A stretch of 64,000 nucleotides of DNA, taken from Phialocephala subalpina (taxonomy: Eukaryota; Ascomycota; Leotiomycetes; Helotiales; Mollisiaceae). Position 1 is the first letter of the stretch. Each line of letters opens with the position of its first letter. The stretch is taken from the NCBI GenBank assembly GCA_900073065.1, contig FJOG01000026.1, forward strand, positions 369,235 to 433,234, given 5' to 3'. The notes under the pieces were generated by a model. The model did not search any database. It had not been told where the DNA came from and saw only the letters and a program-made list of their open reading frames with translations. A program made the translations under genes and the position numbers. Below are positions 1-64,000 of the stretch, one piece after another.

Positions 1-2187
1 CTGGCGTAAGGAGAAATCTGTTCTCATTTGTTATACCACATCATGTCAGATAGACAGTTTTAATCAACCCAGCATAGAATAATCAAAGTCATATCAAATA
101 AAATACTTCTAGCTTTGATCTCATGATTCTATAGCTTGAACAATTTTAAGTTCAAAAGCCCGCCTGGGCAGTAGATGGGAGGGAGTTTCGGGTCCGTCCC
201 CCTTCATTCTCCAGCCAGAACTTAGCTTCGAGATGGATTTCCTGGATCTTGTTCCAAGTCTAGAAATTCAGCTACAAGTCTGGACATGGAGAACTGCCTT
301 TCTGTGTGAAAGCTTTATCGCACGTTGACTCGACCTCTCAAATAAAATTCGGACATTGAGGCGGAATCTTCCAACAATTATTGCAAGTCTAGTGTTGTAG
401 TCTAGCGACATTCTAGACATTGGGTTGCAGGAAAAAGTTTGTTACATGTCAAAAATCCGAAAATATTTCAGAGATTGAGATTACCCAAGTATGAAGTTCT
501 GCTGCACCTCATAACTTCCTGGCTTCTGACGGATATTGAATCATGAAGTTGCGAATCACCACTTCCAATTTGAAAACAAACATTTCGAAAAATTGTACCA
601 GGATTGTCACTTCTGAACGTACGAAGGACATTGGAGGTTCGTTAGGTACCGCGTGGCCGCCCCGCGCTCGTGATTCCGCTCCGCTCCGCCTTGCTGTTCG
701 CCATCTGGTGCATGTTGTACTCCGCGGATCGAGTCCGTCGCTAGCTCCGCCGCCAGGACAGCCTTCAAGCGGTAGACCGAGGGATGAAAGTATGTTTCGA
801 AGTAGGACATTGGCAGAAATGCTGTCGTACGGGGGTGTCACTCCTCCTCTGACCTTGAGACTTCTTCCTCTATGCCGTGTTCGAATAGATACTTGCCTGT
901 CTTGACTTTTGACTTGGGAAGTTCTCAATACGTCTTGGCCGCTTTACCAAATCTCGAAAAGTAGGAAATGAAGATGTTGGAGTCCTGGAGAAGGTTGCAG
1001 TTGCAATATCGGCAAACGAAATATGGCTCAGGGGTTACAGAGCCGATTGAGGCTGAGTGAGACATCGACTCCCGCCCTGGTCCACCCGAGATTTGAAGCG
1101 GGTCTTCCTGTTCAACCAATCATCCCTCTTTCTTCAACTTCACCAAATTCTCACATTTGCAAGATTTTGGAAACAAATCTGGAGCATATTTGCAGGCCAA
1201 GATATTTCAAAGGTACCAAACAAGCTTAAAACAAATACATCCACAGCTCTAACTCTGCATACAAAAGAATACTGGAGAATTGATACAAGTAAGACCGAAA
1301 AAGTCAAGCGCAGACCGAGTGATCGCAGATCTTCGGGTCCACTTCGGGTACCTTTCTTCGGGCCATGCGGCAAATCCACTTGGATCAGATTCAAGCATGC
1401 CAAGACATACCATCGCAACATCAAGCAATGCCAACGTCCATCGCCAATGTGTCACTTCAACGACACAAGAACACCTTCAGCCTCATCTCAACGAAGAGCG
1501 AAACGATGGAGAGGAAGATTGGACGACTACTGGAAACGTTGGAAGTGAGGAGAGAAGAGATGAGAACTCAAACGATGACGTCTCAACTCGCAAAGCCTCG
1601 TCAGCACCCTGGCCCCAATTTTCCTCGTACGCGTAACGGATATTTTTTCTGGGTCCGTTTCTCCCACTTCACAAATCACAACTTCGCCTCAGCGACGAAC
1701 TACCGTATGTTCTATTCCTGTATGTGTTTCAAATAGGCCAAGCTTGTCTCTCTTCAGTGGCACTTCACATTTGGAGCGATTTGTTTGGTGAGAGAAGTTG
1801 AATAGGGTCAAGACCCACAATCTCCCTGCCGTATATCCCGTAAGTAGCGTGTACTGCGCAATGCATTTATTTGGTAAGGTGCAAGTGGAGTGGATTGGGT
1901 GGTAAGTGCTTTCTCTTGGGTAAGACTTCTACTCTTCTTTGATCTCTTGGAAAGGCTTCTGTTTGCTTGGAAGTTGGCTTGGCTGCTGTTATCGATACCG
2001 TCGCTCGTTCACCTATTCTTCACTCGACTCGACTCGACTCGACTCGACTCTACTCTTGATTCTAGATCTCGGATTATATATACGATACAGTTGTACGGGC
2101 TGGACGACTCTGCAGTGGTGGGACTTCTTGTGGTGGTTTTCGCTGTGTTGTTTCGAATAGTGTTTGGATAGGGAGGAAAGACAGAGG
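1..2187. other. Left intergenic region, no recognisable gene
   Basis: I see no reading frame with a recognisable domain on either strand. The longer open frames here lack an ATG start, have atypical composition and overlap one another. The only structured sequence is a short (ACTCG)n microsatellite of about 29 bp at 2022-2050, about 140 bp upstream of the GH76 start codon. Confidence 0.6.
2022..2050. repeat. (ACTCG)n microsatellite
   Basis: The pentamer ACTCG is repeated perfectly for almost six units. It lies in the presumed promoter or 5' leader of the GH76 gene. Confidence 0.9.
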
Positions 2188-3755
2188 ATGAGGGGAAGAA
2201 CACTGGCTCGCGGAGCTGCAATCTGCGCAACATGGACACAACTCACCTCCGCCATATCCCTTGACATCACATCCCAAGGTTCGTATCACTCTCTCACTTC
2301 CCTTTCTTCCCATCCATATCAACTTGATACTGACAATGTTCCACCAGCATCAATCAAATCAGCAGCCAGCACAGTAGCCTATGGCATGATGAAATACTAC
2401 ACTGGCAACAACACCGGCGACAACCCCGGCAACCTCCCTTCCCCCTATTACTGGTGGGAAGCCGGCGCCACCTTCGGCACCATGGTCGAATACTGGTACT
2501 ACACCAACGACACATCCTACAACCCGACCGTGACCGCCGCCATCCTCTCCCAAGTCGGAACCGACGACGATTTCATGCCTACAAACCAAACAAAGACGGA
2601 AGGAAATGACGATCAAGGATTCTGGGGAATGACAGCTATGTCTGCGGCTGAAATGAACTATCCCAATCCTTCGGCGGATGAACCGCAATGGTTGGCGCTG
2701 GCGCAGGCGGTGTTTAATGAGATGGTTACTAGATGGGATGATTCGACTTGTGGGGGTGGATTGAGGTGGCAGATTTTCACGTTCAATAATGGATATACGT
2801 ACAAGAACTCCATTGCCAATGGATGTTTTTTCAACCTTGGAGCGAGGTTGGCGCGGTATACGGGGAATCAGACGTATGCGGATTGGGCGGAGAAGACGTG
2901 GGATTGGATGGAGAGTGTGGGATTGATGAGTGACACGTATATTGTTTATGATGGGACGAGTGATACGACGAATTGTTCGACTGTGGATCATTTGCAGTTT
3001 ACGTATAATCAGGGGATTTATCTTTTTGGAGCGGCGATGATGTATAACTACGTTCGTTTCCATTGCCAATGGATGTTTTTTCAACCTTGGAGCGAGGTTG
3101 GCGCGGTATACGGGGAATCAGACGTATGCGGATTGGGCGGAGAAGACGTGGGATTGGATGGAGAGTGTGGGATTGATGAGTGACACGTATATTGTTTATG
3201 ATGGGACGAGTGATACGACGAATTGTTCGACTGTGGATCATTTGCAGTTTACGTATAATCAGGGGATTTATCTTTTTGGAGCGGCGATGATGTATAACTA
3301 CGTTCGTTTGCGAGTTATATTACGCCGTTGTTGCAGACAAGTGCGAAGGCGGCGGCGGCGCAGTGTGATGGTGGGACGGATGGGACGACATGTGGGGAGC
3401 ATTGGACGGATAATTCGACTTATGATGGGAATTATGGGTTGGGGCAGCAGATGAGTGCGTTGAGTGTTATCCAGGTTTGTTTTCTACTCCCGCCTTTCTC
3501 CCCTTAGAGAGATGTCTCAAGCTAACACTTCCCAAGGCAATGCTTATAGACGAAGCCCCCGAACTAGTGACCAACACCACGGGCGGAACCTCAGTCGGAA
3601 ACGCCAACGCCGGATCCGGCTCCACGACCTCCAGCACGACAGGAACAGTTATTACTCCTGCTACAGGAGCCGACAAAGCTGGAGCTGGTATTTTAACAGC
3701 TCTTGTTCTTTCTGGTGTTTTGGGTGGGATTGGGTTTATGGTTATGGGGTCGTGA
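2188..3755 (+). CDS. GH76 alpha-1,6-mannanase (Dfg5/Dcw1 type), disrupted as assembled
   Basis: GH76 cell-wall enzymes of the Dfg5/Dcw1 type cross-link GPI-anchored proteins into the wall at the plasma membrane. The ATG at 2188 opens a signal-peptide-like N-terminus. An intron at 2279-2347 joins ...DITSQ to ASIKSAAS. Family hallmarks are visible: the [13 protein letters not shown] block, the [20 protein letters not shown] block, the [16 protein letters not shown] block and, after an intron at 3475-3536, a C-terminal Ser/Thr/Gly linker and hydrophobic tail typical of a GPI signal. The coding frame is broken after MMYNY by a perfect 250-bp tandem copy (period 250, 2809-3309), which shifts frame and brings a stop at 3181. 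The 3' part ([14 protein letters not shown]...) resumes in the original frame, but about 40-50 residues expected between the two halves are missing. It may be a misassembly or a genuine lesion. Family call is strong; integrity is uncertain. Confidence 0.85.
2809..3309. repeat. Perfect 250-bp tandem duplication inside GH76
   Basis: Bases 2809-3059 are identical to 3059-3309 (period 250, no mismatch). The unit length is not a multiple of three, so it frameshifts the gene. A second, unrelated sequence at 34762-35261 is duplicated with the same unit length. Confidence 0.97.
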
Positions 3756-6113
3756 CTTGAGGATGGACAGAAAGGGTGGTATGATGTGCTTGATTTTGGG
3801 GAATTGCACCGAACTGCGTCTGTTTTGGAGTAATGAATGGTGAGTGGGGAAGGGAGTGTATAGATATGAGAAAGGGCTGGGGAGGAAGGAGAGGTGTATA
3901 TATTACAGATACGACAGCATTTGTTTTGTTACATAGCAGGAGGAGTTTGGGGGCGTTTTCTTGTATCTACCACGAGTCGGCATAGCCACATAGCATTTTG
4001 AACATATTTCATACTTTTCTGAAGCCCCTCCCTTCAATTTCACGGTGAAGGAGAGATTCAGACACCGAATAATAAGTTTCGGCAAATAATTGACAGTCAT
4101 CCCAAGTAGTTGTGCAACAAGAAACTCTACAGCTTTATAAGGCGCAGAGGATTGAGATTCCAAGTTCTCCGTCCCGTCCCGCGCAAGCACTTCCGCTCTG
4201 CTCTCTCCTTTCCGCCAAAGCCTCCAACACCAACCACTAGCCGCTCCGCCACTCTTGTCACCCCTTTAAGCGTTACCAACAACGTATAAAGCGAGCCAAT
4301 CACATCTCCCTATTCCTGCACACGAGCAACCGCAAATGCAAGATTTCGAACCCGAGAGGAGCCAATCATGGCTCGAGATGGAGTTGGGGTCTAAGAAGTG
4401 TTGAAGGGTTGCGGCCTCCAAATTTTGTGGGCCACCCATGCGAAGCTCGCTGCAGAATGAAGCGAGTTTTGGGGGCTGAGCTGCGCCTTTCTGTTCACAG
4501 AAAATATAATGGTCGTGAATTCGGACATGGAGAGCATGCATTAAAGGGCTCCCAAAGATACGATGCTTTTATTTGCTCTTCAACTTTGAAGATTTTATTG
4601 CGTATTGCAAACTTGTAGTGTTCTAGAGGATCCGCGAGTTCAAATGATTCTACTTTCTTGTTGTTCGATATCCTGGTTTTGGTTTGACGGAAATCCATCG
4701 CATATGGGAGCAACTATTTTCATTTGATGTTTGAATGAGCTTCTTACTTGAGAGTTTACGCTGTTTTGACGCGATGAAATAGAGATTTTCCCTTCGTATG
4801 AAACGCGAGGAGAGTATCTCTGGCCGACTGACTTTGGTTGGATTTGGATTTAGCCTAACTCTGGAGTATACCCTCATTGAAAGAGTCTAAATCTCAGCTA
4901 GGCTTTGGTGTGGCAAATTGTTCAAAGGTTGGCTTCTGGTGCTCTGGGATTCTGCTTTCCGATGGAATGTTTTCCTTCTCTTTTGTCATTTGATGTGGAG
5001 TTTTATCTCGAAGAGTGTCCCCGATAGCAAGTATCACAAGCCATGCTCTAATAATTCGAAAAGGCCGAGGCGCGGAGAAGTAAGCATTCCAAGTCATCGG
5101 ATCTATTGCCTGGAGGAGATTGCGAACGCGGGGAATGGTGTAGGCGCGGCGGTAGGGCTGAATGTGGTTCAGGAGGGGGGTTGGATCCTGGGGTATAATG
5201 AGGTTGATATGTAGGGATGCGGAGATGGGGCCGTACCTGCATCTTGACACCCCGTCTGGTTCCGTCGTACTTGGCAAGTGTCCAGAAAGATAATGAATGT
5301 AGTATTCGAGTATTTGTTTCTTACTTTTGATTAGACAATTACTGGGAATGAACCGAGACAGCGGCCTCGATCTCCTAGGAGACATGGCTTTTGACGCATC
5401 TTAACAGTCGAAGTATTTCAAATTAAGAATTCAACAGAAACCATACAAGTGCTGTGAGCTCGCAATATACAATATGGTAATAAGAAGCGAGGAGATAGGA
5501 ACGGTGTCTCAAAAGAGCCGGTCGCAAAAGGAGATTTCCCCGCAAAAGTAAGGGGTCTTATCCTTGTCTACCCCGGAGTCAGATCTCGATATCGGTACTC
5601 AGCCGCCTCACCCTAGCACATACCGACGAGGAGAAATCCTCTTCTTGGAGAAATATCACATGAAGATCCGGGACCTTTCAGATCTTTCGCCTGATGATAA
5701 TTTTACCGAGCTGGGATACTTTTTGATCCTTGTTGTTTCCTCCATTCCTGCATGTCTCTCCAGGCCTTGGACAACACACGGTGGACGAATTGAGATGAGA
5801 GTCCGATTCTCTTGGTCATCTCATTGGATCTTTGAGCTGCGCTTAGCTCAGGAACACTGTTTAGTCCCGAATCTAAAGATCAGATGATGCGTCTGAACTA
5901 AGGAGACTCCGCAAACATACCTAGGTTCCCCAGATACCAAGCACCGATCCCATGTGTTTACCCTAGCTTCCTAACGCTGCACTCAACAACGCAAAAGAAC
6001 AACATATAAGCCCACCCATCGCCATCTGAATAACGACATCCAAGATCAAATCACCTCATACAGACCTCATCCAAACCACCAACCAGCAACTCAACTCAAA
6101 ACCAAGACACAAA
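3756..6113. other. Intergenic, no recognisable gene
   Basis: Several open frames exist on both strands but none has a recognisable domain or convincing start and intron structure. A frame at about 5564-5887 has no ATG near its start and I could not assign it. Confidence 0.5.
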
Positions 6114-6702
6114 ATGCATTTCTCAACCCTCATCTTCACCACCCTCATCAGTCTCGGTCTAGCTCAAGACCTTACCGGTCTTCCCGACTGCGCTGTACGT
6201 CCCCTCCTCGCTCCCCATTCCTATTCCTCCGCCTCTTCCCCCCACCCTTCTCCTTCCTCTTCTCCTTCTCACTCCCATAATCCACCCCTCGTCCACATCT
6301 CCGCCCTCACGAGAATTCCGAAAAAAGCCGAGAGAGTGTTCAAGGGTGGTGATTGACAGACGAATTAGGTGACCTGCTTCGACGACAACTTCGCTAACAG
6401 TTCCTGCGCTGACACCGACGTCGCGTGTCTCTGCGCCGACACCACTTTCTTCTCCGACGTCGAGGTCTGTGTTTTGGAGGCGTGTGATGATGCTGATGTT
6501 TCTAGTGAGTCTCCCCTTCTCTAACTTTTGTTAGAGGTTCACTTGAGGAAGAAAAGTCATGAGGCGCAAGAGAGATGCAAGAGATAGAAAAGAATAAGAA
6601 GCTAACAAAAACACAGCGACTCTTACTTGGGCAACAGCTGAGTGTGATGCTGTTGGTGTGCCGTTGAGCAAGAAGCGCTCGGTTTTTGGACGCAAGCATT
6701 AG
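6114..6702 (+). CDS. Small CFEM-domain secreted protein
   Basis: The protein is predicted at 100 aa from three exons: 6114-6194, 6369-6504 and 6617-6702. Introns are 6195-6368 (phase 0) and 6505-6616. It begins with a clear signal peptide (MHFSTLIFTTLISLGLAQ). It then has eight cysteines in CFEM order: LPDC, VTC, SSC, VACLC, VCVLEAC and AEC. CFEM proteins are fungal-specific, extracellular or wall-attached; several bind haem through an Asp in the conserved D-x-x-C region (ADTDVACLC here), others act as effectors. There is no long Ser/Thr tail or GPI signal: it ends KKRSVFGRKH, so a soluble secreted protein is likely. Haem binding is inference. Confidence 0.88.
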
Positions 6703-7113
6703 ATGCACTTGCATCGATTGGCTTCCCCACCTACCTGATCTTCGGGAGCTGACACAAGTGGAGGGATTGCTGGAGTGGATGGCATATCGTTCGGTCTAGC
6801 TAGCTAGAGTATAAACACCAATACCGAAAGCTGTCCGTATCATATTAATCGATCTCATCAAGAGATCGTCTTTCGTTCCACTGGGTTCATGTCGTAGTGT
6901 CGTATCATATATTCGTCTCTTCTCATACTCGTTCCGCTCAAAAGGCTCGCAATAATAATGCTGCGCTTTATGAATCTCAGCCTCAAATAGCTGACCATGA
7001 GTCCGTACCGTGACTCTAAAGAACGAAGTACCGCGACGTCCGGCCTGCCGGAGCGGCAGATCTATGTGAATAGCTTTTCAAAGTGCGATTTCCTGTTCCT
7101 CCCAATCTCCCAT

Positions 7114-8701
7114 TCATCTACGTAGCTCAACGCTCGAGTTTCGTGCTGAGTCGAAACTTGGTCGAACTGAACTGCTCGAGCTGCGGCGTCTTCGTGCGCG
7201 CTGGTCATTTGGACTGAGAGGGTTAAGACCGGATTGGCGGGCGAATAAGTTGAGGATGTCGGTAAGCGAGATGACGCCAGTGAGTCGGCCGGATATCCGA
7301 GCACCTGGTAAAGCAGCTGCCGATACTGCCGGGAAGGTATTTGAGAGTGAGGGAGAGGCTGGTGTGGATGAAGCTGGGGAGGAATGGAAAGCTTGGGTGA
7401 TAGAGGGTGTTGCTAGTGGAGTTGCAGGTGCGGAAGGAGACGGAGAAGCTGACTCGACGACCCACATTCGGTGTGATCTGGTTGCAACGAGTTTTGCTAC
7501 TGTGTGGGCAAGTGTGGAGTACGGGTTGACGTGGAATACTATGTCAAGGTTAGAGATGCATACTGACAACGGATATCATCGTAGCATACCTGGGAATGAA
7601 TCCTTGCCATCGCCAATACCCCGTTCAGAGAGAATGACGGAGATGAAGTGGATGCACGTGGATTTGAGTAGTGGCAAGCTACTGCTATTTGTGAGAAGCT
7701 TGACATCTGCAGTCGAAATGTTTCCAACGACGTTGAAGGCATTGTCCACCACAGCCACACTTGTTAATCCTTCATCACTCATAAGTTGAAGAGCATCTGA
7801 TAGGCTTTTATCTCCACTGTGATCTTGTTAGTGCAGCTCGTCAGAGTAGAGTTGGTACCAACTTAATGCAAATCGTTTGCGGTGTTCCAATGTGCAAGTC
7901 CCTTAGAATCATAGGATATAGCGCGTCAATAGCTGAGAAGCTCGCGCCGTTATCCCAAAGGAATCTGACCAGCTTTAATTGACTCAGAATACCAATGACC
8001 TCCGTAGTTCCATCTTTGCAGACCAGTATTCGGTGTACACCACTGCCAAAGTGCTCGATAGCCTTAGATAGGTCCGCCGACTCGGGTAGGGTGACCAAAG
8101 GTTCTTTCTTTGCTAATGTCTGAACATCTCGTACTGGTATGGAAACTCCTTCGCGACCTTTCTTTGCCAAAGTATCGAAAATTTCTACTTGCTCTCCTTC
8201 CGGATTTGCCAGACCAACCACGACGAGCAGATATGCATTCAGGTCGCTATAATCGAAGGTTCCAAGCGCAACTGTATCGGAGGACTTTTCGCGCAGGAGG
8301 ATAACGTTTGGAGGTCCAAGGTCTACTAGAAGCTAGATAGAAGTTAGGACATTGTTGTAAGATCTGACACAGCTAGCTCTTGCCTTCGTAGCTTGTTCAA
8401 CACTATCGTCAAGCTCTGCCCATTTGACTTCATTCTTATCAATGAGCTCTCCAACATGTATCTGTCTCCAATCTCTACCAGCAAATCTCGGATCGTTGGT
8501 CTTGGCAGCTGGTGGATGATTGAGAAGCTCTTGAACCGCAGCTTGTGTGAAGGATGGATGACGTTGCGAGCGTGGAGATTGTCTCATGTTATCTGCAAAG
8601 GACGATCGATGGCTAATTGTTGCGCCATTGTTTGGGAGTTGAGATGGGCTGGCGGTACTCTTGCGGAGAGGAGGGTCCAAGTGCGGTGCGGGGTCTGCCA
8701 T
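7114..8701 (-). CDS. SDS23: SDS23-like CBS-domain protein
   Basis: Sds23/Moc1 proteins inhibit PP2A-type phosphatases and link nutrient state to cell-cycle progression and stress survival. Four exons read 8701-8384, 8332-7863, 7816-7590 and 7538-7114, giving 479 aa. The N-terminal part carries [10 protein letters not shown] and [12 protein letters not shown]. Paired CBS modules follow ([10 protein letters not shown]..., [38 protein letters not shown]), ending in [20 protein letters not shown], all diagnostic of the family. The start (MADPAPHL) is the first ATG in the frame. The first intron (8333-8383) uses a GC donor (GCAAGA), the others GT. Introns 2 and 3 are 7817-7862 and 7539-7589; intron 2 has a CACTAAC branch site. 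The gene is intact. Confidence 0.93.
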
Positions 8702-9916
8702 CTCAAATTGAGTCGCGATGTGAAGCTGTGGATTTGCCAATTGCAATAGGTTCGAAGGCTTGAGTAGAGTCCGTTGTCTGATTTCATGTATGAAAACGCG
8801 GTCTGGGGAAGTGAAGTAGTTGAGTCAATACGAGATGGTGAGATCCGCGTCATTTAGAGGAGGCGGGGAGCTGACACGTGATGCTTAAGCTCATGATCTT
8901 CTACTGAGCTTAGGCTTTGCATGAGGAGTCACTACCGGTATTAGAATCGGGTCATGATGGCAAGAGCTATTAGAGTTTAAGTTGATATCTTGCGGGAGAT
9001 CTAGAAGGCAAGTTGCATTCGGTGCGGGAAGTGGGCCGTAGAAGGAAGGAACCCTTCAGGCCGTACTTCAATAATACATACTCTTTGGACTACGTACTAC
9101 ATCACTCTCTCCAAGCACTTAGCCTGAGTGGCAGCTACGATCATCTCAACTAGATAGCTAAATAATGATCAGTATGGCTTGAATCATCGACACAGGTACA
9201 AGTACCTAGGTAGTGAGGGGTTTTAAGCTTGAGCTCTTTCCTAAAATAAGTTGATTTCTGTCTCTTATGCTCCTTTTAATCCTTTAACTTGAACTTGGAA
9301 ACAGGCAAATTGCCTTCCGCCGTGACAACTTTCTTTAATCAAAACTCTTGAATACGACAAACAATGTTGTTTTACAGGACATTGTATATTCCTCAAGTAC
9401 CGAGATTTACCCGAAGCCCCAATGATCCAATGGCGGCTGTCCAGGCGGTCCAGTCCATTTTGCCCTTGGAGGGGCATTCAAACCACAATTTTTTTGGGCG
9501 CGCGTTCTCGATTCAAAACACAACACGACAACTCACTCTACTCATTGCCAACACCTTCGCCGTCGCATACTCGTTGCGCAAGGATTGCAGCAGATTTATC
9601 TGGATCCTGCCATGAAGATTCTGGGGTGAGGGAATAAAGTATTTATTGATTCAGTCGCTACACCGCGCCGCCCTGATTCAAAGACAAAGGTACACTTCAC
9701 ACAAATCCTTCGCAATTCTATCGCGCGCCAGCTCTTGCTTCCTTCTATTCCGAAGCCCATCATGACCGAGCTGATAAGCCTCTAGCGATCACAGGCAGTG
9801 AATTCGACGCCCCATCGCGCAGCCTCCTCGGTCTACTTTCGAATTTGCTTTCGCACAACCTCGTGTCCTGCCTCGAAACCTCCAACCGTTATACTCACTC
9901 CCGCGGATCCGGCAAG
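8702..9916. other. Divergent intergenic region between SDS23 and the karyopherin gene
   Basis: About 1.2 kb with no supported gene. It presumably holds the promoters of the minus-strand SDS23 gene and the plus-strand PSE1 gene. I could not assign specific binding sites. Confidence 0.55.
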
Positions 9917-12900
9917 ATGTCGGTCCTACCTGCCGACGTGCATAATGAGCTGACACAGCTACTCGATGCTCTGCAATCAGCCGACAATAGCGTTAGATCG
10001 CAAGCAGAGGAGCATCTGGCGAACAACTGGACCACAACAAAGCCTGAGATGCTTTTGATGGGCCTAGTTGAACAGATTCAGAGTTCCAACGATCCTACCG
10101 TGAGAACGCCCCCGAATACATTCGCGCCGATCCAGTACTGACCTCCTTTGTCTGCGCAGACACGCTCGTTTGCTGCTTTGATATTTCGGCGGATAGCCTC
10201 AAAGTCTCGAAAACTCCCCAACGACCAGACCGTGGAGTTATTCCTTTCATTACCACAAGAGCAGGGATATGCGATCAGATCGAAGCTTCTCGAGGCATTA
10301 GGTTCAGAAACATCAAGTCCTGTGCGAAACAAGATTGGAGATGCGGTTGCTGAAATCGCGAGAGAATATTCTGATAGCAGTGAGTTCTTTCATGGAGAGT
10401 TACATCATAGTCATGGAGTCGGCTAACATAGACCAGAGTCACAATGGCCGGAGATTCTGGGCGTTCTCTTTACCTTGAGTATATCACAAGAGGTCGGGCA
10501 ACGTGAAATTGCTTATAGAATATTCTCCACGACTCCAGGGATCATTGAGAAGCAGCATGAAGACACCGTTCTTTCTGCCTTTACCAAAGGATTTAAGGAT
10601 GAAGACGTTTCGGTATGTATTTAGGATCCCATACTCTTGCTACTGCTTACCCTAGACAGGTCCGACTAGCAGCCATGGAGGCCTTTGCATCCTTCTTCAG
10701 AAGCATCAACAAGAAGAGCCAACAAAAGTACTACGCCCTCATTCCCGAAGTCCTAAACATCCTGCCACCTTTGAAGGAAAAGCAAGAGTCCGAGGAGCTG
10801 ACCAGAGCTTTGGTCTCTCTTATTGACCTTGCGGAAGTTGCTCCCAAGATGTTCCGTCCACTATTCCACAACTTGGTCGCTTTCAGTGTCTCAGTCATTC
10901 AGGACAAGGAGCTGACCGACCAAGCTCGTCAAAACGCTTTGGAACTTATGGCAACTTTCGCCGACTACGCTCCAGCGATGGTCAAGAAGGACCCTACATA
11001 CACAAATGACATGATCACGCAGTGTCTGAGCTTGATGACAGATATTGGGGTGGATGATGAAGATGCATCAGAATGGAACGCTTCTGATGATGTAAGTTTT
11101 TATTTCAACAAGAAGGCTTGAATTGTTGCTAACCTAGAATAGATGGACCCCGAGGAGAGCGATCTGAACCATGTGGCCGGCGAGCAATGTATGGATAGAT
11201 TGGCCAACAAGCTCGGCGGTTCAACAATCCTAGCACCAACCTTCAGCTGGCTTCCTAGGATGATGAATTCCGATGCTTGGCGTGATCGGCACGCAGCTCT
11301 CATGGCTATCTCAGCAATTTCAGAGGGCTGCAGAGAGTTAATGGTTGGCGAGCTTAATCAGGTTCTCGATCTTGTTGTTCCTGCCCTTCGTGACCCTCAT
11401 CCACGAGTTCGATGGGCTGGGTGCAACGCTTTAGGTCAAATGAGCACAGATTTTGCTGGCACTATGCAGGAGAAGTATCACTCAATTGTGGTGCCTGCAA
11501 TTGTTCCAGTACTTGACTCACCGGAACCCCGTGTTCAAGCACATGCAGCAGCAGCTCTCGTCAACTTCTGCGAGGAAGCTGAAAAGCATATCCTCGAACC
11601 TTATCTGGACGACCTTCTCACACATCTCTTTCAACTCCTCCAGAGTCCGAAGAGATATGTCCAGGAACAAGCTCTATCAACAATCGCTACGATCGCCGAT
11701 TCGGCCGAGGCTGCCTTTGCCAAATACTACGACACCCTCATGCCTCTGCTCTTCTCAGTCCTTCAACAAGAGAACACCAAAGAGCTGCGACTTCTGAGAG
11801 CGAAGGCAATGGAATGCGCTACGCTTATCGCTCTGGCTGTCGGAAAGGAGAGATTGGGCAACGATGCTATGAACCTGGTTCAGCTCCTAGCCAGTATTCA
11901 ACAAAGCATCACAGATCCCGATGATCCTCAGGCACAATATTTGATGCACTGCTGGGGTCGTATGTGCCGCGTCCTTGGTCCCGACTTCTTGCCCTTTCTA
12001 CCGGCCGTCATGCCACCACTGATGGAGTTAGCGAGTGCCAAGGCTGACATCCAGCTTTTGGACGATGAGGAGCAAGTCGAACAGGTCCAACAAGAGGAAG
12101 GCTGGGAGCTTGTGCCTCTGAAAGGCAAGGTCATCGGCATCAAGACGAGCACTCTGGACGACAAACACATGGCCATCGAGCTTCTCGTGGTCTATGCCCA
12201 AGTCCTTGAGGGTGCTTTCCACCCTTATGTTGCTGAAGTCATGGAGAAGATTGCGTTGCCAGGTCTTGCATTCTTCTTCCATGATCCCGTGCGCGTGGTA
12301 TCAGCAAAGTGTGTGCCACAACTTCTAAACTCTTACAAGAAGGCGTTCGGAAACCCATCACAACAATTGGGAGCCCTCTGGAACGGTACCATCGAGAAAT
12401 TGTTGGAGGTTTTGAGTGCCGAGCCTGCAATCGATACATTGGCAGAAATGTACCAGTGCTTCTATGAATCCGTTGAGGTGATGGGCAAGAACTGCCTCAC
12501 CCAGCAACACATGGAGACCTTCATCGATTCGGCACACTCCGCTCTGGAAGACTACAAAGACCGAGTCGCCAACAGAGCTGAGGAGCGAGAGGAGGGTGGT
12601 CAAGAGGAAGGCGAAGAGGAGTCCGAAGATATGCTTTTCGCTATTGAAGATGACCAAACGCTTCTTTCCGATATGAACAAGGCCTATCATTGCATCTTCA
12701 AGAACCACGGTGCCTCGTTTCTTCCAGCGTGGGAACGTCTTCACGCCACTTATGAGGCATTCCTCAAGAGCCCAGACCCAACTCAGCGACAATGGGGCCT
12801 ATGCATCATGGACGATGTTCTCGAGTTCTGCGGTGAGGCGAGTTTCAAATACAACAATTATATCGTCGAGCCACTTATCGCAGGTTGTAGGGACCAAGCT

Positions 12901-13470
12901 CCCGCCAACCGTCAAGCAGCTGCGTATGGCATCGGTGTTGCTGCACACAAGGGTGGACCACAATGGTCACAATTCCTTGGCCCCGCGACAGAATTGCTCT
13001 TCCAAGTCACGCAATTCCCTAACGCAAGAGGAGACGACGACGTCTATGCCACCGAGAATGCCTGTGCAGCCATTGCTAAAGTCTTGCACTACAATCCATC
13101 GAGTGTCCCCAATCAACAACAAGTCATTGCGCAATGGATTGATACTCTGCCGGTCGTAAATGATGAGGAGGCGGCTCCGTACGCTTACGCCTATCTCGCA
13201 CAGCTCATCGATCAGTAAGTTTCCAACGCGGCTTATATCAAATGCTCTACTAACATCAATAGACAAAATCCAGCTGTTGTTTCACAGGCCGGCAAAGTCT
13301 TCATCTTCATCGTTCAAGCTCTCGAGGCCGAGACATTGCAGGGTCAAACTGCCACAAGAATTGTTGCAGCCGCCAAGACGCTCCTTCAAGGTGCAGGAAT
13401 CGATGCATCTGCTCTCCTACAGCAGATGTCGCCGGAAACACAACAGATTGTTCGTCAGTTTTTCGGTTAA
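9917..13470 (+). CDS. PSE1: Importin beta-3 / karyopherin Pse1 (Kap121)
   Basis: This karyopherin-beta imports ribosomal proteins, transcription factors and other cargos through the nuclear pore in a Ran-GTP dependent way. Six exons give 1096 aa, close to yeast Kap121 (1089 aa): 9917-10099, 10160-10379, 10437-10612, 10660-11091, 11143-13214 and 13263-13470. All five introns are 47-60 nt, and several have CTAAC/TACTAAC branch sites. Importin-N HEAT repeats start at MSVLPADVHNELTQLLDALQ. Central HEAT repeats include DPHPRVRWAGCNALGQM and EPRVQAHAAAALVNFCEEA. An acidic stretch rich in E/G at about residues 810-830 precedes the C-terminal HEAT repeats ending QQIVRQFFG. No lesions are seen. Confidence 0.95.
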
Positions 13471-14692
13471 GTCAAATATTCTTGGGGCAGAACGGCTGCA
13501 GGAACCAATGGGGAGCCGGCACTTTATGGGAATGGGGATGGCACAAGATTGATGATAGAACGATTTGATACCACATTCGCACGACTCTTCCTTCATATTT
13601 CCTTTGTTTTCTGGGGCGGATGCCAGGGCTGGCTGGACATCATTTTAGCATAGCGACAATTCTGACCTGATGGAGAGGTGTGCCGAGCTTGACACAATGC
13701 GGGTGGCGAATTTTGTGGCGTTGTGGCCATTATTCAGGCCATTTCATGCACTTCGAACTCAAAAATAATCTTTATAGAGCAACGCGTCTTGTGCAAGTGA
13801 AGCCGTAGTTTCCGCGGTGAAATGGTTAATGCAATCGGGGGACTCCGGAGGATGGTATTCTTGAATTTCGATGTTCCAGTTTCACGTTAAACCGACGGTC
13901 GGCTCCATATTCCCATGAAACCGCTCGATAGCTTGAAAAGTGGGGAGTTCCAGCTGTTTTCATTGGTGTGCTAAGTGGAGAGGAGAAAAGCTCCGGCTCC
14001 GAATACCACTCTAGGTAATCAAGACTCACTTTGAAATCCATACCAAACATCGACAAGCACCCCTCTATCACGGTACTCGTCGCCGGCGAGACAGAACAAA
14101 CAATAAATCGTGACCCGACAACGACTCGAGAGTCCCAGGAAAGAGGCTAGCGCGTTTCCAGCTGTTGTACGACGTCGGCAAGTCGCAAGCGATTGAGATT
14201 GTCGAATCAACAACTTCTTTCACAGAACAAGCCTCATCAAAAAAGCACATTTAAGCCGCCCCTGCCGCTGTCGCACTGCCCTGCAGAAGACAGTTCCAAC
14301 TACACTCCGTTCAACTCCGCTTTCGAAGTCTTTTTAGAGATCATCCCGAGTCGAAAAGTCCAGAGACAGTGAGCTTTGGTGAAAGGCCGTGCACCGCTTC
14401 CCAGACCCTGAGACCTCTCCACGACCTGATCGTGGCGATAGGGCAGCACAAAGACCGGAGAGCAATCCCCATTGCAAGACTCACCTCTGCGGCGAAACGT
14501 TACTCGAATCCGGGTCATCTGCGTGTTGCGAGTGTTGAACGACAAGGCGGGAACCTGCTACGGAACAAAGAATCTAAAATCCACTTCGATGATATCCTCA
14601 CGGATCACCTAGGCCAGAGATTCTCATGAGTCTTCCCTGTGGTTTCTTCATATCGATGGTCGAGGAAGAAGGGCTGGGTTGATGTTGGGACC
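13471..14692. other. Intergenic plus WC-1 5' leader
   Basis: No supported gene apart from short uORFs immediately upstream of WC-1. A tRNA-like stretch near 13808-13890 (it reads like a D-arm) lacks a matching T-arm and acceptor and was not accepted. Confidence 0.5.
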
Positions 14693-14696
14693 ATGA
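14626..14696 (+). promoter_or_regulatory. Two chained upstream ORFs overlapping the WC-1 start
   Basis: uORF1 (14626-14682) encodes an 18-residue peptide, MSLPCGFFISMVEEEGLG. Its TGA stop overlaps the ATG of uORF2 as TGATG at 14680-14684. uORF2 (14682-14696) encodes four residues, and its TGA stop overlaps the WC-1 ATG as ATGA at 14693-14696. Such stop/start overlap could allow termination-reinitiation, so translation of WC-1 may be tuned here. This assumes that 14693 is the true start and that the leader is unspliced. Confidence 0.6.
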
Positions 14697-17600
14697 ATAA
14701 CTTCTTCGGCACGCAGTATTCGCAGGAGGACCTGCAGCGGCAGGTTGCACAGCGAAGGAATCGGAATGTACCCGCCCGCACCTCGAGCATGTCGATGGTG
14801 CCCAACGGGTCTGGAACACAGATGGACGACGGTGCGATGGATATGACGGGTATGATGGGTGGCGGGGATTCACTGGACGACATCATAATCCAGAATAACA
14901 ACGAGATGAGGCGGCAGAGCATACCACAAGGCTATAGCAACCAGGACATAGATCGCAGAGCCTCGATGATGGAATTTGGTTCTGGCAATGGAAATTTGAA
15001 TGGATATCAATTTGGTCAGTCGCCACCGGCACCAAGCGACCCAAATATGCGTCGACAGTCTGCAGGAGAATTGGACATAGCAGCTGGGTTCCCCGATATG
15101 TCCAACATGTCAAGAGCCATGAACATGGCAGGTCAACCTATGGGCTTCTCATCTTCCATGCAAGGACAAGGCTCCCTCACAATAAACACGAACTCTCCGT
15201 ACCCGACAATGTCTCCGGATATGATGGGAAACATGATGGGCTATGCTCCGATGGGCATGGAAGGAATGTCTGAAGAGGATCCGAACGTTATGAACTCCAA
15301 CGCTATGAACATGTTCTCACCGACACAGTTTTCACAGCAGTATGGGCCTCCGAACATGAACATGGAACCGATGGCGCCTGATTACATGATGCAAGCAAAC
15401 ATCGGCCAGAACAATCCTCCACAACGCAGTAGTATTCACGTCGAGACAACTAACGATGGTCTACCGAACATGCCCAGTATTCCTATCACTGATGGCACAA
15501 CTGTCGCATCACCGACAACCATGAACATGAACCAGAGCATGGTTTCATATGCCTCCCCCGTCACAACGAGCATGCCTCAACCTCTACCAACCCCAGACGC
15601 GTCGTTCAATACTTCTCTGCCAACTGAGCAAGCTCTCGTCGTAGCACAGTTAAATGAGATCGGTCCAGCAATAAAACAGGAGCCCAAGAAGCCGAATTAC
15701 AATGGCATATATTCTACAAGCGGTTTTGATATGTTGGGAGCTCTCATGAAGGTGGTTACGAGAAAAAATCCCGAAATTGAGCTTGGAAAGGTCGACTTGT
15801 CTTGCGCGTTCGTTGTTTGCGATGTCACACAATATGACTGTCCTATCATATACATTTCAGACATCTTTGAGGCCTTGACGGGATACAACAAGCATGAAAT
15901 CAAGGGCCAGAATTGTCGCTTCCTCCAATCTCCAGAAGGGAAGGTAGAGGCTGGGGCGGAGAGAAAGTTTTCGAATAGCAATGATGCGTACTATCTGAAG
16001 AACAGGATAGAACAAAGAAAAGAGGCCCAACGGAGTATCATCAATTATCGGAAAGGAGGACAGCCCTTCACGAACTTGTTAACAATGATTCCCATCACGG
16101 GAGAAGACGACGCGTCGATCAAGTATTATGTTGGGTTTCAGGTTGATGTACTCGTGAAACCAACAGCTCTTGATGGTGGCAAGAATTCTGGCGGCCACTA
16201 TACTATCGACTACTCACAAGACTCGTTGCCCAAATATATCTGGCAGCCTCCTGAACGCCGACCAGCGGATGGAGGCCAAACCGTGAGTCGGGACGATGTT
16301 TCTACCGTTTTGAACGCTGTCAACACGAACACAGAATCCGAATTGACCAAACGAATGTGGGACAAGGTTCTGCTGGAAAACACCGATGATGTCGTCCACG
16401 TCTTATCGTTGAAAGGTCTTTTCCTTTACCTATCACCATCGAGTCGCCGCGTCTTGGAATACGATGCATCAGAGTTGGTTGGTACCGCGTTATCGTCGGT
16501 TTGTCATCCTAGTGATATTGTGCCAGTCACTCGAGAGTTGAAAGATACCTCGACCGGAGCATCCGTAAATGTGGTCTTCCGCATTAGGAGGAAAAAGAGC
16601 GGATATACGTGGTTTGAAAGTCACGGTTCTCTATGCGTTGAGCAAGGGAAGGGACGGAAATGCATCATCTTGGTTGGCAGAGAGCGGCCAGTGTATGCTA
16701 TTCATCGGCGTGATATCGACGCAGCTGGCGGCATCGGCGAAAACGAAATGTGGACCAAGCTATCAACGTCTGGGATGTTCTTGTTTGTTTCGTCCAATGT
16801 CCGAACACTTCTGGATCGCTCTCCAGACGATCTCATCGGTACTAGCGTTCAGGCGTTGATGAGAGCAGAGTCTCGGGTGGAGTTCAGTCGATCTCTTGAG
16901 AAAGCAAGGACTGGAAAGCGGGTTACTCACAAGCATGACATCTTGAACAGGAAAGGTCTGGTCTTGCAAGCACAAACAACTCTATATCCAGGCGATGCCT
17001 CTGAAGGACAAAAGCCTACATTCCTGGTAGCACAAACCAGATTACTCAAGTCATCACGGAATGTTGCGCCAGCCGTCGCGACTCCTAATAGCAGTAGTTC
17101 TATGAGTCCAATGGTCAGGATGGATCAATTTTCCGAAGAATCGACGCCAATGAGTGTTCCGTCAAATATGTCAAATATGTCGAATATGTCTTCGGCGGGT
17201 AAGGAGTTGGTAACAACCAATCCCAGTACTGCCATTACCGTTCCAGGAGTTATCAGTCAAGCTGGTGGGTCTGGCTTGCCTATTGGTTCGCAAGATCTTG
17301 CACTTGCTTCTGAAGACAACATCTTTGACGAACTCAAGACAACACGGTGTACGAGTTGGCAATTCGAGCTTCGACAAATGGAAAAAAGCAATCGTCTACT
17401 TGCCGAAGAGTTAGCGGCTCTCATCTCAAACAAGAAGAAGCGGAAGCGGCGTAAAGGCAACAACCCTGCACGCGATTGTGCGAACTGCCATACCAGAGTG
17501 ACACCCGAATGGCGACGAGGACCGAGCGGACAACGAGATCTCTGCAACAGTTGCGGGCTAAGATGGGCTAAACAGGTGAGTCGCAGTAATTCTGAAAATA

Positions 17601-18439
17601 GTGGCACCATCCGACAAAACAAGGGCTGGTCCCAGTCAGACTCTTCAACATCTCGAAGTTAAATCTTGGGTTGACAACCCTTCCACCTCACCATCGCCGT
17701 TGCTTTACTAGTGTGCTTTTTCGCTTTCAGCTTTCTATTCGACTCTATACATCAACTACAACAGTACTCGGCTAGCGATAATCTATCCTGGCGAGGGATG
17801 AAGGTACGAGGCAAGATGCCGTATTACTTCGAAATTGAAATGCAACCTGTCGCTCATGCCATGTTTCGCGGATCGTCTTGCGCTTTTTGTCCGTCTGATA
17901 CCGACGTCATCTCAGCATATATTGCTCGACCGTCAACGCCTTAATACATGCCAACTTTGTTTGCCCTGCCCTGATCTATTTGCGTGTACTCTGTCCTGCG
18001 CTGCCCCGTTCTGTCGCACCTGCCTCCCTTGCCAAAGTCAGCATACGAACCCGCCGCTTTCAAGTTTCTTACCACCCATCCCACCTCTCACCCGCAACAC
18101 CTCAACTAACACCCTCTCTTCCAGACCGGTCGCGTCTCCCCCCGCACATCCACCCGCGGCGGCGACGCCTCCAAACAATCAGCCTCACATTCAACATCCC
18201 CGGTCCACTCCTCACCGTTGCACCAAGAAGTCGCTCAAGGCAAATCTTCCGATCCTTCAGGACAAGCGTTAAATCCGAATCTGAATTTGAATAAAGGGGA
18301 TGGGGCGGCTGTTCCAGGAAGTCTTGGAGGTAGGAGTACAGCGGAGAGCATGCCGATTCATAAGCCAAGTTTGGGGTTTAGGGAGGGGGGGCAGAGGGGG
18401 ATCACGAATATTGATGAGAGGGATGAGAGGGGTGCCTGA
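14693..18439 (+). CDS. wc-1: White Collar-1 blue-light photoreceptor and GATA transcription factor
   Basis: WC-1 senses blue light through an FAD-binding LOV domain and, with WC-2, activates light-induced and clock genes in the nucleus. Exon 1 is 14693-17575 (961 codons) and exon 2 is 18125-18439, giving about 1065 aa. The start MNNFFG resembles known WC-1 N-termini. The LOV domain (about residues 360-480) has the GQNCRFLQ motif with the photoactive Cys near residue 408. Two further PAS domains follow at about 555-670 and 683-770. A basic KKKRKRRKG stretch leads into the GATA finger (CANCHTRVTPEWRRGP, CNSCGLRWAKQ) at about 929-961. The open frame runs past the donor CAG|GTGAGT to 17662, but splicing across a 549-nt intron (17576-18124) adds TGRVSPRTSTRGG..., the expected continuation. 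The polyglutamine tract known from Neurospora is absent. Whether the long intron hides another exon is unknown. Confidence 0.93.
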
Positions 18440-20129
18440 GCCCCTTCTCCAGGAGTGGGCCTCTGAGTCTGGATAATGGATTTGGAGATATTGTGATGAT
18501 ATGAAAAATAAGAGTGGAGGTAGCATGAAAAGAAGGGGCAGGACCGAGCCGAGACCAAAAATATGTGGGAGGTAAATTTGTCGGTGGTAATGTTTGTGTA
18601 CGACGACTCAAAGTCATGGGAGGCAAATCTCATCTCGTGTCAGGGTTATGGGAACGTAAAGGCGACAGAACAGTAAAGGGGCAGGAGGCAATTTTCGATC
18701 GAACGGATATGAGTTTTCAATAATGACGCAACGATTCAATGGCGCCAGGCGCTTCAAGGAGCGAAAGGAAGGGTTTTTACTTCACTTCAAATTTTCATAC
18801 GGCTATGGAAAGAATGGCTGGGGGCGGGTTTTTGCTGGAATATGGTTTGGAGCGGGTGCGGGTGCTGGTAGAGGCTGGTTTCGGTATCATACCTGAACTT
18901 GTAGTGTGAGGGATGAAATACGATGTTCTTGTGTGTTTTTATGTTTGATGATGGGATGTGATGTGAGGCGATGTGTATGTGACCCGGGTAATGAGGGAGG
19001 CATATAATTTGAAGGAGGTCGTGGGGAGATATTGTGGTGAGCNNNNNNNNNNNNNNNNNNNNNNNNNNNNNNNNNNNNNNNNNNNNNNNNNNNNNNNNNN
19101 NNNNNNNNNNNNNNNNNNNNNNNNNNNNNNNNNNNNNNNNNNNNNNNNNNNNNNNNNNNNNNNNNNNNNNNNNNNNNNNNNNNNNNNNNNNNNNNNNNNN
19201 NNNNNNNNNNNNNNNNNNNNNNNNNNNNNNNNNNNNNNNNNNNNNNNNNNNNNNNNNNNNNNNNNNNNNNNNNNNNNNNNNNNNNNNNNNNNNNNNNNNN
19301 NNNNNNNNNNNNNNNNNNNNNNNNNNNNNNNNNNNNNNNNNNNNNNNNNNNNNNNNNNNNNNNNNNNNNNNNNNNNNNNNNNNNNNNNNNNNNNNNNNNN
19401 NNNNNNNNNNNNNNNNNNNNNNNNNNNNNNNNNNNNNNNNNNNNNNNNNNNNNNNNNNNNNNNNNNNNNNNNNNNNNNNNNNNNNNNNNNNNNNNNNNNN
19501 NNNNNNNNNNNNNNNNNNNNNNNNNNNNNNNNNNAGAGAAGTTTGAGTTTGGAGGTAAGGAGGATATGCTGAGGCGCGAGGTGCGGAGGTACGGCCGTGC
19601 AAAGGTGTTGTGCTCGAGTTGAGTCGACAGTCATTTTGCCCCTTTCATTCGGAGAGAGCGGAAAGGACCGAGAGATCGAGAAGAGATGGAACTCATTTCT
19701 TTTTTTTTAGAAGCCTGTGGAACTGAAGCACCCTCTCGCCTCCGCACAGCTCAATCTCAGGTAAAGAGGTTTGAGAAATCAAACCTCAACTTCAACCCAC
19801 TCGCTTCCATAGCCTTTCCCCCTTTCTCGCTTAACCACCAATTCGATCTCAACCTACGAATCACTAAACAGAATGCAAACGCCAAAATCCAGATAGATTT
19901 TCCTTCTACTGGCCTGGAAACAGTCAGAACCTTCTTTTGTTGGTCCTTTGGCGTGGAGGTTCAAGACTTCGTGGCTGGTGACTTTTCAGCTCGAATTTAG
20001 CTTTAAACCTTGTGGCCACGCGAACACCGGCTCTGGATTTTGAGAAAGAAGGGATGCGATCTGGAGTCAAACACTGATTGAATGGATTTTTATTATCGTA
20101 TCAACGTAGGCAAGTATTGACGAAGTGTT
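18440..20129. other. Downstream region of WC-1 with assembly gap
   Basis: No gene is supported. The stretch contains purine-rich sequence downstream of WC-1 and the N gap. Open frames that run across the Ns are not informative. Confidence 0.6.
19043..19534. other. Assembly gap (492 Ns)
   Basis: An unresolved run of N. The true length and content are unknown. Confidence 1.
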
Positions 20130-20333
20130 CATGGAACACGGGAGCTTGCAGCGTCCTTCAAAGAGCAGAGAAGGAAGAAAGGTCACGTCCTTCTTTGAAG
20201 GTGCTTGGGATGAAGGCCATATATGAGGAATATCGTGGAGCTCAGTTTTCTGGACTGAGTTCCCACTTGGAGCGGCAGAGGCTGGTCATCCCACTCAACC
20301 CTTGGATTTTGATCCTTTTCAAAAGCCTTCATC

Positions 20334-20967
20334 ATGGTGAACATCGACATGTTCTTCTCCCAACCCTCCCGCTTCCAATCAACTTGGGAAAGCCCGGCCA
20401 CCGACGAAGCAGTAGAATGGCTCAGCGCCCACCCAGGAACCAACTACTTCATTGGATCCTGGCGCGCAATCACGCAAAGAATGGACCGGGTGTCATGTCG
20501 TCGGCAGTGCAAATCATGTCAACTCCCCCGCTCTCCGAGCTGCAAATCAAGCCTACAACGAGGAAGTTCGACGAAAGCACGAAGACCAAGAGCCAGATAC
20601 CGGAACCAATCTCGAGACGCTCGCAATAAAGTGGTTCATGCTTACCTGGGGTCAAAAACTTCGGACGCTTGCTACGCAACGAAAGCTCTATCTTCATGAA
20701 ATCGATCTCGTGAATGAGAGGAAGAATTTCAGTTTCGGAGCCTTTAGAAGCTCTGGTCGGGTATGAGATGGCTTTAATGGGGGGATGCGTGCAGTGGGGA
20801 GAGAATTGTGCAAGGCGCTGTCTTATACTGTATTGTATCTCTCGGCCATGACTGCCATGTCAAAGTTGGAGCAGACGGTGCAGGATGAGACGAGAGCGGG
20901 CTGGGATTGGAAGGTGGGACTGAGGGCACAGCTTGATGAGAGGCATGTGCTTTGTCAATTAATCTAG
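20334..20967 (+). pseudogene. Unrecognised gene, degraded tandem copy A
   Basis: The reading starts with MVNIDMFFSQPSRFQSTWES. It shifts frame near 20480-20500, continues through ALRAANQAYNEEVRRKHE and LRTLATQRKLYLHEIDLV, meets an in-frame TGA at 20764-20766 and resumes to DETRAGWDWKVGLRAQLDER before a stop at 20967. The same segments recur in order in copy B about 1.26 kb downstream, so both descend from one gene by tandem duplication. I do not recognise the family. No signal peptide or membrane segment is evident. The frameshift plus internal stop suggest decay rather than introns, but an unusual intron arrangement cannot be excluded. Confidence 0.6.
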
Positions 20968-21593
20968 GGGTTTAGTGTTGTGGCTAGCAATTCTTTGAAT
21001 GAGGCTACCTTGAAATTCTATCAGACGACGTAATTGATGGATTCTAGGAGCAAGGATAGCGTGTTGAGCGTAGAACCTTGAGGGGATGTACTAGTGACTC
21101 AGTCATAGGTTAGCCAATACATTCCAGTTGATCAGTTGTTGAGATGTGACTGAGGTCAAACTCGCCATGAAAATGAAAGAAGTTGAATCAGAAATCATGA
21201 CAGGCGTTCCGATGTCCGTTCTAGCAACCATCCTCAATTTCCACTCCCGCAATCAAGTACACCAAGGCTCATTCGTTAATATTGGTAAATTTTATGGCTA
21301 CTGATAAAGGTCCCGCTTTTAAGAAAGAAGAAAAGCTATTTGGAGTTAATAGTTCTTGATGAATCTGCATTATTGTATTCAGAATTGCAAACATTAAAGA
21401 AGCGGCGATGTGACCCGGGAGCTTGCAGTATTTTCTTTTGATAAAGAAGAAGTAAAGAAGCTCTATTCGTCTTTGAAGCAACTTAGGAGGACGACCATAT
21501 ATGGCGTGTGCTAGACCGCAATCTTCTATGCTCGTCTTACATCTTGTGATATTGAAGTTGGCCCGGTTCAACGCGCCGAGATTCATCTCTCGC

Positions 21594-22325
21594 CCCTTCA
21601 GCACGGCGAACATCGATGTCTTCTTCGTCCAACCAACCCGCTCCGAAGCAGTATGGGAAGTACCCGTTGTCCCGGAAGCAATGGAATGGGCTCGGAAGTA
21701 CAACATCAACTTCTACGTCGGCCAACCATTAATGGTCATACAGAAGCATGGCATCGGTGGAGGAGTAACAGTCTATGGACCGGGAGGCATCGACAAGACC
21801 GCATTACGATACGCAAATCGAGCTGCTAAGTTGCTAACGAAGAAGAGAGAAAGAGGCACGAAGCCGATCTAGAGCTCTCAACACTAGGACGGACATCCTC
21901 CAATTCAAGAAATCGAAATGGTTCCAAGCCACACGAGGGCAGATGTTGAGAACACTTGTCGTTGTTCGGAAATTGTACCTCGTGAAATCGAGATTGCGTA
22001 CAAGAGGAGAAATGCAGCCCAAGAAGCTGTGCGGGCAACGCATAGAATAGACGAGAATCAGGGTCTGGAAAATGATGCCAAGAAAGCATCGTCGGAGAAG
22101 CTGCGTGAAGCTTTGGCTGACATCGCGATTTACCTCTCGATTTTGAATAGCTTCGCTAATATTCAGGCGATGGTGGACGATGAGACGAAGCCCGGCTGGG
22201 ATTGGAAGAAGGGTCTCCGAGCACAGCTTGACGAAAGGAACGTGATTTATGCGTTGGTGGGAGGATTGAGTATCGAGGCCGACAAGACTTTTCTTCCTGC
22301 TGCTAGAGCTGTCAACACCCTCTGA
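21594..22325 (+). pseudogene. Unrecognised gene, degraded tandem copy B
   Basis: This copy is homologous to copy A: TANIDVFFVQPTRSEAVWEV, TALRYANRAAKLLTKKRERG, QMLRTLVVVRKLYLV and DETKPGWDWKKGLRAQLDER align in order. The ATG of copy A corresponds to ACG here. A stop follows KKRERGTKPI at 21870-21872, and the QMLRTL segment lies in a different frame from what precedes and follows it. The last part (21918-22325) is the longest intact piece and extends further than copy A, ending FLPAARAVNTL. Flanking non-coding sequence is also shared between the copies (CGGGAGCTTGCAG upstream, CCATGAAAATGAAAGA downstream). The function is unknown. Confidence 0.6.
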
Positions 22326-22723
22326 AAGACGGCAATTGGGAAGGCGGCGTCGATTGGAGTTTTGTCGTGTGGTACTTGACACTGTTGAAGAATGCGGGAT
22401 CTAAAATGACGGAATGAGAGTGGTTAGTGGAGCGAAATTAGAAAGCGGCTCTTGGGTTATTGGTCCGCCTTCAGACAATTCGAACTTGTTCTAACAATTT
22501 TGTACCCGGGACAATGAGTGCGCTTGTGGTATTATCACGTGGCTTAGCAGATGTCTTTTGATTCCGTGCTTCGAATTGTTAGTGGAAGCTCTCAGCTCCG
22601 AGTTTACACTACGGTCCGACTCACCATGAAAATGAAAGAGTGCAGTCCTCTTTCCAGCTCAAGCCTAACAACTTTGTCTAGCTCGACCTCGAGTTGCCCA
22701 AACTCTCTTCACGCGACCGGTTC

Positions 22724-24689
22724 TCAGGTACACCAATCCTCAGCAATTTTAACGAGGGCGTTGACCATCGAGAGCTCTGGATCTGCGTCCGTAGCATGAT
22801 TCCCCAGATGTCCAAAAACACAAGCAGGAATTTCTCTTTCTAGCAAGAGGCGCAGTCCCGTTGCTTCCAACAAAGTCTTCTTAGCACTGACTTGCAGCCT
22901 CACTTTCTCATTGACCGAACCCTCTACACTCTGTTTGACGCTGTCGACGAAATTGCTTTTCTGGTCCAGCTTGCTTGTGGCAAGATCTTCGAATGCAGCG
23001 TCGACAATGATTGCGCCATCCACTGGCCCCAAAGTACCGAGAATCGACTTAATTGCTGTTTGGCTAGGAGTGAGGATGATAGCTACCGTGATATTAACGC
23101 CAAACCTCACTGAGGAGTTGAGCTGTGAGAGAGTGAGGAGATTCGAGGTCAGGGGCATGTATTTGGATGTCCACCTTCGGAGCCAGCCGTCAGTGTCTAA
23201 CAGGAGAGTGACGAGGAGTAATGATTTCCTCTTCTTTTCGTCTCTTTCCTCTCCTTCGTAAGTACCACGACCCGTCACGCTAGCTAACAACACAGAGTGC
23301 GGTGTGCCAGCATTTAGCCATTGAATACCAATGTCTCTATACTCGAGCCATTGCGCTGCGTAATTCATGATCATAGTGGCAGTCTTGATGTCCGACCTCG
23401 ACACTTCGCCTGTGCAGATCTTCTCATCGTCAGAGAAAGGACTCTGCTTATGTACCCAGGTGAGCGCATGCCAAAGCTTGACCTTGTCATCCTCAACAGG
23501 TATGGGGATTTCATATGGTCTGGTGCCCTCTGTGCAGATGCAGACGACCACTGAGGATTCATCTAGCAAACCTTTCCTTGACGCATCGATAGTCATCCTC
23601 CTGAGTCCTGCTAAAGCAGCAGCACCACAAGGCCCAGCACCAACGTCATTCTTGGCCAAATAAAGAATGGCCTCATGGCATTCCAGATCCGAGATGGTGG
23701 CACTGGCATCGACTCCATCTTTTAGCAGTGTCCAAGCAATACTTGAGAGGGTTCCGCATTCTAGTCCAGCCATGATTGTGGGACTGGTATTGATAGAAAG
23801 AGACTGGTCGGCCTTGAGACTCTTGTACAAAGTTGCTGCCGTATCGGGCTCGATCGTCACAATCGAGGGTGGTTTCGAGGTCTTGTTGGGAGATTTATAG
23901 TAAGAGATGATGGCTTGAGTGAGTGAGCCTACTCCAACAGGAGCGATGACCATGCTTGCTACTTCATTGTGAACTTGAAGTTGAGCATCGACCTCATGAA
24001 GCATGGTCGTGTAGCCTTCGACTGCCCACTTCATACACATCAGTATATCAGCACCTCCGTTGAAGGTGACGGAGGCATACCCTTGGAACATCCTCATACC
24101 CTTCATAAGCGACAGCTTCGATGAGCATGAATCCCTCAGTCTTCTCTCCAAACCGATGGGCAGTTCTGACCGTCTCGTCATAATCTCCGTTCGCAACAAC
24201 GACTTCTGCTCCTTCATTGGCGATAGATGCGATTATCTTCTCATCAAGGCCTCTTGGTACGAATACTTTTGTCTGTTTCACGCCAAGCATTCGCCCCATG
24301 AAGGCCACAGATCGACCATGGTTGCCGTCTGTTGCTGCACAGAGATTGATCCCGTGATCTTGCACTGCAGTTCTTAGATCATCTAGCGATGCATTTGAAG
24401 GCAATTTTGCGTGATGAATGATTGCTTGACGAACTGCCCATGATGCACCCAGGAGCTTGAAAGACGGAAGGCCGAGACGAGAAGTCTCGGCTTTGACGTA
24501 GACACTCTTGACACCGAGCTCTTTTGCTAATTTTGGAAGAGGAACGAGCTTCGTGGGGGCGTAATCTGGGAGACTTGCATAGAATGCTTTGATCTCAGCA
24601 GAATTGTCCTTCGTTTCGGGTGCTCTGTAGGATTTTGCTGCGGGATTGTAATAAACTGAGCGACGAATAGTGGTTTTGGAACCTTCCAT
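22724..24689 (-). CDS. Diaminopropionate ammonia-lyase with M20-like C-terminal extension
   Basis: The N-terminal ~400 residues belong to the PLP-dependent fold-type II lyases, closest to diaminopropionate ammonia-lyase, which converts 2,3-diaminopropionate to pyruvate and ammonia. Exon 1 is 24689-24081 and exon 2 is 24028-22724, with the intron at 24029-24080 joining YEDVPR to WAVEGY; 637 aa in total. The PLP lysine lies in LPSFKLLGASWAV. The cofactor loop shows ATDGNHGRSVAFMGR, and APVGVGSLTQA is the glycine-rich phosphate-binding segment. After TEGTRPYEIPIP the protein continues for about 240 residues resembling an M20 amidohydrolase (WLEYRDIGIQWL, LDTDGW). The usual GHxDTV histidine is missing (LLLVTLLLDTDGW), so the tail is probably catalytically dead or regulatory. 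The lyase call is firm; the M20 call is tentative. Confidence 0.82.
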
Positions 24690-24756
24690 GGCTAATTAGG
24701 TTGATCTCGGTAAGTGTTGGTAATTCCGGAGCTCTGAGACAACCCGGGGTGCTGTT

Positions 24757-24824
24757 GAAGTGAAAAGTTGCAGATGCTGCTCCCATACCGCCAGCCAGTG
24801 CAGGTGGGGTTGCTTACATACTCC
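24757..24824. repeat. Dispersed repeat, copy 1
   Basis: About 60 bp (GTTGCAGAT...CTCCCA...ACCGCC...GGGGTTGCTTACATACTC) recurs with a few mismatches and one gap at about 32136-32201. Here it lies just upstream of the ammonia-lyase start. Confidence 0.7.
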
Positions 24825-25137
24825 AGTGAACCATCAGGTGGCCAATCATGTTGCAGCAAAGTCTGCCTGGGAGCGTAGCCTTGTACGACATGCTGTACGG
24901 AAGGTCCTACCTTCGTACTCGAGAGTGTTTATGGAAATAGAAATGGTTGAGTCGTGGTACGTGAATACTGTGTTTGAGGATACCAATCTCGGTAACTTTT
25001 TCCTGCTGCAAAGGCCCACGCCTTCGTTTCCTACCGACGTGATACACAATTGCTAAATTTCACAACCGTGGGACCAGGCTGCAAGAGAAGGTCGTTTACT
25101 CTGTGTCAGCTTTACTTAAGCGCATAAAAAGTACGAA

Positions 25138-25315
25138 GGTACGGAAGGGGTGGACAGAATTGATGCAACAAACAGAGGATGATTCTGTCACTCACGTTAC
25201 CCGAGAAGAGGAAGAAAGTAGGAAGTAGAATCACCAATGAAATGCTCCAAAAGTACCCACCGCCTAAACCCCTGTCTGTCTGTTGCATCAATCCTGTCCA
25301 GCTCCTTCCGTACGG
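25138..25315. mobile_element. MITE-like element 1 with terminal inverted repeats
   Basis: The left end GTACGGAAGGGGTGGACAG...ATTGATGCAAC and the inverted right end (GTACGGAAGGAGCTGGACAG...ATTGATGCAAC read on the minus strand) match over about 40 bp with few differences. The element is about 180 bp and non-coding. It shares its right-hand GTAC with element 2. The structure fits a small non-autonomous DNA transposon; no transposase is present. Confidence 0.7.
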
Positions 25316-25535
25316 AGGGGGTTGCCATAATTGACGCAACCGACAAGGGTCCTCGAGACCTTGTAAACCACAATAAAATGATATATTTTGAACGATAAAG
25401 TTCCAGATAATCAAAGAGTTGAAACCTAGCTACATTTGAGTATCATTTTCGTAGATTTTAAGCTAGAACTAGTATAGCTGCAAAGGAACAAAGAATTTTA
25501 TCGGCTGCATCAATTATGGCAACCCCTTCCGTACC
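25310..25535. mobile_element. MITE-like element 2 with terminal inverted repeats
   Basis: The left end GTACGGAGGGGGTTGCCATA...ATTGACGCAACCGA is an inverted copy of the right end at 25502-25535 (GGTACGGAAGGGGTTGCCAT on the minus strand). It is about 226 bp and non-coding, placed back to back with element 1. The outer ends of the pair also match each other (GGTACGGAAGGGGT). It lies 56 bp beyond the 3' end of tRNA-Leu. Confidence 0.7.
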
Positions 25536-25571
25536 AGAGAGCCGAAAGGTTCTCGGTTATCAACAATTTTC

Positions 25572-25582
25572 AAAAAAAAAAA
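25572..25582 (-). terminator. Pol III oligo-T terminator of tRNA-Leu
   Basis: Eleven consecutive Ts on the minus strand lie 9 nt after the tRNA discriminator base, the usual Pol III stop signal. Confidence 0.85.
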
Positions 25583-25590
25583 GTTGAATT

Positions 25591-25736
25591 TGAACAGAGT
25601 GGGACTCGAACCCACGCCACTTTCGTGACCAGGAAATTTGTGCTAAGAAGACCTTAACCTGGCGCCATAACCTATGAATGTTAGTATTGTATATTCAATA
25701 TCGGAAATCGTGGCTTACCAACTCGGCCATCTGTCC
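25591..25736 (-). tRNA. tRNA-Leu(AAG) with anticodon-loop intron and a spliceosomal-type intron in the D-loop
   Basis: Read on the minus strand, the acceptor GGACAGA pairs with TCTGTTC (one G-T), with discriminator A at 25591. The D-stem is GCC/GGC. The anticodon stem CCAGG/CCTGG encloses TTAAGG...T with anticodon AAG (25655-25653). The long variable arm CAC-GAAA-GTG is typical of leucine. The T-arm is GTGGG-TTCGAGT-CCCAC. A 17-nt intron (25651-25635) sits after position 37 and contains CTT, able to pair with the anticodon. A further 47 nt (25718-25672) interrupts the D-loop between G18 and G19. Without both insertions the tRNA is 82 nt and fully canonical. Box A is complete up to the insertion point and box B (GGTTCGAGTCC) is intact. 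An oligo-T terminator follows. If the D-loop insertion is not removed the gene would be non-functional. Confidence 0.9.
25672..25718 (-). other. Spliceosomal-type intron inside the tRNA-Leu D-loop
   Basis: The insertion starts GTAAGC, carries a perfect TACTAAC branch site (25686-25680) and ends CATAG nine nucleotides after the branch A. Its 47-nt length matches mRNA introns nearby (46-60 nt in SDS23 and PSE1). Removal at exactly GT-AG restores the D-loop GAGTTGGTTAT and the D-stem. Confidence 0.85.
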
Positions 25737-26328
25737 TGTTGTGTTGTATGCATTTGCTTAACTAAACCTATCAACTCCACCATTCCAAAAAGTAACTACC
25801 CGGGGTTTTGCCTCGCTACCGCCAAACTCTATCACGTGGCCTGGTTCTGCCGTGGCAGAGAAATCCCTACCGCCCGCCAAAAGTCATTAATATTATAATA
25901 ATTATATATATATTTTAGTCAAGATGCAGAAGGGTAGTGGGCTTATTGTCGAGGGAAAGTGCACGATACACGGAAGCATAACTGAGGTCGGAAAGCTCTG
26001 AGGTGGGAATGGAGCAACTCTTTTCTTCTCTGTAGCGTGGAGCGATGAGTCTCTCAATATTGTATTGTAAAAGCTTGTTATCAAGCAACCGCTCGTTGTG
26101 ACGATTAAACCTTCAGTCTCAGTATACGAATGAACCTTGGAAGCACACGATGTGTTCGTCAATTTTGGACGTGTAATGCGCGATACCCAGGTGCTTGCTC
26201 ACGAGCGACACCGGCCACGGGCTTGCTGGTTAATGCAGACATTAGACAGCGGAGATGATCAGCATTGAATTGATGCACTTAGTATTGTTTGTTGACTACA
26301 ATAACAAATAGCGCGTAAAGACAGACCC
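25737..26328. other. Intergenic, no recognisable gene
   Basis: About 590 bp upstream of tRNA-Leu and downstream of the kinase-like gene; AT-rich near 25890-25915. No supported feature. Confidence 0.5.
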
Positions 26329-27381
26329 CTACTCTGCTCTCTTGCTGAAAACATACTCGACGGTCTTCTCTAATCCTTGCAAATCTCCCTCTATAGTTCC
26401 AGCTTTCTCTCTCTCCACAAATCCTCGAGTATGCCCTCCACCAAAATCAATAATCCACGCGTCATCATTCTTGTCGATTAATACATTATCTGGTTTGGCA
26501 TCACCCCAGACAATCCCAGCTTTATGTAACTGCGTCAAGATACCCGTCACTTGATTCACCCACTTCTGTTTGGCGGAAGTCGGAGTGTCGGGTCCCGCAG
26601 CACAGGCCAAAGTTTGAAAGTCGCACTCAACATATGTCAATAGTAGCCCAAAAAACAGGTTTTCTTCATCCTTAACAACACCGAGAAGACGACAAATGCG
26701 TACATCAGGATCTAGATTGGACTCCGTGATCCGTTTGTAGTTCTCGAGTTCGCGGAGAGCGATATCTGTGTCGCCGGACCGGTACCGCTTGAAGAAGCAA
26801 ATCGTCTTGCCGTCAACGAGAACTTTGTTGGGGGAGGCAGAAATGGCATCTTCGGGGTTCGTAATGCAGATTTCAATTTCCGTCGGCAGGAATGAGGGCC
26901 ATGCTGGCGAGAATGCTGAATCATCTAACTCGAAACCTGGGGGCACCCTCGCATGCCGTATTCCTTCACTCTGTACCGGGGTCAATTCCCCATCGACTGC
27001 GCGCAGCGAGAAGCAGAAAACCTCTGGGTGGAGAAAATCATGAAGAGTGATCTTGAGGTTCTGCTTTGGGGTTGGAGCTAAATTTTCGAAGAGTGGAAGA
27101 CACGGATCGAGGGCCCAAGCATAGAAGTCCTCTGGATTGTAGTCCTCGACCATGGTATCGTCATCAGTTACGTCGGATCTTTCCGCAGCTAGGTAATCGA
27201 GGTATTGTTGCGTGATGGAAGGTGAATCGACAAAGTTCTCGCGCGCCATTGTGATGTAGAAACATTTGCCATAGCGACGCACCTCGAGCTGGGAGTTGTC
27301 GTCATGCACGCTGAACAGGAAGCCGTTCACGAAGTATTTCGGCGGTCCGAACATTTCAGCCTCTTCATCCATTCGGTCCAT
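26329..27381 (-). CDS. Fungal protein-kinase-like protein
   Basis: The protein is about 350 aa if it starts at MDRMDEEAEMFGPPKYF (27381); the frame is open to an upstream ATG at 27534, which would add 51 residues. The C-terminal half is kinase-like: a possible ATP-lysine region (DGKTICFFKRYRSGDTD), GLLLTYVEC as hinge, a catalytic loop in the form GIVWGDAKPDNVLID (W-G-D in place of H-R-D) and IIDFGGGHT as the DFG segment. The N-terminal half is a fungal-specific region without a known fold. Such short kinases are numerous in Pezizomycotina and often lie among HET/NLR genes, as here. Single exon. Activity and substrate are unknown. Confidence 0.75.
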   Translation of the reverse strand: MDRMDEEAEMFGPPKYFVNGFLFSVHDDNSQLEVRRYGKCFYITMARENFVDSPSITQQYLDYLAAERSDVTDDDTMVEDYNPEDFYAWALDPCLPLFENLAPTPKQNLKITLHDFLHPEVFCFSLRAVDGELTPVQSEGIRHARVPPGFELDDSAFSPAWPSFLPTEIEICITNPEDAISASPNKVLVDGKTICFFKRYRSGDTDIALRELENYKRITESNLDPDVRICRLLGVVKDEENLFFGLLLTYVECDFQTLACAAGPDTPTSAKQKWVNQVTGILTQLHKAGIVWGDAKPDNVLIDKNDDAWIIDFGGGHTRGFVEREKAGTIEGDLQGLEKTVEYVFSKRAE

Positions 27382-27643
27382 TGTTGAGTCGGAGGTTTTC
27401 AGAAGGACGATACAGCTCAGGCTATAGTAGCCACAGCTCAAGTCTAAAGGCGGAAATGGAAAATGCTTATGTTGAGATTCCGATATCGAACTGCCTGTTG
27501 CGCGGATTCCTATGACTCCAATCATGGTACACATCCAACTAGACCACTTGTAAGCCTTTTCGTCGCTAATGGGCTTTGAGGTAGGCTTTCTCGCTTTCTG
27601 CTAGCCTGAAAAATCTCTCCCAACGGACATCTCGGACTTTATC

Positions 27644-27955
27644 TCAGTCATCTTCACTCACTTTGACCATTTTCTCCCGATCTACAGATCTCTCACGCAT
27701 GAATATCACATCTTCAAAATCTGAGTCATCCGAGAGAAGTATGACATTGTCCGCCGGTGCAACCGCTCTTTTTCTTTTCTTCGCGGAATGTTGGCCATTC
27801 CGTTGAGTACGAACCTCATCAATCAAAGCTTGTTTGATTTTCGCGAGGATCATGTTCATGCTCACGGGCGGATTAGTCGAAATCTCTGCCCCTGACCTTA
27901 AGGCAACCATTTCAATTGTGTCTTTCATGCCATTTTTTAAAAAGACAAAATCCAT
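27644..27955 (-). CDS. Small basic/acidic hypothetical protein with a SUMO-interaction-like motif
   Basis: From the ATG at 27955 the frame encodes about 103 aa (MDFVFLKNGMKD...). A putative nuclear signal (KKRKR) is followed by VILLSDDSDFEDVI, a hydrophobic core flanked by acidic residues as in SUMO-interacting motifs. No domain is recognised. It could be a stand-alone gene or the remnant of a larger one; the open frame continues upstream without an ATG. Confidence 0.35.
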   Translation of the reverse strand: MDFVFLKNGMKDTIEMVALRSGAEISTNPPVSMNMILAKIKQALIDEVRTQRNGQHSAKKRKRAVAPADNVILLSDDSDFEDVIFMRERSVDREKMVKVSEDD

Positions 27956-28288
27956 CGGTACAAAAGCCGAGGTCTGCGTCGGGTCCACGTATCAGTTGCG
28001 GAGGTGGCCAGGGCAAAAGGAATAGTATTAATATCAAATTTACACTTTTAACTAAGTGAGGATATCTCCCTAATAAAGTGCTCTCACTGACTCATTTCGA
28101 TCAGGCAAAACTACCTAGTAAACAAGTGAGTCATCGATAACGTGGCTTTATGCCAATATATGACGTTTCCCTTTAGGCATCTCCACTCATTACGACTCTT
28201 CAACTGACACTACGCCAGCTTGTAAAAATGCATCAATAATGGAGAGTTGACTCTCAACAAACAGAGGTACTTCAAGCGTCGAGATGTA

Positions 28289-31022
28289 CTAACTTGATAC
28301 CGAGCCATTATGAAATATTTCGATGACTCTAGGTAATCTTGACCGGCTTTCCGTAACTGCCACGCCAGAGGTAGTTCTTGGAGCAAAGTTACTCATCATG
28401 AGTAAGCAATTGAGAAATTTTTGTGTCGGAAAGGAATAGAGCGATGACGAGTACCGTGTGGGGCTACACAGTAGATGTAGCAACTCTTCTGACGACTTAT
28501 GTCGAGTGAATCGAGCTTCTTCCGAAAGAACATCTTCCACGAAATCTGACAGACAGTACGATGCCGCTCGATGCAAGGGCGAGTCCCACTGCGGCCTCAA
28601 GGATGAATAGCGGAACGGAATATCAATATCCAAGAGCGTTGCGAGGAGTTCAGACCTGCTTTTTCGGGTGGTTCAATCGCCATCGACATGATAGGCATAT
28701 ATCAGAGCATTCGAAGCGAGGGTAGCCCCATGAGAATACCGATAGGCATATATTCCACCATGTGAAACAATGGCGACTTCCGTAGCATAGCCTGGTATCT
28801 CATGACTTGCCGCGTTGATATTTTGACTAGTCCATACACACAAGGAATTAATGCAGGATTTCATGAGCGTAAAGCACACTGATGGCTCCCGGGAACAGTC
28901 ATCGGCTACGATCTTCGTCCACATTGTACTTTCACACAGAAAGTCGCGGGCTGTTCGATGCATCCAGCGGATGACTGAATGAAGAACGGATCCCCTCAAG
29001 GTTTTCAGAATCTGATACTTCGAGGAGGCCAGCACATCTAGCTGTGAGATGCACTTCGGTTTCTTCGAACATCGAAAGTAGCTGAGGCAGAGACAGAACC
29101 TCTAGAGCGCCTGGTCCAGGAATTTCTTCTAAGGCAAAGCGAAACTCAAGCAAGCTTAGCCGGGACACTCCGACCCCGTTGCCAAAGATGTCGACAGTAG
29201 TTGATGGAGACGCGGACGGGGGCAAGGATTGTCTTCTGAAAGGATCAGACGAGAGGTGTGTAAATGCGATTATGACCTGGAATGCTCTAGATGTCCATTC
29301 GAGATATATGGGATCAATTTGGGACAATACCCAAGTATATAGAGGATTAAGATCTTTAGGAAAGGATCTAAGCCGCATCCAAAGTTGCGTCACCGAATCT
29401 CTCTTAGACATTCCAGTCAGAAGTAGTCGAACAACCACTTGCACCCACAGGAATAAACCCTCCGCCTTTTCCACCGTCTCGTTTATGAGGGGGGAAACAA
29501 GCCCTAGATCTTGAGGATCTAGCTTTCGAAAGGCTTGGTTCTGACGAAATTTGTCGTTGACATATATTATTATGTCATTAAAGGTCAAATCTTGCAATCT
29601 CAAGGTCGCAGCGCCTTGAAAAGTATCTTGACATTCTACCCAAAGTCGACTGGAAACGCAGAATTTGGCGTTATATGGGTTCAAGCAAGAAGTTTCTTGC
29701 AAGAGAGTGTAAAACTCCGAGTTTCGCCGCCAAATTCGTCTAATCCATCGATGAAGAAATAGAGCTTTACCGGGGCCTCTTTCTGGCAAATCAATTTTTG
29801 AAAAGCACTGGAGAGCTCGCGAACAGACCATGGCTGACCAGCAACCTCTTGACCAAGATCTAAGGATCCAGAATACATCTTTGCCCAACGAGTTGGAAAA
29901 CATATGAGAATAAGGTCTGGGTATTTTCCAAGCACCTGGAAAACGAGGGAGCGAAGTAGCCCTAGCTGGCTCTTTTGCATTTCAGTACCGCAGTTCCAGA
30001 AGAAAAAAGTGGCAAGGCAGACCCTGATATCTTCCTCAGTTCGTAATTAATCCTGGACCAATTGTTGCAAATAAGTCCTGGTACGACAGTCGTCATAAAT
30101 GTGCTTCAATAAGGTTGACTTGCCAGAACTGCTTTACCATTGATCCAGTATACCCCCCACTCATTTCGTAGCCAATTAGTAAAATCGCTCCATTGTAGCT
30201 GTCGTGTTGTCGTACTGGCAAATATCCAGTCAAAGGTCTTTGGATGAGCTTGTAATATATCCTCATAGCGGTATGTCATGGCCGGATAATGCAAATTCTG
30301 CAGTATATTCTTCTGAATAGAGCGTCGTAATCTTTGCTCTTCCTAGTTTCCAACATCAAGCATCTCAATTCTAGCTGTGATTGATTCCATTGGATCCATT
30401 CCAGCTACATTGTAGTGAGAATTCCGTAGCTCCGTGATCATCTGACGGGTTGTATGATGCTCGTCCTGGTTTAAAGCTTGAAGACGACAGACCAATTTTG
30501 AGATGGAGCGCATAATTTCCCGGGGAAAATCACTGTGATTTTTCAGCACAGTGACGAGTATCAGTTTCGTTTGTGCATCCAGGTCATCAAAACGGTCAGA
30601 CAAACGAACGGCGTCGGCGTCGAGCCTTCTCCTAGTATTGGTAAGATTAGTAAGGACGAAATATGCTCGATGGGCTTTTGGTACCTTATGGAAAAGATGA
30701 GCCTCGAGTTTAGAGTTGCTTTGAAAATGGAGAGTCGTTGCAGCAAGGAACCTATCTCCTTTTTTGACCACGAGGCCCTAAGTGCAGCTGCAAGACTTTG
30801 CCATACACGTCTCATCTTTCCACCTCCCTCTTTCCTCTCATCATCACCATCTTTAGGCCTAATATCTAATCGTTCCAGTCTCTCAAGCAACCCCTCAGCG
30901 ATCTGAAGGGCTTCATCGCACATCTGGTGGAATGCAGCTTCCTGGTGTTGATCGTCTTCCGCAAGTGGCCTTTCCGCTGGGCTAAGGACGACGCATTTTA
31001 AATCTCCAATGACGAGTTGAAG
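28289..31022 (-). pseudogene. NACHT-domain NLR/STAND protein, inactivated
   Basis: Fungal NLR-like proteins act in non-self recognition and programmed cell death. Reading leftward, an N-terminal helical region (QLVIGDLKCVV, MCDEALQIAEGLLERLERLD) is followed by a normal intron (30632-30684) and RRRLDADAVRLSDRFDDL. Then come HYPAMTYRYEDILQAHPKTF, the P-loop, Walker B (LYFFIDGLDEFGG), KFCVSSRLWVECQDTF and the winged-helix/MHRTARDFL region, and a C-terminal SPLHRAASYCL segment. Lesions visible are an in-frame TAG at 30343-30345, a one-base loss inside the Walker A motif at about 30122-30135 (NGKAGSGKST is recovered only across a frameshift), and frame changes near 29740 and 29000. A TIR element abuts the 5' end at 31023. 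Clearly dead as assembled. Confidence 0.85.
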
Positions 31023-31528
31023 CTCTGCACCGAGCTACTCGCCAAATAATCCATTCATTAATAGCTTGGTTCATTGGTCAAATTTAAGCGTTTGGTGAAT
31101 AGATTAATGATTTGGCCAAATCTACTTTATAATTCAAAGTCTTCTAGTTTTTTATTTTTATTTTTATAAGAAAAGCCTAAAGTACTCTAATCTTTAAATC
31201 TCAAATAAAGTAATAGTCTTTTCTCCCGTTATACAGTTTTTGACTTCTTTAAAGGCATTTAATAGCTTCTAGGGATAGAAGAGGGGCAGGGTCTCGGTAG
31301 TAATTACACTGATTACAGGGGGAAGATTAGGGGGCGATTAGGCCAAGCGAGCCCATTAAATCCCTAAAGATTAAAAACTCTAAGCTTATTAAAACACTCG
31401 ATTGTCGCATTTAATGAAACATTCAATCCATTCACCAATACTAAACTATTGGTAAAATAGTCCAATTTTTGGTGAAAATGCTTATTCTATTGGCCAATGG
31501 CCCATTTGGCGAGTAGCTCGGTGCAGAG
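31023..31528. mobile_element. 506-bp TIR element, non-autonomous
   Basis: The first 25 bases (beginning CTCTGCACCGAGCTACTCGC) are exactly inverted at the right end (31504-31528). The interior is AT-rich, non-coding and has further imperfect inverted similarity (TTGGTGAAT, ATTGGCCAA). I see no clear target-site duplication. It is a MITE-type DNA element inserted at the 5' edge of the NLR pseudogene. Confidence 0.85.
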
Positions 31529-31856
31529 ATCAGATTGCAAGAAAATTACCTTGCGACGAAACATTCGTTTTTCTGGGTGACGTGACGTGGTGCCTAACGT
31601 GACCCTTAGCATTGTACTGTATGTCACACGAACCATTTGGCCAACCAAGAGCCACCGTATCATTTGGCTTCGCCCAGTATCTGAAAAAAAAAAATTTTAT
31701 TTAAACAAATTTCGAAGGCTGTCTCAATTTGTGAACGAATAGCATCCCCAGTGGGCAAAAAATGAGAGCCTCACGCTCGGATCGTGGACAAATTGATGAA
31801 CATAGCGAGTATCTAAAGCGTAAAACGAAAGCCCCTAAGAAACAGTGGCTTAAGCC

Positions 31857-32171
31857 TCAAGTTTCCGCGGTATTTCGCTCGGTGTCGATCAAGATAGATG
31901 CAAATTGCATCATCCCAAGGACCCAAAGAGAAACTACAGCTTCCGGTTGTCGAATATGGTGCATAGCTTGCCATAGATTTTCTCGAAATTGGATTTGAAT
32001 CCCATCAAGCGACATTGTTCTTGTTGGAGGACCCCATGAGTATGAAAGAGCTTTGTAACGGGTTCGAGATTTAGCCCACGGGTCAATATACTTGAAGCTG
32101 CACTCTACAGGCGATGCAGTTGTGCTGGGCTTAAGAAAGTTAAAGTAAAAGGTTGCAGATATTACTCCCAC
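31857..32171 (-). pseudogene. HET-domain gene fragment
   Basis: It encodes the N-terminal part of a HET domain (RYKALSYSWGPPTRTMSLDG, IQIQFRENLWQAMHHIRQ) and closely matches the intact HET gene at 32627-34717. After SLWV the frame departs from the expected VDAICINQ, and nothing of the rest of the domain remains. It is a truncated, frameshifted relic of a neighbouring gene duplication. Confidence 0.8.
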
Positions 32172-32201
32172 ACCGCCTGGTGGGGGTTGCTTACATACTC
32201 T
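32136..32201. repeat. Dispersed repeat, copy 2
   Basis: It matches the sequence at 24757-24824 (GGTTGCAGAT...ACTCCCACACCGCC...GGGGTTGCTTACATACTC). As in copy 1 it lies at the 5' end of a minus-strand reading frame, here the HET fragment. Confidence 0.7.
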
Positions 32202-32626
32202 GGCGGGGGTATCGGCAAGCCAGTCAAGTACGTATTACATCAAAGTTCCGTTTGCTGGGATGTGAAGCTGTCGTGGCTGTGCTGTGCAGCTCTGAACGAC
32301 GTATAATTGACTTGTGTAGCACGAATGTCGATTGATGGTACAAGGCTCCCGATATCCCAAAAAGAAACACACTAATGTCTCATGAAATGAAGGACATTGA
32401 TTCGAGCATTTGGAGAAGAGTTCAACTTTGGGTTGATCTCAACACGTCAAGTTCGGAGACCTGCTAGAGAATGGCAATGCTCGCTTCAGAAGTCCCTATA
32501 TTTCTGGGATGATCTCCCTCTCATTGCTAGCTTTTGGTGTGTCACTTTTTCCCAACATCCCGAGCCAGGCCAGCTGATCTCGGGTGCAGAGATACTTGCT
32601 GAAGCCAGAGTCCAGCAAGCATGTGA

Positions 32627-34717
32627 TCACCAGGTCCAGAATTCCCACTCTTCGAAAGTCATGCTTGTCCAATAAACATCCTTCTTCTTACTAGTATCAT
32701 CGTACATTTCGATCTCCTCCACGTCTCCTTCTCCTTCCTTGGTGTCCCTGCAAAATTCGCCATTGCACTCGTCGAGAATGCTTGGCACCGCGTACCTGAA
32801 AGTGGCATTGTATGACCCAAGAAAACTTTCACTCCTCAAAGTCTTGTCAGAAGGCACAATGAATGCTCTGCCTTTAACGGGCAGGTTGCACCGCTCTGTC
32901 TCGAACTTTTCGGAAACCACGAGCGCTATATCGGTACTGTGAAAACGAATGATGAAATCTGTATGCGTAATATCGCAAGATGTGAGGCCAACTCGACCAT
33001 TATGGGTCGTGAAGAGACGAATGTTTGTGGGATTGTGAGACCCAGGGTGACCAGTAGCGCTGAAACTATGCCCTTCGGTTCTATAGAGATTAATGCTCGA
33101 TTGAACTTGCTTGAAGCTGTTAAGGCGTGTAATGTCTTCACTGTTAAGGCTTTCTAATACGGCAGCAAGCCTTGCAGCTGTTGGCATCCTGGACCCTTGG
33201 AATTGGCGGTACCATCTAAGAACATCATCGACATTGTTTGGAGATGGCTCATTTGACTTCTGATGTGCTGGCATAGAGGGCTTGTTGGACCGTGGGTACC
33301 ATTGAGGTCCAATTTGTGAGACTTGAAAGGGGTGGTAGGACTGGTATGTAATCTGTCCTACTGTGTTCGCAGGCAGTGGAAGGCTTGGTGGAGCTGTCCA
33401 AGGGGCTGGTAGGTCCAAGGTCTTTTGCAATAACTGCATCCATCGCACAGCGAAGTGATCTCCAACCTCGGCCAAATACATGAGAGTGAGAACCCTAAAT
33501 AGATCGCGGGGTGGTCTGCTGTAATCCACAGTCAACCACTCTTGCTCGACAAGCCGTTTTGAACGTGCAGTCAATCGGTTTCGCGCAAGTCCCAGTAGGG
33601 AATAAACTTTGTCACGGGGATCGCAACATTGGAATCCAATGTATGATATGAGCAATGTCTCCAAGTCATAGAATCTAGAAGTCCGGTGGTCGGTGAGTGT
33701 CGCTGCTGGATTGTATCCAAACGCAATAATTGCTTCCTGAGATGGATGCTTGCCGATTTCCCCCAGTTCATCGAGTGGTTGGTTTCGGGCCAGACGAAAG
33801 AACTTTGCAAGGTCTTTCCACTGCAACGTTTCATGTCCACAACAGATGATAATTTTACGAGCTCGAACGACTTCCTGGATGATCCAGACCCTTTGCCAAT
33901 AATCTCGATCAAACAAATCGATTGTACCGCGTATTTCAGCCGAGGAGAACAAGTCCAAAGGGAGGTCCAATAATGGTATGCCTCGACTCCGAGATTCCAC
34001 AGTGTGCTTGATGAAGGAGATCGCGACACTACTCTCATCCTTTTCAGGGCCTAACCAGACAATGACTTCTTCAGCTTGATTGTACATAGTCCCCATTCTG
34101 GACACCTGTTGATTCCTTTCCGTAGTGTTTTCCTGGTTGATACAAATTGCGTCCACCCAAAGTCGGACTTCATCCTGAGGCTGACGTATATGGCACAGAG
34201 CTTGCCAGAGATTTTCTCGAACTTGAATTTGAATCCCATCAAGGGTCATTGTTCTCGTTGGCTCTGGAGAACCCCATGTATATGACAGAGCTTTGTAACG
34301 TACTCGAGGTTTGGCTTTTGGGTTGATGTGCTTTAGACAACACTCTAGAGGGGATGAAGTTGTGCCCGGTTTCAAAATAATGATTCGAATCTCCGACTTT
34401 TCGACATTGAGAGGCTGGTATGGGAACGTAGATGAATTGCTGTCCAGATTTGTCGCATTGTTGCCAGGTCCATGAACGATAGACATGTTGACTGCCTTTT
34501 TTGAAGTCGGTGTAGCTCCCTTTTGGGCCATGTTTGTCGCACTCGTCGCACCTGTCGCAGGCGATGGCTGGAATTCGGGCTCGGAGCCGACATTGGAAGA
34601 CTTCTTTGCCCTCACATTGCGCTTTTTCCGGGGCTCATCCGCCGCAGCCTTGTCAGCAGCTGGCCTCTTCCCCGCTGTCTGTTTCTCGATCCATTTTCGA
34701 GCAGAAATGACCCTCAT
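32627..34717 (-). CDS. HET-domain protein (heterokaryon incompatibility)
   Basis: HET-domain proteins trigger cell death when genetically different hyphae fuse. The single exon encodes 696 aa from the first in-frame ATG (MRVISARKWIEKQ). The N-terminal ~120 residues are low-complexity and basic (PRKKRNVRAKK, probable NLS). The HET domain starts at RYKALSYTWGSPEPTRTM and includes LWVDAICINQENTTERNQQV, EEVIVWLGPEKDES and VWIIQEVVRARKIIICCG. DPRDKVYSLLGLARN follows further on. The ~350-residue C-terminal part has no recognised fold and ends EEWEFWTW. The 250-bp tandem duplication begins 45 bp upstream of the start, so the true 5' end (an upstream exon is possible) is uncertain. Confidence 0.88.
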   Translation of the reverse strand: MRVISARKWIEKQTAGKRPAADKAAADEPRKKRNVRAKKSSNVGSEPEFQPSPATGATSATNMAQKGATPTSKKAVNMSIVHGPGNNATNLDSNSSTFPYQPLNVEKSEIRIIILKPGTTSSPLECCLKHINPKAKPRVRYKALSYTWGSPEPTRTMTLDGIQIQVRENLWQALCHIRQPQDEVRLWVDAICINQENTTERNQQVSRMGTMYNQAEEVIVWLGPEKDESSVAISFIKHTVESRSRGIPLLDLPLDLFSSAEIRGTIDLFDRDYWQRVWIIQEVVRARKIIICCGHETLQWKDLAKFFRLARNQPLDELGEIGKHPSQEAIIAFGYNPAATLTDHRTSRFYDLETLLISYIGFQCCDPRDKVYSLLGLARNRLTARSKRLVEQEWLTVDYSRPPRDLFRVLTLMYLAEVGDHFAVRWMQLLQKTLDLPAPWTAPPSLPLPANTVGQITYQSYHPFQVSQIGPQWYPRSNKPSMPAHQKSNEPSPNNVDDVLRWYRQFQGSRMPTAARLAAVLESLNSEDITRLNSFKQVQSSINLYRTEGHSFSATGHPGSHNPTNIRLFTTHNGRVGLTSCDITHTDFIIRFHSTDIALVVSEKFETERCNLPVKGRAFIVPSDKTLRSESFLGSYNATFRYAVPSILDECNGEFCRDTKEGEGDVEEIEMYDDTSKKKDVYWTSMTFEEWEFWTW

Positions 34718-34761
34718 GATTTCGAATCGTTGGCTTGACTCGGGATGAATGTTATAAGCAA

Positions 34762-35261
34762 ATGTGGTGGAAGAAGCATTGACGTTGAGATCTGGGGCAG
34801 CTGAGCTGTTAGCATGCAGCTGCAGCCACCGCGCCACAACGCACAGTCTTCACATCTTCATACGAAGTAAATACAACTTTCAAGTGCAGTAAATAAACTT
34901 GGGATCAATAGACCCTGAAATAGAATCACGATTATTGTAGTCAAGAAAATGAAGTGGAAGAAAATATTAAGGAGGGCGTGAAAGTAAATCTGTAGAAGAA
35001 ATTGGGCAAAGATGTGGTGGAAGAAGCATTGACGTTGAGATCTGGGGCAGCTGAGCTGTTAGCATGCAGCTGCAGCCACCGCGCCACAACGCACAGTCTT
35101 CACATCTTCATACGAAGTAAATACAACTTTCAAGTGCAGTAAATAAACTTGGGATCAATAGACCCTGAAATAGAATCACGATTATTGTAGTCAAGAAAAT
35201 GAAGTGGAAGAAAATATTAAGGAGGGCGTGAAAGTAAATCTGTAGAAGAAATTGGGCAAAG
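34762..35261. repeat. Perfect 250-bp tandem duplication upstream of the HET gene
   Basis: Bases 34762-35011 are identical to 35012-35261. The unit is exactly 250 bp, the same as the unrelated duplication in GH76. Confidence 0.97.
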
Positions 35262-35999
35262 CGTGATGGCATGCACAATGCCCAATGGTCGTCAAGGGGT
35301 CCATCGATCTTCATTGGACAGCCCGTACGAAGGTAACTTAAAACTTTATTTAAATGAAAGCAAAGTTCCACAGAGCTTCAAATAACCTTATCAAAGAGCG
35401 AGCACGCTGAAATCCAACCTCTCACGAGCAGATAACATCATACTGCACTGCAGCAGCGCTCAATTCTTACTTGAGCCTCATTTTTTGAGGCTTCACCAAT
35501 ATTTCAAGCCAGAACCGACGACCTTCTCGTGGCCAGCGATTCAAAGCCACAACTAACGGTGCCACAACGGGTGACAGCGGGAAGAGCGTTGAACTAGGAT
35601 GCGGCCCCATGTCTCGCGCCTCTCAGGGGTTAAGATGCTGCGGAGAAAAGCCTCAAACATCTCCAGATAACCTTACTGGGCTGATCTGAGAGCGAGAGCG
35701 ACCTCAAAGTCCAACGTTCGTGGTCGTAAGAATCTCGAATTATTGGAACAACAAGACCATGCAACAGCACGGCGAGAGATGCAGCATCGTATTCCTCGAG
35801 TTGTATGACCTCGGCACTAAGTTGTCTTGGGCCTTTGTCAAACCCCAATTTCAGCCTGCATGGACCCAGTCTGCTGCTGTGCCTCACTTCAACGGTGCCC
35901 CCAATTCCACAACCATGATTCCATGAAAAGCCCCTTCGTCCACTTCAGCCTTCTTTCCTCTTCTCCTCTCTCCAATTTCCACCCCGTCATTCTCAAAAA
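35262..35999. other. Intergenic, no recognisable gene
   Basis: It presumably holds the promoter of the serine-rich membrane protein gene. A pyrimidine-rich stretch precedes its ATG (about 35940-35990), common in fungal core promoters. Confidence 0.5.
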
Positions 36000-36949
36000 A
36001 TGTCTACCTCAACTTCCTCAGCGGTGACGATCACCTCCGCATCCCCTCTCACAACGACATTCACCCCTGCAGCCAGCTGCACGAACAACTTCTACACCAA
36101 CACCGAATCAAATTGGTACAGCATCGGAGGCCCGCTCGCAAGCCAATGTTTCCCCTCGGGATGGGCGAGTACGAGCCAGTATTTCAGTCCTGGGATTTGT
36201 CCCGATGGGTATACGCAGGCTTGTTCTGCTTTGAATGGTGCTGAGACGAGGGCGACTTGTTGTCCTACGTATGCGCCTCCCACTTTACATATACTCTTCA
36301 GAGAGAGGATGAAGAGAGATTTGGAAAGGAAGCAAATGCTGACAAAACCAACAGCGGATATGTATGCTACACCCCAACAGCGTTCAACTTCCCCGGCCAA
36401 GCCTGCGCCTCGATATTCACAAGCGAAATCACAACAACAGTAACAGATGGATCGGCACTGACGGTCCTGCTAGCGACGCTACATACGAAAACGGAAGCTG
36501 TGAATGGATATGGGGTTTCGATTCGGTATGATGCGAATGACTTCGTGTCTAGCACATCCTCGTCTTCCTCCGTGTCAGGATCGAGTTCCACCTCGAATAC
36601 CAGCTCGCAGACTTCATCTCCCACGAGTTCTGGAACAAGTACAGGCACTGGATCATCGAGTCCCAGTTCCAGCGCCTCTTCAGGTTTGTCGACAGGTGCA
36701 AAAGCAGGAATCGGTGTTGGAGTAGCAGCTGTGGCATTGATAGCGTTATTCGCGTTGGGGTTTTGGATTTTGAAGAAACGCAGAGGGAGGAATGAGACTG
36801 ATTATCAAGTTGCTCTGACTGGGAAGGAGGGTTGGAGGGCGAATGCGCAGCCGATTCATGAAGTATATACGCCCCCGTCTGAGCTGGGTGGGAGTTCGTC
36901 GAGGGGACCAGAAGTAATTGAGTTGGATGGAAGTCCTCGTTTGAAATGA
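36000..36949 (+). CDS. Serine-rich single-pass plasma-membrane protein
   Basis: Exons 36000-36268 and 36355-36949 encode 287 aa; the intron is 86 nt. The N-terminal ectodomain has about ten cysteines (SCTNNFY, SQCFP, GICPDGYTQAC, TCCPTGYVCY, GQACAS). A Ser/Thr-rich stalk and a transmembrane helix (AGIGVGVAAVALIALFALGF) followed by a basic stop-transfer KKRRGR complete the outer part. The cytoplasmic tail ends VIELDGSPRLK. No conventional N-terminal signal peptide is visible. The plan resembles Mid2/Wsc-like wall sensors, but I see no WSC domain, so sensor function is inference. This family is common in Pezizomycotina. Confidence 0.85.
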
Positions 36950-37977
36950 AGAGTTTGTCTGTGTATATATGGGTGGGGTTATGTGTTGATGGCAATGATA
37001 CCCAATTCAGTTGTCTTGTGTATTGTTTCGACTTCAGTGAAGAGTGTGGTCGATTCATGGCATGATAAGACTAGGAGACTAGAAGAGTGGAGTTGCCAGA
37101 GCATTGTCCCTTCAGGTATAGGACACTAGACCACTCTGATATGGTAAGTTGGAAATCGAAAAAAGCTCAACGTCCCTCATCTGATCTGGAGACATGGCCT
37201 CAAAAGCTGTTGGCAGTTCCGACCCCTGATGGCATCTTCAGGTCAGCACAACTGTTTCGTACATGTTGCAGTCAATGTCAAAGGAGAATCGGAACATCGC
37301 AGGACTCACAGTCTCCGTGAATGGCTTCCACAACTCTCGATCGCGTTTCCATGCCCTTTCTCCAATCATGACAGCACGCAAAGTTGCTGAAGCACAGAAT
37401 GCCTGCCTTGCATACATAAAAGCCACTTTCTCGCCAAGAGACCCATAGCGGCGGCGAAACATCACTCTGGGCACGCGGTTCTCTTCGTACTCCATAGAAC
37501 CTAGAACCCAGAGACTCGAAGTTAGTCTTTGAAGTACCGGTAGCTGAAGATGTGATCTTCAGGAGTGTCGGGAAAAGAAGCCTCTAGAAATGACAAACAA
37601 AGGACAGCATTCATCCCAAGGATGACTTGCCCATCATAGGATCGAGACGGAGGTGAGTTAGCTCTACTAGATCATCTCTTAGATATATCAGAAGATTTCT
37701 TCGATCGTTAGAACATAATGGCGGAACACACTCATGCTTTCCCTAAAAAATACATTGTACTACCGAAACTTGTAAGGTGCTTTCCTCGGTCGTGACGAGA
37801 ACCAGTAATTGCGGGTATATGTAGTACCTGCTCTTTGTTCATGAGTTCGGAATGCGATGCAAAATCTTGGACGTAAAGCATATAGAGTTTTCAAGGCGCA
37901 ACTCGGACAAAGCATTCAGCAGCAGATACCGTATGGCTCCTTCTTCGTCAAAGTAATAGACATTAGTAATGATCAAT
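36950..37977. other. Intergenic; one small open frame of unknown status
   Basis: A minus-strand frame at 37238-37495 (85 aa, MEYEENRVPRVMFRRRYG...) has a proper ATG but no recognised domain; it may be an exon of an unrecognised gene. Nothing else is supported. Confidence 0.35.
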
Positions 37978-39210
37978 TCAGTGACCGAGCTTGCTGCTGA
38001 ATTCAGGCACTCTAGCGCATTTTCGAGGCGGCAGACCGATACCTGACGAAGGGATATGGTCGCGAAATGGAAGAACGGAGCAAAAGTGAAGGGATCTGAG
38101 GCCTAGATGCTTTCCGATTAAGGATAGGACTCGCTTTGTCCCCCGTTGTAAAGATAGTTTCTGAAGATAGCTTGTATCTGTGAGCTTCTCAAGGTATCCT
38201 ATATCAAGTTTTCCTTCCAAAAACTTCAAGAGAGGAACGTCAATGACAGTAGTATGATAGCCAAGACGCAGTACTTGGAGCTGCAGAAACGGCTTTTATT
38301 CCAGGGCATATAAGAAACAAATCCACTCGAGTATACTGTATGGTGGATCCTCACTGCAATTAGTCTCCAGGACGGCGCATACCAAATCTGGAAGATACTT
38401 GGTCGCTATGCCAATTCCCAGGGTTTTCAGCTTAGGACACACACATAAGACAGTGGTGAGTTCCCCAGAAAGGTTATCAATACTACCCGCAGGTTGTACA
38501 GTTCGAGCGATGTTAGATATGCAAATCCTCTAATATTCCCAGTCAGATTTGGTACCCTTGCAAGCATGTGCCCCGGAAAACTATCTTTCAGATCCTTGTT
38601 GCACCAAGATCGCCCGGTCTTTATGGCATCGGGAAGTAGGATTGAGACATGGCGCGGCGTAGGGTAAGCATTGAGAAAGTCGAACCAGGGCGAAGAAAGT
38701 AGAAAGCCACATGATTTTCCAGTTCTATCGATCCAACTGTTGTAATGAGCACTATGCCACGTCTTCACGCCTGCGTTGTACCGAAGCTATGTGTTTCAAG
38801 TGTCTTCATTGTTGGCAGAACATCCACGGCTGCCACCACTTAGCCCTGGACTCAGGTTTACACGGTATTTCGAGGCTGACACAAGACTTGACACCAATCT
38901 TATGACTTCCGGCGAGAATGGAATTGACGTTCTCAATCTTGAGATTGCGAAATGCCATACTATGAGGCGTCTAGCAGAAAGCGTGGGCTCGTGAATGAGC
39001 TGTCTTCTTTCAGGTCAGTTGCATTTTGATCGTACGGATTGCTGCTTGACGATAGACCTTTGCCAAAATGTTATACGATTGGCGGCTGCCCAACTGGGAA
39101 ATGTCAGCTAATTGAAGCATTGGTGATTGTCCGATTGAGAGTGGGAGATTCTTGCGTACCTGATCACCAATGAGGATCCATACTTCCACAGGTAGAAGAT
39201 CTGTATGCAT
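37978..39210 (-). pseudogene. Possible F-box/leucine-rich-repeat gene, fragmented
   Basis: The 5' end reads MHTDLLPVEVWILIGDQV, like the F-box start of fungal F-box/LRR proteins. Downstream pieces in changing frames contain LRR-like text (FAYLTSLELYNLRV, LGLRSLHFCSVLPF). I could not join them by convincing introns, so either the gene is decayed or its structure is complex. The F-box assignment rests on short motifs only. Confidence 0.35.
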
Positions 39211-39926
39211 TTGGATGCTTGACTGGCCTGTGTCATGTAGCTCTGAGATTGTGCTTGTTTGTCAAGAGTCGAGAGATCGTGGACCGAGCAAAAGATTTCC
39301 AGCCACCAACATCGCATCACGTGAGGCACCACTGACTCAACGCATTTTCCCCTGTGAATCTCCCTTGGGTTTTGGTACAAGTTGAGAAAGTCAGTTTTTG
39401 ACGCACAGCTGTTTAAACAGGAATACGAATACATGGAGTGAGCAAGACTCAAAATGTGAAGTGAGCTAAGCTCCAAGGCTTTGCCGCACATGCCACCAAG
39501 CAATTTTCCAGGGAAGATGGATTGGAGCACCGTGAATGGTAGAATAAGAACAGCCTGATATTCGTAGAAAAGATACAGGATGGAGAATATGGTAGGTGAT
39601 CCTCGATTGAAGCATAACACAAAAGTGGATGTCCAAGGACGAGATGAACGTTGACGGCCAGACGAAAGCTTAAAAAGCAAAAGAATATCGTAGATCCAGC
39701 AATAGCAGATAATAGGAAATTGAGCGTGTGATAGAGGTTACAGAGATGCTAAGATTTGGAAATTGGAAAAACAAGGGAAGGAAACAAAAGGTGAAAGAGG
39801 AAGGAAGCGAACGACTCCGTTTGTCCCGTGCCCCACATGCCCGGTCAGGTAACAGCACCTTTAACTCACCTCCCCAAACTGCTTTATAGATTTAAATAGG
39901 CACAAATCCTGCATCAAATTCAAAAA

Positions 39927-40059
39927 GAAGGCTTGGTGTAGTGGTAGCATGTCTGATTCCAGCGTTGCGGAAATCCAGATGGTCATCGGTTCAGTAAGTT
40001 TCTATCGTCATAACAGTAAAGGCTCTACTAACAACGGCAACAGAATCCGATAGTCTTCA
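39927..40059 (+). tRNA. tRNA-Trp(CCA) (alternatively Gly-TCC) with anticodon-loop intron and a spliceosomal-type intron in the T-loop
   Basis: The acceptor GAAGGCT (39927-39933) pairs with AGTCTTC (40052-40058; one G-T), with discriminator A at 40059. The D-arm is GTGT-AGTGGTA-GCAT. The anticodon stem is TCTGA/CCAGA (one A-C mismatch) with loop TTCCAG, giving anticodon CCA at 39959-39961; shifting by one base gives TCC. A short intron of about 11-13 nt (from 39963) lies after position 37. The variable loop is TGGTC. The T-stem ATCGG/CCGAT is split: after TTCA come 50 nt (39994-40043), then AAT. Spliced, the T-loop is the canonical TTCAAAT and box B becomes GGTTCAAATCC. Oligo-T terminators follow. 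The tRNA structure is firm; isotype is less so. Confidence 0.85.
39994..40043 (+). other. Spliceosomal-type intron inside the tRNA T-loop
   Basis: The 50-nt insertion begins GTAAGTTT, has a perfect TACTAAC branch site at 40026-40032 and ends GGCAACAG. It splits box B of the Pol III promoter between GGTTCA and AATCC. Precise GT-AG removal restores a five-base-pair T-stem and seven-base T-loop. Confidence 0.87.
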
Positions 40060-40064
40060 ATTCA

Positions 40065-40088
40065 TTTTCTTTTTGTTTTTTTTTTTTT
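40065..40088 (+). terminator. Pol III oligo-T terminators
   Basis: Runs of 4, 5 and 13 Ts begin 6 nt after the tRNA 3' end. Confidence 0.8.
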
Positions 40089-40680
40089 GTCATTTTGGTC
40101 CTCCTAGTACCGGGGAACCTTTTCGACCCTTTTCGGATCGTTTTTTTAACGCTCCTTTGCAATTTGGACAGTTCATTTTGGCCAAGGTTGTTGGTGAACA
40201 CCACCTACAAACGGAAAGAATAAACGGAGAAGCGAGGCCGAGGCGGCACTACCCACTTATCTGACAATGCAATTCATGCTATGTAGACTCATGGCCTTTC
40301 ATCTTGCCAAAATACCTAGGTTTTTCTATTGCAGATTGAATGAAGTGAAGCTCTGCGCCCTTGGACGGATTCAGGTCCCTGCCACAGCTATCAAGAGTAT
40401 ACATGGCCGATGGCAGCTGCAGGTCACGCACAATATCCGAGCACTTCTAGGACAATGGCAAGTTCGCGCGTAGAAAATCAATGCATTTAGGAAGATACAA
40501 GCTGCAGAAGCTATGTGCAGTGTAGGGTATCCTTCTGCCTGAAAGGACGTATCAAGAACAAGTAATGAAATCAAAATGCCTGTATGCCAACCATGCTGTA
40601 TTGCTCGCCCTTTTGCAGAAGCAAGCGTCTCATGAGTCGTATCGTCTGTCGTGAAGAATGTGCTCTCGAAAACGCCAGTC

Positions 40681-41540
40681 TTACTTCTTCCCCTTGCCCT
40701 TCGATGCCTTCCCCGCGGTCCCTAGAGCCGCCTCTCTTCGCTTTGCCTCGCGAGCATCAATCTCGGCCTTCTTCGACTTCTCGGCTTCCTCGCGCTCTTC
40801 CTTTTCGGCCTACACACGCATGTTAATATGTTTCGTTAGAGCAACATAGTTTGTAACGTACCTGTTTCCTAGCAGACTCTGCCTCTCTCTTCTCTCTGAT
40901 CAACTTCAGTCTAGCCAAATCTGCTTTCGCCTCATCGGTCTTGCCAGCCTCGTGAAGCTTTTGATATCTCTCCTTAGCTTGTTGTGCTTGTACCGCCTCT
41001 CGCTCTCGTCGGCTCAGCTCTGCCACAGGCTTCTTCCCTTTGCCCACACTCAAATCCTTCACACCCTCTGCAGCTTCATCCACACTAACTGGTGCAGCCT
41101 TTGCCTGATTCCTCGCAGCCTTTGAGTGGTTTGGATTCGCAGGCATATCATCTTCGCTCTCCTCCTCTGAGCTAGAAGGCATATCACCCGGTTGTGGAAC
41201 GCCCTTCTTCTTTGCAATAGCAGCTTCCTTCTTGGCCTTGGCCGCAGCACGGCGCTCTTCACGAGTCAAGGTTGGCTTATTCGCATCTTCCTCTTCAGAT
41301 GAAGACTCTTCCTCCGAGCTCTCCTCCTCTTCAGATGACTCGTCATTTGGATTCCGCTCGGCGATTTCGTTTCCTTCTGAGTCGAGGGGTCTGAGGTTCT
41401 TCGAGAAGTGCTTCCCTCCTAGACAGCATGTCAGTATTGCGCTAGAATGTGCCGAGTGGTTTGTGCATACCTCCTCGCGTGAATTTCTTGAATTTTCCTC
41501 CTCTGCCACGGCCAGCACCTGGGGGTCCTCCTGGAGCCAT
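40681..41540 (-). CDS. PDAP1-like casein kinase substrate phosphoprotein (PP28)
   Basis: Three exons (41540-41471, 41418-40862, 40809-40681) encode 251 aa; both introns are 52 nt. The start [20 protein letters not shown] is Gly/Arg rich. An acidic serine region ([18 protein letters not shown]), typical of CK2 sites, follows, then basic coiled-coil segments. The diagnostic PP28 motif is [20 protein letters not shown]. The C-terminus is a Lys-rich helix ending KGKGKK. In animals PDAP1 is a heat- and acid-stable phosphoprotein implicated in translation and growth signalling; its fungal role is poorly defined. The gene appears intact. Confidence 0.9.
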
Positions 41541-42328
41541 GATTGTAGATAAGAGAGAGTGAATGTAGTTATTCTCTTTGGGTCAAAGCAGATGTGTCTT
41601 GAGACTCTGTAGCAGAAATCGAAACGTTGTTGTTGTGCGCAGCGGTTTGGTTGAAGATCCCGTCCTCGAGATGTCTAGTCAAAGGCGATGTATTTCAGTG
41701 AGTCGATGGAGGGGTCAAAAAGGGTCCACTTTGGTGGGCAGAAAACGCCAAGCCAAGTTGGGCCTAGGCTGCACGTGCTCGGAAATTTTCTGTGTTCTTG
41801 AAATCTCGCGACCCAAATTTCTTCTTTTCTCTTCATAAAACAAACTGAAACAAACCTTCCTATTCACTCTGGCTTACGTCTTTTTCAATGGCAGGTCTTG
41901 GAGGGGAAATGGGAGGAGAGAGCAGAAATTCGCTGAGACTCATTTTCTAACCTTTTGCATGCGAATGCGTGGGGTATCGAGCAACATCTCTGGCGGACAT
42001 TTCTTCTTTGAAGAGCAATATTATTTCACGATTGGCTATGTGGGTTTGAAGGGACTCGAGCGCAATGATTGCGCTGAGTCTTTGCCATCAGCTTTCTCTA
42101 CTTTGTCAAAGACAAGTTCTTGTGTTATGTACTTGCACCCGCATTTAGAACTGGCTTTGTTCATGATTGTACTGTTTTTCCTTCAAGATTCACAACAAAC
42201 CCAGACCAGTCAATTTATCTTCCCGTTTGAACCTCTCTCAAGTACATTCCATTCATTCCATATTGAGCTCCTTGATATTTCCCTGCACAAGCAAACAACA
42301 CTCGTAGATTCCTGTACTCGCAGCACCA
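41541..42328. other. Divergent intergenic region
   Basis: It lies between the divergently transcribed PDAP1-like gene and the 145-aa orphan. No gene is supported. Confidence 0.5.
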
Positions 42329-42766
42329 ATGGCAACCTGCAACCACGAAAAGACCTACTCTCAGGTCCCACCTTCGCTGACATTCCTTGTCCAGAACTAC
42401 CCTCACATCGCCCCGAACAACGCGCTCGACCGGTCTACTCCGAGATGCAAACTCTGCGACCTCATCGCAGCACACGATCGAGCAACCATCGCCGAGAACC
42501 CTCCCCCACACATCAACGTTGTCGAACAGATCGAACGCGATATCGAATTGATCCAGGAGCTGATCACGGCAGATGTTGCAACCAAACAAGATAAGGAGGA
42601 CTTGACTGTGCTGCATGAGCAACTGCGGGATGCGATCATGCTCGCAGATATAAGGATCCAGGTGGCTTGGTATCCATACTGGGCGATCTGGGGACCGGGT
42701 GATGGTCCGGAGGTCCTTGATACTGTGTTTGATGACGGTGAGGACCTGATTGACTGGGGAATTTGA
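42329..42766 (+). CDS. Hypothetical 145-aa protein
   Basis: Single exon with a good ATG (ACCAATGGCAAC context). The sequence MATCNHEKTYSQVPPSLTFL... includes a CKLC pair, a predicted amphipathic helical region (VVEQIERDIELIQELITAD through LTVLHEQLRDAIMLADIRI) and an acidic C-terminus (FDDGEDLIDWGI). I do not recognise the family. No signal peptide or transmembrane helix. Codon use and composition look coding. Confidence 0.65.
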   Translation: MATCNHEKTYSQVPPSLTFLVQNYPHIAPNNALDRSTPRCKLCDLIAAHDRATIAENPPPHINVVEQIERDIELIQELITADVATKQDKEDLTVLHEQLRDAIMLADIRIQVAWYPYWAIWGPGDGPEVLDTVFDDGEDLIDWGI

Positions 42767-43959
42767 GCCTTCGACAATGCGAACGACGCCCTGACAGCTC
42801 AAAGGCTTTGCTCTACAAGGACGAGAGCTTCAATAAAACGCAATCCCAGTCAGAGTTCTTCAGAGGGATTGACTTGGTCATTGTCTTAGGTAACCCAGTC
42901 TCGTTATCCATAACTCCAATGTATTTTTTCCACTTCAAATCTCTGATATTTTCCCTTGATTTGTGTGAACTTTTCCCTACTTTGACCTCCAATAACTACT
43001 CCAAAGATCTCGAACTTTGAACGCTGTCAAGATCTTGATCCATAGCACCGGTCATCTCAAGTTGGCAGTTTTTCTTGTATCATTTGTCGAAATACATCAA
43101 TCTTTCAGAACTTATGGTTAAGAAAATCAAGAGATTGATTTGGTGAGAAGAGATGACTGCAGATGATATTATTCTTGCCTCGGGCGTCCACATATCTACT
43201 CTGCTTAAATAGGAGCCATGCAAGCTTGTGAAAATGTTATCATGCGTCTGACAGACAGTTGTCGGACGATGCTGTCTTTGCATTTTCGCCAAACTCTAAG
43301 CATTCGATGATCTATAAAACTTTTGCTTGTCCGAAATCCTGTCCATCAACGACCACTTCAATTTCACACGAAGCCACACTTCGAGGATGAGTCTGTACTT
43401 GAAAGTCAGGTCTTCTATTCCAGGCTATGCTTTGATTAAATTCGAAGAGCATTTCCAGCGGTGCTTAGAGAACGAGTTTCTGCTTGCTTGGAAAAGGGTT
43501 CATTCGAGATCGTTTGCTGTCAAGTTCCTTTCAGGTTCCAGACGAATGGTATCTTGCTTCCGGCTGATATCTGGATACTTGATCAGCTGCTTTAAGTTTC
43601 TCAGGCCAATGCATGTTTATACAATCAGCTTCTAGGATACTCAAACTCGTTAATATGAGTGTTCCATCAAAACAGCTCGTGCCAATAGTCCGCGGTGTGC
43701 ATCTGTCCCTGGTCCTAGCTCACCACCGAATCGTGTATCGCATTTCAAGCTCCTGTTGATCTCGAGCAGTCCCTCAGGGCTGGAAGAACCTCTTATAATT
43801 GTCGTTTGAGGAGCTATTACGTGTAACTGCTGGCAATGTCTGTTTTTATGGCATTTCCTTGGTACTTAAAGCGTACTTTTCCGATGTCGCTTCGATATTT
43901 GGAACCTTTTTTCTTTAACTCAGATCATAAACAAGTTCAATCTCTTCCCAATCCTATAC
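42767..43959. other. Intergenic, no recognisable gene
   Basis: Short open frames only, none with recognised domains. Confidence 0.45.
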
Positions 43960-44744
43960 ATCACCCACAACGCCTTCGCCCGCCCCCCTTTGCCTTATCG
44001 GAGACCCCACTAAATTATCCCCCACAACCGCCAACACCCAATCCGAATACAACGCTCTAAAAATCAACGTAACGGTACAAAAGCACCATACCCACAAAGC
44101 ACAATACGAAACCCGGCACTCTATCCCTTCCCACCGTCTCCATTTCCCCAAAGACAGCGTGCGAGTATGAATACCGCGATGGAACAGGCGAGAGCGAGAC
44201 CCCCGAAGACACTGGTGATGATACTCATTGTATGGGTGAAGTCTGAGCCAGCAAGAGAGATAGCACCTGCTGTGCCGGCGATGATGCCGGGGAGGTAGAG
44301 TCAAGCCCAGTGGCAGGTTGGGAAGATGCCGATTAGGCCTGAAGTGAGGGAGAGGGCGAGCTTCATTCCTGCCATTGCTTCGAATTGCCTGTTTTATCGT
44401 TAGCAACGCATCCTCTAGAGAGAGGGGTAGAGGTTGAAGCACCGTTCATGACTGCAAGAAGCCATAGTGTAGATTGAGGGCACAAGTGTCTAGATTAGTT
44501 TCAGTATTGCGAGCGCGGCGTTCCATTTCCCTCTTTTGAGATCGCTCCATAGTGCTAGAGGTCGTTTTCCACAGCATAGCACGATCATGGCGTAGTAGGT
44601 TAGGATGTGAGAGAGGAAACCAAAGCCACCATATGGTAGGCGGTAACATTTGGCTTCGGTGGCGTAAAGGTTTGTATCGTTGTTTGAATTGCTAGTTTCG
44701 TCTTGCTGCTGCACATTGAGAGGAGAGAAGAATAAGTGCGGCAA
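43960..44744 (-). pseudogene. Degenerate polytopic membrane protein
   Basis: The frame near 44690-44510 encodes CYRLPYGGFGFLSHILTYY, a motif I associate with a fungal family of small multi-pass membrane proteins of unknown function. Further hydrophobic segments follow (LYLPGIIAGTAGAISLAG, VFGGLALACSIVAVFILA), but they are separated by in-frame stops (for example TGA after PTCHWA) and no start codon is evident in frame. Probably a relic. Confidence 0.4.
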
Positions 44745-46290
44745 AGCAGAAAATTTTCAATGGAAAATACATCATGTTGGCAAAGAAGTTCGCCACATGA
44801 ATTAAGGTGGATAAAAATGAAGTTTTCATTTTGTAGTAGAGATTCGCCATTTATTATGAGGTTTGGTCTCAGGCCTGGTCTGCCTCAGAACAACAAAAGC
44901 AGGAAGAATGACGCGAAATCACTGATTCAGCCTCATTCCAGGTAAAGAGAATGTATATCGAAGGTAGTAGATACTGGAATTTCTAGGGGGTATTCGGTGC
45001 ATCTGACCAATCTTGAATTTCTCCTGGAAGGTGAGTGCGTGCCAGCGCGGCTGTAGCCAACGGACTTGAGTCACTTCGCAACTCTGCAAGCATTCATGTC
45101 ACAAGAGTCCTCGATAGTTAGCAAGAAACTTTTCCTTCATTGGCGTGTGCTGCCAAAGTGGGGCACCTCCTTATTCAAGCACCAGTCAAAATATCTTGGC
45201 CCTCAAAATGTCGCTGTTCGCGTATTCTGAAGTCCTGAATAGGCTCTTACTGCAGCTATACCCGCAGCACGAATGCTTCGCCTCGACTTCAACCAGCTTC
45301 AATGTATTTATTTTGAGCTGCGTTGGAGTCGCCTTGAGGGTGTGAAGTGCGGGCGAAAAAATCCAAACATGAGAGAAGATCTTGATACCTGTGAAGCGTT
45401 CAACTCGCAAGAAAGATGAGCTTTCAAATACCGAACGGACATTTTGAATAGCACACAAAAAGGAGCAAGAGCTTGCCTCCGAAACATATAAAGGTCCTAG
45501 CTGTTGGAGCGTTGAGCTTGAGGTCAGACATTTCACCCTAGAAATGATATTACCACAAGGAATGAGAGTGTGCCACTTTCTGGACCCTCCTTCAAGCCTA
45601 ATAGAGATATCGGGATTTCTTGTACATTGAGAGTCCTCTGGTTGAAATGAACACTACACCTGGCAAGCCTAATGTTGATGCTCAAAAATCGCCGACCCTT
45701 CGTATACCCATGTTCCACTTCTGCCTGCTACGCTCTTTTTCCCAATGACCGGCCGCCCGCAGACTATTATGGTCACCCGGCGTGATTAAAAGTATCATGA
45801 TTCATGATCGGCGCCCCTCTGAAAGGTGCACGTGTCTAAAGTGGACAAGTATATGTCCTCGTCTGTTTGGCGAAACTCCATGTTTCAGGAGCAAGCCTTC
45901 TACAGCTGATAGCCGGCTACCCTCCTAGTCGCTTGCCGAAGAAGGGAAAGAAGAGGAACCGGCTACTACGTTTCAGTTCGACCGTGTGGCCATAAATCTG
46001 GTCCTTGGAACCGCTGTTTTTCTGCCCTGCGATCCATTTCACTCCCAGTTGATTCTGCCCTTTTGTACTACGCTCCCACTGTTGAGTATGGCGAGTTGGT
46101 GCCTATGGCAGATCTCGTCTTAAAGAGGGCCTCCCTAGGAAGTATATCGTTTCTGTAGCTTTTAAGATTGGTGTGCGCAGGACTGCCAGCTTTGAGGGTA
46201 ACAGCGCCAGCCACTTCCAGCGTCATCTAACCCCGCAAGCTAGAAACGATGCCAAAGCTAGAAGTGGCAGGCTCCTTAAAATCAAACGTG
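44745..46290. other. Intergenic, no recognisable gene
   Basis: No supported coding region; open frames are short and unrelated to known domains. Confidence 0.45.
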
Positions 46291-48104
46291 TCAGTCAGTG
46301 AGGTCCACCCAGGAGGATACAGGTTCTGGTTCCTCGACGTCGATAGGCGATGCAGCACTACCGGGGTGTTGTCGTGTTGACCTTGGACTCGCAGGCCGCC
46401 ACACCATTCCAAGCAACGAGTCGTCTTCTAGCGAGACTGCTGACTGGAATTGAAACGTATCTGTAGCCTCTCCCGTCCAGCTCCCCGTATTATGACTGGC
46501 TTTCATTAACGTATCACCTGGCGCTACGTCCTTCCATGGCGGATATTCTGATGACGACCAGTGGCAGTCGTTGGCAGAAAAGGTCGACACATCGGTGAAC
46601 GCTGTCTTCATTTTTGTCGAATCCAAATCTGAGGATATGGGGTGATGTTCTTGGAGGTGAGCAGCCAGTCTATGTTTGCGCCGAAACTCGCGTTCGCAGA
46701 ATGGGCAGCGGCGGCGGGACGAGGATGTGTGTACTTCATCGATGTGTCGTTGCAAGTCGTATTTGCGACGAAAGGTCTTGCCACATCCAGGAAGTGAGCA
46801 AGGAATTCGACTAAGACTCAAGTTTAGTTCGATAGAAATGACATAAAAGAGAGATTTACAGAGATACTTACGATAATTTTAGCAAGTCCTTTCGAGTGAG
46901 AGACGTGGCGCTATTGACGGAAGCCGTAGACAAGTTTCTCGTTGTGTTCTCAGAGATGTTTGAAGTCGTAAAGTGTGTTTCATATGTGCTCGAATATGGG
47001 GAGAGACTTGCAAATTGAAATTCGGATGTCAGCCCAAGAAAATTGTGCCGCGGTTCGGGATCTCTGTATAGCGGTTGAGAAGTTGCCGGTTCGTTCTGAG
47101 AACAGGATTGGCAAAGGCAGGCAACACCTTGCACCGCGTGGCAAGTAAGTGAATGCATAAAATCATCCAGGTCACCAAGAATGTCGCTGTCCAAGTCCTG
47201 TGGACTAGGCTGGAAATCTTCGACAATCGAATTGAGTGATATATTCCCCAGCGAATAGTTCGAAGGCTCCATAGAATTCGAGTCCCTTACACTCTCATGG
47301 TTCTCCTCCTGCAGATGTGTCGAAAGGCAAAAGTTTGAGGCCTCAGCCTGATGAGCTCGCCGACAATGTTCCTTTAATGCTTTCACTGTCTTGAACAGCG
47401 TAGGATCACAGCCATCGGGAGGTCGTGTTCGAAAATAGCAATCGGCTACGGGGCAGTCATTCACTGCCATAGGCTCCCCAGTGGGGAGCCTCCTCAGAAA
47501 CATCTCCCCAACCTCGTCCGTATGCCATAACTTTGTTTCCAAGGAATTGTACTCGCATGAATGTACCATTCGTTGAGGTGAGCCCTCATTCAATGTCCAC
47601 TCCTCAAAACGAGCCGTAATTATATGTTCGTCAAACAAGGGAGTCCAGCCTACACGCCGCCGCGGCCGGTCATTTGCAGAGTGTGGCCCGTAATGTCCGT
47701 AGTCCTTTATGTGCTCTTTGACTTGGTCAGATCGAGCAAATCTCTTTCCTCTCCGGCGTGTACTCGAGTATTTGCAGCCATCGACGGTGCAGTGATAGTA
47801 CTTCGCAATCGTGTCACTGTGTTTGGTCTGGGTATGCCGATCAAGGGCCTGCTTTTGGGCAAAGGCATCCTTACAACCTTCCGCTTGGCATTCGTACGGC
47901 TTTTCGTGAGTGTTTCGATGCTTGCTATTATTACGTTAGTAATGCTGCACGATATCGTAAGGGCTGGACTAACTTTAGTTTAGAGAGATTGGGGAAATTG
48001 GTCGCGTCGCATTTATCGCATGACAAGTTTTGGGTAGCCTTGATGCCATTTAGGTCACCCTTTTCCTTTCCATCAGAGCATTCGTCCGGAGAACTGCGGA
48101 GCAT
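46291..48104 (-). CDS. Multi-finger C2H2 zinc-finger protein
   Basis: Exons 48104-47974, 47924-46872 and 46816-46291 encode 569 aa; introns are 49 and 55 nt with TACTAAC-like branch sites. N-terminal fingers are LSCDKCDATNFPNLSKLNKH, YECQAEGCKDAFAQKQALDR (ending HTQTKH) and a modified YHCTVDGCKYSSTRR...EHIKDYGH. A further C/H cluster is NDCPVADCYF...LKEHCRRAH. Two classical fingers near the C-terminus are IPCSLPGCGKTFRRKYDLQR (ending HIDEVH) and RRCPFCEREFRRKHRLAAHL. The central part is Ser/Asn/Thr rich. Probably a DNA-binding transcription factor; targets unknown. Start chosen as the first ATG in frame (MLRSSPDECSDG). Confidence 0.85.
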
Positions 48105-48836
48105 GATGAGCGGGCTTCCATCTGTTGCTGATTATAATCGGTTTCCTTTAATTTCTGTCACGGTGAGGTGAGTGTAATGAGGCTCTGCGGCTTGCGCGGT
48201 GCTGTGGGTCCGGTGTCAACCTTGTTTTCCTCACTGAAGCCGGGCCTGGTCATTCCACTTTGGGCGTGAACAGGGGTTGTGTCATGCTGTGCAGAATCTT
48301 GCCAAGCAACAATTTCTGCCATCCTACAGCACCATTCAGCTCTCAAATACGCCACACATGTGCTCGCGCATACACGAATGCGAAATGGAGATTGTGATTG
48401 GCCCTTCACCGGAAGTTTGTCTCGAGCAGAGGGAACATTTGCGAGCTTCAGGCTTCAGCCGTCGTAAGTCATTACAAAACTTCTTCATCACAATTCATCT
48501 AAGAAATAGTAGCTATAACTTCCATATTCCCGACTCCAAAATAGCAAACGTCAAGGCAGTTTAGCAAAACTTCACCTCGCTGGAAGGCCCCTTACTTCCC
48601 CAGGAGAGCCACCAAAACAGAAAAATACCTTAGCGGAAAACATCCGAACGATAGTACCTACTCCAGACCCCAAATTTCAGAATCGCAAATTGGAACTTCG
48701 ACCCTTCCCATGACTCCCGCCAATGGGCCACCATCCTAGGCAACAAAGCAAGACTGCACTTCGCTATTCCTGGCAAACCATCCAGAAATTAATCAAAACA
48801 TCACAATACCTTATCGCGAAGTAATTCAGCAAAACC
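48105..48836. other. Intergenic, no recognisable gene
   Basis: The 5' side of the C2H2 gene and the 3' side of the DUF6594 gene. No supported features. Confidence 0.45.
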
Positions 48837-50284
48837 TCATCTCTCAGGCCTCTGCAGATTTCCCAAGAAAGTAACCAAAACAGCACAATACGTCGCCGTC
48901 CCAACAAAGATCTCCTTATCGCCCGCGTCCGTAAGCAACGAAATCATAACAGAGAAAATAAAATCAAACGCCAGAACCACGACCGCCATCCACGCTCTAC
49001 TCATCGATGTTAAGAAGAAAAGGATTACTGGAATGAAGAGGACTAGAACAGCGAAGAAGACGGCAATGAGGCGGGCGATGGTGTTGATGCGGGCTGTGCA
49101 GTAGAACTTTACCTCTGAGTCACGAGTCTTGTGTTGCGCTTTGCCGGTTTGGAATAATTTCTGCAGAAATGTGAGTGTCCGAAAGATTGCCATTGAGGAC
49201 GTTCGTACCTTGAAGCAAGAATTTGGCCATCCGTCGAGATGGCGGAGGATGAAACCCTCGAAGCCGTTCCGTCGAGGAGGAACGAGAGACACGAAGTCGT
49301 CGGGATGATATATCCAGTCGTCTTCATGCGGATCGAGGGGTTTGTTGGCCCAGAGGTATCTGAAAAGACTATCATGGTCTCGTGCTGGTGTCCGGCTCAT
49401 CGACTTGATATTTCCGAACTTTTCCAATAGGGTATCTAGGGATCGCAGCAAGTGAGCCTGTGTTTTGGGTGAATGAAGGGAAGCGAACTATACCGTATGC
49501 AAGTATTTCAGCTTCTAATCTTTGCTGTAGTATTATCTTGGAAGTGTCGAGTCCGTCCTCGTGAAATCTGTTCTTTAGTCGCCAATTTGTGTCTGCACCC
49601 CCGGCTGCATCTTTCCTATCCATCTCGAGTAGCTCTGTCCATATCTCTTCGATGTTGCTCATATGAATTACGAGTAATCGAGCGTGGGGAACGCCGAACA
49701 TCCTGTAGATCCCGAAAGATTCGCTACTTTCCATGAACGCCGCCAATCTTGGCCAGCCATCCGGAAAATCCTCAACTGTTGACTCTGTCAGTCCTACAGG
49801 ATCTATTTGCTTCAAAGATTTGGCTCACAGCGATCATGTTGAAATTGCGTATAGCCGAGCTTGTAGTCATCAGGTGGATCTGCTGGTGAGTTGCGGGGAG
49901 TAGGCCGAGGAAAAGACGGCAATCGTATCCCGTTGAAGCATTGTGAAATCCAGGCTGCAGGCTTTTGCGGTGACTCTACAAATTTCGTTAGCTAACAGTC
50001 CGTTCCAGTCAATGTGGCTACTTACCTTGACGTGGTAGTGGTGCTCTCTGCTGAGAACCTAGCTCATAAGACTCCCCAGGGCTGCCTGCTAATGTGCTGT
50101 CTGAACTTCTCAGTGAGTATCGCAATGAGAGTGTTCTTCTAGCCTCAACAGGTTGCCTAGCACCTGGAATGTCGGCAGAGGAGCCAACTCGGAAGCCTTG
50201 CTCAGCCCGGTCATAGGGGTCAATGGATGTGGCGCCTGGAGAAGAATGACTTCGCCTAAGATTTGGGACTACGTCTGGAGACAT
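48837..50284 (-). CDS. DUF6594-type fungal membrane protein
   Basis: Five exons (50284-50026, 49975-49829, 49775-49494, 49435-49209, 49160-48837) encode 412 aa; introns are 50, 53, 58 and 48 nt. The first ~130 residues are Ser/Arg/Pro rich. The family core begins FEDFPDGWPRLAAFMESSES and continues FGIYRMFGVPHARLLVIHMS, IEEIWTELLEMDRKD and LDTLLEKFGNI-like text. The C-terminus has three membrane helices (IARLIAVFFAVLVLFIPVIL, MAVVVLAFDFIFSVMISLL, ATYCAVLVTFLG), the typical DUF6594 plan. Function is unknown; members are frequent in the expanded accessory gene sets of Pezizomycotina. The last intron (48 nt) has no stop and keeps frame if retained. Confidence 0.82.
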
Positions 50285-53200
50285 CACTGAGTTGCGAAGC
50301 AGAAATCATAGCTCAGTGGCCAACGGTGGTAAAACGTAGCATATATGAGTATTTCTACATCAAACGAACACTTCTCCAACCGTCATCCCATGATACCAAC
50401 GTTGCTTTCATTGCGCTGACCCCAGGCGGATTCTAGATTTGGGCTCGAGGCAGGGAGAGCAAGACTTTGCCCAACGCCCAGCTTGAGCGCTGAACAGAAG
50501 CCACGGCATGCGACTTATACATCTCTGCAAATGACCCAAAGACATATAAAGGCTGAGTGAACTCCAGGGAGGAGAGTTGAATGTATAGAGTCACGTGACA
50601 AGTGACACTGACCACTTGGGGATGAGTTCTGCATACCTCTTCGGATGTGACGTGCATGAAAGAGACGAGGCTGCAGATATGACGAGATCAAAATGTGAAG
50701 ACGTGAGCCAGATTCATCCTCAAAATCCATCCTGAAAATCCATCCTGATTCTGAAAATGAGAAATTTGCCCTTTCCGCACTAAGCCGAAATCTGACAGGT
50801 GCAGCCCTTTCATTGGTCAGCAACGGTCGCTTCGTGAAAGGTGCAAAACCCCAATCCTGGAAATCCATCCTCACTTTTGCCCTTCGCCCTGCGCCCTCGC
50901 CCACCTCCAAAATCTCGCCCCGTTTCCATGGAACGGGTTGCTTTCAGCCTCCTTGAGGCTCTGCGAGGCTGCCCGAGTAAGGAACAACTCAATTGGCCAC
51001 TTTGCCACCGGATCTCGCCAATGGTGGTCGCCAAAGAAAGGAGAGCAGTCGCTTGAGTGAAAGGGGCTCGCCAATCTCAAGAAATGACGAGGCTGTATTT
51101 AAGGCTTTTGTTTCGATACTGAGAATTCAATATCTGTAACAAGGCTCTCTTCTTCAAATTATCTCTTGACACGTTCAAACGAGATGATACGCTCAGATCC
51201 TGACATGGCCAACTGCATTATGATCAAATCACGTGAATATAGAAGCCTCAAGTTCAACTCCGTTTGCATCGCCGAGCAAGTACAACGAGTAGTACAGGTT
51301 CCACAAGTACCACTGGACACACCATGAACCCCCGGACGCGAAGAGATGGCGGAGCTCCTTCCAGGATGACCACAACTGTGGATACAATTTGAAAGAGCCA
51401 GCATGAGGGAGTCCTTCACAACTTCGGCACCTTGTTGCTCATCGACCAAGAGCGAGCAAGCCTTGCGGCTCATCAGCGCTCTCAGCATTCTGGTACAACT
51501 CCACCGCATCCGCACATCGCCATGTGGAGCTTGAGAGGAAGGCAGATGGCGTGTCGAGATGATGGGACACTTCCGAGAGATTCTCTCGACTGAATAAATG
51601 GTTCGCAGGCCCAAGTTCTAATGATGTAATGGAAAGCTAACAACTCCAGTCACGAAAAGTACTGAACAGAAGCACACTTGCCCCAATTACACCTCCATCT
51701 GCCAAAGCAGCGTTTCGACCTTAAACAGAGATCCCGAAAGCCATGTCAATGCAATACAAGTCAAATCGCTACCATCATCAACACACGTTCGCACGCTTGC
51801 GAATTTTGATGCACAGGGAAGGACATTACAACACAGTTGAGGAATCTTGAAACTCTGAGAGATGGCAGAAGTTCAAAGAGCATTCACTCTGAGTCGCGAA
51901 GCCTTTCCGGCCCTACACGAATATCGAAGTGGCTCCAGAAACTGCCTTACCTAGGATGGGAGCCGACGGCTTTTCTCCAACTGCAACATTACTGAAGGAA
52001 ATACACCCCCTTCCTGACACCACGGATTCGAGAGGACGCGACCGCCTCTGGCCCATTCATGGGTATGTTAGTACCAGAATTCAACAAACATCAGTCGCCA
52101 AAATGCAGTTTCTATGGCACAATGACGATCCGAATTGCCAATCTCTTCGACCGTGAACGTCCCAGCCAAAGGTGCGCGTCAACACCTCGGGGCTTTTAGC
52201 AAGTAGAAGCGTGCACATCAGCGCCTCGAAGTCATGAAAAGCCTCCAAAATAATACTCTCGTCAGACCCCGTTGGAAACCCACTTTACATGCTCCCTGGT
52301 CTGGGACGTTCAAAGCCAAAGAGATATTATTTAGAAGAAAACATTCTCTCGACAGGACAAATCGATCACACGCCGTTGCCTCAACGTCGCCGCAGCTCAC
52401 CCATAAAAAATTTCATGAATTCGATCTCGTCGGGAAACAACAGTCGCTGGAGATTGTTTCCCTCTGAATATTCATTTTCACAGAACGTCCTCGCCATGAG
52501 CACTGCATCGCCCGCACCTGCCCTTTTGAGATCTCCTCTCCGACTTTCGGCCGCCTCGGCTTAAGAAATGCCCTTTTCAACTCCTCAGACAACTTCCGGA
52601 ATTCAAGGAAGTGGCAGAGACTTGAATAGAAGAGTTCTCTCGACGACGCCGTTGCTTACTCTCAAAACGAAAGTCCAAGCAAATTCCAGCTGGTTTTGAC
52701 GAATCAGAACAAGCACTGCCACAACCCCTCGTTTCCGACTTCGGATCTGGATGATTGGATTAAGTTGTTTCCGAGATGAGGTTGAAACTTGCTGACCGCG
52801 AAGCTTATCAGCCAGTCTTCGGTGTCTTCGATGCTTCTTCTATCGTCCGAACAGGCCCCAGGCAGGCCTGCGCCATATCATCACCTCAGTCACACACGAC
52901 CCCTCACGCGTGGCTGTGCTCTCTTTCTTTCTGGACTCCTCTTTTCTCTGGCTCGTGGAACCTCGATCGGATCAAGAAACAAACGAGAAATGTGGCAATG
53001 CGAGAGCAATGGAGAGAAAAGGTGCGGTCGAGGAGTGATGAAAGAAATTCGTGGATTATTTATGGAGGTGTGAGTGAGTTCTGTTCGGGGATCTGGATCT
53101 GGATGATGCCCGCAACGCCAGGGCTTCGAAGGAACGATCTAGCGTCTTGGCCCCTGCTCGACCAAGCCCAAAACATCACTAGTAGGGCCAGGGTGAGTCC

Positions 53201-56065
53201 ACCCACCTAACAGCACCACTAGCCAGAGCTTAAAAAATGCCTTGGACGAATATGCCGGCGACCGCTGCCAATCATATTAGTATCAATTGCTGTGCGCACG
53301 GGTCTATTCCCTTTTAATCAGCTTTTGGCCGGTGAGAGCTTACTTCTCTGCCGCGGAGGCAGATTTGAGCCATTCTTTTCGCCCTCAATGGTCACGGAGG
53401 GTATTAAAGATGGCAAAGATGGCAAAGAAAGGGCGCGTCTTCCCTATTCGAGTTAAGGAGACCTCGCTGTGAACAGTCGGAGCTTGCTCTTTTCAGAGAG
53501 ACCCATTTTCCTGCAGGGAAACGCTACCATCTTTTGGAGCGTAGCTGCGAAGGCAAAAAAACTCGGAGACCGCTGGGGAGCAAAGTGGGTCAGGTCAATC
53601 CATGATGTCGCCACATCGCGAACCACCATCCTCGACGGATCTGACGCTTAAGAGTCTTTTTGAAGCGATTTACATCAGAACAGCAACTCGCAGACCCACA
53701 AACCAATTTCCAACCCGCTCTACAGAATCCCAGAACCGTCTACGAAGATGCCCGGCAATACAGTGAGCGGTTTCTATGGGGTATGCGGTCCAAACCTTCT
53801 GCGAGCTTCAACGCAGCTTCTAACGCACTTGGCAGCCGGGAAGTGGAGCTCAAGGAGGTGGAGGTGGCACTCAAGCGTTTATGCCATATGCTCCCGTCAA
53901 GCCTGTATGAGTGCCTCTTCAGCGTCGTGTAGCCATCTCTCTAACGGGTCTTGTAGAGCGGAGGCAAATCTCGACCCCCGAACAGCGCATATGGCAACCA
54001 GCAAGGAGGAGGACAACAAGGAAAGGGCCAGACGAATAGAGGAGGACAGTAGGACGCATCATCCGAATCTTATGACAGTACCACGAACCGGCGGTCTCTC
54101 TCGTTCCATCCGCCACAACCACGACCACCATTTACATTATCTGTCTGCACATAGACAGAAGCGCAAGCAAGCTACATACGGTGTTTGGGGCCCTTCTGTT
54201 TCAGTTTTGTCAAGAGGGGTTTCGGACGGTGCAAGTCAAGGAGTGTCTGGGTGGCATGTGTAGAATAGATAATGAGTTAGCTATCTGATGAAATTTGAAT
54301 ACCGGCTCTCTTCTCGCAACAAAATAAATGCGCTCAAATAATATGACGTGAGATCAATGATTCGCCAATGCCATACATTGAGATGATGATTCGATAGTTC
54401 AACATTCAATAATAACGACTCCACAATTCAACACTTCGAAGTCTCCTCTAGCCTCGGATTTTAGCCTCGTGTTAACATGCAGTATGAAAGCATCACCGCT
54501 GCACCCCACACCAAAGAAGACTAGTCAGGGCGAAAACCGACATACTTTCAGGGTGTTGGCTTCCTGGAAATCTATCACAGGGCAAATCTGAGAATGGATC
54601 TCGATTATCCGCGCCATTTCATCAACTCCTGCAGCCTCGCGCAACCAGAGGCCTCGCTTCAACCAATGAATGAAATTGTGTGGGTGCAGGCATCGGCCGC
54701 CACACATGCAGCCCCCCCACTGCCATGCCCCTCCCCGGAGATCTGAGGCTGAGGCGGGAATACCCCAGGACCACCCTTGCCTTGTTGGGTTGGCAGAAAT
54801 GAACCTTGGGAGTGGGGAGATTGAGTGGCAGTCTTCCTAGAGTGGTCTTGATGGAGCCTTGATGTTATTGTTGAAAACCTCGAGTCTGAAAGCTATTCTC
54901 AGCATCCATTATCCCTCCCAGCTCAAATTTCTTCCAGCAAGAGAATGCACTGAGGCTTCAAGTGCCGCCTATCAGAGGTCCTAGCCCTTCCGAAACTGAG
55001 AAAAAGAAACTCTAGATTCTATACACAATTCTCTTGATCAGTGAACAGTACAGCAGTCTGCAAACTACGTGCGAGTAATTCCACCCGCGCCCGATGTAGA
55101 CTGTTTTCCAGACAGGTAAGATCGCACCCGTAGCCACCAGCTTGAAAGGAACTTAGTCTCCAGTAGTATGCACCTATAAACGCAGACTTTCAAGTGAAGG
55201 AAGCTTAGGATCTGAAGTTCTTCCCCAGATTCTCAGCGAAGAACTACCTCTTCATCCAAATTGAGGAGAAAATGGAAATGAGTAATAAGAAGTCGTTGCT
55301 CGACGTTACCTTGACCTGACAGGTCTCGAGCGAGGGGTAATGACGAAATAGTGTTCAGGACACCTTGTCTCAAAACCCGCTACCAAACCCAAAACAGTGG
55401 TTCCTGCACGGGAAGATGCTCGAACTGATGTTGTTCTCCCGCTCCCGGTGTCTTACTCCGGAGTACCTCGGATGATTAAACCTTTATACCCCTTGGCTTA
55501 CCACGCCTTTCCAATCCTGGAGGATCGCAGATGACAGCGGTGCCTGGTAACAAAAAATGGGCGAGACCACGCTATCCCATCCGATTCGAGGATTACCATT
55601 TGTAAAATGCATACAGAAGTGGCTTGTGCGCCTGAAGAACTCGCTTTCAAAATATACCTGCTTCTGTATCAACTTTCGCGGGTATTATGCTGAATCTGGA
55701 AGTCACGGAGCTTTGCGTCGCTTCTATAGACTTCCTGTCTTTCTTCACCGCAGACTCTTTCCCGTTGTAGCCTTCTCGCCAGACCACGACGGCAGCTACT
55801 GCTACAACAGTGATTTGGTTGGAGTGTGGCTTCAGTCATCCCATCCCGGCAAGTACGGAAGTAGAGCAGCTAGACCACGAAATCCAAGCCACCGCACTGG
55901 ACAGAGGGTGTCGCGGACTGGAGACAACGCATCTTCGAGAACATCAAGGAAGCAGCAGAAAGGCATCGCTTGAAGAGCTACTCACGACCTTCGTCATTCT
56001 AACTAGAGCTCGACATATGGACCGGACTTTCTCTTTTTCCAGAATCAGGAGAGGATGTGCATTCC

Positions 56066-56199
56066 ACGGTCTCTCATTCGCACACCAGACATGGCAAACC
56101 TACCACCTTGTACAGTACTTTGCTGCATCTTTACGGTCTCTCATTCGCACACCAGACATGGCAAACCTACCACCTTGTACAGTACTTTGCTGCATCTTT
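56066..56199. repeat. Perfect 67-bp tandem duplication (first)
   Basis: Bases 56066-56132 equal 56133-56199 without mismatch. Confidence 0.95.
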
Positions 56200-56381
56200 T
56201 ACCAGAAATCCCCGCCTTTGCTTGGAACACAGCTGCTGTACAGGCCTAACAAAGGAACCATGGAACCCAATTGGGTAAGACTGATCGCGAAAGATTCATG
56301 GACAGGACCCAGGATTTTGGTGGTCGCTCTGGCGAGCCCCGCACTCTTGATACTGGATCCCTCCTTCTTGCTCGTAAACTA

Positions 56382-56516
56382 ACCTTACCTGCCTGTATAT
56401 ATATCTCTGCGCCTGCATCTGAAGATCCAAAGGACCAAATGGGACGGTACCTTACCTGCCTGTATATATATCTCTGCGCCTGCATCTGAAGATCCAAAGG
56501 ACCAAATGGGACGGTA
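56382..56516. repeat. Perfect 67-bp tandem duplication (second, different sequence)
   Basis: Bases 56382-56449 equal 56449-56516 (period 67). The sequence is unrelated to the first 67-bp repeat 250 bp away. Confidence 0.95.
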
Positions 56517-57027
56517 AAAGCAAGCGCATTGTGTAGAGAAAACACTGCCCATAGAACACTTTCGCCAGCGGAAACACCAAGACATTAGACATCCTACCAA
56601 GACAACAGATGAGATTGAATAGCCAATCAAGCCCTCAAGTTCAAAACACTACACGTCTTTCGACCAATATCATGGCAGTTTGACACATATTGCATAAACT
56701 ATAAATACATCACTAAGTGAATCGAGCTCTTCCTCGCATGGGAAGTCTCAGGTGCAGGGCATAGCGATGAAGAAAATGCAAAATTACTGGACAAAACAGG
56801 CCAACGCGTTGTAAAGAGCAAAAGTACAAGCTCATTTAGCACTTCCGAATCCAAACGAGTATCGGCAGAACGAGGCTCAACTTGGTAAAAGGACAAAAAG
56901 AAAGAGGCCGGTTCTGAGACCCTGAAGCGCACGTGATTCGTATTTTCGTCATCGCAAGGCTTGGGATTTCTGGGCAAGCATTCCAACACTCTTCAACCTC
57001 ACTCTCGTTTCTATACAAAACCACAAT

Positions 57028-60000
57028 ATGGCAAGCTTTCTCCGTGGGAAGCAAGCTGGTGTGCAGAATGATCTTTCTGCAGGAATCATTCCAGACGCAT
57101 TTGCTCCAGACGACCAGGCAAGATACGGAATTAACTCTCAAATTGGGTGAGCAGAGCTCCCGGCAGCCCGGTGCTACGCGCCTACTGACTCTTCACAGAT
57201 CCTTAGCATACGATCCTGTACAGTCTCTCCTCGCCATAGGAACGAACGAGACGGCCTTTGGCAGTGGGCAGATATACGTCTTTGGCCAGAAGCGTGTGCA
57301 GGCCACCCTCACATTACCCCGCCGAGCCTCTGTCAAGACCCTCCAGTTCTGCGCCGACCGCCTCATAAGTCTCGATTCGAAGAACGAGTTGATAATATGG
57401 GACCTTGCAACGCAGAAGAAGGTGGCAAACTATTCACCACCTGGAATTGTGACAGCGTTGGTGACTGATCCAATGTTGGATTGGGCATTCATCGGACTAC
57501 AAAATGGAGATGTGATTGCATATGACTTGGACAGAGAGAAAATCGCACCTTTGAGGCTGCCGAACTTCTGGCGCGAACGGAATCCAAGGGCTAGACTGGT
57601 CTCCATCGTCTCTATGCAACTACACCCGAAGGATATTGGCCAGCTGCTCATAGGATACCCGGAAGGAGCGGTGATTTACTCGTTCAAGCAGAACAGAGCC
57701 ATCAAGTTCTTCGAATATGAGGTACCCATTGGAGCACCAGGAGGAAACGCGGATCCTTTGGGAGCAGAGAAAGTACGCAAGCCGCATGTCACACATGTAT
57801 TTTGGCATCCAAGTGGCACATTCGTTGGCACTGCACACGATGATTCAACTTTGGTGTTTTGGGATCCAAAAGACAGCCGTGTTTTGATGGCAAGGACTAT
57901 CACAGACTCCCATGTCGACAAGCCAGGAAATCAGCCCAGCAGCTTTGGTAATACACCAGGCACATTCGCATTGAAGGAGCCCTTTTCGAAGATTGCTTGG
58001 TGCTGCAAGGAGAACCCTGATGATACAGGTATTATGATCGCCGGAGGTGTTCCAACCACCCTTGCACAGAAAGGCTTGACGTTTCTTGAATTGGGTGCTA
58101 CTCCGGTTTATGCAACCTCGACATGGCAGATTCTCACAAAACACTTCGAGGCGAAGAAACAACATTTGCTACCTACTCCTCCCGGAGCGGAGATTGTCGA
58201 TTTCTGTCTTATTCCGCGTGTCTCGCCACATTTTGCCGGCGCTCAAGATCCTATTGCTATTATTGCACTTCTCACCTCAGGAGAGCTCATCACGTTAAGC
58301 TTTCCCAGCGGATATCCTATTTCACCTACAAATCAGTTGCATCCCTCAGTCTCGTTCGTTCATCCGTTTGTGACTTCAATGGCTGTAGCACCTGTCGAAA
58401 GAGGACGATGGCTTGGCATGGTCGAGAATCGACAGCAGGGTCCTCAACTCGTACGAGGAGGCGCCGAGAGTATCAAAAACCTGAAGAGATACGAAGCACG
58501 TAATATCGTTCAGATGGCACACGGAGATGGAACTGTCCGGATCTGGGATGCTGGGCATGACGACGAACTCGAGAATAGTGCTGTTCTGCAAGTTGATATG
58601 GCCAGGGCCCTGGATCGATACGATGATTTAATTATCACCTCGTTAAGCATGGCCAGTGTTACGGGTGAGTTGGCTGTTGGTACAGCTACTGGGGAAGTCG
58701 TTGTCTACAAATGGGGTGGCAACAAACTTTTTGGCCGAGAAGGGCAAGTAGAAATCATTGCCGGGGGGCTTACAGACATTTCTGCTCGTGCAGAGCCAAC
58801 CTTGAAGGAAGGTCTTCAGCCCTTTGTTCTATACGATAAGGGGAAAGGACCTATAACAGTAGTCAAGATGTCGGATGTTGGGTTCGTCGGCGTTGGTTCA
58901 GAGGCTGGTGTATTCTCCATCATTGACCTTCGTGGCCCTGCGGTCATATTTAGCGCATCACTCAGCGAATTTGTCAAGACCGACAAGCGGAGCAGCTTCA
59001 TGAAGAAAGGAAACTCTTCCACATCGGCAAAGCCAGATTGGCCTGTGGTCATCGAATTTGGAGTCATGACACTAGATGGCGATGACTATTCGAGTATCGC
59101 GTGCTTTGTAGGCACGAATCTTGGGAAAGTTGCCACGTTCAAGATCTTGCCTCAAGGTGCAGGGTTTACTGCCCAATTCGCAGGTCTCACCTCATGTTCC
59201 GACCGAATTATCTCGATATCTCCAATCAACGCCGACACTGGCAGGCTGGCACCTGCAACTGGGGCTACCGTCGGTGCTTTGAGAACGGGTACAAAGACTC
59301 ATGGTACACTTGTGGTTGGTAAGTAATGGCCGGTTCCCCTCCTCTCCTTTTCGAGCTTTCCCGTGATTTGCATGACTAACTTGCTCTAGTCACACAAACA
59401 GAAGCTCGCATCTTCAAACCTGCGACAGCAAAGGGAGCGCACAAGACTTGGGACGATTTCTTATGCGATGCTGCCAACGTGACAGACTTCGAAGATCGTG
59501 CCCACGCTCTCGTCGGTCTGTTTGGGGATGGCACAACTCGAGCTTACTCGCTTCCAGCTCTAAAAGAGATAGGCGTTGCGAAAGTCGGTATGCTCGACAA
59601 GACCAGATCGACAAACGCGATTGTCACCTCTTCGGGTGACCTCTTTGGCTGGACAGGTCCATCGGAAATCGCCATGCTCGGAGTCTGGGGCGCAGGACAA
59701 TCGCTTCCTAAGTCTCAAGACAAGTTGTTCAATCCGGAAGCATTGATACCACCCCGACCAACAATATCGAACCTGCAATGGATCTCAGGAACGCAATATG
59801 TCAGTCCCACCGATCTAGATCTGCTCATCGGTGGACCGGACAGACCACCAAGCAAACGCATGATGATGGCTGCCGCAGAAGAAGAACGACTCGCACGCTC
59901 CGGTGGTCAAGGCTCAAGTCGTGCTCCTGGCACGGTATCTTCAGAGGGATGGGGAGAGTACATGACAAGACAGTTGAATGAGAGAACGGAAAAGCTCAAC

Positions 60001-60129
60001 ATTATGGGAGATAGTACGGATAGAATGCTCGAGAATAGTCAAGGGTGGGCAGATGATGCGAGCAAATTTGCAAAGAAACAGTCGAGGAGTCTTCTGTTCG
60101 GGGGAATCACCAAGGGCTTAGGGTTCTGA
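57028..60129 (+). CDS. SRO7: Sro7/Lgl-family exocytosis protein (SNARE-binding WD40 protein)
   Basis: Sro7/tomosyn/Lgl proteins bind the t-SNARE Sec9 and the Rab Sec4 at the plasma membrane and regulate polarised secretion. Three exons (57028-57146, 57199-59318, 59390-60129) encode 992 aa; introns are 52 and 71 nt. The N-terminus MASFLRGKQAGVQNDLSAGI leads into WD40 repeats (SLAYDPVQSLLAIGT, LISLDSKNELIIWDLATQK, HVFWHPSGTFVGTAHDDSTL, HGDGTVRIWDAGHDDE). The Lgl C-terminal region includes EARIFKPATAKGAHKTW. The end (TRQLNERTEKLNIMGDSTDR, SQGWADDASKFAKKQ) resembles the SNARE-like tail seen in this family. The gene is intact; length fits the family (about 1000 aa). Confidence 0.93.
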
Positions 60130-60638
60130 TCTGGCGATCATGGCGTTCGGTTTACTGGGCGATGGGATTGGCGTTGGTCTTTAAATGGTTTTTGCTGCGC
60201 TGACTGGCATATGCCATTTCACAGGATGACAATTTATGAGGGGTCTGAGATTCCACTCATGAACGCTAGTCGTACTATATCTTCCTTGGATTAGCATGGC
60301 CCTTGGTTCAGCGTCACTCAATTAGTATTGGGGACATCGACTCAATATTCATGGAAACAAGAAAGCTTGCTTCTTCTGAATCATCGCGAATCGCCCCCTT
60401 TGTCACTTTCCGCAAAAGTTCTATCAATGAAGAGCAATGATATGCTGCTTCTTTTTATCCCTAAATTTTTGAGGTCGGAAGTCTCCACCTTCATCAGGCT
60501 TGCGAAAAGTACTTCTCTCGTCCATGATACACTCTCCAATCAGATTAAAATGTCCAACTTCGGAAGTATCCATTTGTTGAAGAATCACCTCCTCCGATAC
60601 AATATTGATCGCTCGTATCACCTTGCTACTGAGTTCGT
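60130..60638. other. Intergenic between convergent Sro7 and HET pseudogene
   Basis: 3' regions of two convergent genes; nothing else is supported. Confidence 0.5.
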
Positions 60639-62692
60639 CTAGTTTTGCTTTGAACTTAAGGTCGAGATGGTAAATGTCGCTGTGGCCTTCCCACTTGCGA
60701 ATGCCAGGCGGCCTTCTTTGTGAAGAGTTTCTGAATCATTGAGGTATTCGGGCCAGATGTTGATCAGTATTCCCAGTTTCAGGATCTTTTGGTCATCCAA
60801 GCTATCTTTCTTCCAGGTGATCTCGCCTTCCTTGCTATACTCCACGTATTCCTCCCTCGCTGCAATTTTGTTGCTCGTAAAGAAACGGATCATATCTTCG
60901 TCTAGATTTGGTGCGGCGTTGCTGGACTCGAACCCTACGCACGACGTATGGAAGGCTCCTGCTATCGTTAAATCTACAGACAAAATCTCCAGCCTTTGCC
61001 CAGCGTGGAACGAGTGAGATCTCTCCTGTGTTCAGAACAACGAATGTCCGGCTCCCCCATAATCATTTGTATCCTGCGCTTAAGATATGGAACCACGTCT
61101 CGAAGAAGCCCGTGTGGGAGATCATCGATGTCTTTGAATACCGGCAGGTAGTCGCCGCCGATCCATGCCTGCAGATGCTCATAAAGGATACCCAGTGCTT
61201 GCGCCAATTGGTCATTCGTTGGCTGGCTGTCATCATCGCTATCGTCGCTGCTTCCTGCTACCGCATCATCATCGCCATAGTCACTGTATGTTGCGGGTTC
61301 GGTGCCTTCTGCTAAGAAAGTGATGTCTTTGATCTTCTGACAGATCTCTTCTATCTTGCTCATCGGAGGTAGCTCGTCTCTTACCACTTCGATGACGCCT
61401 ACGAAGTCCCCGATGCATCCCAGCACTTTTGGTTCACCGAGCACAATATGCATGAGGTCAAAACCAGGCATCGAGAAATGGAGAAATGGCTTTGGGCATC
61501 TGCAGAAGTTTGACTGATAGTCCAATCTGGCACCCAAGAATGAGGCCTCGGGTCTCTTTGCTCGAGCGCTATGTCCTCAGCATGGGACAAGAACCCGAAG
61601 CCTCGCTGGCAGCGAAGAAGGTATAATGCGAGATCTGTATATACTTCGGGCACAGACTTGTTGTAGTCGATTTGGATGAGACTGTCTAGTTTCTCTTTGC
61701 CTCTCATGAACATCGAATCTACACCTGGGAGAGCTGCAACTTTATTCCTTTCATCGCGCTCGAACATTCCAAGGTGTGCATAGAGCATGTCCCGAGGATC
61801 GAAAACTCCATGACCCCGCCGCGAGTGCAGTATCTGGAGTAAATACCGACATTCACCCCTCTCGCGGCTCGCCCTTGAGAGTAGGAACAATCAAGTTGTT
61901 GTGTAAGGCTTGCATGTCGATCAAACGTTTTTGAACAAGATCCTCCTGGCTAGCGAGCGGCGCCGAAAGATTGCCTTTCTGTATCAACTCAGTCAACACG
62001 GTCCATCTCACACGATGACTTCCAATCTGAATCCACGATTCATCAGACCGAACCATTTCCTGCAAAACCCACACTCTCGTGAACCAAGGTCGATTCAAGA
62101 CATGATTCCTTGCCAGACTTTGAAGATACGGCAACCAGCCGAAATACCTTCAACTTCCCCTCATAAAAATAAGCATTCTTCTCCGAATGCCTCACATTAG
62201 CCAAAATCCCGGATCTCATACTCTCCCCACTCGCCGGCACACTCATCTTCAAATTCTCAAACAATTCGTCAGTCTCCGTTGTGGTTCTCCAAGATAAATA
62301 ATCGTATGCCTCGCAATCTCATATATCAACCCCATCATTCTAACCTGATGATTCTTATCGTTGACATTATGCTGATTGATACATATCCCATCTGCCCAGA
62401 CTTGAATTTCTTAAGTTGGATGTCGGATGTGGCGTAAGGCTGAGTCGAGAGTTGCGGTTATGGAGAGGGGTTTGGAGTCTACGAGGACGGTCCGTGTATC
62501 GGTGGAGGAACCCTAGACGCAGGAGAGGGCTGTGTAGTGGGAGGCGATGGAGTTATCGTAGTGGTGGAGGGTTGAATGGATCAGGGAGCATGTTATAGGA
62601 GAGTTAAGGGTAGGTGAGGGGTAGAGGACGATGATGTGGAGTCCGTCGGGCTCGGTGAGGAGGGTATATTGATACTCCTCATCATCTTCCAT
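60639..62692 (-). pseudogene. HET-domain protein, inactivated
   Basis: Reading from the ATG at 62692 (MEDDEEYQYTLLTEPDG), the HET domain is recognisable: HYTALSCV-stop-GSSTDTRTV, ALRHIRHPT-stop-EIQVWADGICINQHN, HTIIYLGE, NRPWFTRVWVLQEMVRSD, GVFDPRDMLYAHLGMFERD. Stops are TAG at 62513-62515 (replacing the Trp of the V-W-G motif) and TAA at 62411-62413. Frame changes occur after IIYLGE, near 61870, and near 61010 before HAGQRLEILSVDLTIAGAF. The order and length match a once complete HET protein of about 650 aa. It is distinct from the HET gene at 32.6 kb. Confidence 0.85.
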
Positions 62693-63886
62693 TGTTCTGT
62701 GATATTAAAACCAGAACTTTCGAGAGATTTCGATCCAGCGGATGAATTTGTGAGTTTAGGTGTCCCAAACTCGTCTGACAATCTTCAAGTGTCGTTGCGC
62801 ATGCAGGAACCCCTGTCTCCTGCAGCTTTGGTGGGGAGAAAGGTCTTACCCTCGTTATTGGTCAGACTTGGACTGCCCCTGAAATATGTCCTAGGATGAG
62901 CAGCAGGGGAAGGAAGAGGCTACATAGGTTACACAGCATCTTCACAAGGCTGACTTGATCTCATTTCTCCATTGATCCCGTACCCAACTGCCCCCCATCA
63001 GACCGCTCTTTTCCTACTTTCAAAACCCCAAAACAAAACTTTTTCCTTTCTAACTTTCTCCGCCTCAACTGGGCATTTGGTCATTATTTACTGGCATAAT
63101 CTCCGAGTTACAATGGCACAATGCGAAGTCCTGTACTTGCAAACCACGCATCCCAACCTCCACTATCCTGCTCGCAAACGGCGTAGTTCAATATCTCTTG
63201 TATATTCAATCTCCCCGCCTCTGTTGGAGATCGCCATCAAATTCTGCAAGATCATGGAAGTTGCGGCTGAGGTTCATCGTCGTAAGGATCGCCCAACGGC
63301 GGCTTTGGAGCCTCCGGTCAGGAATCGCAACTTCTCTCGGCTCCATGTCTAGAGCAAGAATGGCAAAGCAAGGAAGTTAAGCGAAGGGGAAGGGGAAGAT
63401 GATGGGGAAGAAGATGACGATCAGGAACGTAGTCGGAGCGATAGAGATGGGAAGACAAAAGCAGGGACCATTATCACTATCTTCCTAGATTGCGATGGTG
63501 GGGGGGCCAGATGATTGTCTATCTCAAATAATCAGATATGAAGTTTGGCCTCCGCTTCGGTTTCCAACACTGGAAGAATGTTAGGACCTGCAAAACACTG
63601 CATCCGCAATGACGACATGGGATGCTGAGACTCGTGGCACATTTTGAAAGTGAAAGGCTGCAGGAATCCAGCAGAAAAATTGGGCTTTCCTAAATGTTCA
63701 TTCATAATGTCTCGCTCCCTGCTTTAGAAATCCCCAGTTCGCCAAGTAGCATAATAAATAACAATAAAACGATGAACGCCATGCAATGCGACTGTCATCA
63801 GATACTCCTACCTTGAGAGTGAGAATTTCTGCTCTCCAAGCTTGATACAAGATAATAACCATAACTCATCAAACTAACAGACCTCT
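62693..63886. other. Intergenic, no recognisable gene
   Basis: A plus-strand frame with ATG at about 63113 (MAQCEVLYLQTTHPNLHY..., 80 aa) has no recognised domain and basic, low-complexity character. I do not claim it as a gene. Confidence 0.4.
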
Positions 63887-63986
63887 CAGCTCAGCGTAGC
63901 CTTCAACTCCTCCTCCTTCCCCTCCCCGCCACCCACCCCAACATCCCTCAACACACCCTCCATCATCACCGTCGCATTCCTAAACA
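63887..63986 (-). CDS. Possible C-terminal end of a gene cut by the window edge
   Basis: The last bases read on the minus strand as FRNATVMMEGVLRDVGVGGG...EEELKATLS followed by TGA (63889-63887). Codon use looks coding, but the rest is lost in terminal Ns, so no family can be named. Confidence 0.35.
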
Positions 63987-64000
63987 NNNNNNNNNNNNNN
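63987..64000. other. Terminal Ns
   Basis: Unresolved bases to the end of the window. Confidence 1.

Follow-up and report, generated by a model that had tools for sequence, protein, structure and literature searches.

Spliceosomal introns are taken to belong to RNA polymerase II (Pol II) transcripts, and mRNA-type introns are also present in the U6 snRNA genes of fungi other than fission yeast. In fission yeast (Schizosaccharomyces pombe) itself the U6 gene carries an mRNA-type intron that is spliced (PMC10484740), which, like the tRNA introns described here, places an intron of the spliceosomal type inside a Pol III transcript; that case, however, concerns one snRNA gene whose product is itself part of the spliceosome and for which reverse splicing has been proposed as the origin, whereas here there are dozens of cases distributed over many tRNA isotypes. 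Ascomycete rDNA also contains spliceosomal introns, and one from a lichen is removed from Pol I transcripts in yeast (PMC8527467); these share with the tRNA introns both the spliceosomal type and a non-coding host transcript that is not made by Pol II, but involve rRNA and Pol I rather than tRNA and Pol III. The tRNA genes of Cyanidioschyzon merolae likewise have interrupted A and B boxes, an upstream TATA-like promoter and multiple introns, although theirs are bulge-helix-bulge introns of 11–69 bp that are cut by the endonuclease, in contrast to the GT..branch site..AG introns reported here, which mostly have a pyrimidine at -3 (PMC3978253). Fission yeast tRNA genes, similarly, have an upstream TATA box and recruit TBP, but the accessible part of that report mentions no such introns (PMC4600332). 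Finally, the canonical eukaryotic tRNA intron, located between nucleotides 37 and 38, co-occurs in many of the same genes, that of the window included, but has one fixed place and endonuclease signals and lacks the GT..AG ends and branch site of the ectopic introns. Searches of the open-access literature turned up no description of nuclear tRNA genes interrupted by spliceosomal introns; a review on tRNA introns contains no word beginning with 'spliceosom' (PMC4090602), and the accessible parts of PMC12730881 and PMC11782384 contain nothing on the subject. The intron type is familiar; the class of host gene and the scale are unfamiliar.

The locus that led to this set lies in a 64,000-nucleotide stretch of Phialocephala subalpina DNA (contig FJOG01000026.1, positions 369,235 to 433,234), hereafter the window, which includes a run of N at approximately 19041–19536. 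Over 691 aa of the importin beta-3 gene in the window, identity is 96% to Mollisia scopiformis and 90% to Diplocarpon rosae, the second-ranking named match, with further Helotiales below these, which places the host among the helotialean ascomycetes close to Mollisia. A Trp(CCA)-like tRNA gene occupies positions 39927-40059 of the plus strand. Read directly, its first part runs GAAGGCT-TG-GTGT-AGTGGTA-GCAT-G-TCTGA-TTCCAG, an 11-nt anticodon intron, and T-CCAGA-TGGTC-ATCGG-TTCA; its second part consists of 50 nt, GTAAGT...TACTAAC...GGCAACAG, followed by AAT-CCGAT-AGTCTTC-A. Exon 1 (39927..39993), delimited from the sequence and from its likeness to an intron-free Trp-CCA gene found elsewhere in the genome (L021), comprises the 5' half of the acceptor (39927-39933), the D-arm (39936-39950), the anticodon arm with its 11-nt insert after nucleotide 37 (39952-39979), the 5' half of the T-stem (39985-39989) and T-loop nucleotides 54–57, TTCA (39990-39993). 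The 11-nt insert (39963..39973) is the usual short anticodon intron that an earlier note on this DNA had recognized, at 37|38 and of the endonuclease type, with the purine at -3 opposite U32. The 50-nt spliceosomal-type intron (39994..40043, GTAAGT...CAG), defined by the sequence, trial deletions and the wider intron set, separates T-loop nucleotides 57 and 58 and contains the branch-site consensus TACTAAC (40026..40032), whose likely branch A, at 40031, is 12 nt from the intron 3' end. Exon 2 (40044..40059) contributes T-loop nucleotides 58–60, the 3' halves of the T-stem and acceptor, and A73. An upstream TATA-like Pol III element, TATAGATTTAAATAGGCA (39885..39902), is located 42 nt before the gene and matches TATADATTTAAATAARCA at 17/18 positions, while the T-runs at 40065..40088, the first at +6, are a likely Pol III terminator. 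The insertion into the T-loop leaves box B interrupted in the DNA, as the earlier note had it.

Removal of the 50-nt insert produces the T-arm ATCGG-TTCAAAT-CCGAT, with 7/7 acceptor and 5/5 T-stem pairs formed between the two exons. Both stems were restored by only 2 of 2700 trial deletions of 30–69 nt, namely the GTAAGT..ACAG deletion and its 1-nt neighbour. None of the 757 other GT..branch..AG candidates in the window (two tRNA loci left out) gave a tRNA across the junction, and neither did any of 999 candidates in the reversed window or 755 in six shuffled windows. Because these candidates gave no junction tRNA, a chance origin of the fit between insert and tRNA is not a serious option. The initial description of a tRNA with 50 nt between T-loop positions 57 and 58 is thus upheld, its coordinates included, and so is its argument that such precise restoration makes chance very unlikely. 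The same T-loop point, 57|58, is split in an Asp-GTC gene (L030). ARAGORN found no tRNA in the window and, with introns allowed, returned a mis-typed Leu gene and missed the present one; Rfam reported the Leu gene only, and permissive Rfam settings gave sub-cut-off matches only at this locus. The 50-nt intron gave no second match in the genome in a lossy search, and a 29-nt piece of the 5' exon occurs there once at ≤3 mismatches.

The earlier note had left the isotype between Trp-CCA and Gly-TCC, to be settled by a scan of the spliced sequence. That scan, performed with ARAGORN, gave Gly-TCC, and taking CCA as the anticodon (nucleotides 34–36, 39959..39961) makes pair 31-39 an A.C mismatch. 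Nevertheless, Trp-CCA is favoured, because the anticodon region GATTCCAG and the T-loop TTCAAAT are identical in this gene and in L021, position 26 is present (as is U33), and the anticodon intron has at -3 a purine that faces U32. Given the A31.C39 mismatch and the lack of a close paralog, the gene could be decaying, and the intron-free L021 may be the functional Trp-CCA copy.

The window holds another tRNA gene with such an intron, making the present one the second, as first described. This tRNA-Leu(AAG) gene, on the minus strand at 25591..25736 (Rfam RF00005, 34.4 bits; called after splicing), combines an anticodon intron with a 47-nt D-loop intron of the spliceosomal type, GTAAGC...TACTAAC...TAG (25672..25718), and here it is box A that is interrupted in the DNA. 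Its junction is present in an intron-free paralog (L027) with 0 mismatches in 24 nt, and a TATA-like element (25755..25772) matches at 14/18 positions at -36.

Across the window's own assembly (68.1 Mb, 119 contigs; the genome of the species has been described as 69.7 Mb with 91 tRNA genes, PMC5148876), we count 41 spliceosomal-type introns in 29 tRNA genes, 12 of which have two; the count is a lower bound, since only top-ranking candidates are scored in the genome search. The introns are distributed over the acceptor, D-arm, anticodon-stem, variable region and T-arm. None was seen in the anticodon loop, but the set does not speak on that loop, because any candidate falling inside the stretch that ARAGORN assigned to the anticodon intron was excluded by design. 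Querying with mature tRNA exons gave 50 matches, of which several were incomplete or split in two, and GT..branch..AG splicing candidates at these loci yielded intron-bearing Phe, Thr, Ser, Asp, Ile, Trp, Leu and initiator Met genes. The box B word GGGTTCGANTCCC, which by its nature cannot sample T-loop introns, occurs at 43 genomic places against 6 for its reversed control; by our own reading 35 of the 43 are tRNA genes, 14 with spliceosomal-type introns and 21 without (L100, L103, L113 and L117 among the latter are tRNA-like calls of unsure isotype), and the other 8 are not, one being a tRNA pseudogene. Four further intron-bearing genes were reached via the promoter element (L157, L169, L172, L192) and a Gln-TTG gene through its exons alone. 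Twelve yeast tRNA sequences gave 0 matches when included in a query, all 8 matches falling in its genome-derived part. Several spliced calls (L016/L036, L029/L052 and L065, and alternatives for L021/L058/L056/L067 and the window Leu gene) were discarded as artefacts, either because the tRNA was satisfactory without splicing or because a different parse was preferable, and a second Leu-CAA intron and a long insert in L140 were left out of the count. Two Ser genes (L046 and L192) have an acceptor-stem intron in common, after nucleotide 6, and three genes with acceptor introns, Arg-TCT (L023), Thr-CGT (L067) and iMet (L068), gave only partial hits, 6-65, in the Rfam genome search.

The intron ends are GT..AG in 40/41 and GC..AG in one (GCAAGT, in the Gly-GCC gene L106); the 5' site is GTAAG in 23/41, and the 3' ends are TAG (19), CAG (18) or AAG (4). 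Near the 3' end, YTRAY is found in 40/41 and CTAAY in 32/41, with the branch A 9–14 nt from the end in 34/35 introns of an earlier 35-intron set, and 40/41 are 45–60 nt long, the remaining one measuring 81 nt. Random GT..AG segments of the same lengths contain YTRAY, CTAAY and GTAAG at frequencies of 0.11, 0.021 and 0.014, respectively, a comparison in which the counts are partly built in, as most of the introns come from scans requiring such signals. Likely mRNA introns at the ends of window open reading frames (11092, 13215 and 59319) look like those of the tRNA genes, the one at 13215, in a likely importin-beta gene, ending in CTCTACTAACATCAATAG. Group I and group II introns were considered and set aside: no such Rfam family passed the cut-off in the window, and 45–81 nt is too short. 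Paralog junctions, being less subject to this bias, are stronger evidence than motif counts. In 21 of 34 introns the exon edges are joined, at ≤2 mismatches, in an intron-free paralog (six of these rest on one Ala gene), and the intron-free Pro-AGG gene L161 provides the junction for four more, in two Pro genes, bringing the total to 25/41. The spliced Thr-AGT gene (L053) equals an intron-free Thr gene (L002) in every letter. After splicing, the acceptor has 7/7 pairs in 22/25 genes and the T-stem 5/5 in 23/25. The 40 further examples of like signals and length in the assembly lend strong support to the original proposal, in which the insertion was read as a spliceosomal-type intron within a tRNA gene. 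In two Gly-GCC paralogs (L106:160-209 and L114:162-211) a shared anticodon-stem intron has splice points 1 nt apart, with GC..AG ends in L106 and GT..AG ends in L114, likely a one-base intron slide.

Could these be ectopic introns of the archaeal or algal type, with GT..AG incidental, which the tRNA splicing endonuclease recognizes by relaxed bulge-helix-bulge motifs and cuts, as it does in Cyanidioschyzon? In favour of this, the introns of that organism break the A and B boxes in the same places, its promoters are TATA-like and its genes have up to three introns (PMC3978253). Tests on helices also fail to separate the classes: all 4 pairs of the central helix form in 10/39 ordinary and 5/34 ectopic introns, a weak test that depended on where ARAGORN had put the introns, and the bases at -6 and -3 can pair in 14/18 and 22/34, respectively. 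By the endonuclease rule, a purine at -3 pairs with nucleotide 32 (the A-I pair). Among the ordinary anticodon introns, which are fixed at 37|38 and of which 18 of 19 tried could be placed, 16/18 have this purine and 14/18 show the pair, whereas the purine is present in 3/34 ectopic introns (4/41 in the final set). The ectopic introns of the set are located outside 37|38, in the acceptor, D, anticodon-stem, variable and T regions, and their branch-site motif and near-constant length of about 50 nt have no role in the endonuclease pathway. We therefore regard cleavage by the endonuclease as very improbable, and return to spliceosomal removal as the favoured reading.

The comparison of paralogs also bears on whether the split genes are used. 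Three Ala-AGC genes have two introns each, at the same points, and identical mature exons, while the identity of their intron interiors is 0.47–0.62 vs 0.45–0.51 for shuffled sequences (one pair, a-b, is 2–3 standard deviations above shuffled, the other pairs nearer to it). A Gly-GCC pair and a Phe pair follow the same pattern, with flanks that have drifted as well, and in a Pro-AGG pair the exons are 0.98 and the intron interiors 0.62–0.63 identical, the latter figure having no shuffled control. The two Pro genes differ at acceptor pair 5-68, one having U-A where its partner has C-G, which is a compensatory change spanning two introns. Conserved exons and drifted introns are the pattern expected if the spliced product is used, and these paralog sets, all of other isotypes than the window gene, point to purifying selection on the mature tRNA with the intron interior drifting. 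If, instead, the split genes were dead, with intron-like inserts in pseudogenes and all the work done by intron-free copies, the intron-free paralogs of many isotypes, Trp-CCA (L021) included, would be explained, as would the A31.C39 mismatch of the window gene and the existence of some 5'-truncated, changed copies. Copies without the 5' exon are mostly changed elsewhere too (L053 plus strand, L057 and L061), a Phe copy (L060) being unchanged. However, intact exons next to drifted introns and flanks, stems restored in nearly all 25 genes and promoters kept speak against this explanation, as does the failure of a DNA search of the assembly, itself lossy, to find intron-free copies for Glu-TTC, Leu-CAA, Leu-CAG, Gly-CCC and Thr-CGT; we consider it improbable that the genes are dead. 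As separate observations, the tRNA copies lacking their 5' part are L053:304-362 (plus strand), L057, L060, L061 and L094, of which all but L060 look dead, and the Thr copy at L053:304-362 has an apparent intron 3' end like that of its intact neighbour some 300 bp away.

Glu-TTC is the clearest of these cases. At ≤3 mismatches its 3' exon matches the assembly once, exactly and within L098, a gene with two introns (one match was likewise obtained with the reversed control). Because an anticodon with C34 is unable to read GAA, this gene is probably essential. The search was lossy, in that the split Gly genes L106 and L114 escaped an exon query and the Glu-TTC gene itself escaped a paralog query, so more intron-bearing copies may exist; intact similar ones should have shown, and a divergent Glu-TTC gene is possible.

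Shared positions with drifted interiors suggest that the intron gains are old. This weighs against a recent spread of introners or another mobile intron family into tRNA genes, which would otherwise account for the many genes hit and for the recurrence of some positions; moreover, 14 of the 41 introns were queried genome-wide and each matched itself only, again in a lossy search. We hold a recent spread to be most unlikely, an ancient introner origin being possible. The introns may have arisen by insertion at the DNA level or by reverse splicing into a tRNA and subsequent gene conversion, and these genes offer a natural system for asking how introns arise by either route, because the insertion sites are short, conserved and often accompanied by intron-free paralogs.

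As for transcription, an element resembling TATADATTTAAATAARCA (≥13/18) is located 28–72 nt upstream of 24/25 intron-bearing genes (the element had served to find one of the 25) and before 49/53 tRNA calls without such introns (a few of these mis-called), whereas the fraction of random 90-nt windows reaching 13/18 is 0.012. A run of four or more T follows 22/25 intron-bearing genes in the stretch examined (the Leu-CAA entry is a wrong parse), mostly within the next 52 nt or less. Pol III transcription of the intron-bearing genes is likely, because nearly all of them keep the upstream element. One could also imagine that the genes form part of longer Pol II transcripts, from which the tRNAs are released after splicing, which is compatible with the sequence and would agree with spliceosomes normally acting on Pol II RNA; but the TATA-like element and closely following T-runs, in an upstream layout shared with tRNA genes that have no such introns, make this improbable in our view, and Pol III remains the polymerase of choice. 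The TATA boxes upstream of fission yeast tRNA genes recruit TBP (PMC4600332), and in Cyanidioschyzon the interrupted A and B boxes coexist with upstream TATA-like sequences, no homologs of TFC1 or TFC3 having been identified according to the accessible text (PMC3978253). On the strength of these two parallels, tolerance of broken boxes A and B is likely due to the upstream TATA element. The earlier note had asked how a gene with a split box B is transcribed, by a tolerant Pol III, an alternative box or another route, and the likely answer is the TATA-like box at -42, which is common to most tRNA genes here. An exon-by-exon search of the assembly for the TFIIIC B-block domain PF04182, run without a eukaryote control and positive in 8/14 prokaryotes, gave 0 candidates, which may reflect divergence, splitting by introns or a real loss as in Cyanidioschyzon.

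Taken as a whole, the account that we consider highly probable from these sequence comparisons is that the window gene is a nuclear tRNA gene with a U2-type spliceosomal intron in its T-loop, and one of a large set. Pol III would start at the upstream TATA-like element, which is able in principle to place TFIIIB and so to make the broken box B tolerable, and would transcribe the split gene as far as the T-run. Judging from the signals, the major spliceosome would then remove the 50-nt intron and rebuild the T-arm, the transcript ends would be trimmed, and the tRNA endonuclease and ligase would take out the ordinary anticodon intron. Making many of the tRNAs of this fungus thus seems to need the mRNA splicing machine in addition to the tRNA one. 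A broader proposal, to which we lean only slightly, is that introns have spread through the tRNA set in this fungal lineage to the point where translation depends directly on the spliceosome, some isoacceptors (Glu-TTC, for GAA codons, being the best case) existing only as genes with two spliceosomal introns and one endonuclease intron, transcribed by Pol III from an upstream TATA and hardly requiring boxes A and B. If true, the spliceosome would routinely handle short, structured Pol III RNAs, tRNA genes could do without intact boxes A and B, and genes of this kind would be missed by standard tRNA finders.

The TATA-like element also marks many loci other than tRNA genes. Genome-wide, TATADATTTAAATAARCA has 617 sites against 208 for its reversed control; among the 100 of the 617 that were listed, 14 were already known and 79 of the other 86 were examined, about ten of the 79 reading as tRNA genes, including the four with introns mentioned above. 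Many of the short TATA-led loci (L121–L160 and L162–L200) are neither tRNA genes nor members of an Rfam family, and Rfam gave one hit, a tRNA, over 40 of them. One family (L131/L137/L145/L152/L165) has variants of CCGGCCAG...GGCTTAGTGGTTCAGGTCAC in common, and L144/L146 and L148/L151/L181 form further families, so that the loci look like a large set of novel Pol III-type RNAs. As to the U6 gene in this assembly, seven matches exceed the cut-off and each spans the family model from end to end. Three TATA-led loci (L130, L149 and L184) contain branch-site-like CTAAC stretches, preceded in L130 by GTAAGT, and spliceosomal introns may be present in other Pol III-type RNAs too.
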